DNA of 46,706 bases from the NCBI GenBank assembly GCA_027484965.1, contig JAIXRY010000009.1:1-46706 (forward strand), written 5' to 3'. Source of the stretch: a bacterium (GTDB taxonomy: Bacteria; Patescibacteriota; Minisyncoccia; Phycocordibacterales; UBA9973). Each line of letters begins with the position of its first letter. The first letter of the stretch is position 1. Below, in pieces: positions 1 through 46,706 of this stretch. The position numbers and the translations under genes were made by a program. The notes under the pieces were generated by a model, which worked only from the letters and a program-made list of their open reading frames with translations, made no database searches and was not told where the DNA came from.

Positions 1-879
1 CAATCAGGTGTAAAACTCCTTGCAGTTAACACAGCAAGAACAGCAACAACAATAACTTCTGATTTTGCAATCCTCACAAACAATGCTGGTACGATAAGTG
101 AGAAGATGAGAGTTAGGGCAAATGGTAATGTAAGTATTGGAAATACAAACTCTACATACAGACTAGAAGTTGGTAGTTCTGGTGTAACTGGTATAGTATC
201 AAGATTTGTTAATTCTACAGGAACCTGTGACATCAACCCAACAACAACATCACTCTCATGTAGTTCAGATATTAACCTCAAGAAGAACATCACAACTCTA
301 AAAGATAATCAACCTTTCGTACTAAACTCTCAAACTCCAGATACAAGTGTCCTTAAGAATCTAAATAAAATAACACCAGTTATCTACAACTGGACTACAG
401 AACAAGACACAGCTACAAAACAAACAGGTTTCATCGCACAAGACGTAGAACAAATCTTCCCATCTCTTGTATCTACAGACCCTACAACAAACCTCAAGTC
501 TCTTAACTACATAGGTCTCATCCCTTATGCTATAGAGGGGATTAGAGAACTTGATATTAAGGTTAATCAGTTGAGTTCTTTGGATGATACGGTTGAAGGA
601 AGTTTTGGGTATTTGGCAAAAGAGTTATTAAATACTGTTAATACTTACATTAAAGATTTGACTGTTGGAAAACTAAAAGTAGATGGAGATGTTTGTGTAG
701 ATAATGTATGTATTTCAAAGGAACAATTCAAACAAATATTGATAGATCAACAAAACAAAACAGTACAAGTAAATAATGTTGTTCCAGAAAATAATCCTGA
801 AATTATTCCAGAAAATCAAAATAATGAACAAGAACCACTTCCAGACAATCAAGAAACATTTGTACCTCCAGTAGAATAA
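1..879 (+). CDS. C-terminal part of a surface/fibre protein with a Peptidase S74 (endosialidase-type intramolecular chaperone) domain; 5' end outside window
   Basis: Frame 1 is open from base 1; SDINLKKNI...TPVIYNWT...TGFIAQDVEQIFPSLV...LNYIGLIPYAIEGIREL is typical of S74 chaperone domains. Confidence 0.85.
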   Translation, partial: QSGVKLLAVNTARTATTITSDFAILTNNAGTISEKMRVRANGNVSIGNTNSTYRLEVGSSGVTGIVSRFVNSTGTCDINPTTTSLSCSSDINLKKNITTLKDNQPFVLNSQTPDTSVLKNLNKITPVIYNWTTEQDTATKQTGFIAQDVEQIFPSLVSTDPTTNLKSLNYIGLIPYAIEGIRELDIKVNQLSSLDDTVEGSFGYLAKELLNTVNTYIKDLTVGKLKVDGDVCVDNVCISKEQFKQILIDQQNKTVQVNNVVPENNPEIIPENQNNEQEPLPDNQETFVPPVE

Positions 880-896
880 TAAATTGATTTTAAATT

Positions 897-930
897 AAAA
901 ACTGCTATAGTTATAGCGGTTTTTAATTTT
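897..930 (+). terminator. intrinsic terminator
   Basis: AAAACTGCTATA / TATAGCGGTTTTT hairpin followed by T-rich tract. Confidence 0.7.
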
Positions 931-952
931 TTACAACTAAATAAAATTACAC

Positions 953-1252
953 ATGGAAAGTGCTGTACAAGAATCAGTAGAACTAAGTTCTGAAAATTTT
1001 TCTTTCGAAAATTTGATCAAATATTTTGATCAAAGAAAAATAAAATTTAATCACAATGGAAATGTATTTATTTCCCAGCAGGAAGGATTTAATTCTAAAG
1101 GTAAAAAGTATTATTTAAAATTAACTATTAGAGTTCTAGATAAAACTTTTACAGGAACAGTAGATGGTTGTGGGTCTAGAATGCCACAAGTGTGTGCTAT
1201 TAAAGCTGTAAAAGCCTTTTTCAAAAGACTAGATTCTACCAAGAGTAAGTAA
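953..1252 (+). CDS. small protein, possible dsRNA-binding-domain-like fold
   Basis: 99-aa ORF; C-terminal ...GTVDGCGSRMPQVCAIKAVKAFFKRL resembles the end of a dsRBD (G.G.SKK.Ak..AA..al..L); fold assignment is inference. Confidence 0.6.
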   Translation: MESAVQESVELSSENFSFENLIKYFDQRKIKFNHNGNVFISQQEGFNSKGKKYYLKLTIRVLDKTFTGTVDGCGSRMPQVCAIKAVKAFFKRLDSTKSK

Positions 1253-1280
1253 CCTTATATTTATATAAGGTTTTTATTTT
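1251..1280 (+). terminator. intrinsic terminator
   Basis: AACCTTATAtttaTATAAGGTT followed by TTTATTTT. Confidence 0.65.
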
Positions 1281-1330
1281 GGCTGAATATTTTAAAAATG
1301 TTTTAAAAAAAAAAAAAAAAATGATTGATA

Positions 1331-1552
1331 GGGTAGTATAGATATATAAGCAATGAACGAGCTATCACTCGGGAGCTTTGGGAAGAAACCTTTAAAAGGG
1401 AAGTAGAACCCATAAATGAGAAAGGCTGGAAAATTTTTTCAAAAATTTTCCAGCCTCAAAACTAAGGTGGTACCGCGAATTATTTATATACAAAAAATAA
1501 ATCGCCCTTGGAATAATAATCAGAAATGATTGTTATTCGAGGGCGATTTTGT
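1331..1552 (+). promoter_or_regulatory. T-box leader (transcriptional type) upstream of ileS
   Basis: AAGG-TGGTACC-GCGA (1464-1478) pairs with TCGC-CCTT (1502-1509), forming an antiterminator with the canonical 7-nt UGGNACC bulge. Competing terminator ATCGCCCT...AGGGCGATTTT (1501-1550). Stem III-like hairpin GGCTGGAAAATTTTT/AAAAATTTTCCAGCC. Ile codon ATC (1364-1366) in the loop of CGAG-ctatca-CTCG. Confidence 0.9.
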
Positions 1553-1705
1553 TTACTCTAGCTGTAAGTTTTTCCAGGGAGTAAAGAACCATATTTTGAG
1601 ATTTTTTTTCAGTTCACTTTTTTTGCCAGTAAGAGCAAGAACAAATAAACCAATATTTGCATATAGTAAAATTAATCCTCCAAACAGATAAATGAGTTTT
1701 TCCAT
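1553..1705 (-). CDS. small membrane protein (50 aa)
   Basis: Below ORF-track cutoff; translates to MEKLIYLFGGLILLYANIGLFVLALTGKKSELKKNLKIWFFTPWKNLQLE; one TM segment; ends directly beside the T-box terminator hairpin, which is T-rich on both strands. Confidence 0.5.
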   Translation of the reverse strand: MEKLIYLFGGLILLYANIGLFVLALTGKKSELKKNLKIWFFTPWKNLQLE

Positions 1706-1759
1706 AAATTATTAAATTTTATTATCAATACTATATATTATTAAAATAACTTGTCAACT

Positions 1760-4700
1760 ATGTCCCAATCAAACGAAAATAAAAATAAATCTGCAAATGC
1801 ACTTCGTGAAGAAGAAGTTTTAAAATTCTGGAAAGAAAATCAGATTTTTGAAAAGTCTGTAGAGAATCCTGCTGATGGTAAGCCTCGCGCTGACTACGTC
1901 TTTTATGATGGACCTCCATTTGGTACAGGACTCCCACACTACGGACACTTGCTCGCAGGTACTATCAAAGATGCTTTTCCACGTTATCACACAATGAGAG
2001 GTGAGTCTGTTCGTCGTACTTGGGGATGGGATTGTCATGGGCTTCCTGTTGAGAATCTTATTGAAAAGAAATTGGGATTAAATACTAAGAAAGATATTGA
2101 AGAATATGGTGTAGATAAATTCAACACTGAAGCATGTAATAGTGTTCTAGAATTCCGTGAAGATTGGGAGAAGATTGTACCTATGACAGGACGCTTTGTA
2201 GATATGGAGCAAGATTACAAGACAATGGACGCCACCTATACTGAGAGTATTTGGTGGATATTTTCTGAACTCGACAAAAAAGGACTAATCTATCAAGGTT
2301 ACAAACCAATGCACCTATGTCCACGCTGTGAGACAACACTTTCAAACTTTGAAGTGACACAAGGGTACAAAGATATTACAGATATTTCTGTGTATGTAAA
2401 AATGCAAATCAAGAATGAAAATACATACTTCTTGGCTTGGACTACGACACCTTGGACTCTTCCAGGGAACGTTGCTCTTGCTGTCGGAAAAGATATTACG
2501 TATGCATATATAAAAATAAAAAATACAGACGCAGGTGATGCTCAATTTATTCTTGCAAAAGATAGAATTGAAAATGTTCTAAAAGGAAAAGAATATGAAA
2601 TAATAAAAGAAGTAAAAGGAGAAGATCTTGTTGGTATATCTTACGATGCGCCTTTTGATTATTACCAAAAAGATGATTCTCTAGAAAATCATGAAAGAGG
2701 CTGGAAGGTGTGTGCAGGAGAATTTGTAACGCTCGACGCTGGTACTGGTATTGTGCATATTGCACCAGCTTTTGGTGAAGACGATATGAAGCTTGGTCAA
2801 TCAGAAAAGCTTCCGTTCGTTCAGCATGTGAAGACAGACGGACACTTTAAAGAAGGGGTGACTCATTTTGCGGGAATGCAAGTGAAGCCAAAAGATAACC
2901 ACCAAGCGACTGATATTGAAATTATAAAATATCTTGCACACAATCATTATCTTTTTGAAAAAGAAAAAATTATTCACTCATATCCACATTGTTGGCGTTG
3001 TGATACTCCACTTCTTAACTATGCTTCAACATCATGGTTTGTTGAAACTACAAAATTGAAAGATAAGCTTATTGCTGCAAATCAAGAAGTGACTTGGATT
3101 CCAGAACATGTGAAGGATGGACGTTTTGGAAATTGGCTTGAGAATGTTCGTGACTGGGCGATATCTCGTAGTCGTTATTGGGGTGCACCGCTACCTGTAT
3201 GGTTTGGTGAAGAATCAAAGAAAAAGTACGTTATAGAAAGTGTTGAAGAACTAAAGAAATATACAAAGAAATCAGGGAATAAATATTTTGTTGTACGACA
3301 TGGGCAAAGTGAAGCAAATGTTGATCATACTATTAGTTCTCAAGATATCAGCATACATCCACTAACAGAACAAGGTAGAGAAGAAGCAAAGAACGCTGCT
3401 CACAAAATTGAAAAACCAGATATAATTATTGCTTCTGATTTTTTGCGTACAAAACAAACAGCTGAAATAATAGCTGAACATTTTGGTATAGATAAAAGTG
3501 AAATCAAGTTTGATCAAAGGCTTCGTGAAATCAATGCTGGAGATTTTAATGGAAAAACTTGGGAAGACTATGATCAATACTTTTCAGATACAGAAGACCA
3601 TCTAACAAAGACTCTTCCAAATGGTGAAAATTCGATGATGGTAAAACAAAGAGTAATGTCTTTATTGTTGGAAGTTGATAGTGAATATAAAGATAAGACA
3701 ATTTGTATTGTAAGTCATGGTTTGCCTTTGTATATGATGTGGTTGGGTAAAGACGGTTTAAACAATCAACAAATAATAGATAAAGATTGGGAAGACCACT
3801 TTGAACAAACAGGTGAGGTTAGAAATTTTGAATTTATTCCATTTTCTCATAATGTAAATTACGAACTCGATCTACACCTTCCATATATCGACAGGGTAGA
3901 GCTTGTAGATAATGGAGAAAAACTCGTTCGTACAAAAGAAGTCTTTGATTGTTGGTTTGAATCAGGAGCTATGCCTTATGCTTCAATCCATTATCCATTT
4001 GAGAATAAAGAATTATTTGAAACACAATTCCCAGCAGACTTTATTGCAGAGGGAATGGATCAGACACGTGGGTGGTTCTACAGCCTACTCATTCTTGGTG
4101 TAGCGCTCTTTGATAAGAGTCCTTATAAGAGAGTTGTAGTAAACGGAATTATCCTTGCAGAAGATGGGCAAAAAATGTCTAAGAAACTCAAAAATTATCC
4201 AGACGTTACTGAAGTATTGGAGAAATATGGAGCAGACGCACTTCGTTACTATATTCTTTCATCACCTGCAGTAAAAGGAGAAGAGCTTCGTTTTTCTGAA
4301 AAAGATTTGGCTCAAATATCAAGTCGTGTTGTAGGTAGACTTCTCAATGTATTTTCTTTCTATGAGCTCTATAAGAAAGACGGTATTAATTTAGAAATAG
4401 AAAGTACTCATGTGCTTGATCAATGGATACTTGCTCGTCTCTATCAACTTCTTTCTGAGATAGAAAACGGAATGGAGATGTATGAATTAGACAAAGCTGT
4501 GCGCCCGATAGATTTGTTTGTAGATGATTTGTCTACATGGTATCTTCGTCGCTCACGTGATCGTCTGAAAGATGGAGATGGTGAAGCAATTGCTACTTTG
4601 TACAGAGTACTTAAAACTCTCTCTCAAATGATTGCGCCGTTTATGCCTTTCACAGCTGAGTATATTTGGTTAAGATTGAAATCTAAAAATTCAGCAGAAT

Positions 4701-5212
4701 CAGTACATCTGTCAGCTTGGCCAATAAAAGGCACTGTTGATGAAAAATTGATTGAAGAAATGGTAAATGTACGCGAAATAGTAACCACAGGTCTAAAAGA
4801 AAGACAAAAGGTAAATATTCCTGTAAGACAACCACTCTCTAAGATAAAAATTAAAACGGAAAATCTAAAGAATGAATATCAAGAAATCATAAAAGATGAG
4901 CTCAATATAAAAGAAATTTGTATTGAAAAAGATATTGAAAATGAGATAGAAATAGATACAGTAATAACTCCCGAACTAAAGAAAGAGGGTATGTATCGTG
5001 AACTTGTCCGCTCTATTCAAGATATGAGAAAAGAAAAAGGTTTGAATCCAAGCGACATAATCAAGCTCTCTATGAGTGAAAATGCAAAAGAAATTGTAGA
5101 ACCATTTTTGGAAGATTTACAAAAAACAGTTGGAGCAGAAAATGTAGCATTCAATGCGACAGAAGGAAAAGAAATTAAAATTGATGAAGAAATATATTTT
5201 GTAAACTTTTAA
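1760..5212 (+). CDS. ileS: isoleucyl-tRNA synthetase with inserted histidine phosphatase domain
   Basis: Class I synthetase motifs PYGHLLAG..., GWDCHGLP and KMSKKLKNYPD; ATG at 1760 (the track start at 1751 is TTG). Inserted RHGQSEAN...SDFLRTKQTAE...LREINAGDFNG...VSHGLP. Confidence 0.97.
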   Translation: MSQSNENKNKSANALREEEVLKFWKENQIFEKSVENPADGKPRADYVFYDGPPFGTGLPHYGHLLAGTIKDAFPRYHTMRGESVRRTWGWDCHGLPVENLIEKKLGLNTKKDIEEYGVDKFNTEACNSVLEFREDWEKIVPMTGRFVDMEQDYKTMDATYTESIWWIFSELDKKGLIYQGYKPMHLCPRCETTLSNFEVTQGYKDITDISVYVKMQIKNENTYFLAWTTTPWTLPGNVALAVGKDITYAYIKIKNTDAGDAQFILAKDRIENVLKGKEYEIIKEVKGEDLVGISYDAPFDYYQKDDSLENHERGWKVCAGEFVTLDAGTGIVHIAPAFGEDDMKLGQSEKLPFVQHVKTDGHFKEGVTHFAGMQVKPKDNHQATDIEIIKYLAHNHYLFEKEKIIHSYPHCWRCDTPLLNYASTSWFVETTKLKDKLIAANQEVTWIPEHVKDGRFGNWLENVRDWAISRSRYWGAPLPVWFGEESKKKYVIESVEELKKYTKKSGNKYFVVRHGQSEANVDHTISSQDISIHPLTEQGREEAKNAAHKIEKPDIIIASDFLRTKQTAEIIAEHFGIDKSEIKFDQRLREINAGDFNGKTWEDYDQYFSDTEDHLTKTLPNGENSMMVKQRVMSLLLEVDSEYKDKTICIVSHGLPLYMMWLGKDGLNNQQIIDKDWEDHFEQTGEVRNFEFIPFSHNVNYELDLHLPYIDRVELVDNGEKLVRTKEVFDCWFESGAMPYASIHYPFENKELFETQFPADFIAEGMDQTRGWFYSLLILGVALFDKSPYKRVVVNGIILAEDGQKMSKKLKNYPDVTEVLEKYGADALRYYILSSPAVKGEELRFSEKDLAQISSRVVGRLLNVFSFYELYKKDGINLEIESTHVLDQWILARLYQLLSEIENGMEMYELDKAVRPIDLFVDDLSTWYLRRSRDRLKDGDGEAIATLYRVLKTLSQMIAPFMPFTAEYIWLRLKSKNSAESVHLSAWPIKGTVDEKLIEEMVNVREIVTTGLKERQKVNIPVRQPLSKIKIKTENLKNEYQEIIKDELNIKEICIEKDIENEIEIDTVITPELKKEGMYRELVRSIQDMRKEKGLNPSDIIKLSMSENAKEIVEPFLEDLQKTVGAENVAFNATEGKEIKIDEEIYFVNF

Positions 5213-5218
5213 AATAAT

Positions 5219-5246
5219 AAAAATCACCCTTTGGGTGATTTTTTGT
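5219..5246. terminator. bidirectional terminator between convergent genes
   Basis: AAAATCACCC ttt GGGTGATTTTTT. Confidence 0.75.
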
Positions 5247-5640
5247 TGTTTGCATAACCTCTCTTCTTTAATTCAAAAGGGAAGCAAAAAACTTCAATTA
5301 ATGTCTTTCTCATTTCATTTTCCAAAAACTCTTTTAGATAATGATTTGTTATTGTTTCAACAATTTCTTTTGCAACACCGTCCATAACCTTCTTTGTACT
5401 TCTTGGTTTTAAATCATGAATTACTTCAACGATAATACTATTATCATACGGTTCTTGTACTTGAATGAATATAATTGATAGTTGTTTTGCCGATCTTAAT
5501 TGCAAAGATCTGTTCTCTAAAAAAATTCTTTTTATACAATCTTTTAGATCTAAATCTCCTCGAATGCCGCAAGCATTATCAAATTTCTTGTGTCTGTAGA
5601 TTTTTATTAATGGCATATTTGTACATATTTGTATGAACAA
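5224..5640 (-). CDS. hypothetical protein
   Basis: ORF; probable start at the internal Met of MPLIKIYRHKKF; a tautomerase-like N-terminal MP is possible but weak. Confidence 0.6.
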   Translation of the reverse strand: MFIQICTNMPLIKIYRHKKFDNACGIRGDLDLKDCIKRIFLENRSLQLRSAKQLSIIFIQVQEPYDNSIIVEVIHDLKPRSTKKVMDGVAKEIVETITNHYLKEFLENEMRKTLIEVFCFPFELKKRGYANNKKSPKG

Positions 5641-5690
5641 TAGATAATTTTATATGTTTTGTCAAATAATTTATCTGCTATACTAATAAA

Positions 5691-6950
5691 ATGATAGACC
5701 GATTAAAGCATCAAACTATTTTTCTAGAAAACAATATTACAGTTCATTATCTTCCTGATTCTGACGCTGGATATGGTGAAGCACGTATAATTGTACCTTT
5801 TGGACACGCGTATAATACAGGAGATATTCCACAAGGCTCATTTCATTTTCTTGAACATATGGTTCTTAATCGTTCAAAACGTTATCCAGAAAAAGATGCC
5901 TTTGAAAAATTTATAGCTGATAATGGTGGATATATTAATGGTGGTACAGGTCTCAATCTAACTTCTTATGAAATATCTACTCCTACAGATTGTTTTGATG
6001 AAGCATTTAAGGGTCTAGTAAGTCATGTCTTTGAACCTATTTTTACAGAAGAAGATTTAGAAAGTCATAAACAAATAGTTCGTAATGAACGTATCCGCTC
6101 GACTCCATTTTATCCAGGTAAGACAGAGCTTGGTGAATACATTAAAAAATATTGGCTTGATGTTGAGGAAATTTCACTTAACCAAAGGCTTGGAAGTGAT
6201 GAAGATTTGAATAATTTCTCTATACATTTCATTGAAACTTTGCATAAATATTATTTTACAAAACCTATAACTGTTATTGTAGGGGGAATGATTAATATTG
6301 ATGAGGTTTTGAATACTTTAAGAAATATTTCTATGGAAAAGCAAGAAGATGAGCTTCCTACCTCTGTAAAACCTATCTCTATAGTAAATAAAGAATTTCA
6401 TGAAAAAGGTTTTAAAGAAGTTGAAAGATATGAATATAGATTCGCTTATCTTTTAGACGAATATTCTTATGATATTCATTTTGGAGTAAGGTTTTTGAAA
6501 GGGTATTTATTGAATGTTGTTGGTCCAATATATAAATGGCTTCGAGACGAAAAGTCTTGGGTATATGATGTTGGTACTATTTCTTTCTCTTCTCCTAATT
6601 CAAACAAAACAATTTTTGGTATCAAAGCTCCATTATCTGAAAGATATCAAGTTGATATTGTACGCGAAGAATTAGACAAAAGAATTATTGAAGGGTTGAA
6701 GGATAATGAACGAATTGGGAGATATTTTGAAACGCTTATAAAAAAAGAGGTTTTTATTAATGAAACAGTAAGTGACAGAATCGGAACTCTTGAAAATTAT
6801 TATTGGGATTATAAAAAAACTTATACAGGAGAAGATTGGCTAAAGGTTGTAGAAAAATACAGACAAGAAAATGCACTCCTTGATCTATATAATTACACAA
6901 AAGAAAAAGGGGAGTTTACAGAGTTTTTGGCCAAGCCCTTGGATAAATAA
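5691..6950 (+). CDS. M16 family (insulinase/pitrilysin-like) zinc peptidase
   Basis: HFLEH (HXXEH inverted zinc motif) with downstream ...FGVRFLKGYLLNV...LRDEKSWVYDV typical of M16. Confidence 0.88.
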   Translation: MIDRLKHQTIFLENNITVHYLPDSDAGYGEARIIVPFGHAYNTGDIPQGSFHFLEHMVLNRSKRYPEKDAFEKFIADNGGYINGGTGLNLTSYEISTPTDCFDEAFKGLVSHVFEPIFTEEDLESHKQIVRNERIRSTPFYPGKTELGEYIKKYWLDVEEISLNQRLGSDEDLNNFSIHFIETLHKYYFTKPITVIVGGMINIDEVLNTLRNISMEKQEDELPTSVKPISIVNKEFHEKGFKEVERYEYRFAYLLDEYSYDIHFGVRFLKGYLLNVVGPIYKWLRDEKSWVYDVGTISFSSPNSNKTIFGIKAPLSERYQVDIVREELDKRIIEGLKDNERIGRYFETLIKKEVFINETVSDRIGTLENYYWDYKKTYTGEDWLKVVEKYRQENALLDLYNYTKEKGEFTEFLAKPLDK

Positions 6951-6967
6951 TGTGTTACCATGTTTGT

Positions 6968-7369
6968 ATGAATCCTAAAGTAATATATACGGCATATTTT
7001 GTTGTTGACCCAAAAAAGCTTTTGGAAGAATTTCCACCTAAACATAAAAATGTTTTTGCACATCATTCAACAATTGAATTTAGACCAAAAAATGGTTTAG
7101 AAGGAATAAGTGTTGGAGAAAAGAAATATATAGAAATTTTAGGTAGGGTTTTTGATGAAAAAGGAGACGCTCTTTTGGTTGATAATGATAAATCAAAAAA
7201 AGAAAATCCACACATTACTCTTTCGTGTGCAGAAAATATTCCGCCAGTATATTCTGATGAAATGATACAAAAAGCAATTAAATATGGAAAAGTTGAAATA
7301 TTTTCTGAACCAATTTTTGTAGAAATTATTGAGGGTTATTTTGATGGTATTAATGATATTATAAAATAA
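6968..7369 (+). CDS. putative 2H phosphoesterase-like / RNA ligase-like protein
   Basis: Two HxT motifs: HHSTIEF and NPHITLS; ATG at 6968 preferred over 6950. Confidence 0.55.
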   Translation: MNPKVIYTAYFVVDPKKLLEEFPPKHKNVFAHHSTIEFRPKNGLEGISVGEKKYIEILGRVFDEKGDALLVDNDKSKKENPHITLSCAENIPPVYSDEMIQKAIKYGKVEIFSEPIFVEIIEGYFDGINDIIK

Positions 7370-7372
7370 AAA

Positions 7373-7398
7373 AACACCCCTGTGGTTAAGGGGTGTGT
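7373..7398. terminator. possible terminator hairpin
   Basis: ACACCCC tgtggttaa GGGGTGT between convergent genes; weak T tract. Confidence 0.45.
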
Positions 7399-7408
7399 GA
7401 GAATATTG

Positions 7409-8005
7409 CTATTCTACAAATTTTTGTTTTAATTTCAGTAACTGGCTGTTGTCAGCAAAGACCCGATCTCCTGTTGGGGTGAGTTGGTTGTACTTAATGT
7501 CAACCTGTACAGCAACTTTTTTTGCTTCAATTGCACAATCGATAAGTTTGTCATGTTTGGCGGCAATCTTTTCTCTTGATTTTTTTGAAATTTCATCCTT
7601 TAAAATTTGCTCTCCTTTCGTGTATACCGGCTTACGGAATTTGACTGTGATTTTCTTCTGTTCCCATTTTGGGAGTTCTAGAATTCTTTGTTTTTTTAGT
7701 GTGTCAAATACATAATAAGTGCAATAGTCTGAACCATGCCTTTGATTTAAATCTGTGATAATTTCGTAAAATTCTTTTACTTCTTTAAATAAATGACTAG
7801 GTATTCGATCTAATTTTGTTTTACCCATTTTTTCTGCAATGCCATCAACAATAATGGATCCAGCTGGATTTAAAGGAATAAATACACCTTTATGCCATGC
7901 TGCAAAAAATGATACTCCGTTGTACTGGAATAGATATGATTCCAGTATTTTGTTGTCTGTTCTTAGACACCCATTCTCCCTTAGAGGTTTTTTGTTTAAA
8001 CTCAT
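7409..8005 (-). CDS. hypothetical protein
   Basis: 198-aa ORF, no recognised motif. Confidence 0.65.
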   Translation of the reverse strand: MSLNKKPLRENGCLRTDNKILESYLFQYNGVSFFAAWHKGVFIPLNPAGSIIVDGIAEKMGKTKLDRIPSHLFKEVKEFYEIITDLNQRHGSDYCTYYVFDTLKKQRILELPKWEQKKITVKFRKPVYTKGEQILKDEISKKSREKIAAKHDKLIDCAIEAKKVAVQVDIKYNQLTPTGDRVFADNSQLLKLKQKFVE

Positions 8006-8105
8006 TTTATTTTATTTTTAACTGTTCTTATATATTATATACTATTTAATATAAATTGTCAATATTATAAAAGCCCTTATATTTTATGATATAATTTAAT
8101 TCTTA

Positions 8106-8678
8106 ATGTCTTCCGAAATAATAAAAAAAGCAAAAAAGGTATTTTCTGGCGTTGTCTGGGATATTTATCAGTGGGAGCAAGAAATGTTTGATGGAAGTTT
8201 CAAAACATTTGAAATGGCTTATAGACACAATGCTGTGGCAATAATTCCAATTGTTGGAGATAAGATATTGATGCAAAAAGAAAGACATCCTCACTGGACT
8301 GAAGTAAAACTCGCAATACCGGCAGGAGAGTCAGATCATCCAGGTATTCCTCCTATTGATGACGCAAAAAGAGAGCTTCTCGAAGAAACTGGTTATATTT
8401 CAGATAACTGGATCTTATGGAAAGAAACCACAGAAAGTCAAAAATTGCACTGGCCAATACGTGTGTTTATTGCTCGTGATTGTGTTGATACAGGTGAAAC
8501 AAATCCAGACATTGGAGGTGAACAAATAGAAACAATGCTTGTTAGTTTTGATGATTTTTTAAAGCTCGTTGTTTTTGATAAGAGTTTTAGAAATAAAGAA
8601 ATCGTTCCTGACTGTATTCATGCTTTTTACAATAAAGAAAAATACGACGAACTGAAAGAAATATTTTTTGGAAAATAA
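8106..8678 (+). CDS. Nudix hydrolase
   Basis: PAGESDHPGIPPIDDAKRELLEETGY resembles the Nudix box, with a slightly irregular N-terminal half. Confidence 0.85.
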   Translation: MSSEIIKKAKKVFSGVVWDIYQWEQEMFDGSFKTFEMAYRHNAVAIIPIVGDKILMQKERHPHWTEVKLAIPAGESDHPGIPPIDDAKRELLEETGYISDNWILWKETTESQKLHWPIRVFIARDCVDTGETNPDIGGEQIETMLVSFDDFLKLVVFDKSFRNKEIVPDCIHAFYNKEKYDELKEIFFGK

Positions 8679-9250
8679 TGCATCATATTCATCATACACA
8701 CGCATTTGTTATTTCTCACAAAGATTTGGGTGAAGCAAATCGTCTTTATACTATCTTTACAAAAGAACTTGGAATGGTGACAGCAACCGCACAAGGTGTA
8801 AGAAAGATGTCTTCTAAACTTCGCTTTACTCTACAGAGCGGCACTTACATAAAAGTTGATTTTGTTAGGGGAAAAGAAATGTGGAGAATCACCAGCGCTT
8901 CTCCTCTCGAATCTTTTGATTCTCGTGATACAGCTCGTAATATTGTTTGGTTAAGAATACTTGGATTACTCGCACGTCTGACACAAGGAGAAGAATCTCA
9001 TCCTCAAGTTTTTTCTCATGTCTTTACCGTTTTTGAAACAATTAAAAATGTTCCAGAAGAAGAGCTAGCAAATTTTGAAATCATCTGTTTTATAAAACTC
9101 CTTTTTTCTTTTGGTTATTGGGAAATTATAGAAGGAGATGAGTCTATTGTTGCCGGCTCTTACAATAAAGAAATGTTTGATTTTATAAGTGGAAGAAGAA
9201 CTGTCCTTGTTTCGCGTATTAATAATTCACTTAGTGCTTCGCAGCTCTAA
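8678..9250 (+). CDS. recO: DNA repair protein RecO
   Basis: N-terminal OB-type HTHAFVISHKDLGEANRLYTIFTKELGMVTATAQGVRKMSSKLR. Confidence 0.85.
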   Translation: MHHIHHTHAFVISHKDLGEANRLYTIFTKELGMVTATAQGVRKMSSKLRFTLQSGTYIKVDFVRGKEMWRITSASPLESFDSRDTARNIVWLRILGLLARLTQGEESHPQVFSHVFTVFETIKNVPEEELANFEIICFIKLLFSFGYWEIIEGDESIVAGSYNKEMFDFISGRRTVLVSRINNSLSASQL

Positions 9251-9287
9251 CATTTTACTTTTCTGCCGTGCTATAATTTATAGTATT

Positions 9288-11156
9288 ATGGCAGACAATT
9301 TAGATCATATCGAAGAATTAAAAAAGCGCCTTTTTATGGCGAAAGATGAAAAATCTATTCCAGAACTTCGCGAGCACACATTGCATAATCCGAGGTATCA
9401 GGTTGCCAAAAAATGGACCAAAGAAACTATTAATACTACAACAAAAATTATGTCTCACGGATCATTGTTTAAGAAATTTTTTATTGGATCACTACTATTA
9501 CTTCTCGGATCTTTTGGGTTTTTTGCATATATGTTTTTGCAAGGTAATAATACTGTATCAAATGATAATATTGATATTGCTATATTAGGTAATGCTTTTG
9601 CAAAAGGTGGAGAACAATTACCAATACAGGTTTCTATTGCTAATAAAAACAAATCGTCTATTTCTAGTGTTGATCTCGTATTATCGTATCCAAAAGGAAG
9701 CGGCACTGACGCTACTTCAGAATATATTCGCTTACGCAAAACTGTAGGCACTATAGAGTCAGGCCAAACCAAGACCGAGCCATACAATCTCGTCTTATAC
9801 GGTGAACAAGGAACAATTAAAAATATTACAGCTTCAGTTGAATATAGAGTTTCTGGTTCAAATGCACTTTTTGTAAAAGATTCATCATTTATAGTGACAT
9901 TATCTGAGGCGCCTATTTCACTTGTTGTTGATGCTCCAGAAATGATTGGTTCAAATCAAGAATACAATCTTTCTATAAAGACAACTCTTAATGCTGAGAG
10001 TGCAAACAAAAACATGGTTCTCGTCCTCGCGTATCCTCCTGGATTTTCTTATATCGCTTCAAGTCAGAATCCGATGGTAGGAAACACTGTTTTTGATTTG
10101 GGGGATTTGCGCCAAGGCGTTCCAAAAACTATAACTATAAAAGGAAGTCTTGTTGGTCTCGACAAAGAAGAACGTTCGTTCCAAATATATGTAGGTGAAC
10201 AAAACAAAGATAAGCAATCAAGTATTGGTGTTATTTACAATTCACTACTTCAGAATGTAATGATTACAAGACCTTTCCTTGATGCACATCTTATAATTGG
10301 CGGAGAAGATAAACCAGTATATTCAGTGAGTGGTTCTACACCTATTAATGCGAAGATTATTTGGTCAAATAATGCTATTACTCGCATTGCTAACGCTCAA
10401 GTAACTTTGCAATTTGAAGGGCAGGCTCTCGATAAGGAATCTGTTATTGTTCCAAATGGTCGCTATGATGCACGTAACAATCTGATTGTATGGGATCAAG
10501 ACACTACACCAGAATTCGCATCGCTCGAGCCAGGAGCAACTGGTGATCTTGATTTTACAATTACAGCCAAGAATATTTCTGGAACTTCTTCTAATTCTGA
10601 TATCCAAATGAATGTTGGAATAAGAGGAGAACAATCAGGTGATGGGCTTGGACAACAAACTATTTCAAGTGTAGACAAAAAAACTCTTCGCTTTGGTGTT
10701 GATTTCCAAATCGCCCAAAGTGCGAGCTTCTTGCAAGGTCCATTCAAAAACTCTGGAACAAATCCACCTAAGAAAGGCTCCGAAACAACATATACAATCA
10801 ACTGGACACTTTCTCCAGTCCAAAATGTTGTTACAGGAGGAGTAGCAAAAGCCGTGCTTCCAATTGGAGTAAGATGGGTTGGTAAGACCTCTCCTGACCT
10901 TGAAAGAGTTTCTTTTAATTCAGCTACTAGAGAAATTACTTGGGATATCGGCACTATAAAACGCAGTACAAGCAATCTTGTGCGCCAAGTATCTTTCCAA
11001 GTTGGTGTTACTCCTTCAGCTTTTGATACAGAAACAACAACACTTTTGATGGGGGAGCTCAATGCGACAGGAACAGATACCTATACAGGTTCACCTGTGA
11101 AGGACACCAAAAGAGAATTAAATACTCGTATTGTCGATGGAAAATCTGTTAACTAA
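9288..11156 (+). CDS. membrane-anchored surface protein with repeated beta-sandwich domains
   Basis: ATG at 9288 (MADNLDHIEELKKRL...), one TM segment (FFIGSLLLLLGSFGFFAYMFL), then repetitive extracellular-type sequence. Confidence 0.8.
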   Translation: MADNLDHIEELKKRLFMAKDEKSIPELREHTLHNPRYQVAKKWTKETINTTTKIMSHGSLFKKFFIGSLLLLLGSFGFFAYMFLQGNNTVSNDNIDIAILGNAFAKGGEQLPIQVSIANKNKSSISSVDLVLSYPKGSGTDATSEYIRLRKTVGTIESGQTKTEPYNLVLYGEQGTIKNITASVEYRVSGSNALFVKDSSFIVTLSEAPISLVVDAPEMIGSNQEYNLSIKTTLNAESANKNMVLVLAYPPGFSYIASSQNPMVGNTVFDLGDLRQGVPKTITIKGSLVGLDKEERSFQIYVGEQNKDKQSSIGVIYNSLLQNVMITRPFLDAHLIIGGEDKPVYSVSGSTPINAKIIWSNNAITRIANAQVTLQFEGQALDKESVIVPNGRYDARNNLIVWDQDTTPEFASLEPGATGDLDFTITAKNISGTSSNSDIQMNVGIRGEQSGDGLGQQTISSVDKKTLRFGVDFQIAQSASFLQGPFKNSGTNPPKKGSETTYTINWTLSPVQNVVTGGVAKAVLPIGVRWVGKTSPDLERVSFNSATREITWDIGTIKRSTSNLVRQVSFQVGVTPSAFDTETTTLLMGELNATGTDTYTGSPVKDTKRELNTRIVDGKSVN

Positions 11157-11174
11157 ATGGTATAAAAGAAATAT

Positions 11175-12470
11175 ATGGAAAAAGATAGTGTTTTAATGGA
11201 AAAGATTATATCTCTCGCAAAGCGTCGAGGTTTTGTTTATCAAGGTTCAGATATCTACGGAGGACTCGCTGGAACATGGGATTATGGGCATCTTGGAGTT
11301 GCTTTGAAGAATAATATAAAAGGTCTTTGGTGGAAGAAGTTTGTGGATGACCGTCGTGATATGTACGGTATTGATGCGGCAATCTTAATGCATCCAGGTG
11401 TATGGAAGGCAAGTGGTCACGTGGATACATTCACAGATCCTCTTGTGGAATGTACAAAATGTAAAAAACGTTTTCGTGCAGACCAATTAGAAAAAGCAGG
11501 TATTTGCGATTCTTGTGGAGCGCCTACAGGTGAAGCTCGCAATTTCAATATGATGTTTCAAACTCAAGTTGGAGCTGTAGAAGATTCGTCTGCAACAGTG
11601 TACCTTCGTCCAGAAACAGCTCAAGGAATGTTTGTTAACTTCAAAAATGTTGTGGACTCATTCCATCCTAAGCTTCCTTTTGGAACAGCTCAAATAGGTA
11701 AGGCGTTCCGAAATGAAATCACTCCTCGTGACTTTATTTTCCGTGTACGTGAATTCGAGCAAATGGAAATTGAATATTTCATCCGTGAAAATGATTGGGA
11801 AAAACAATTTGAATATTGGAAAGATGAAATGATTGAATGGATGGATATTGTAGGTATTGATCAATCAAAAGTTCATGAACTTGAAGTAGAAAAGGAAGAC
11901 CTGGCTCATTACTCACGTAGAACTGTAGATTTTGAATTCGATTTTCCTTTTGGAAAAAAAGAATTGTATGGTTTAGCATATCGCACAAATTTTGATTTGA
12001 ATATTCATAAGCTTGAATATGTTGATGAAGAAAATGCTCAGAAAATAGTACCTCACGTAATTGAGCCGTCGTTTGGTCTTGATAGAACAGTACTCGCAGT
12101 ATTGCTCAGTGCTTATAATGAAGAAGAAAAAGAAGAAGACACTCGTGTATTTTTGAAACTCAAGCCAAGTGTAGCGCCTGTAATATGTGCTGTATCACCA
12201 TTACTCAAGAATAAGCCTGAGCTCGTAGGAAAAGCTGAAGAAATATTTGGAATGCTCAAAAAAGAATTTGGACGCGTTATGTGGGATGATAATGGAAACA
12301 TAGGAAAGCGCTATCGCAGACAAGATGAGATAGGTACGCCATGGTGTATTGTTATCGACTTCGATACTCTCACAGATAATACAGTAACAATTCGCGATCG
12401 TGACACAGGTTCTCAAATACGCCTCAAAGATTATGAATTGGTAGGGTATATAAAAGATAGATTAAATTAA
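11175..12470 (+). CDS. glyS: glycyl-tRNA synthetase (dimeric type)
   Basis: RRGFVYQGSDIYGGLAGTWDYGHLG, CxxC pairs, YLRPETAQGMFVNFKNV, EPSFGLDRTVLAVL. Confidence 0.96.
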   Translation: MEKDSVLMEKIISLAKRRGFVYQGSDIYGGLAGTWDYGHLGVALKNNIKGLWWKKFVDDRRDMYGIDAAILMHPGVWKASGHVDTFTDPLVECTKCKKRFRADQLEKAGICDSCGAPTGEARNFNMMFQTQVGAVEDSSATVYLRPETAQGMFVNFKNVVDSFHPKLPFGTAQIGKAFRNEITPRDFIFRVREFEQMEIEYFIRENDWEKQFEYWKDEMIEWMDIVGIDQSKVHELEVEKEDLAHYSRRTVDFEFDFPFGKKELYGLAYRTNFDLNIHKLEYVDEENAQKIVPHVIEPSFGLDRTVLAVLLSAYNEEEKEEDTRVFLKLKPSVAPVICAVSPLLKNKPELVGKAEEIFGMLKKEFGRVMWDDNGNIGKRYRRQDEIGTPWCIVIDFDTLTDNTVTIRDRDTGSQIRLKDYELVGYIKDRLN

Positions 12471-12502
12471 ACAAAAAACTCCCCAAAAGGGAGTTTTTTG
12501 TT
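12471..12502 (+). terminator. intrinsic terminator
   Basis: ACAAAAAACTCCC caaaa GGGAGTTTTTTGTTT. Confidence 0.8.
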
Positions 12503-12529
12503 TAATAAAGATAATGGTATTATAGATAC

Positions 12530-13594
12530 ATGACAGATCGCCCAATAAATATATCTATTACCACAGGAACAGTTGTAAAAACACTTCTTATTATAGGACT
12601 TTTTGCTGTAGCTTTTCTATTGAAAGATGTTTTGCTTGTAGTTCTTACAGCTATTGTCATTGCTTCTTTTGTGGAGGTGATTTCAAATAAATTAAAGAAA
12701 AAATATAAAATACCAAGACAGATTGTTGTTTCTGTTGTTTTCTCCTTGATGCTTATAATAATAGGTACTCTTGCATATTTTATAGTACCTCTTTTCTTGG
12801 ATCAAGTTTCAACACTACTTAGTCAGATTTCAAAAGCGCTTCCAAATATAGAATTTTTAAAACCATTTCAAAGCAGATCTTTTATTCTTGGAGCACAGCG
12901 TTTTGTTGATGGAATAGGAAGTGATACGCCTATTACTGATGTTATATCTGGTTCAAGAACTTTTATTACATATATTTCAACAACTCTTTTTGATTCTGTA
13001 TCAAGTATTTTTGGAGGGTTGGTAAACTTAGTAATTCTTCTTGTTATATCTTTTTACTTATCTATGCAAGAGAGGGGTGTTGAAAGTTTCCTTCGATTAG
13101 TTACACCATTACAATACGAACCATATGTTCTCGATCTCTGGGAAAGAACAGAAACAAAAATTGCAGGTTGGGTTCAAGGGCAGTTAGTTCTTGGTCTTAT
13201 AATTGGGGTACTAACTTTTATAGGTTTGTCTATTATAGGAGTTCCGTACTCTCTTCTACTTGCTCTTATTGCTGCGGTAATGGAACTCGTTCCTTTTGGT
13301 CTTATATTTGCTGTTATACCAGCTGTTGCAGTTGCTGCCATTAATGGAGGATTCTCTAGTGGGCTTATAGTTTTATTGTTTTATATTATTATTCAACAAT
13401 TGGAAAATTATTTAATTGCTCCAATGCTTACAAAAAAGACAACAGGAGTATCTCCACTGGTTGTCATTATTTCTCTTTTGATAGGAGCTCAGCTTGCTGG
13501 ATTTTGGGGGTTAATTCTTGCTGTTCCTGGAGCTGTGCTTGTTCTTGAAATTCTAGAAGATTACGAAAAGAAAAAGCTTCCTAATAGATCATAA
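12530..13594 (+). CDS. AI-2E family (PerM-like) transporter
   Basis: Polytopic membrane protein; GVPYSLLLALIAAVMELVPFGLIFAVIPAV and QQLENYLIAPMLTKKT motifs. Confidence 0.88.
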   Translation: MTDRPINISITTGTVVKTLLIIGLFAVAFLLKDVLLVVLTAIVIASFVEVISNKLKKKYKIPRQIVVSVVFSLMLIIIGTLAYFIVPLFLDQVSTLLSQISKALPNIEFLKPFQSRSFILGAQRFVDGIGSDTPITDVISGSRTFITYISTTLFDSVSSIFGGLVNLVILLVISFYLSMQERGVESFLRLVTPLQYEPYVLDLWERTETKIAGWVQGQLVLGLIIGVLTFIGLSIIGVPYSLLLALIAAVMELVPFGLIFAVIPAVAVAAINGGFSSGLIVLLFYIIIQQLENYLIAPMLTKKTTGVSPLVVIISLLIGAQLAGFWGLILAVPGAVLVLEILEDYEKKKLPNRS

Positions 13595-13599
13595 TTTGT

Positions 13600-15051
13600 A
13601 TGACTGAAAAAAATAAAAATTTCTATATTACCACAACTTTGCCGTACGTGAATGCTGATCCACACGTGGGATTTGCTATGGAATTTGTGCGTGCAGATGT
13701 GATTGCAAGATGGAAAAAATCACAAGGATATAATGTATTCTTCAATACAGGTACAGACGAGCATGGGCAAAAGCTTTTTACTGCAGCTGAAAAAGAGGGG
13801 GTAGATGTACAAGATTACGTTGATGGATATGCAGAAAAATTCCGCGGATTAAAAGATCTTCTTGGTATAACGCAAGATGTTCACTTCATAAGAACAACAG
13901 ATGAAAATCATATTAAAGCAGCTCAAACATTTTGGAGACTTTGTAATCAAAATGGATATATCTATAAGAAAACATATCAAGCAAAATATTGTGTAGGGTG
14001 TGAACTTGAAAAAACAGACAGTGAACTCGATGATGATGGCGAATGTCCTATACACAAAGGCAGACCGATCGAACTTATTGACGAAGAAAACTATTTCTTT
14101 AAATGGAGTGCCTTCCAAAAACCACTTCTTGCTTTCTATGAAGAAAATCCAAACTTTGTAATTCCAGATTTTCGTTTCAACGAAATAAAAGCTTTCGTAG
14201 AAAGAGGACTCGAAGACTTTTCTATTTCTCGTTTGAAATCAAAAATGTCTTGGGGTATTCCTGTTCCAGATGATGAAGATCAAGTTATGTATGTTTGGTT
14301 TGACGCATTGGTAAACTACATATCAACTCTTGGGTGGCCAACTGAGTCAGAATTCAAAGACTTTTGGATATACGGAACACCTACCCAATATTGTGGTAAG
14401 GACAATCTTCGTCAGCAGTCAGCAATGTGGCAATCAATGCTTATGGCTGCAGGTATTTCAAATTCGCACAAGATTATTGTAGATGGATTTATAACAGGTG
14501 ATGGAGGGATTAAGATGTCTAAATCGATAGGTAATGTTATTAATCCATATGATGTGGTGAGTGGATACGGTACAGACGCACTTAGATTCTTCTTACTAAA
14601 AGAAGTATCCTCTTTTGAGGATTCTCCATTTACAATGGATAGATTTAAAGCGTCTTATAATGCAAATCTTGCAAACGGTCTTGGTAATCTTACTTCACGC
14701 CTTCTTAATATGACTGTGTCTTATGGTGTGTCTTTTGACCATATTACTTTCGAACCTCTTGCAAATGACGAAATAGAAAAAGCCTACAACGAATTTGATA
14801 TTGCAAAGGTGATGAATATTGTATGGGCTGAAATAAATGGACTTGATAAGTTCATTCAGGAAACAGAACCATTCAAGACTATAAAGACAAATGAAGTAAA
14901 AGCTCATAGCGATCTCAAATATGCAATTCTTCGCTTGTCTCATATTGCAACAACACTCGCTCCACTTCTTCCAGAAACATCAGAAAAAATAATTTCTTTA
15001 ATTAAAGAAAACAAAAAACCAGAACAACCATTATTTTTGAGAAAGGAATAG
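13600..15051 (+). CDS. metG: methionyl-tRNA synthetase
   Basis: TTLPYVNADPHVGFAMEFVRADV, GTDEHGQK, KMSKSIGNVINP. Confidence 0.97.
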   Translation: MTEKNKNFYITTTLPYVNADPHVGFAMEFVRADVIARWKKSQGYNVFFNTGTDEHGQKLFTAAEKEGVDVQDYVDGYAEKFRGLKDLLGITQDVHFIRTTDENHIKAAQTFWRLCNQNGYIYKKTYQAKYCVGCELEKTDSELDDDGECPIHKGRPIELIDEENYFFKWSAFQKPLLAFYEENPNFVIPDFRFNEIKAFVERGLEDFSISRLKSKMSWGIPVPDDEDQVMYVWFDALVNYISTLGWPTESEFKDFWIYGTPTQYCGKDNLRQQSAMWQSMLMAAGISNSHKIIVDGFITGDGGIKMSKSIGNVINPYDVVSGYGTDALRFFLLKEVSSFEDSPFTMDRFKASYNANLANGLGNLTSRLLNMTVSYGVSFDHITFEPLANDEIEKAYNEFDIAKVMNIVWAEINGLDKFIQETEPFKTIKTNEVKAHSDLKYAILRLSHIATTLAPLLPETSEKIISLIKENKKPEQPLFLRKE

Positions 15052-15052
15052 T

Positions 15053-15844
15053 ATGAATTTTAGCTATATAGATATTCACTCACATTTGAACTTCAAAGAC
15101 TTTGATGAAGATAGAGAGAGTGTAATACAACAAATGAAAGATGAGGGAATTGCGACAATATCTGTCGGTACAGACCTGGCTTCATCTATAGAAGTAATAA
15201 GACTTTCAGAAATACACGATAATCTTTTTGCTTGTGTTGGCGTGCATCCCACCGATGTCCTTGAGTCATCTTTTGATTATGAAGAATTTTTGGAATTAGC
15301 AAAACATCCGAAAGTTGTTGCGATAGGTGAGTGTGGTTTTGATTATTTTCGTGACCAGAGCGATGAGTTAAAAAATAAACAAAAAGAAATTTTTGAAGCA
15401 CATATAAAACTTGCAATAGAAGTAGGAAAACCCCTCATGATTCACGCCCGCGCAAGTAAAGGTACGCAGGATGCATATCATGATACCCTTGATATTCTAA
15501 AATATTACCAAAAAGAACATCCAGAACTCCTGGCAAATTTCCACTTCTTTGCAGGTGATATTGGTGTACTTGAGAGAATACTTGATATTGGCTGTACAGT
15601 GTCTTTTGATGGGCCTATTACATTTGCTAGAGATTATGACGAAGTTATACAAAAATGCTCTTATATGAGTATTATGGCTGAAACTGATAGCCCTTTCGCA
15701 GCACCGAACCCATATAGAGGTAAAAGAAACAGTCCTTTGTATGTAAAAGAGATATATAATAAAATAGCTGAAATTAGAGGTGAAAATGAAGAAGAAGTGA
15801 GACTCCAAATTAATCAAAATGCTCAAAATTTCTTTAACTTATAA
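15053..15844 (+). CDS. tatD: TatD family deoxyribonuclease
   Basis: IDIHSHLNF, GVHPTD, AIGECGFDYF, MIHARAS, AETDSPFAAPNPYRGKRN. Confidence 0.93.
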   Translation: MNFSYIDIHSHLNFKDFDEDRESVIQQMKDEGIATISVGTDLASSIEVIRLSEIHDNLFACVGVHPTDVLESSFDYEEFLELAKHPKVVAIGECGFDYFRDQSDELKNKQKEIFEAHIKLAIEVGKPLMIHARASKGTQDAYHDTLDILKYYQKEHPELLANFHFFAGDIGVLERILDIGCTVSFDGPITFARDYDEVIQKCSYMSIMAETDSPFAAPNPYRGKRNSPLYVKEIYNKIAEIRGENEEEVRLQINQNAQNFFNL

Positions 15845-15883
15845 CAACAAGACACTTATATTTAATGGGTGTATAATTGTATT

Positions 15884-17212
15884 ATGAACTTAGAAAGAAA
15901 ATTTTCGAAAGAGTTGGCGCCAGATTTACGTAAGGAAACGGCTGATAAAATAAGAGAGGCTCGAAATAAGCCTTCCAATTTTGATGAATTAAAAAAATAT
16001 AACAAGAATGTAAGAGAGTTGCCTGAAGAATATGAATCATGGGCTCCAATCAAGGAAAGTTTTGAATCTTTAAAAAAAGACATTTGGGGAAAAATATTTA
16101 AAACTGAAAAATATCGAGAACGAGAACTTTTCTTGAATGAGGTATTAAGTCTTAAAAAAGAAGGTGATATAACTCGAGCTAAAATGGAATATGAGGAAAA
16201 ACTGAACGAAATTATAAAAAATTGCCCACTATCAATAGAAGAAAGAGAAAAATATTTATCGACTGAAGCCATGGAAAAAATGCCTTTGGAAGATTACTTA
16301 ACTTTACTTAAAAGATTATCTGGTGAAGCTTTTTACCATGTCACAAGATATGGAGTTCGCGAAAATACCTTTATGTCTACTGGTGGTGGACATACTCTCG
16401 GAAAAGGCACTTTCATTAATAGCCTAAATCAGTTATTAGAAGATGGAAATATTAATTCGCTTGTTGCTAGAGAAATTAAAAATGATGGTAGTTATATTTT
16501 AAAATCACATGAAAATGAAATTAAAGAAGAAATAAAAAAAGGAACACCTATCAAAGAAATAGTTGATCATTTAATGAAACAATACGATACGGAATATTTT
16601 CTAGATAGAGAGTCAGCACATTTTTCATATGGTCAAGATAAGCATAGTATGTATGGCGCTGAAAAAGGATATAAATTCTATGTATACTATCCTGTTGAAT
16701 ACATATTACAAAATGATTTTTTTCATAAAAATAGAGAAGTGCAAATAAAAATAGGTGAAAGTCAGTTTTTTAATCGAGGCGGAATAGACCAACAATATAA
16801 TGATGTTGAAATATTTAATTTTGGAAAAGGAGTACCTGTTAATGCAGGGATTCTCTGTATTACAGGTGATGTAGATGTTGACCCAAAAACAGGGTCACAG
16901 TATTTAATAGAAAATGGAGAACCTGTTGTTGATAAGAATGGTGAATTTAAAAAACCAGATCAAACAATAACAAGTCAAGAATATTGGGAAAATTATTTTA
17001 AAATTAATCCAGAACTAAGACCAAGTAAAATTATATATAGTGATTTTGGTACATCATCAAATAAATTAGATCATGTATTAAGTGTGTGGGCCGAAAGTAA
17101 GAAGATATTAAATCAAGATCCAGACAAAAAGGAAGCCTTCGATAATTATGTAAAATTTACTCAGGATGCACTACGAAAAATCTATACAGATATAATTACA
17201 GAGGATTTTTGA
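15884..17212 (+). CDS. uncharacterised protein with a YHVT...EN segment (possible ADP-ribosyltransferase-like fold)
   Basis: 447-aa ORF; ATG at 15884 (MNLERKFS). GEAFYHVTRYGVRENTFMSTGGG resembles the HxT strand of ART-like domains; inference only. Confidence 0.7.
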   Translation: MNLERKFSKELAPDLRKETADKIREARNKPSNFDELKKYNKNVRELPEEYESWAPIKESFESLKKDIWGKIFKTEKYRERELFLNEVLSLKKEGDITRAKMEYEEKLNEIIKNCPLSIEEREKYLSTEAMEKMPLEDYLTLLKRLSGEAFYHVTRYGVRENTFMSTGGGHTLGKGTFINSLNQLLEDGNINSLVAREIKNDGSYILKSHENEIKEEIKKGTPIKEIVDHLMKQYDTEYFLDRESAHFSYGQDKHSMYGAEKGYKFYVYYPVEYILQNDFFHKNREVQIKIGESQFFNRGGIDQQYNDVEIFNFGKGVPVNAGILCITGDVDVDPKTGSQYLIENGEPVVDKNGEFKKPDQTITSQEYWENYFKINPELRPSKIIYSDFGTSSNKLDHVLSVWAESKKILNQDPDKKEAFDNYVKFTQDALRKIYTDIITEDF

Positions 17213-17245
17213 CAAAATCATTGTTTTTCTATATTATATCCATGT

Positions 17246-17305
17246 AGCCCCGTTCGATATACCTCCCACAAATATAGGTATATTGCATTAGTCCGAAACG
17301 TGGGT
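17246..17305 (+). promoter_or_regulatory. candidate S6:S18 r-protein autoregulatory leader
   Basis: CCC-GTT-CG (17248-17256) / CG-AAC-GGG helix (with mismatch/bulge), inner hairpin ATATACC/GGTATAT (17257-17283), unpaired CCG (17293-17295), directly upstream of rpsF-ssb-rpsR. Confidence 0.6.
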
Positions 17306-17325
17306 CTTAAAAATTAATATTATTT

Positions 17326-17820
17326 ATGCAAGAATTTGACAAAGCACTCCGTGTTTATGAATTTTCTTACTTGCTTGTACCTTCAATTCCTGAGGAAGCT
17401 CTAGAAAAAAAGGTAGAAAGTATGAAAGAAAAAATCTTAGCACAAGGTGGAGAACTTATAGCAGAAGAGTCACCAAAATTTATGACTCTTGCGTACGAAA
17501 TGTCACGCACAATTACAAACAAGAAAACTCCTTTTGCAAACGCATACTTCGGTTGGATCAAATTTGAAACAACTCCAGAAGTAGGAGAATCTCTCACAGC
17601 AATGTTTGAAAGAGATGAAGAAATAATTCGTTTCCTCAATATTAAAACAATTCGTGAAAGTACTCTCGCTCCAAAAAAGTTTACTGAAAAGGGAAGTCCT
17701 CGTAAAAAAGAACAAACATCAGTTGAACAAGTAGCTGAAGTACCAACAGAAACAACAGAAGAAGCTCCTTCACAAGAAGAAGTTTCAGTAGAAGAAACAT
17801 TACCAACAGTAGAAGAATAA
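17326..17820 (+). CDS. rpsF: 30S ribosomal protein S6 with acidic C-terminal extension
   Basis: YEFSYLLVP..., NKKTPFANAYFGWIKFE; followed by ssb and rpsR. Confidence 0.92.
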   Translation: MQEFDKALRVYEFSYLLVPSIPEEALEKKVESMKEKILAQGGELIAEESPKFMTLAYEMSRTITNKKTPFANAYFGWIKFETTPEVGESLTAMFERDEEIIRFLNIKTIRESTLAPKKFTEKGSPRKKEQTSVEQVAEVPTETTEEAPSQEEVSVEETLPTVEE

Positions 17821-17832
17821 TTATTACTCTAT

Positions 17833-18291
17833 ATGTACATCAACAAAGCAACAATTCTAGGTAATCTCACTCGTGATCCTGAAGTAAAATCAATTCCAAC
17901 AGGCACAAAAGTAGCAACATTTTCTCTAGCGACTAATCGTTCATGGAAAGATGCAAACGGTGCAAGAAAGGATGCTTCTGAATACCACAATGTTGTAGCA
18001 TTCGGACGTCAAGCAGAATTGATTGGTCAATATGCAAAAAAGGGAAGCTCTCTTTTTGTAGAAGGACGCTTACAGACACGAAGTTGGGATGATCCGTCTG
18101 GTCAAAAGAAATACCGTACAGAAATAATACTAGAAAACTTCCAATTTGGTCCAAAACCTCAAGCTGGAGGAATGACTGAAATGAGTGCAAGACCTGCACA
18201 AAAAGAAGCTCCTAGTCCTGAAAACGATGATTCATTTGATGCTATAGAATATCCAAACGAAGATATTAATGTTGATGATATTCCATTTTAA
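17833..18291 (+). CDS. ssb: single-stranded DNA-binding protein
   Basis: [35 protein letters not shown]... and C-terminal DDIPF. Confidence 0.97.
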
Positions 18292-18296
18292 TTTAT

Positions 18297-18497
18297 ATGA
18301 AACAAGACTTTTTCTCTTCAAACAATATAAAGCACATAGACTATAAGGATACTGAAATTCTAAAGAAATTCATTGGTCCTTCAGCAAAGATACTGTCACG
18401 TCGCCGTACAGGTCTTACTGCAAAAAATCAAAGAGCGCTTACAGCTGCTGTAAAACGTTCAAGATTTATGGGTCTTCTACCATACGTTGCTAAGTAA
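18297..18497 (+). CDS. rpsR: 30S ribosomal protein S18
   Basis: [51 protein letters not shown]. Confidence 0.97.
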
Positions 18498-18509
18498 TTG
18501 TTTAGAAAT

Positions 18510-18561
18510 AAAACACAAATAAAAGCGGAACCCAAATGGGTTCCGCTTTTATTTGTGTTTT
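18510..18561. terminator. bidirectional terminator, long perfect inverted repeat
   Basis: AAAACACAAATAAAAGCGGAACCC aaat GGGTTCCGCTTTTATTTGTGTTTT. Confidence 0.9.
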
Positions 18562-19144
18562 ATTTTGCTCGCTCTACGTATTCAGCACTCTCAGTATTAA
18601 CAACAATTGTTTCTCCTGCATTAATGAAAAGGGGAACGTTGATACTTGTACCATTTTCAAGAACAACTTGTTTGTTTCCTCCTGTAGCAGAGTCGCCTTT
18701 GATTGATGGTGGAGCTTCTTTAACTACGAAGTTTACTTTGATAGGGAGTTTAACTCCTATAATTTGTTCTTCGTCATCGTATTCAAACATCAAAGCAATG
18801 GCAGTGCAGTTATCCTTTAGGAATTTTTTGGTATTTCCATCCATAAGGCTGTCTTTTACCACGAAGCGATTCTTTGGATCTGTTGGATCGCAGAACCAGT
18901 ATTCACCTTTGTTTGCGTATAGAAATTTGATATCTTTCTTAGACACTTCCGCTTCTTCAATCTGATCTGATGCATGGAATGTTGTAGTAACAGCACGACC
19001 TGATATTAGGTTGCGCATCTTTACTTGGTTTTGAGGTTTTCTTTGTTGAGTGCGGGCTACATGAGAATCTGTTACTTCATAAGGCTCTCCCTCATAAACA
19101 ACATATTTTCCGATCTTAATTTCGTTGTAATCTAACAATGACAT
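18560..19144 (-). CDS. efp: elongation factor P
   Basis: NEIKIGKYVVYEGEPYEV..., C-terminal VPLFINAGETIVVNTESAEYVERA. Confidence 0.95.
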   Translation of the reverse strand: MSLLDYNEIKIGKYVVYEGEPYEVTDSHVARTQQRKPQNQVKMRNLISGRAVTTTFHASDQIEEAEVSKKDIKFLYANKGEYWFCDPTDPKNRFVVKDSLMDGNTKKFLKDNCTAIALMFEYDDEEQIIGVKLPIKVNFVVKEAPPSIKGDSATGGNKQVVLENGTSINVPLFINAGETIVVNTESAEYVERAK

Positions 19145-19216
19145 ATAAATAATTTATAAATTTGGTAATAATATAAAAACACTATAGCAAAATAAACTTA
19201 TTTTGCAAGGTATTTT

Positions 19217-19909
19217 TTAAGCAGCCTTATCTTGCTCTGATTCTATTTTATTTAGTTCTTCTTTTGTAATAACTCCTTTTGTTATTTTTTCTAGATTTTC
19301 ATCTTTATCATCTTCCATAAATTCATTAAAAGAAGGATATTCTTCTTCTGTAATGCGTTCCGGTTCTGTTTTGAATAGTTTTCTGATTAGACCTCTAAGG
19401 CCGCGCCGCTTCTTATTTTCAGGAATTGTTTTTAGATTGTCTTTTCCAGCGTATCCACCGTATACTGTTCGGTCTATATCTTTTGTTTGAAATGGTGTAC
19501 CTAAATATGACTTGTCTTTGTATTGTTGGTTTATTGATTCGTGGTATCTGTATTCACCTGATTCTTGTTGTTCATATGCTCTTCCAATGGCATTACGTAA
19601 ACCTTCCATGTCTGGATTTAGATGTTCAGGATATTGGTCAGGGTATTGAGATTTTAGTTGTTCGTGGATTTGTTCATCAATTTCTTCTGCGCTCATACCG
19701 TCGTATTTATATGCTTCTGGTCCAACGTGTTCGTAATCTACATTGTTGTTTTCTTCTACTTCAATATTTTTTTTATCAATTAATTCATCAATAGAAGGTG
19801 ACTGATCAACAATTTCTTTTTTTATTTTTCCATCTACAGAGTCTTCATATTTGTTGTAACTGTCTGCTTGGTTTTTAATTACTCCTTTTATAAAGTGTTC
19901 TTCTTTCAT
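19217..19909 (-). CDS. hypothetical acidic protein
   Basis: 230-aa ORF between efp and recA. Confidence 0.65.
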   Translation of the reverse strand: MKEEHFIKGVIKNQADSYNKYEDSVDGKIKKEIVDQSPSIDELIDKKNIEVEENNNVDYEHVGPEAYKYDGMSAEEIDEQIHEQLKSQYPDQYPEHLNPDMEGLRNAIGRAYEQQESGEYRYHESINQQYKDKSYLGTPFQTKDIDRTVYGGYAGKDNLKTIPENKKRRGLRGLIRKLFKTEPERITEEEYPSFNEFMEDDKDENLEKITKGVITKEELNKIESEQDKAA

Positions 19910-19932
19910 AAAAATTTAGGTTAGATAGTTTG

Positions 19933-21090
19933 CTATTCACCAGAACTTTCCATTACAACTTCTTTCATGCGATTGCGTACATTTTTCAATATTTCATCGC
20001 GAAGTTTTGGATTATCTTTCATAAATGTACGAGTTGCGTCATATCCACGCCCAAGCTTCACTTCTTTTTGTGTTTCAAAAGAATCTGCTTTGTCTTCAGT
20101 ATCTTCTGCCTTTTCAGCTTTAGATTTCTTTCCAGATTCTTTTGGAATTATTTTGATATCTTCGTCTGGGCGAGTGTATGTATAACTCACACCTCCAGCC
20201 TTTGATATGATTCCAAGTTTTTCACCTAGTGCTATAAGTTCACCTTCGAGTGATATTCCTTCACCATAAATAATATCGAACTCTGTTTGTTTGAATGGGG
20301 CAGCGACCTTATTTTTTACAACTTTCACACGAGTGCGACTTCCTACCACTTCTTCACCCTTTTTTATTTGTGCAATACGGCGAATATCGAGACGAATAGA
20401 AGTGTAGAATTTTAGAGCTTTTCCTCCTGGGGTTGTTTCTGGATTACCAAACATAACACCAATTTGCATACGGATTTGGTTGATGAAAATAACAACAGTG
20501 TTTGAACGAGCAACAATTGCTGTTAGTTTACGAAGAGCTTGAGACATAAGACGAGCTTGTTTTCCTACATGTTGAGCACCCATATCTCCTTCGATTTCAT
20601 CTTTTGGAGTAAGAGCTGCAACAGAATCAACAACTACAACGTCTATTTTTCCAGAACGAACAAGACTCTCTGTTATTTCAAGTCCTTGCTCTCCTGTATC
20701 TGGTTGTGAAATGAGAAGGTCGTTAATTTTAACACCAAGATTTTTTGCATATTCAGGATCCATTGCATGTTCAGCATCTATATATGCACATACACCGCCT
20801 TTCTTTTGAGCTTCTGCGACTATATGTAGAGCTAGAGTACTTTTACCTGAAGATTCAGGTCCATATATTTCAATCATTCTTCCGCGAGGCATTCCTCCTA
20901 CACCAAGCGCAATATCAAGACCAATAGATCCTGTTGGAATAACATCGACATTTACTTTTGGAGTTTGACCAAGTTTCATAATTGCTCCTTCACCAAATTT
21001 TGTTTGGATTGAACGAATTGTATCGTCAATACCGGCAGTTCCTACTGCTTCTTTCATTACTTTTACTTTTGTAGATTTTTTGAGGGCCAT
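19933..21090 (-). CDS. recA: recombinase RecA
   Basis: [59 protein letters not shown]. Confidence 0.98.
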
Positions 21091-21118
21091 ATATGTAGAT
21101 AGTTAATTAATATACTGT

Positions 21119-21562
21119 TTATATTTTACTTGCACTCGGCGGACCATCGAGTGAGTCATTCTGAATAATTTTTGTTTCTATGTTTGCCCCAATTGGTGGA
21201 GAGATTGTTTCTTTTTCCACGAGAAGTTGATAAGTTTTTTTGTTTGCTTTGCCAAACCTATCATATGCTTTTACTGTGAGTACTGTGTATCCTGAGGGGA
21301 GTCCTAGAGATGCTTGCCAGTTTCCTTTTTGATCGATAGGTATAGGATTGTCATTTATATATAGTTCTTTTGTGTTTTTTGTTGTTCCAGAAAGATTGAA
21401 CGCTCCACCATTAATAGTAGTCCCGTTCTCTAAATCATCAGATGAAAAACGAGCACCTTCTATAAGAGGGAAGAATCTAGACACAGTAAAGGTAATAATA
21501 ATACTAAAGAGTACTATTAAACCTTTTTTCTCTGTACTTGATTTTTTCCACCACGATATCAT
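21119..21562 (-). CDS. membrane-anchored protein with Ig-like domain
   Basis: N-terminal TM (GLIVLFSIIITFTVSRFFPLI), NGGAFNLSGTTKNTKELYINDNPIPIDQKGNWQASLGLPSGYTVLTVKAYD. Confidence 0.75.
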   Translation of the reverse strand: MISWWKKSSTEKKGLIVLFSIIITFTVSRFFPLIEGARFSSDDLENGTTINGGAFNLSGTTKNTKELYINDNPIPIDQKGNWQASLGLPSGYTVLTVKAYDRFGKANKKTYQLLVEKETISPPIGANIETKIIQNDSLDGPPSASKI

Positions 21563-21564
21563 AA

Positions 21565-23805
21565 TTATATTTCAGGTTCATTTACTGGTTCATTTTCACG
21601 ACCACCAAGCACATCACGAGGTTTTGCACCATTTCCTGGTCCTACAATACCGCGTTCTTCAAGAATATCTATTAGACGCGCCGCGCGAGCATAGCCAATA
21701 GAAAGTTTTCTTTGTAAGAATGATGTTGAAGCTTTTCCACTCTCAATAACTATTTGCTTTGCTGTTTCGTAGAGATCGTCATCATCATTATCTCCTTCGA
21801 TACTACTTTCAAATATAGATTTATCACTAGAAATGTTTGTTCCTGAAATATCAATAAGATTTGGGATTTCGTCCTTGTATGCTTCACTTAGATATTTTAC
21901 AACTTTCTTTACTTCTTCTTCTGTAATATATGCAGATTGTAGACGGTTTGGCTGACCTTCACCTCCAGAATAGAGCATGTCTCCAGCTCCTAGAAGTTTT
22001 TCAGCTCCGACAGTATCAAGAATTGTGCGAGAGTCTATACCTGTAGGAACACGAAGAGCAATACGAGTAGGAACGTTTGCTTTAATAAGACCTGTAATAA
22101 CGTTTACTTCAGGGCGTTGTGTTGAAAGAATAAGGTGGATACCGACAGCTCGAGACATTTGAGCAAGGCGAACAATAGCCGCTTCAAGCTCTCTTGGATA
22201 TGCCTGCATAATATCTGCGAGCTCATCGATGATAATCACAATATAAGGCATTTTGTCTGGACCTGTACCTTCAATAGCGTCTTTTGGTGCTTTGTATGTT
22301 TTTACAATGTTGTCGTGATAAGACTCGATATCACGAACACTTTCTGACTGAAGGATATCGTATCTTCTTTCCATCTCTTTTGCTGCCCATTTAAGCGCAA
22401 GAATAGCTTTCTTGGCATCTATAATTACAGGTGTGAGTAGGTGAGGAATTTTATTATAAAGAGTGAGCTCAACACGCTTAGGGTCCACCATGATAAGCTT
22501 CAATGCTTCTGGTCCATTTCTATACAGAAGTGACGCCACGATAGAGTGGATAGTTACAGATTTACCAGATCCAGTTGTACCTGCAATCAATGCATGAGGG
22601 GCTTTCGCCATGTTTACATAGTGAGGTTTACCGGCAACGTCACGACCAAGAGCGACAGTGAGAGGTTTTGGTGCACTTTGGAATCTTTCATCAGAAAGAA
22701 GAGCTCCAAGTCCAACCATGGCTTTTGTCTTGTTTGGAATTTCTATACCCACGAGAGACTTTCCTGGGATAGGTGCTTCGATACGAACAGGGTGAGCGGC
22801 AAGTGCAAGAGCGAGGTCGTTTTGAAGACCTACGATACGAGAAAGTTTTACTCCAACAGCAGGCTTCAGAGCATAGCGAGTGAATGTTGGTCCAATAGTA
22901 ATTTCATCCATCTCGACTTCAATACCGAAGTTGAGTAGTGTTCGTTTTATGATATTTGCATTTGCTTTGATGTCTCCAACATTTGCCTTACCTTTGTCTG
23001 CTTCAAGAAGATTGAGTGGTGGAGGAACATAAGTTGCGTGTTTTGTGAATGCATTTTTTTGAATTTTAAAATCACCAACTTCATCACTAAAATCTGAAAT
23101 TTTTGTCTCACGTGTCTTCGCTTCGCTTTGAGAATTTTCGACAGCTTTATTTTCTTTTGCGTCGACTGCCATCCCTTCGATAACTTCTGGAACTTTGTTT
23201 GGATCAAAAGTCTGCCCTGCGACAAATTCTTCGAATTCTTCACCCTCGTCTTTTTTGTGTAGTTTGTTTTTTATCCATTCAATGAGAGGGGTGATGTGTG
23301 GACGTCTATCGAAGAGTACAAAGAGTGACCCTACAAGTATTGCTGAAAGGAAGATAACAGAAACATAAACATCAAAAAGTTTTATGAATGGCCATGATAC
23401 AAACGATCCTATATATCCAGCAGATTGCTTACTTGCAATATCAAGAAGTCCAAGTGATGTTAAGAAGAAAAGAGAAGCGCTCGCTGTATGAATTTTTGCA
23501 AGGTGAGGTCTCTCGGGTTTCAAAAAAGAGATACCTAAAATTGTCCCCAAAATAGGCAGAAGAAAGTATCCATAACCAAAAAGTGAGTATAATCCTTTGT
23601 ATGTATAAGAACCCACAACACCTGCTTTTTTGAGGGCTGCAAGTGTGAAGAAGAGCACTAAAACAAAAGTGATCAATGCGTATATTCCGTGTCTTGTTTC
23701 ATCCTTTAAAAAACTTTCTTTTGGTTCAATTTGGTTGTTTTTTGAACCTCTTACCTTTGATGATTCAGTGTCATCTTTTTTTGTTTGTGTGTTCTTTTTA
23801 GCCAT
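21565..23805 (-). CDS. ftsK: FtsK/SpoIIIE family DNA translocase
   Basis: 4 TM N-terminus; Walker A GTTGSGKSV; LILSTQRPEVNVITGLIKANVPTRIALRV; C-terminal gamma-type winged helix. Confidence 0.95.
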   Translation of the reverse strand: MAKKNTQTKKDDTESSKVRGSKNNQIEPKESFLKDETRHGIYALITFVLVLFFTLAALKKAGVVGSYTYKGLYSLFGYGYFLLPILGTILGISFLKPERPHLAKIHTASASLFFLTSLGLLDIASKQSAGYIGSFVSWPFIKLFDVYVSVIFLSAILVGSLFVLFDRRPHITPLIEWIKNKLHKKDEGEEFEEFVAGQTFDPNKVPEVIEGMAVDAKENKAVENSQSEAKTRETKISDFSDEVGDFKIQKNAFTKHATYVPPPLNLLEADKGKANVGDIKANANIIKRTLLNFGIEVEMDEITIGPTFTRYALKPAVGVKLSRIVGLQNDLALALAAHPVRIEAPIPGKSLVGIEIPNKTKAMVGLGALLSDERFQSAPKPLTVALGRDVAGKPHYVNMAKAPHALIAGTTGSGKSVTIHSIVASLLYRNGPEALKLIMVDPKRVELTLYNKIPHLLTPVIIDAKKAILALKWAAKEMERRYDILQSESVRDIESYHDNIVKTYKAPKDAIEGTGPDKMPYIVIIIDELADIMQAYPRELEAAIVRLAQMSRAVGIHLILSTQRPEVNVITGLIKANVPTRIALRVPTGIDSRTILDTVGAEKLLGAGDMLYSGGEGQPNRLQSAYITEEEVKKVVKYLSEAYKDEIPNLIDISGTNISSDKSIFESSIEGDNDDDDLYETAKQIVIESGKASTSFLQRKLSIGYARAARLIDILEERGIVGPGNGAKPRDVLGGRENEPVNEPEI

Positions 23806-23974
23806 AGAAATATAGACTAATTATATCATGTAAGACATATGAAATCATAGAAAAAACCTTATAAAACAAGAATAAAAAGTCCGCAAGTTGTGCAATGTCT
23901 TTTTGAGCGTATAATAAAGACATCAAATTTTTATCAACTGTCCAATACTCATAAAAGACAAATTAACAGACAAT

Positions 23975-24766
23975 ATGGAACACTTAAAAGACATACAAAA
24001 AAAGACACAAAGTATAGTCACTGCGCTGTACATGGTTTCTGATTTTATGAATGATAATGAGCCTGTTAAACTAGAACTCAGAAGTATTGGTGTGTCCTTG
24101 ATTAAAGATGTACTCTCTCTCCAAATGTCTGATAGAGGTGAGCACTACAAGAGAGTCTCAATTGTTCGTTACAAGATTGCAGAACTTCAAACTCTGATAA
24201 GTCTAGGACGAACTCTCGGAATGGTGTCCATGATGAATTCAAAACTTTTAGATGACGAGCTTGTGAGTCTTTCTCATGCATTAGAACATGTAAGACCTAT
24301 TGAAAATATAAAATCAAAATCATTCATTCTTCCAGAAAATCTTTTTAAAGAAGAATTTAAAAAAGAAACTGTTCTAGCTGATCGAGATACGACATCGATT
24401 CATGCAGAAAAGAGTGTCAGAGATTATAGTGTCGCCAGTCCTGTTAATATTGGAAATAGTTCATTTCAAAAATTCTCTTTTGAAAAAAATAGTACAGGAA
24501 GTGACATGTCTCACACCAACACTCTTCCTAAAAGGACAGATGAAAATGTAATCATAAAGACAGAAATAAAAGACAATAGAAAAAAAGAAATAATGGACAC
24601 AATTAAAAGACAAGGAGGAGTGTCAGGTGTAACTATAAAAGACATTACAAAATTGTTTACAGATGTAAGTGAGAAAACAATACAAAGAGAACTAACAGAA
24701 ATGCTTCAAAAAGGACAAATTAAAAAGACAGGTGAAAAACGCTGGAGTAGATATTACCCTCTATAA
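23975..24766 (+). CDS. protein with N-terminal helical region and C-terminal winged-helix (DeoR-like HTH)
   Basis: KKEIMDTIKRQGGVSGVTIKDITKLFTDVSEKTIQRELTEMLQKGQIKKTGEKRWSRYYP. Confidence 0.7.
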   Translation: MEHLKDIQKKTQSIVTALYMVSDFMNDNEPVKLELRSIGVSLIKDVLSLQMSDRGEHYKRVSIVRYKIAELQTLISLGRTLGMVSMMNSKLLDDELVSLSHALEHVRPIENIKSKSFILPENLFKEEFKKETVLADRDTTSIHAEKSVRDYSVASPVNIGNSSFQKFSFEKNSTGSDMSHTNTLPKRTDENVIIKTEIKDNRKKEIMDTIKRQGGVSGVTIKDITKLFTDVSEKTIQRELTEMLQKGQIKKTGEKRWSRYYPL

Positions 24767-24850
24767 AATTCTTTAAGAATTTATTAAAAGACATTAATTT
24801 TAAAATTAGGGATTTATTAAAATTACTATAGGACAGATTTAATCAAAAAA

Positions 24851-24886
24851 AGGAGCGGGACCCAACAGGGTCCCGCTCCATTTTTT
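24851..24886 (+). terminator. GC-rich intrinsic terminator
   Basis: GGAGCGGGACCC aaca GGGTCCCGCTCC ATTTTTT. Confidence 0.9.
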
Positions 24887-25099
24887 ACCAATCACGACTC
24901 TTACATACTACACCTTACAACTACCAAAAAGTGACCATCCAGAAACCTTTGAATTAATGTCTCTAGTATTTTTATAAAAGTAGAGAAAAATTATTTTTCA
25001 ACGTTTTCCACATTGATTTTTATTTCTTATTCATCTTCATTTAGGTATACTTATCTTTGTATATATTACGTGCATTTTTTTATGTATTGTGGTAATATA

Positions 25100-25465
25100 C
25101 AAGTATCCCTCCAAGGAGTGAGCTATCGACACAACTTGGTTCCCGAGCGGTTTTACGTAAGGGTAAAAGGGGATATATCGAAGCGGAACGATCATTGACA
25201 AATGAATAGGAAATACAAAGTGATGCCGACTGCGTATTTTCGCTCGTTCGTTTATCAATATCTTCCGTGTATCGGCCATGTCGACACGGCAGATTCAATC
25301 TTTCCAAACCCACATTGTGAATTTGAATTAATCGCATAATTCTCTAATTAAAATAATTTTGATTTTTGACTTATAACTTTTGATTTGAATCTACGGTGTG
25401 GGTTTGGAGAACCCTAACCGCATACATCTTAGTTTGTCGAAACTAACTATCAAGTATGCAGTATT
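25100..25465 (+). ncRNA. candidate structured noncoding RNA / long structured 5' leader
   Basis: No convincing ORF; nested helices CCAAACCCACA(25306-25316)/TGTGGGTTTGG(25397-25407), GCATAC...GTATGC (25420-25459) enclosing TTAGTTT-GTCG-AAACTAA, and alternative GCCGA/TCGGC vs CCGTGT/ACACGG pairings. Confidence 0.5.
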
Positions 25466-25527
25466 ACAAAATTGGTAACTCATTTAAAAGTGTTATCAAA
25501 TAATACAAAAGTTTTTTAAATTTAATT

Positions 25528-28500
25528 ATGAATAAATTCTCATCAACAACTTTGAAAGTTGTTGCTGCTGGAGTATTCGCTTTTGCTATGGCGTTCGCGT
25601 CAACAGCAAGTGCTTACACTTTCACAACAACACTTAGACAAGGTTCAAGAGGAGTAGCTGTTCAAGAACTACAAAAGTTTTTGAATGCTTACTCTTCAGA
25701 AACAGTAGTTGCTACTTCTGGCGCAGGTTCAGCAGGTAAAGAAACTACATCTTTCGGTCCAGCTACTAGAAGAGCAGTTATCGCTTTCCAAAAGAAAAAC
25801 GGTCTTGCTCAAGTAGGACAAGTTGGTCCAGCTACTCGTGCTCTTCTTAACGGAACAAGTACAGGTGGTGGTTCAAATCCAGTAACAAATACTAATGGTG
25901 TTTCAAGAGCTACAACAAGTCCAGCTTCAGGAACTCTTATTGCTACACAAGCTAATGCAAAACTTCTTGATATGACTTTTGCTGGTAACTACACAGTTAC
26001 TAATGTAAAACTTATGAAAGGAGGTATCTCAACAAACTCAGCACTTTCAAACATTTACTTGTTTGATGGCGCAACACGTTTGACAGATGCTGCAACAGTT
26101 AACTCAATGGGAGAAATCTCATTCAACGCTCCATCAGGTCTATTTATGGTAAATGGTTCAAAAACTATTTCTGTAATGGCTGATGTTGCTTCAGGTACAT
26201 CAGGACAAACAGTTTCTGTTAGCTTTGCTTCTGCTATGGCAGGAACAACAGCTGTTACAGGATCTGCAGAAGGTAGTACATTTACTATAGCTGCAAATCC
26301 TTCTAACATGTCAACAGTTTCATTTACATCTTCAACTGTTACTCCTTCAGGAGCAACATTGAACACAGGTTCAAATGTAACTCTATGGCAATCATCAGCA
26401 ACTATTGGAAACAATGATGTTTTCTTTGATCGCGTTGCTTTCCGTCAAGTTGGTTCAGCTCCAGCTTCAGCATTTGCAAACTTCAAACTCTATGTAAATG
26501 GAACACAAGTTGCATCAGCTGCTGGTCTTGACTCAAACGGTTATGTAACATTCGTTCCTACATCTCCTGTTCGTCTTCTTTCAGGGACTCGTATAATGCG
26601 TGTTGACGCAGACGTTGTTTCAGGAGCATCACGTACAGTACAGCTTTCTCTTAGAACAGCTGCAGATGCAGGATTCCGTGATTCACAACTTGGTGTTAAT
26701 GTAACTGCTGCAGGTCTTCCTGAAGTAGCAACAACAGCAAGTACAATCGCAGGATCAACAGGTGGTACTATTACTATCGAAAAAGATGTAACATCACCTT
26801 CACAAAACGTTGCTCTTTCAAGTAACGATGCAGTGCTAGGTATCTTCAAAGCAACTGTATACGGTGAACCTGTAAAAGTTGAAACTCTTACAGTTGGAGG
26901 AACATACTCTGTTACTTCTACTATCCGTAACGGACGTCTTTTGATTAACGGTACACAATATGGTTCTACAGCAACTCTAGTTCCAGCAGGTACATCATTT
27001 ACTACAAACTACACAATCTACCCAGGTACTCCTGTTATGATTGAAGTTCGTGGAGATATATTTGACAATGACGGAACACAAAGTTTTGTTGGTGGAAGTA
27101 CAATACTTACAACAATCGTTGCAGGTTCAGCTAATGGTCAAAAAATGGATTCACTTGGATCAGTAGATGTTCCAGCTGCAAACGTAAGTTCAAATACATT
27201 GACTGTTGGTACAACAGCAATGACTTTGTCTAGAAATGCAACATACACAAACCAAACAGTAGTTCTTCCACAAACAGCTTACAAAGTTGGTTCATGGAAT
27301 CTAGTTGGTTCTTCAATCGAAGATATTCTTTTGACAACATTGTCATTTGATATTGATTCAGTAACAAACACTACATTTAGTGCAGCTGACATGACAAATG
27401 TTTACGCTGTTATTAAGTCAGGTGGCGCAACAGTTCTTACAACTTCACCAGTTGGAACAGCTACTGCAGCTGATAACAATGTTTCTGTTAACTACACTCT
27501 TGCTAAAAACGCAAGTATCACAGTAGAGTTCTTTGCAACTCTTGGTTCAACAGTAACAGCGGCTGACTCAGTTAAAACAGACCTTACTGTAACAGGACAA
27601 TCACTAACAAGTGGAAGTTCAATTACAGCAACATCTGCTGATACTGATGGACAAACATTGACAGCAGGTGCAGGATCATTGACTATTACAGCTGATGCTT
27701 CAACACCTACAAGTCCAATCGTTTACTCTGATAACCAAACAGTTCGTACAGCAGCATTCAAATTTGCTTCTGTAAACACTGGTTACAAAGTTACAGACAT
27801 TACTTTGACAATCCCTGCAGCTGGTGCAACTATTGCTAATACAGTAAATATTTCATCAACAACAGGATCATTCTCAGCTTCAATGACTGCAGGTGCAACA
27901 ATGACATTCTCTGGTCTTAACTGGAATATTCCAGCTAACACAAATGCAGTATTGAATGTAGACCTAGTTCTTGGATCTGTTGGATTCTCAGCAGGTACAT
28001 CAGGAGCAAGTCTTGCAACTGCTTTGACAGACGTAACAGCAACTTCTGCAGCTACAGGTGTATCTGCAGCAGCGACAGAATCAAATCCAGCAGGAACAAC
28101 ATTCTACGCTTACGCAGCAACTCCAACAATCACTCAAACAGAACTTTCTAGTTCAGAAAGTTTGCTTGGAACAGGTACAAAGAATGTTGCTAAATTCGCT
28201 GTTTCTTCAAATGGAGGTGAAATCTCTTGGAAGAAATTGATCTTCACTGTAACTCGTGCAATCTCAGGTACTGATACTCTTGCAACACCAACACTTTGGG
28301 ATGCAGATACTAATACTCAAATTGCAGGAACACCAGCATTCACAGGATCTGTGGAAGCTGATGGCGGAACAGCAGGTACAATTACTTTTGTTGCTACTAA
28401 CGAACAACAAATTAATGGTACAAAGAACTACATATTGAAAGTAGTTGTTGCAGGTACAATTACAGATGGGGATAACCTAAACGTAAGTATCGCACAACCT

Positions 28501-28665
28501 TCTTCATACGTAGCTCCTGCAGCTTACGCTACAGTAGCTGGCACAACATCATCATTCACATGGTCTGATATGTCAGCTTCAAGTCACTCAGAGTCAACTA
28601 CTGACTGGAGTAACGGTTTTGGAATCAAGAATCTTCCAACAAATACTTGGACTCTTTCAAAATAG
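25528..28665 (+). CDS. large secreted surface protein with N-terminal peptidoglycan-binding domain and repeated Ig-like segments
   Basis: Signal peptide; LRQGSRGVAVQELQKFLNA...FGPATRRAVIAFQKKNGLAQVGQVGPATRALLN (PG_binding_1-like); Thr/Ser-rich, Cys-free repeats. Confidence 0.85.
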   Translation: MNKFSSTTLKVVAAGVFAFAMAFASTASAYTFTTTLRQGSRGVAVQELQKFLNAYSSETVVATSGAGSAGKETTSFGPATRRAVIAFQKKNGLAQVGQVGPATRALLNGTSTGGGSNPVTNTNGVSRATTSPASGTLIATQANAKLLDMTFAGNYTVTNVKLMKGGISTNSALSNIYLFDGATRLTDAATVNSMGEISFNAPSGLFMVNGSKTISVMADVASGTSGQTVSVSFASAMAGTTAVTGSAEGSTFTIAANPSNMSTVSFTSSTVTPSGATLNTGSNVTLWQSSATIGNNDVFFDRVAFRQVGSAPASAFANFKLYVNGTQVASAAGLDSNGYVTFVPTSPVRLLSGTRIMRVDADVVSGASRTVQLSLRTAADAGFRDSQLGVNVTAAGLPEVATTASTIAGSTGGTITIEKDVTSPSQNVALSSNDAVLGIFKATVYGEPVKVETLTVGGTYSVTSTIRNGRLLINGTQYGSTATLVPAGTSFTTNYTIYPGTPVMIEVRGDIFDNDGTQSFVGGSTILTTIVAGSANGQKMDSLGSVDVPAANVSSNTLTVGTTAMTLSRNATYTNQTVVLPQTAYKVGSWNLVGSSIEDILLTTLSFDIDSVTNTTFSAADMTNVYAVIKSGGATVLTTSPVGTATAADNNVSVNYTLAKNASITVEFFATLGSTVTAADSVKTDLTVTGQSLTSGSSITATSADTDGQTLTAGAGSLTITADASTPTSPIVYSDNQTVRTAAFKFASVNTGYKVTDITLTIPAAGATIANTVNISSTTGSFSASMTAGATMTFSGLNWNIPANTNAVLNVDLVLGSVGFSAGTSGASLATALTDVTATSAATGVSAAATESNPAGTTFYAYAATPTITQTELSSSESLLGTGTKNVAKFAVSSNGGEISWKKLIFTVTRAISGTDTLATPTLWDADTNTQIAGTPAFTGSVEADGGTAGTITFVATNEQQINGTKNYILKVVVAGTITDGDNLNVSIAQPSSYVAPAAYATVAGTTSSFTWSDMSASSHSESTTDWSNGFGIKNLPTNTWTLSK

Positions 28666-28700
28666 TCTAACGTAAATCTTGGTCAGGTAACTTAAACCAA

Positions 28701-28735
28701 AAAAGAAAAACCCCGTAAGGGGTTTTTCTTTTTGT
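28701..28735 (+). terminator. intrinsic terminator
   Basis: AAAAACCCC gtaa GGGGTTTTTCTTTTT. Confidence 0.85.
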
Positions 28736-28750
28736 GATATACTATAAAAT

Positions 28751-29407
28751 ATGGAAAATAAGAAAAAAATAATCATAACAATATTATCTTTATTAATAGT
28801 TGCGGTATTAGTTTTTTTGTATACAAAAAACAATAAAAAAGAAAATATAACCCAAGAAGATAATTCAAAAAATGAAGAATTAAATTTGGAAAAAACAGAT
28901 AAAGAAGATGTTGTTGAAAGTGTTGAAAAGCAAGTAAGCACAAAAAAATACCAAGAATTTATGGATTTAGGTGATAGTTCTGTTAATAAAAAAGACTATA
29001 GCAGTGCTATATCTTATTACAAAAAAGCGCTTTCTTTTGGTGAGAAAGATGTTGTTTATGCAAAGATTTATAACGCCTATCTTGCTAGTAAGGATATAAA
29101 AAACGCCACAATAGCCTTAAATAAGGCAATTACAATAAATCCAGAATATACTCTATATCACATATGGTCTCTTGAACTCCAAAGATCTGTTGTTTCTTAT
29201 GACAAATTGGTTGAAATTTATAAAGACGGATATTTAAAATCAATAAAAGAATCTAAAGTTAATCTAATTACATCTTTTGCTAGAATTTCAGAAGAATTAG
29301 GTAAAAACGATGAAGCTATAAATCTTTGGAAAGACGCTCAAATTGTAAGTCCAGACAAAAAAGATATGTATCAAGCAGAAATTGATCGTATATCTTCAAA
29401 AAAATAA
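28751..29407 (+). CDS. membrane-anchored TPR-like protein
   Basis: N-terminal TM; DLGDSSVNKKDYSSAISYYKKALSFGEKD...AYLASKDIKNATIALNKAITINPEYTLY. Confidence 0.75.
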   Translation: MENKKKIIITILSLLIVAVLVFLYTKNNKKENITQEDNSKNEELNLEKTDKEDVVESVEKQVSTKKYQEFMDLGDSSVNKKDYSSAISYYKKALSFGEKDVVYAKIYNAYLASKDIKNATIALNKAITINPEYTLYHIWSLELQRSVVSYDKLVEIYKDGYLKSIKESKVNLITSFARISEELGKNDEAINLWKDAQIVSPDKKDMYQAEIDRISSKK

Positions 29408-29417
29408 TTTAATTTAA

Positions 29418-29447
29418 CAAAAAAACTACTTAACGAGTAGTTTTTTG
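29418..29447 (+). terminator. intrinsic terminator
   Basis: AAAAAACTACT taacg AGTAGTTTTTTG. Confidence 0.8.
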
Positions 29448-29516
29448 TTTGTGGAAAAACTGTGGATAAATCTCTTTTTGCAAGAGATGTAAAGACAATG
29501 ATATAATAAGCCTATT

Positions 29517-30026
29517 ATGAAACAGATATTCGATAAAATTGTTGCATGGGTGAAAAAGTATAAAGATAATATAATCCCTATCTTGGTACTCGTTCTCGTA
29601 TTTATTGTTGGTGCTATGGCTATTCGTCATGATTTTTCAAAAGAAAATTCATACGAACCAAAAAATCCAGAAGAGGTAAGTCTAGATGCGGAATCAAGTC
29701 TTTTTTTGGAAGCAGGGTCACCTGAATTAAAAGATAGTGAAATAAGTAGTGCAAATGTGGAAGTTGTAAAAGTATCAGATCCTATAGAAAGTATTACTAA
29801 AATGACTTTTAATGCGCTCTGTGTTAGTCCTGAAAAAGAAATCTCTGTATCAACTGGTACAAAGGTAAAATTTGAAAACATTCAAGGAGAAACAAAAAGT
29901 ATTAAAATTCTAGAAACTGTATACTCTATTCCACAATACAAATACCGTACATACACATTCAATACTGCTGGTAGTTTTGAAGTTTCTTGTGATAGTACTG
30001 TTGTAGGTACTGTTGTGGTAAAATAG
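29517..30026 (+). CDS. membrane-anchored protein, possible cupredoxin-like beta-sandwich
   Basis: N-terminal TM; C-terminal VSTGTKVKFENI...YRTYTFNTAGSFEVSCDSTVVGTVVVK. Confidence 0.6.
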   Translation: MKQIFDKIVAWVKKYKDNIIPILVLVLVFIVGAMAIRHDFSKENSYEPKNPEEVSLDAESSLFLEAGSPELKDSEISSANVEVVKVSDPIESITKMTFNALCVSPEKEISVSTGTKVKFENIQGETKSIKILETVYSIPQYKYRTYTFNTAGSFEVSCDSTVVGTVVVK

Positions 30027-30030
30027 ATAC

Positions 30031-30156
30031 ATGAATAATCGCCTTTTAAAAATTCTGGCTGGTTTTATAGGAATGATTTTAATAGGGCTTACATCACTTT
30101 ATTTTGTTCAATATTTTAATCAAGATAAGACAAAAAATGTTGTTATAAGAAACTAA
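30031..30156 (+). CDS. small membrane protein (41 aa)
   Basis: MNNRLLKILAGFIGMILIGLTSLYFVQYFNQDKTKNVVIRN; immediately follows upstream ORF and precedes a terminator; below track cutoff. Confidence 0.55.
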   Translation: MNNRLLKILAGFIGMILIGLTSLYFVQYFNQDKTKNVVIRN

Positions 30157-30176
30157 AAATTAACAGAAGTTTATTT

Positions 30177-30214
30177 AAAAAACACATAAATTCATTGAGT
30201 TTATGTGTTTTTTT
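30177..30214 (+). terminator. intrinsic terminator
   Basis: AACACATAAA ttcattgag TTTATGTGTT TTTTT. Confidence 0.85.
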
Positions 30215-30226
30215 GTATTTTATATT

Positions 30227-30405
30227 AAGCGAGGATATTACTTTCCAGAAGCCCCACTGAGATACTTTTGGTATCGATTGGACGATCAGTATATTCGTGT
30301 CGAGAGGTTTAAGAAAAACGAGCACGATTTACGTGTGTTTTGTACTTAATTACCAAGCGAGGATGTGTGTTCCACTGTGTTTTTTGTATTTTATACTAAG
30401 CGAGG
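30227..30405 (+). repeat. three dispersed direct repeats ending in AAGCGAGG
   Basis: AAGCGAGG at 30227-30234, 30355-30362 and 30398-30405. The first and third share a longer GTGTTTTTTTGTATTTTATAYTAAGCGAGG context. Confidence 0.75.
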
Positions 30406-30528
30406 GTGTCACTCGTAAAAGACCTCTGAAAGCGCGACTGGCGCTGTAAGGAGGAAATGTTCATCAGGACATTTCCGTGTCTTTTTCGAGTGACACCCGA
30501 GCGCCTTTGACTAGGCGCACTTTTTTTG
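30398..30528 (+). ncRNA. candidate sRNA (element C) with own terminator
   Basis: Outer stem GGGTGTCACTCGtAAAAGAC / GTCTTTTtCGAGTGACACCC (30404-30498), inner hairpins AGCGC/GCGCT and GGAAATGT/ACATTTCC, AAGGAGG at 30448-30454, terminator GCGCC tttgacta GGCGC acTTTTTTT. Confidence 0.65.
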
Positions 30529-30540
30529 TTACTATACAAG

Positions 30541-30632
30541 AACTTGCCGTAGACAGAGGGTTGTCCCAAAAGACATAAAACCTTCCGAGGTATCTCATCC
30601 AATATTTGTTGGAGATACGGTAAAAGTATGGT
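30541..30632 (+). promoter_or_regulatory. ribosomal protein L10 leader
   Basis: TTGCCGTAGACAGAGGGTTG...AAACCTTCCGAGGTATCTC...GAGATACGG matches the conserved L10-leader core, directly upstream of rplJ. Confidence 0.8.
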
Positions 30633-30655
30633 CGAAGCTAAAAAACAAAAAAATT

Positions 30656-31138
30656 ATGATCACAAAAGATAAAAAGAGTCTTATCATTAAAGAACTTGAA
30701 AGTTCTTTAAAAGATACAAATTCTATCGTTTTTGTAAATTTCCATAAAATTACTGTTGCTCAAGTAAACAAACTCCGTCGCACACTAGGTGAAGAAGGAA
30801 CAGGATACAAGGTAGCAAAAAAGACTCTTCTCAAGAGAGTTCTTGATGGAAAATACGAAGGTGAATTACCTGTACTCGATGGCGAAATCGCTATTGCTTA
30901 CGGTGCTGATTTGATTGCTCCAGCTCGTGGTGTAAATCAATTTGAAAAAGAAAACAAAGGTTCTCTTAAAATAGTTGGTGGTGTTTTTGAAGGTAAATAC
31001 ATGAACGCACAAGAAATGCTTGCTATTGCAACTATTCCTTCTCGTGAAGTACTTCTTTCACAAATCGCATACCTCCTCAAGAGTCCTATGCAAAGACTTG
31101 CTATCGGCGTTAAAGCTGTAGCGGAAAAGAAAGCTTAA
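30656..31138 (+). CDS. rplJ: 50S ribosomal protein L10
   Basis: Conserved L10 sequence; precedes rplL. Confidence 0.95.
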   Translation: MITKDKKSLIIKELESSLKDTNSIVFVNFHKITVAQVNKLRRTLGEEGTGYKVAKKTLLKRVLDGKYEGELPVLDGEIAIAYGADLIAPARGVNQFEKENKGSLKIVGGVFEGKYMNAQEMLAIATIPSREVLLSQIAYLLKSPMQRLAIGVKAVAEKKA

Positions 31139-31215
31139 TCGCTTTAAATGGTTAGTTAAGTTATTAAATTAATATTTCTAGAAACTATAATAAGTATCTA
31201 GAACCTAATAAAATT

Positions 31216-31578
31216 ATGTCAAAATTCGATTCATTCCTCTCAGAACTTGAAAACGCTTCAGTTCTAGAACTCAATGACCTTGTAAAGGCTATTGAAGAAA
31301 AATTCGGTGTTTCTGCAGCAGCTGTTGCAAGCGCTCCAGCAGCAGCCGGTGCAGCAGAAGAAGTAAAAGATTCATTTACAGTTGTTCTTGCAAGTGCAGG
31401 TGAACAAAAAATTGCTGTTATGAAAGTAGTTAAAGAAGCTCTTGGTCTCGGTCTTAAAGAAGCAAAAGATTTGGTTGATGGTGCACCAGCAACAATCAAA
31501 GAAGGTGCTAAGAAAGACGAAGCAGAAGCAATGAAAAAAGCTATTGAAGAGGCAGGAGGAAAGGTTGAGTTAAAGTAA
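31216..31578 (+). CDS. rplL: 50S ribosomal protein L7/L12
   Basis: EEKTEF-type C-terminal domain: [44 protein letters not shown]. Confidence 0.97.
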
Positions 31579-31594
31579 TTTTACTTTAACTAAA

Positions 31595-31694
31595 ACTTTC
31601 CGGAAGTACTCGAATTTCTTTTCTTAGAGAAATTCAGAGTGCAAGGAGGAAATTAGAAAGAAAACCCGCTTAAAGCGGGTTTTCTTTCTAATTT
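31595..31694 (+). ncRNA. candidate structured RNA element A (rplL 3' region)
   Basis: CTTTCCGGAA, hairpin ACTC-GAATTTCT/AGAAATTC-a-GAGT, AAGGAGG (31643-31649), then a 21-bp perfect inverted repeat 31650-31694. Confidence 0.65.
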
Positions 31695-31777
31695 AAGTCG
31701 TGCCCATTTGTGCGCCTCTAAAGCGCACAGGGACTCAGAGGAAAAGTAGAACTTAAATAAGCTAGCTTGTTTAAGGA

Positions 31778-31877
31778 GACTTTTCCGGAAACACTCAATT
31801 TTTCTTTCTTAGGAAAAATTAGAGTGTAAGGAGGTATACAAAAAGAAAATCGCCTATAGGCGATTTTCTTTTTGTAT
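31778..31877 (+). ncRNA. candidate structured RNA element B, tandem paralogue of element A
   Basis: CTTTTCCGGAA, hairpin ACTC-AATTTTTC/GAAAAATT-a-GAGT, AAGGAGG (31828-31834), then inverted repeat ATACAAAAAGAAAATCGCC-TATA-GGCGATTTTCTTTTTGTAT. Confidence 0.65.
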
Positions 31878-31908
31878 TGAAAGATGTCTTTTTGTATTTT
31901 TACCTCGC

Positions 31909-31938
31909 TTGCCCCTTTTTCTATAAAAAGAGTATAAT
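31909..31938 (+). promoter_or_regulatory. putative sigma70-type promoter
   Basis: TTGCCC - 18 nt - TATAAT upstream of the 31986 ORF. Confidence 0.55.
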
Positions 31939-31985
31939 ATACACATTATTCAGTCCGACTGTTCGGAATTAACTTTTCTTTAACG

Positions 31986-32582
31986 ATGGAAATCCTTTCA
32001 AAACTCTTTGGTAGTAGTGTGCGAGTAAAAATAATGAGACTTTTTATTTTGAATACTGATACAGTGTTTGATATTAAGATGCTTACATCAAAAGCTCGTG
32101 TACCAAAAACATCTCTGAGAAAAGATTTAAATATTCTTGTTGCTATTGGTTTTATAAAAAGAAAAAATTCAAAAGGGAAGTTAATTGGATTTATATTTAA
32201 TCCTGATTTTGCTTTTATTGGTCCAATAAAAGAACTTCTTTTAAATCCTGAATTTATGAAAAAGGACGAAATTGCTAGTCGTTTTAAACAAGTTGGTAAA
32301 GTAAAACTTCTTGCAGTTTCGGGTATATTTATCGACAGTAATCAGTCTCGTCTCGATATATTACTTGTTGCAGATAAGATTAAGCGTCCAGTTTTTGATC
32401 AAATTATAAAGACATTGGAAGCTGAACTTGGAAAAGAGCTTGCTTATGCAATCTTTACACCAGATGAATTCTTTTATCGTCTTGATATGTATGACAAGCT
32501 TTTGTCAGATATGCTTGATTTCCCTCATGAGAAATTAATAGCTACTCCAGAGTTTTCCACATTTACCCTGAAGAAAACTTAA
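31986..32582 (+). CDS. winged-helix transcriptional regulator-like protein
   Basis: SSVRVKIMRLFILNTDTVFDIKMLTSKARVPKTSLRKDLNILVAIGFIKRK. Confidence 0.7.
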   Translation: MEILSKLFGSSVRVKIMRLFILNTDTVFDIKMLTSKARVPKTSLRKDLNILVAIGFIKRKNSKGKLIGFIFNPDFAFIGPIKELLLNPEFMKKDEIASRFKQVGKVKLLAVSGIFIDSNQSRLDILLVADKIKRPVFDQIIKTLEAELGKELAYAIFTPDEFFYRLDMYDKLLSDMLDFPHEKLIATPEFSTFTLKKT

Positions 32583-32659
32583 AAAGTGATATAATAGATA
32601 TGTCTGCAGGTGTCGAACCTGTCAGGTCTTTTAATAAGATTTTTTTAGATATAAATTTC

Positions 32660-33343
32660 CATATGTTGATTCAAACATGGGGTGAGGTGTTCACAGCATC
32701 TCTACAAGGACTCTGGATCGGATTTATTCAATTCGTTCCAATGCTCCTTCTCGCAATTATAATTTTTATTGTTGGTTGGGTAGTTGCTTCTGTTGTAGGT
32801 AAAGCATTCTCTCAAGTTATCGGTGCTTTGAAATTAGACAAACTTCTGTCATCAGCTGGTGCAGATCATATGTTTGATAGAGCTGGTATCAAACTTGATG
32901 TTGGTGGATTTATTGGATGGCTTGTAAAATGGTTTATTATACTTGCATTCCTAGTTGCTTCACTTAATCTTATTGGTTTGAATGTAATCAATGAATTCAT
33001 CCGTGATGTTGTTCTTGCTTATATTCCACAAGTAATCATCGCAGCTCTTGTACTTATGGTTGCAGCTGTTGTTTCAAATGGCGCAAGAAAAGTTATTATA
33101 AGTTCAGCAAGAGCAGCTAATGTTCCTTCAGCAGGAATGCTTGGAACTATCTCTTACTATGCTATCTGGATATTTGGATTTATCATTGCGCTTTCACATC
33201 TTGGAATCGCAGAAGGATACATGCAATCACTCTTCACTGCAATCGTAGCAATGCTCGCACTTGCAGGAGGACTCGCATTTGGTCTTGGTGGACGCGATGC
33301 AGCAGCACGTGCAATCGACCACTTCCGTTCAGATCTTAAATAA
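32660..33343 (+). CDS. conserved TM-helix / small-conductance mechanosensitive channel-like membrane protein
   Basis: Repeated TM-helix pattern ...LGGRDAAARAID...; an in-frame ATG near 32660 (MLIQTW) fits better than the track start at 32600. Confidence 0.75.
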   Translation, partial: HMLIQTWGEVFTASLQGLWIGFIQFVPMLLLAIIIFIVGWVVASVVGKAFSQVIGALKLDKLLSSAGADHMFDRAGIKLDVGGFIGWLVKWFIILAFLVASLNLIGLNVINEFIRDVVLAYIPQVIIAALVLMVAAVVSNGARKVIISSARAANVPSAGMLGTISYYAIWIFGFIIALSHLGIAEGYMQSLFTAIVAMLALAGGLAFGLGGRDAAARAIDHFRSDLK

Positions 33344-33360
33344 TTAAATTATTTAAATAT

Positions 33361-33391
33361 AAAAAAGCCTCGTAATTACGAGGCTTTTTTA
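33361..33391 (+). terminator. intrinsic terminator
   Basis: AAAAAAGCCTCG taatta CGAGGCTTTTTT. Confidence 0.85.
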
Positions 33392-33496
33392 TTTGAATTT
33401 CTTTACTATTTTATGTCCTAATTTTATTTTTTTCCTTACAAAATAAGGCTTTTTATTTATAGGTAAAAACAACATGTAAAAGGATGTAATTTCCCC

Positions 33497-33525
33497 TTGA
33501 CTCAATAATTACTTTGGTATATACT
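33497..33525 (+). promoter_or_regulatory. rRNA promoter
   Basis: TTGACT - 17 nt - TATACT upstream of the 23S leader. Confidence 0.75.
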
Positions 33526-33654
33526 CCCTCTTGTATTCTTTGATAAAAAAATTACCGCCCGGACGCCCAATTTTGGGGTCTTTTATGTCCGAGGCGGGAG
33601 TGGTTTGCATACAGAGGAAGCGGTTCCCGAGTATGAGCCACGACAGTAGTTTTT

Positions 33655-37092
<3,438 letters not shown>

Positions 37093-37118
37093 GAAAACTA
37101 CGTTTATATTACGAATGC

Positions 37119-37236
<118 letters not shown>

Positions 37237-37255
37237 CATTCGTTACATCAAAGAA

Positions 37256-37312
37256 TACAATACAATACCCACCAAAGTTTTATTACTGAGGTGGGTTTTG
37301 TATTTGTATGTA
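37256..37312 (+). terminator. rRNA operon terminator
   Basis: ACAATACCCACC ... GGTGGGTTTTGTATTTGT. Confidence 0.65.
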
Positions 37313-37328
37313 TACTTTTAAAAAATAA

Positions 37329-37360
37329 AAAACCATTATCTATAAATAATGGTTTTTTAT
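37329..37360 (+). terminator. intrinsic terminator
   Basis: AAACCATTAT ctataa ATAATGGTTTTTT. Confidence 0.7.
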
Positions 37361-37395
37361 TTTTTATTAATCCTATTTCCTTGTATAATACTTGT

Positions 37396-38184
37396 ATGTC
37401 AATCTGGTCTCTAAAACGTCAATTCACTTACGCTTCATTATTTTTTGTTGTGGTCTTTGGATTGCTTGCGATTATTCTAAAGCCACTATATATCAAGACT
37501 CCTACGTGTTTTGATCAAAAGAAAAATGGAGATGAGTCTGGAATCGATTGTGGGGGGTCTTGCATGCTTATGTGTGTATCAGATACAATTCCCCCTCTCG
37601 TGCTCTGGGCACGTGCATATCCAGCTACAGAAGCTATCTGGAATGCTGCTGCATATATAGAAAACCAAAATTCTTCATCTTATGGATTCAACGCTTCGTA
37701 TGAATTTCGTTTGTATGACAAAGATAATTTACTCATTGCAAAAACAGAAGGACAAACGTTTGTTAATCCAAATGGTCGTCAAACAATATTTTATCCAGGT
37801 ATAGAAGTAGGGAATAGAATCCCAGTACGTACAGTTTTTACTTTTACAGAACAACCTACATGGTATAAGAGTGTGTTTAAAATGTCAGAATTAAAGCTCA
37901 CAGTTTCTGATATTAGAAAAGGAGATATTAATGGTAAGCCATATATCACAACTATGATAAAAAATAATAGTGAAATGGTTATACCAAAATTTGATGTTTT
38001 TGTTCTTGTGTATGATGAGAATAATAATGTGAGAGCTGTTTCAAAAACAGTTGTTGATGGTCTACAAAAAGATGAAGAGACTATAGCTTCATTTACTTGG
38101 AATAGTTCATTTGGAGATGGAATCTTGAGATATATAATTGAACCTGTTGTTGATACAGCGATGCTTTCGTATGCAAATAAGTAG
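37396..38184 (+). CDS. membrane-anchored hypothetical protein
   Basis: ATG at 37396 (MSIWSLKRQF); TM segment; CFDQKKNGDESGIDCGGSCMLMC. Confidence 0.75.
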   Translation: MSIWSLKRQFTYASLFFVVVFGLLAIILKPLYIKTPTCFDQKKNGDESGIDCGGSCMLMCVSDTIPPLVLWARAYPATEAIWNAAAYIENQNSSSYGFNASYEFRLYDKDNLLIAKTEGQTFVNPNGRQTIFYPGIEVGNRIPVRTVFTFTEQPTWYKSVFKMSELKLTVSDIRKGDINGKPYITTMIKNNSEMVIPKFDVFVLVYDENNNVRAVSKTVVDGLQKDEETIASFTWNSSFGDGILRYIIEPVVDTAMLSYANK

Positions 38185-39307
38185 TCTTAAAAAATATTTA
38201 AGTCATATTGATTGGACTCTTGTACTTGTACTCATTCCTATTCTTTGTGCAGGACTTGTAACTATGAGTTCTTTTGTTGGTGAGTCATCATTCTTTTGGA
38301 GACAATTTATTTTTATAATTATTGGATTTGTATTCTTTTTTATTTTCTCGAATTCTGATATTAGATTTTTGAAAAAGAGTAGGTTACTTTTTGGTTTATT
38401 TATATTTTTCCTTGGAATATTAATAACTCTTTTTGCTGTTGGATATACATCAAATGGTGCAAAGAGTTGGTTTAATTTTGGCTTCTTTTCTTTTCAACCT
38501 GTAGACATGGTGAAGGTTATAGTAGTTTTAATGCTAGCAAAGTATTTTTCTCGACGTCATGTTGAGATTGCGCAGACTCGCCATTTGTTAATATCAGGAT
38601 TATATGCTTTTATTCCTTTTATTCTTGTTTTTTTACAACCAGACTTTGGAAGTGCGATGATTATTCTTCTTGTATGGTTTGGTATGGCACTTATTTCAGG
38701 GCTTGGAAGAAAACAGCTTCTTATTCTTTCTTCTATTGGACTTATAGCTTTCTTGAGTCTATGGTTCTTTGTTTTCAAACCATATCAAAAAGCGAGAATC
38801 ATAAACTTTGTAAATCCGACTTCAGATATTAAAGGAACAGGGTATAATGCGTATCAATCTACAATTGCTGTAGGATCAGGTAAGCTTATTGGTAAGGGTG
38901 TTGGTTTTGGGACTCAATCACGCCTAGAATTTTTACCAGAATATCAAACAGACTTTATATTTGCTGCTTATTCTGAAGAGTGGGGATTTTTAGGTTCATT
39001 TATTATTTTAATTCTATACTGTATTTTAATTTGGAGAATTATTAAAACGTCTCTAATTGGTGCGACTAATTTTGAAATGCTTTATGGTGTCGGTATTGCG
39101 ATATTATTTTTCTCTCACGCAATGATTAATATAGGAATGAATATTGGAGTTTTACCTGTAACAGGAATTCCTCTTCCATTTATGAGTTATGGTGGTTCAC
39201 ATATTGTGACAGAACTTGCGGCTCTCGGGCTCCTGATGAGTACGCGTAAATATTCACGAGCAACGCACAGAGATAGAATGAAAAATGAATTTTTAGGAAT
39301 TGCTTAA
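38171..39307 (+). CDS. rodA: RodA/FtsW family SEDS protein
   Basis: FQPVDMVKVIVVLMLAKYFSRR, QPDFGSAMIILLVWFGM, GIPLPFMSYGGSHIVTELAALGLLMS. Confidence 0.93.
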   Translation: MQISSLKKYLSHIDWTLVLVLIPILCAGLVTMSSFVGESSFFWRQFIFIIIGFVFFFIFSNSDIRFLKKSRLLFGLFIFFLGILITLFAVGYTSNGAKSWFNFGFFSFQPVDMVKVIVVLMLAKYFSRRHVEIAQTRHLLISGLYAFIPFILVFLQPDFGSAMIILLVWFGMALISGLGRKQLLILSSIGLIAFLSLWFFVFKPYQKARIINFVNPTSDIKGTGYNAYQSTIAVGSGKLIGKGVGFGTQSRLEFLPEYQTDFIFAAYSEEWGFLGSFIILILYCILIWRIIKTSLIGATNFEMLYGVGIAILFFSHAMINIGMNIGVLPVTGIPLPFMSYGGSHIVTELAALGLLMSTRKYSRATHRDRMKNEFLGIA

Positions 39308-39328
39308 GTATACAAAAATAATATATGA

Positions 39329-39435
39329 ATCCCGATAGAAATTTAACACACAGGTAAAATAATGATATATTTTTTATAGTATTATATGAAAAACAAATTA
39401 ACTAACTTATTAATAAAATAAATTTCGCACGGGAT
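39329..39435 (+). promoter_or_regulatory. long-range stem occluding the PAP2 start region
   Basis: ATCCCG...AAATTT (39329-39344) complementary to AAATTT...CGGGAT (39420-39435), the latter overlapping the ATG at 39434. Confidence 0.4.
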
Positions 39436-40012
39436 GAATATAGAAATATTTAATTTTTTACATAGTTTTGCAGGAAAGTCACAATTTTTTGACTCGCTTG
39501 TTGTTTTTATTGCGAATCCTTTCGGATACATTTTAATAGGTATTTCATATTTGTATCTTATTTTTTATACTATTGAAGATACTTATGTATTCAAGAAAAT
39601 TGGTTCAAGAATTACTCAAATAACTATTTTGTCACTTTCTGTTGGTCTTGCACTTCTTTTTTCTCATATAATAAAAATATTAGTTCAAGCTCCTAGGCCA
39701 TTTATTGTTTTGTCTGATATTAATGAACTTTTCTTGTATGGTTCATACGACTCTTTTCCTTCAGGACATGCGACTCTTTTTTCTGCTTTAGCAGTAGCTA
39801 TTTTTATGTATCACAGAAAAATGGGCATGTTTTTTATTTGCGGAGCAATACTTATTGGTCTTTCAAGAATTATTGTGGGGATTCATTTTCCTATAGATAT
39901 TTTAGCTGGCTTTATTCTTGGAGGAACACTTTCTTGGGCTACGTATTACACAACAAATATATTTATAAGTAAATTTTTCCCAAAGATTGATTTTTTATCA
40001 AAAAAGCCTTAG
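39434..40012 (+). CDS. PAP2 family phosphatase
   Basis: KILVQAPRPF, SFPSGHATLFSALA, SRIIVGIHFPIDILAG. Confidence 0.92.
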   Translation: MNIEIFNFLHSFAGKSQFFDSLVVFIANPFGYILIGISYLYLIFYTIEDTYVFKKIGSRITQITILSLSVGLALLFSHIIKILVQAPRPFIVLSDINELFLYGSYDSFPSGHATLFSALAVAIFMYHRKMGMFFICGAILIGLSRIIVGIHFPIDILAGFILGGTLSWATYYTTNIFISKFFPKIDFLSKKP

Positions 40013-40025
40013 AATTACAAGTATT

Positions 40026-41381
40026 ATGTGGAAAACAAGAATATTTGCATTGGTTTTATTGATTGCCGCTTTCGGACTTGGGTGGTTTGTATACAAAACT
40101 GAAAATAATGCAGCGAACGACAGTGCGAAGTCAAAATACGCTTTTAAGTTGGGTCTTGATTTGAAAGGAGGGACAACTCTTACATATCGTGCCGACGTAT
40201 CAAAGGTTCCTTCAGGTTCTGTGGGGCAGTCTATGGATTCTCTTCGTGATGTTATTGAAAGAAGAGTTAATCTCTTCGGTGTTTCAGAGCCAAGTGTTCA
40301 AGTTGAACAAGCAGGGTTTTCTAATGGAAATGAAGAGCGTCTCATAGTAGATCTTCCAGGTGTTAGTGATATTGATAAAGCAGTTCAAATGATTGGTCAA
40401 ACACCTCTTCTTGAATTCCGTACAGAAGGTACTTCTGATGAACCAATACCTGTTACTGTTGGAAAAGATGGAAACGTTGTTATTCCAGAAATTGATATTA
40501 ATTCAAAATACAAAGAAACAGAACTTACAGGTCGTTTCTTGAAGCGTGCTACTGTTGAATTTGATCAAACAACAATGCAACCAAAAGTATCTCTTCAGTT
40601 TAATGAAGAAGGTTCAAAACTTTTTGAAGATATTACTCGTGCAAATGTTGGGAAGACTGTTGCAATATATTTGGATGGTTCACCAATCTCAACACCTCGT
40701 GTTAATGAAGCTATTACAGGTGGACAAGCCGTTATTTCTGGAAACTTCACTCCTCAAGAAGCAAAGCTTCTTGTAGGTCGTCTAAATTCTGGAGCCCTTC
40801 CTGTACCAATCGAACTCATTTCAACACAAACAATAGGAGCATCTTTGGGTGATATTGCTGTAAAAGACGGTGTTAAGGCTGGAGTTATTGGATTTATTCT
40901 TGTAGCACTATTTTTGATTGTTTGGTATCGTTTGCCAGGTATTATTGCTGCTGTCGCGCTTTTGATTTATGTAATAATAATGTTTTCATTATTTAAAATT
41001 ATTCCAATCACTCTTACTGCTGCAGGTATTGCCGGATTTATTATCTCTATAGGTACTGCTGTTGACGGTAATATTCTTATTTTTGAAAGAATTAAAGAAG
41101 AGCTTCGTGGCGGAAAGACAATCAAAGAAGCAATTGAAGCTGGATATGCTCGTGCGTGGTTCTCTATTCGTGATGCAAACATTGCAAGTATTATTTCTGG
41201 AGTAGTGCTTTATGCTGTAGGAACAAGTCTTATGAAAGGTTTTGCTCTAACACTTGTTGTTGGTATGGTAGTGTCTCTTACTTCAATTCTTATTATCTCA
41301 AGAATATTAATTTTCTCACTCTCAACAACAAATAATAGTAAAATCGTAAGATTCTTATTTAGTTCAGGTATTTCAAAATAA
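40026..41381 (+). CDS. secD: protein translocase subunit SecD
   Basis: KFKLGLDLKGGTTLTY-type motif, GTAVDGNILIFERIKEELRGGKT. Confidence 0.95.
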   Translation: MWKTRIFALVLLIAAFGLGWFVYKTENNAANDSAKSKYAFKLGLDLKGGTTLTYRADVSKVPSGSVGQSMDSLRDVIERRVNLFGVSEPSVQVEQAGFSNGNEERLIVDLPGVSDIDKAVQMIGQTPLLEFRTEGTSDEPIPVTVGKDGNVVIPEIDINSKYKETELTGRFLKRATVEFDQTTMQPKVSLQFNEEGSKLFEDITRANVGKTVAIYLDGSPISTPRVNEAITGGQAVISGNFTPQEAKLLVGRLNSGALPVPIELISTQTIGASLGDIAVKDGVKAGVIGFILVALFLIVWYRLPGIIAAVALLIYVIIMFSLFKIIPITLTAAGIAGFIISIGTAVDGNILIFERIKEELRGGKTIKEAIEAGYARAWFSIRDANIASIISGVVLYAVGTSLMKGFALTLVVGMVVSLTSILIISRILIFSLSTTNNSKIVRFLFSSGISK

Positions 41382-41398
41382 CTTTAAGAATTATATAT

Positions 41399-42280
41399 AT
41401 GTTTATCATCAATCACAAAAAAATATTTATCGGAATCTCAAGTCTTCTAGTTCTCTTGTCTATCGGATCAATCGTATTCTTTGGACTTCCTTTGAGTATT
41501 GATTTCAAAGGGGGAGCAATGACTCAAGTTTCTTATACTGATGTTCGTCCTGATGTTTCTGTTATCAATGAATCTCTGTCTGGTCTTGATTTGGGACAAA
41601 CTCTAGTACAGCCAGTAGGTGAAAAAGATTTTAGTATTAAGACAAAACATCTTACTGAACAAGAAAGAATGAGTCTTATTGAAACTCTCAAATCAAAAGG
41701 AACTCTCGAAGAAAAAGGATTCACTTCTATTGGTCCCTCTGTTGGGAAAGGGTTAGTAAGGAAAGTGGCACTTGCAACTATTTTAGTTTCTCTTATTATA
41801 ATTTTATTTATCGCTTATGCTTTCCGTGGAGTATCATATCCTGTAAAAGCTTGGAAATATGGAGTTGTTGCTATTGGTACACTTCTTCATGATGCGATTA
41901 TTCCTGTAGGTATTTTTGCAATCCTTGCAAAAACCCTTGGAGCAGAAGTTGATACATTGTTTGTTGTAGCGCTACTTACAATTCTTGGTCTATCTATCTC
42001 AGATACAATCGTTATATTTGACCGTGTTCGTGAAAATTTGAAATTGAAAAAGTATGCAACTTTCCAAGAAACTGTCGGACAAAGTATTGATCAATCATTT
42101 ACACGCTCTATCAATACAGGATTTTCAGTTATTGTTGTGTTGGTGATCCTCACTATTTTTGGACCATCAACGACTAGAGTCTTTGCTATGATGCTTGCTG
42201 CTGGAATGATATTCGGTACATACTCATCTATATTCCTTGCTTCACCACTTTTGGTAGCTTGGTTTGAAAAACAAAAATAA
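41399..42280 (+). CDS. secF: protein translocase subunit SecF
   Basis: SIDFKGGAMTQV, LSISDTIVIFDRVRENLK, SFTRSINTGFSVIVV. Confidence 0.95.
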   Translation: MFIINHKKIFIGISSLLVLLSIGSIVFFGLPLSIDFKGGAMTQVSYTDVRPDVSVINESLSGLDLGQTLVQPVGEKDFSIKTKHLTEQERMSLIETLKSKGTLEEKGFTSIGPSVGKGLVRKVALATILVSLIIILFIAYAFRGVSYPVKAWKYGVVAIGTLLHDAIIPVGIFAILAKTLGAEVDTLFVVALLTILGLSISDTIVIFDRVRENLKLKKYATFQETVGQSIDQSFTRSINTGFSVIVVLVILTIFGPSTTRVFAMMLAAGMIFGTYSSIFLASPLLVAWFEKQK

Positions 42281-42285
42281 AAATA

Positions 42286-42320
42286 TTAAAGCGGTTCATT
42301 TCTGAACCGCTTTTTTGATC
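42286..42320 (+). terminator. bidirectional terminator
   Basis: AAAGCGGTTCA ttt CTGAACCGCTTTTTT. Confidence 0.8.
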
Positions 42321-42331
42321 TTTTTGCAATA

Positions 42332-42655
42332 TTAATTGACTGTAAAGGTCTCACTATATGAGCCTGTTTCATCTGTTAGGATTGCGGTATGTTCACCTTG
42401 ATCAAATCCAGAAGTCGAAACTTCTGTACCGTTTGCAACATTTGTAAGTGTTTGCACTAAATCACCGGATGGAGAAAAAATGTCAATCTTTTGCCACTGA
42501 ATACCCCAACTGTTCCTTACTTTCCAGTAAGAACCTGAAGTGTTTGTATTTGTTGATTCATAATTTTTTGCTTCCGGCTCAGGAGCAGCAGAAACAAATT
42601 GTGTTGTGCTTAGTGTTGCAACCAATAACAACATAATTAAAAAGAACTTTTTCAT
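42332..42655 (-). CDS. small secreted protein
   Basis: Signal peptide MKKFFLIMLLLVATLSTTQFVSAAPEPEA. Confidence 0.65.
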   Translation of the reverse strand: MKKFFLIMLLLVATLSTTQFVSAAPEPEAKNYESTNTNTSGSYWKVRNSWGIQWQKIDIFSPSGDLVQTLTNVANGTEVSTSGFDQGEHTAILTDETGSYSETFTVN

Positions 42656-42777
42656 GATTTACCTTTGTTTAGAGGTATATCTATAATAACACACATATAC
42701 AACAAAATCAACACTTTCCTTTTGATTTTAGATAATAGATTGTTATACTATAGTAGTTATTACTTAACGTATTTTTT

Positions 42778-43323
42778 ATGATTTTTATATTTATAATCTT
42801 AGGAATTATCGTCCTTTGGGCAATAGTTTCATACAATGGCTTTATTACTCTCAAAAACCGTGCACAAGAAGCATGGTCTGATATTGATGTTCAGCTCAAA
42901 CGTCGTTATGACCTTATTCCAAATCTTGTTGAAACTGTAAAAGGTTATGCAACACATGAACAGACTGCGTTTGAAAAGGTGACAGAGGCTCGAAGTCGTG
43001 CAATGCAAGCAAGTGGCGCAGAAGACAAAGGTCAGGCAGAGAACATGCTCTCAGGTACACTCAAATCTCTTTTTGCAATATCTGAAGCTTATCCAGACTT
43101 GAAAGCGAATACAAATTTCCTTCAATTACAAAACGAACTTTCTGACACAGAAAACAAAATTCAAGCTTCACGCAGATTCTATAATGCAAACGTTCGCGAC
43201 CTTAATACTAAGATAGAACACTTCCCAGGAAATCTCATTGCAAAAATGTTTTCATTTATGAAGATGGAATTCTTTGAAATTGAAAATCAAGAAAAAGAAC
43301 CAGTAAAAGTTTCTTTTAATTAA
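42778..43323 (+). CDS. lemA: LemA family protein
   Basis: YNGFITLKNRAQEAWSDIDVQLKRRYDLIPNLVETVKGYATHE. Confidence 0.95.
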   Translation: MIFIFIILGIIVLWAIVSYNGFITLKNRAQEAWSDIDVQLKRRYDLIPNLVETVKGYATHEQTAFEKVTEARSRAMQASGAEDKGQAENMLSGTLKSLFAISEAYPDLKANTNFLQLQNELSDTENKIQASRRFYNANVRDLNTKIEHFPGNLIAKMFSFMKMEFFEIENQEKEPVKVSFN

Positions 43324-43333
43324 TAAATTGTAA

Positions 43334-45076
43334 ATGAAGAAAACACTCATCGTAATTGGAATTTTATCATCTCTGGTATTTTCTCCGGTGGGTGTTTTTG
43401 CTGAGAAAATTGATGATTATAATATTGATCTTCAGATTCAACAAAATGGAAATGTTTCTGTTGTTGAAAGAATAACTTATAACTTTGAGAATGTTGTTGA
43501 TAAGCATGGTATTTATAGAAAAATTCCTTTAGAAAAAAAGGGTGGATTTTTAAGCATTAAAGATATATATACTTCAGTAGATACTGGGATTACAGATACA
43601 AAAATTGACACACAAAATAATCAACTTCTAATAAAAATAGGTAACCCTACAGAAACTATTTCAGGAATTCGTAAATATTCCATAGCTTATAATATAGAAA
43701 GACCTTTTGTAAGTAAGAATAATAAAGAAAATTTATTTTTCAATGTTGTTGGTACTGATTGGGATGTGTCTATTAATAATGGTTCTTTTTTGGTGACACT
43801 CCCTCTACCTTTATCAGAAAATGAAATAGAAATTAGTTGTTTTGTTGGAGAAAATTTAAGTACAAATTCTTGTCCTTCACCTAAATTATCATTTGATAAA
43901 CATGGTCTGGTTAATGCATTTCTTATTGATTCTATAAATCTTAAACCTCACGAAGGTATCACACTCAAACTTTCAATACCAAAATCATCACTCACTCCAA
44001 CCTCTCTAATCGATAGATGTATTAATTTTTTGAGATTGTTTTGGCCATTTTTGATTGTTGGAATCTTGGGAATAATATTTTTAATTATTTGGTATAAAAA
44101 GGGGAGAGACACAAAAGGAACAGGGGTTGTCGTACCGGAATATGAAGTGCCAGAAAAAATGCATCCATTAATGGTTGCTGGAATAATAAGACAAGGAAGG
44201 CTTAGTCAAAAAGATTTTGTTGCAAGTATTATAAACCTTGCTCACTTAGGTTTTATTTCTATTGAAATTAAGAAAGCAAAAAAGATTTTAAATGTAAAAA
44301 CAGGTAATGATGTTTATACTTTAAAACTAGAAAAACCGTATAGTAATGTGGACTCTCTAGATAAAGAATTGTTGGACGGAATTTTTGTTGAAGGGAATAG
44401 AATGCCGGGTGACAGTGTAGATCTGTCAGATAATTTAGGTATTAATGAGTTGTGGAAGAAAATTAAAGATAAGGTAAAAACTAGGTTAGTAGAAGAAGAA
44501 TATTTTACAAAAAGTCTAAAGAGATTTGATTTGAATTATCATATACAGTTTTCTAAAAAATTAAATATTGGTATAGTCTTGATTTTTGTTATAGTTTTTT
44601 TAACTAAAATTTTTGAAGTATTGTTTATTCCTTTGATTTTTAATCTAACATATATATCTATTGCTGTAATTATTTTGGCTATATTTTATTTTTTCTTTAT
44701 TTATAATTATCCAGCCAAAACAAAAAAAGGTTCACTTATAGAAGAAAAAATAAAGGGTTTTAAAATGTATTTATCTATTGCAGAAAAACATAGAATTCAT
44801 TTTGAAAATCCTCCAGAAGTTACTACAGAAAAGTTTTCAGAATATTTGTCATATGCAATCGTTCTTGGTGTTGAGAATTATTGGGCAAAAGCATTCAATA
44901 TGAATGATGATTACAAGCCTATTTGGTGGCACGGAAGTGATTTTACTATGTATAATATTACAACTAATATGATTGCAACGACGAGTGTAAATGGTGTATT
45001 CTCTAGCTCATCTGGAGATTTTGATGGAGGCTCTGTCGGTAGTGGAGTTGGCGGTGGTGAAGGTGGAAGTTGGTAG
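43334..45076 (+). CDS. DUF2207 family membrane protein
   Basis: Signal peptide, two-domain layout with central and C-terminal TMs, terminal SSSSGDFDGGSVGSGVGGGEGGSW. Confidence 0.88.
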   Translation: MKKTLIVIGILSSLVFSPVGVFAEKIDDYNIDLQIQQNGNVSVVERITYNFENVVDKHGIYRKIPLEKKGGFLSIKDIYTSVDTGITDTKIDTQNNQLLIKIGNPTETISGIRKYSIAYNIERPFVSKNNKENLFFNVVGTDWDVSINNGSFLVTLPLPLSENEIEISCFVGENLSTNSCPSPKLSFDKHGLVNAFLIDSINLKPHEGITLKLSIPKSSLTPTSLIDRCINFLRLFWPFLIVGILGIIFLIIWYKKGRDTKGTGVVVPEYEVPEKMHPLMVAGIIRQGRLSQKDFVASIINLAHLGFISIEIKKAKKILNVKTGNDVYTLKLEKPYSNVDSLDKELLDGIFVEGNRMPGDSVDLSDNLGINELWKKIKDKVKTRLVEEEYFTKSLKRFDLNYHIQFSKKLNIGIVLIFVIVFLTKIFEVLFIPLIFNLTYISIAVIILAIFYFFFIYNYPAKTKKGSLIEEKIKGFKMYLSIAEKHRIHFENPPEVTTEKFSEYLSYAIVLGVENYWAKAFNMNDDYKPIWWHGSDFTMYNITTNMIATTSVNGVFSSSSGDFDGGSVGSGVGGGEGGSW

Positions 45077-45100
45077 AATAATCATGTAATATATACATAT

Positions 45101-45991
45101 ATGGCAACACTATATACACAACAATCTAATAATGTTTCGAAGACTTGGTTATTAATGACTGTATTTTTTGTTATCATAACGTTGCTCGGGTTCTTTTTTT
45201 CACAAAGATACGGAAATCCAAATTTGCTATATTTATTTTTTGGAATAAGTTTGATAATGAATATTGGAGCTTATTGGTTTTCTGACAAAGTAGTCTTGTC
45301 TCTCTCTGGTGCAAAACTTGCGTCACGCGAAGAATATTTTGACCTATATACTACAGTCGAAAATCTTTCTATTACTGCAGGTCTGCCTATGCCAAAAGTT
45401 TATGTTATAGAAGATTCTGCTCCAAATGCTTTTGCAACAGGTAGAGATAAAGATCATGCTGTCGTTGCTTTCAGTACGGGTCTTCTTTCTGTTATGAATA
45501 AAACAGAGTTAGAAGGTGTTGTTGCTCACGAACTGTCTCACATTGGAAATCGAGACATACTTCTATCTACTGTTATTGTTGTCTTGGTAGGACTCGTGTC
45601 TATTGTCTCAGATATGATGATCAGAATGTCTATTTTTGGTGGTAGAGATAGGGAAGATAGGCAAGGTGGGGGTGCTATAGCTATTATCGCAATTGTTTTT
45701 TCTATTCTTGCACCAATTTTTGCAATACTCATACAGTTGGCTATTTCTAGAAAACGTGAATTTTTGGCTGACGCTTCAGCATCTCTACTTACACGTTATC
45801 CAGAAGGTCTTGCTTCAGCTTTAGAAAAACTCCAAAACTACAGCGCTCCAATGAATCATCAATCAAGCGCTATCTCGCATCTATATATTTCTGACCCACA
45901 AGGTGTTAGTTTGAATAAAAAGATTTCTGGATTATTTTCTACACACCCACCTCTTGAAGATAGAATTAGAATACTTAGAGAAATGAAATAA
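45101..45991 (+). CDS. htpX: HtpX-like membrane zinc metalloprotease
   Basis: GVVAHELSHIGNRDIL, ISRKREFLADASA, FSTHPPLEDRI. Confidence 0.95.
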   Translation: MATLYTQQSNNVSKTWLLMTVFFVIITLLGFFFSQRYGNPNLLYLFFGISLIMNIGAYWFSDKVVLSLSGAKLASREEYFDLYTTVENLSITAGLPMPKVYVIEDSAPNAFATGRDKDHAVVAFSTGLLSVMNKTELEGVVAHELSHIGNRDILLSTVIVVLVGLVSIVSDMMIRMSIFGGRDREDRQGGGAIAIIAIVFSILAPIFAILIQLAISRKREFLADASASLLTRYPEGLASALEKLQNYSAPMNHQSSAISHLYISDPQGVSLNKKISGLFSTHPPLEDRIRILREMK

Positions 45992-45992
45992 T

Positions 45993-46304
45993 ATGAAAGA
46001 ACAAGAAAATTTTATAAATAAAAAATCAGAAATTTTAAAATCTTTAGAAGAAGAACTTTTGACTTCTGATTTTCAATACGCAATTTTTATATCAACAAAT
46101 GAACTTTCAAAAGATGATAAGAATATTTGGTCTGATATAGAAAAGGGAAATCTTCCGACAATAGAGCAATTTCAAGAATATAAAGAGAAAGCATTAAAAA
46201 ATAATCCTACAGGATCGACAACATATTTTGTAGATTATCTTTCAAATAAATTAACTCCGTACTTTTTAAAAGAACAGTATAAAAATCTGAAAAAAGTCGC
46301 TTAG
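45993..46304 (+). CDS. hypothetical protein
   Basis: 103-aa ORF immediately after htpX. Confidence 0.6.
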   Translation: MKEQENFINKKSEILKSLEEELLTSDFQYAIFISTNELSKDDKNIWSDIEKGNLPTIEQFQEYKEKALKNNPTGSTTYFVDYLSNKLTPYFLKEQYKNLKKVA

Positions 46305-46433
46305 TCTAAAATGTGTTATTATTGTGTATGAGTAGTTCTTTAAATGCAAAAAAGATAGGTATTATCATCTTTTTTGCTCGGTATTCTTTTTAGGAAGAAT
46401 ATCCGTCCTTCTTTTTATACAAGAGAAGGAGAA

Positions 46434-46523
46434 GGAGAATTCGCATAGTGGCCGAGTGCACTCGCTTGGAAAGTGAGCAAGGTGTTAAAGCCTTCGTGAG
46501 TTCGAATCTCACATTCTCCGCCA
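46434..46523 (+). tRNA. tRNA-Ser(GGA), CCA encoded
   Basis: Acceptor GGAGAAT/ATTCTCC, anticodon stem-loop CTCGC-TTGGAAA-GTGAG, long variable arm, GTTCGAATC, terminal CCA. Confidence 0.92.
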
Positions 46524-46570
46524 AAATTGGAAATCGGAATCAGAAATGTTATTATTTATATATCTAAAAT

Positions 46571-46675
46571 ATGGAACAAATTACGTCATTTTTTAATCAA
46601 ATAGAAGCAATTATAATTATGTGTTTAGACTTGATACAATCAATTATAAATTCTTTAATCGGTTTAATATTATAA
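46571..46675 (+). CDS. possible 34-aa hydrophobic peptide
   Basis: MEQITSFFNQIEAIIIMCLDLIQSIINSLIGLIL; below track cutoff; no independent support. Confidence 0.3.
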   Translation: MEQITSFFNQIEAIIIMCLDLIQSIINSLIGLIL

Positions 46676-46706
46676 ATTAATTAATATAAAAATATGAAAT
46701 GTCCAA

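Follow-up and report, generated by a model that had tools for sequence, protein, structure and literature searches.

A histidine-phosphatase domain lodged in isoleucyl-tRNA synthetases of Patescibacteria

The window analysed here, a 46,706-nt stretch of DNA from a patescibacterial genome of 796 kb, contains an uninterrupted forward-strand frame that encodes an isoleucyl-tRNA synthetase (IleRS) of type 2 (Table 1). Translation may begin at a TTG codon (position 1751) or at an equally good ATG (position 1760). The frame scores 878.7 bits against the TIGR00392 ileS model, above the cut-off of 621.4, and its best matches in the PDB are the IleRS structures 8c8w and 8c8u. The signatures PHYGH and KMSKK both lie within it, as do the editing motifs WTTTPWT and GTGIVHIAPAFGEDD. 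When the protein is aligned with solved IleRS structures (phmmer), residues 15–505 and 699–1098 pair with residues 9–478 and 479–892 of 8c8u. Because the two halves match consecutive residues, the segment between them breaks into an otherwise continuous synthetase. An AlphaFold2 model of the full protein, computed on an alignment of 58 homologues, has a pLDDT of 91.2 and a pTM of 0.83. Frames resembling recO, GlyRS and MetRS follow ileS at positions 8678–15051, and by eye neither of these two synthetases has an insert.

Table 1. Features of the window ileS frame and sites of phosphatase insertion in IleRS
Feature	Residues	Position	Strand	Evidence
ileS frame, type-2 (eukaryote-like) IleRS	1153 aa	1751..5212, stop codon included	+	TIGR00392, PDB alignment, AlphaFold2
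HIGH-type signature PHYGH	62–66	1934..1948	+	Sequence
CP1 editing-domain motif WTTTPWT	230–236	2438..2458	+	Sequence; columns invariant or near-invariant in homologue alignment
Second editing motif GTGIVHIAPAFGEDD	331–345	2741–2785	+	Sequence; columns invariant or near-invariant
Left junction SVEELKKYTKK, end of first half of zinc-knuckle module (Cys-less here)	497–507	3239..3271	+	8c8u alignment
Histidine-phosphatase domain, branch 1	508–698 (191 aa)	3272..3844	+	PF00300, AlphaFold2, fold matches
RHG motif (R516, nucleophile H517, G518)	516–518	3296..3304	+	Kept in 58/58 homologues
Second phosphate-binding Arg	R566	3446..3448	+	58/58 homologues
General acid	E593	3527..3529	+	E in 57/58, D in 1/58
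Second catalytic His (SHG)	H656	3716..3718	+	58/58 homologues
Right junction LDLHLPYIDRVEL, synthetase restarts		3866..3904	+	8c8u alignment, homologue alignment
KMSKK signature	808–812	4172..4186	+	Sequence; invariant columns in homologue alignment
IleRS site A: insert place of window protein
IleRS site B: directly ahead of D-C-W-F-E-S-G motif
IleRS site C: past G-A-M-P-Y motif
IleRS site D: before anticodon-binding domain

The interrupting segment is a histidine-phosphatase (HP) domain. The module that bears it is assigned as the zinc knuckle by comparison with Thermus IleRS and from the paired cysteines of relatives: in these, cysteine pairs flank the insert on both sides, and in the window protein the knuckle cysteines are lost. 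A first-pass annotation of the window had placed an HP domain inside IleRS at 3272–3860, with both domains apparently intact and in frame. This holds well: the PF00300 (His_Phos_1) match lies within the TIGR00392 frame, the alignment to solved IleRS breaks at that point, the span is correct to within a few codons, all four HP motifs quoted in the annotation are present, and AlphaFold2 is confident for both parts of the single frame. The PF00300 match covers residues 513–663 with 105.9 bits (cut-off 21.7) and is the only one in the genome. Modelled alone, the domain reaches a pLDDT of 95.7 and a pTM of 0.92. Its nearest solved structures are the phosphoserine phosphatase PspA (4ij6), PhoE (1h2e) and CobC (6e4b), with Foldseek E-values of about 1e-13 to PspA and PhoE, which identifies the HP fold.

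The catalytic positions Arg516, His517, Arg566 and His656 are invariant among the Paceibacteria-type IleRS homologues of Table 1. In a wider set of 97 HP domains inserted in IleRS, the RHG motif, the second arginine and the second histidine are likewise invariant, and the acid is glutamate in 96 and aspartate in one. The catalytic residues are slightly looser in the inserts of valyl-tRNA synthetase (ValRS), and the RHG arginine is missing from 14 of 49 other HPs. Such invariance is strong evidence, short of proof, that the insert has retained catalysis, and judged from its residues the IleRS insert is a complete and apparently working phosphatase. The first-pass annotation had raised two ways in which the fusion might mislead, as an assembly join or as a peculiarity of one genome with degraded residues in its relatives. 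The invariant residues and the recurrence of the same one-frame fusion in many independent assemblies rule out both, and leave a structural pseudo-domain or an assembly artefact with a practically negligible likelihood.

Profile comparisons place the domain among the phosphatase-type HPs, below every equivalog cut-off. It scores 83.4 bits against 162.9 for the α-ribazole phosphatase CobC (TIGR03162), 59.5 against 350 for PspA (NF045917), its nearest neighbour among solved folds, and 31.5 against 81.7 for the cofactor-dependent phosphoglycerate mutase dPGM (TIGR01258). The last value bears on the idea that the insert supplies a missing glycolytic mutase. The window genome does have phosphoglycerate kinase and enolase, one PF00300 domain and no PF01676 mutase, leaving a step of glycolysis open. 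However, the insert is retained in IleRS by 23 genomes of 95% completeness or more in which enolase is absent, 18 genomes possess both the insert and a PF01676 mutase of their own, and one (G360) has a genuine dPGM next to enolase in addition to an HP gene between argS and ileS. The insert does not track lower glycolysis; the distribution of enolase and PF01676 refutes phosphoglycerate mutase as a conserved role, and the proposal that the insert fills the gap in the window genome is very improbable. In G360 the enolase gene and the dPGM-type HP gene that follows and overlaps it span 1365–3232 of L330, and the dPGM-type HP scores 201.6 bits against TIGR01258.

The architecture, for which the first-pass annotation had proposed a search of other genomes, is widespread. 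The one-frame fusion occurs in about 90 of 100 relatives (a hand count among the matches listed), and it is therefore not a product of chance. A full-length ileS is missing from six of the 100 assemblies (G002, G010, G013, G030, G032 and G096), and the IleRS of two more (G087 and G080) carries no insert. Across the class, an HP lies in a frame of IleRS size in about 95 of 143 genomes, again counted by hand among the matches listed; of the frames checked, one of 1,013 residues is a ValRS and three others are IleRS. Elsewhere in the phylum the fusion is sporadic, as counted by eye among the matches listed. Named records of the fusion come from Paceibacterota/Parcubacteria, including Nomura-, Wolfe-, Kaiser-, Zambryski- and Yonathbacteria. 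The genome searches covered Patescibacteria, a vast assemblage of very small bacteria of which most are uncultured, and a scan of GTDB species, in which the best 80 matches all look like Patescibacteria. Our search of the open-access literature found no report of an IleRS–phosphatase fusion.

Four near-complete genomes have an insert-less IleRS (G087, G293, G368 and G343). Two of these, G087 and G293, lack any HP, and their argS and ileS form a plain operon, indicating that the HP is dispensable. The same two genomes bear on a role as a substitute inorganic pyrophosphatase that would pull aminoacylation forward. The synthetase releases pyrophosphate and several genomes are without the pyrophosphatase family PF00719, as such a role would have it, but the window genome has PF00719 and the HP-free G087 and G293 are also without it. 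HP and PF00719, the one pyrophosphatase family considered, therefore do not compensate for each other, and we regard this role as highly improbable.

HP domains are found at four sites in IleRS (A–D; Table 1), in one to three copies per protein. Proteins with two copies span 1,441–1,551 residues, and one locus (L159, 1667–6382) encodes an IleRS of 1,572 residues with three HP domains at three different sites. ValRS carries the domain at two sites, one matching A/B and the other matching C (L187, L191). Among 187 long frames with an HP, a sample that was drawn using IleRS-type HPs and so leans toward IleRS, 166 are IleRS, 19 are ValRS, two are membrane proteins and none is another synthetase. 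HP domains also end a transporter-like (MFS) protein at L166 (2685–4556, minus strand) and a DedA-like membrane protein at L168 (1867–3177, minus strand). The labels on an HP tree of 165 rows require at least 19 changes, compared with 71 in shuffles. The main site-A group is separate from the site-A HPs of family f120, from the HPs of sites B and D and from several of the ValRS groups. Tree support consists of SH-aLRT values and many forks are weak, which makes the exact number of insertions uncertain; the phylogeny nevertheless points to independent recruitment of the HP, many times over, into both IleRS and ValRS.

Other domains share these synthetases. A ValRS at L163 (827–4657) combines HAD, Ser_hydrolase and HP domains, and one at L169 (695–4537) combines Ser_hydrolase and HP. 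On the minus strand, an IleRS at L172 (2138–6490) contains GNAT and HP, a ValRS at L033 (1414–4458) contains HP and ASCH, and an IleRS at L042 (1214–5245) ends in a C-terminal HD domain. That non-phosphatase domains (ASCH, Ser_hydrolase, GNAT, HD) are also inserted or attached suggests that the synthetase loops are simply tolerant.

Eight genomes pair an insert-less ileS with an HP gene of its own: G434, G360, G417 and five members of family f204 (G504, G484, G543, G576 and G591). In G434, G360 and the f204 members the gene encodes about 185–200 residues and stands between argS and ileS; for G591 the argS side lies past the contig end, and a second contig of that genome shows argS–HP. In G417 the order argS–HP is kept and ileS lies about 0.9 kb further along. 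At four loci (L322–L325) the HP stop codon and the first ileS ATG overlap by 4–7 nt. Three separate-gene HPs (L153, L157 and L175) fall inside the inserted group of the HP tree. In the tree of IleRS cores, the inserted, operon/separate and absent states are mixed, with at least eight well-supported changes of state; L277 is wrongly labelled as inserted in this tree (the profile spans its flanks), and the result is used qualitatively.

A close standalone relative in G264 does not adjoin ileS, and other standalone HPs have synthetase genes as neighbours about as often as expected by chance. Outside the argS–HP–ileS lineages, direct adjacency was seen in three cases (aspS in L264 and L333, glyS in L309) among some 50–60 neighbourhoods, as judged by eye from the first residues of each neighbour. 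This level is near that of chance, and we reject the idea that standalone HPs cluster with synthetase genes in general.

These distributions frame the question of whether the HP is a passenger, that is, a housekeeping phosphatase unconnected with aminoacylation that rides, or is dosed, in permissive surface loops of synthetases that are essential and well expressed, while genomes are being reduced. The varied insertion positions, the presence of HAD, Ser_hydrolase, ASCH and GNAT domains in the same synthetases, the mixed neighbours of standalone HPs and the fact that the window genome has no other HP would all agree with this. However, the fusion partner is nearly always IleRS or ValRS, even if the sample favours IleRS; the same two enzymes received repeated independent insertions, and close HP relatives encoded separately sit between argS and ileS. 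We consider a passenger domain rather unlikely.

The explanation that we judge best, and hold tentatively, is that a catalytically competent HP on IleRS clears some phosphorylated compound, either a product of aminoacylation or one that inhibits it, perhaps AMP. The polypeptide combines two enzymes, a complete class Ia IleRS and a branch-1 HP hung in the zinc-knuckle connective module. By analogy with PhoE, CobC and PspA, His517 would accept the phosphoryl group of a phosphomonoester, which water would then release with Glu593 serving as the acid. Less certainly, the substrate may be a freely diffusing product or inhibitor, for which AMP is the simplest candidate. Fusion or operon would hold phosphatase and synthetase close together at a fixed ratio, without any hand-over between them. 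Channelling from one active site to the other is unlikely because the tether varies in position (four sites in IleRS, two in ValRS) or is cut altogether; a substrate that diffuses, or a partner that is co-expressed, would fit better. The first-pass suggestion that the HP may take part in editing, or hydrolyse an intermediate of aminoacylation, finds no support here. The IleRS keeps its own CP1 editing motifs.

The HP could instead strip phosphate from the synthetase itself, from tRNA or from the 3′ ends of toxin-blocked tRNA, in regulation or repair. The HP superfamily includes members that act on proteins, and the invariant catalytic residues, the close physical tie to IleRS and ValRS and the repeated recruitment are all compatible with such activities. 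The nearest folds and profiles, however, are those of small-molecule phosphatases, and a phosphatase confined to two synthetases would leave other tRNAs unprotected. We regard regulation or repair as unlikely.

Recurrent insertion and a coupled gene beside ileS together suggest that some phosphate-removing step matters to the charging of Ile (and Val) in these reduced cells. A further-reaching form of the preferred reading, which we offer as a doubtful possibility, is a new quality-control or product-clearing step: Patescibacteria would have recruited the HP so often because some phosphorylated compound that IleRS and ValRS produce, or that inhibits them, has to be destroyed nearby. It is well known that synthetases carry extra domains; here an enzyme domain with a different chemistry has repeatedly and independently found its way into the same pair of synthetases, at varied sites and over a large share of bacterial diversity. 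A vague question, that of the side products or inhibitors by which aminoacylation is limited, thereby becomes directly assayable.

Among known systems, the synthetase is closest to type-2 IleRS such as Priestia megaterium IleRS2 (8c8u) and the Thermus enzyme (1ile), which it resembles throughout its length, with a consecutive alignment to 8c8u and the editing, HIGH and KMSKS motifs; it differs in the 191-residue phosphatase within the zinc-knuckle module and in the loss of the knuckle cysteines. The insert shares its fold and all catalytic residues with the branch-1 HPs PhoE (1h2e), PspA (4ij5/4ij6) and CobC (6e4b), but is only about 23–27% identical to them, scores far under the equivalog cut-offs and is lodged in a synthetase. 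The IleRS with a GNAT domain (NF040702) likewise joins this synthetase to an accessory enzyme, whereas the window protein scores 323.6 bits against that model's cut-off of 1999 and its accessory domain is a phosphatase. The RNase H/acid phosphatase fusion (NF005567) also joins an HP to a nucleic-acid enzyme; its partner is a different one, judging by the family name, and the HP part of the window protein reaches 70.8 bits on this model, whose cut-off is 326.
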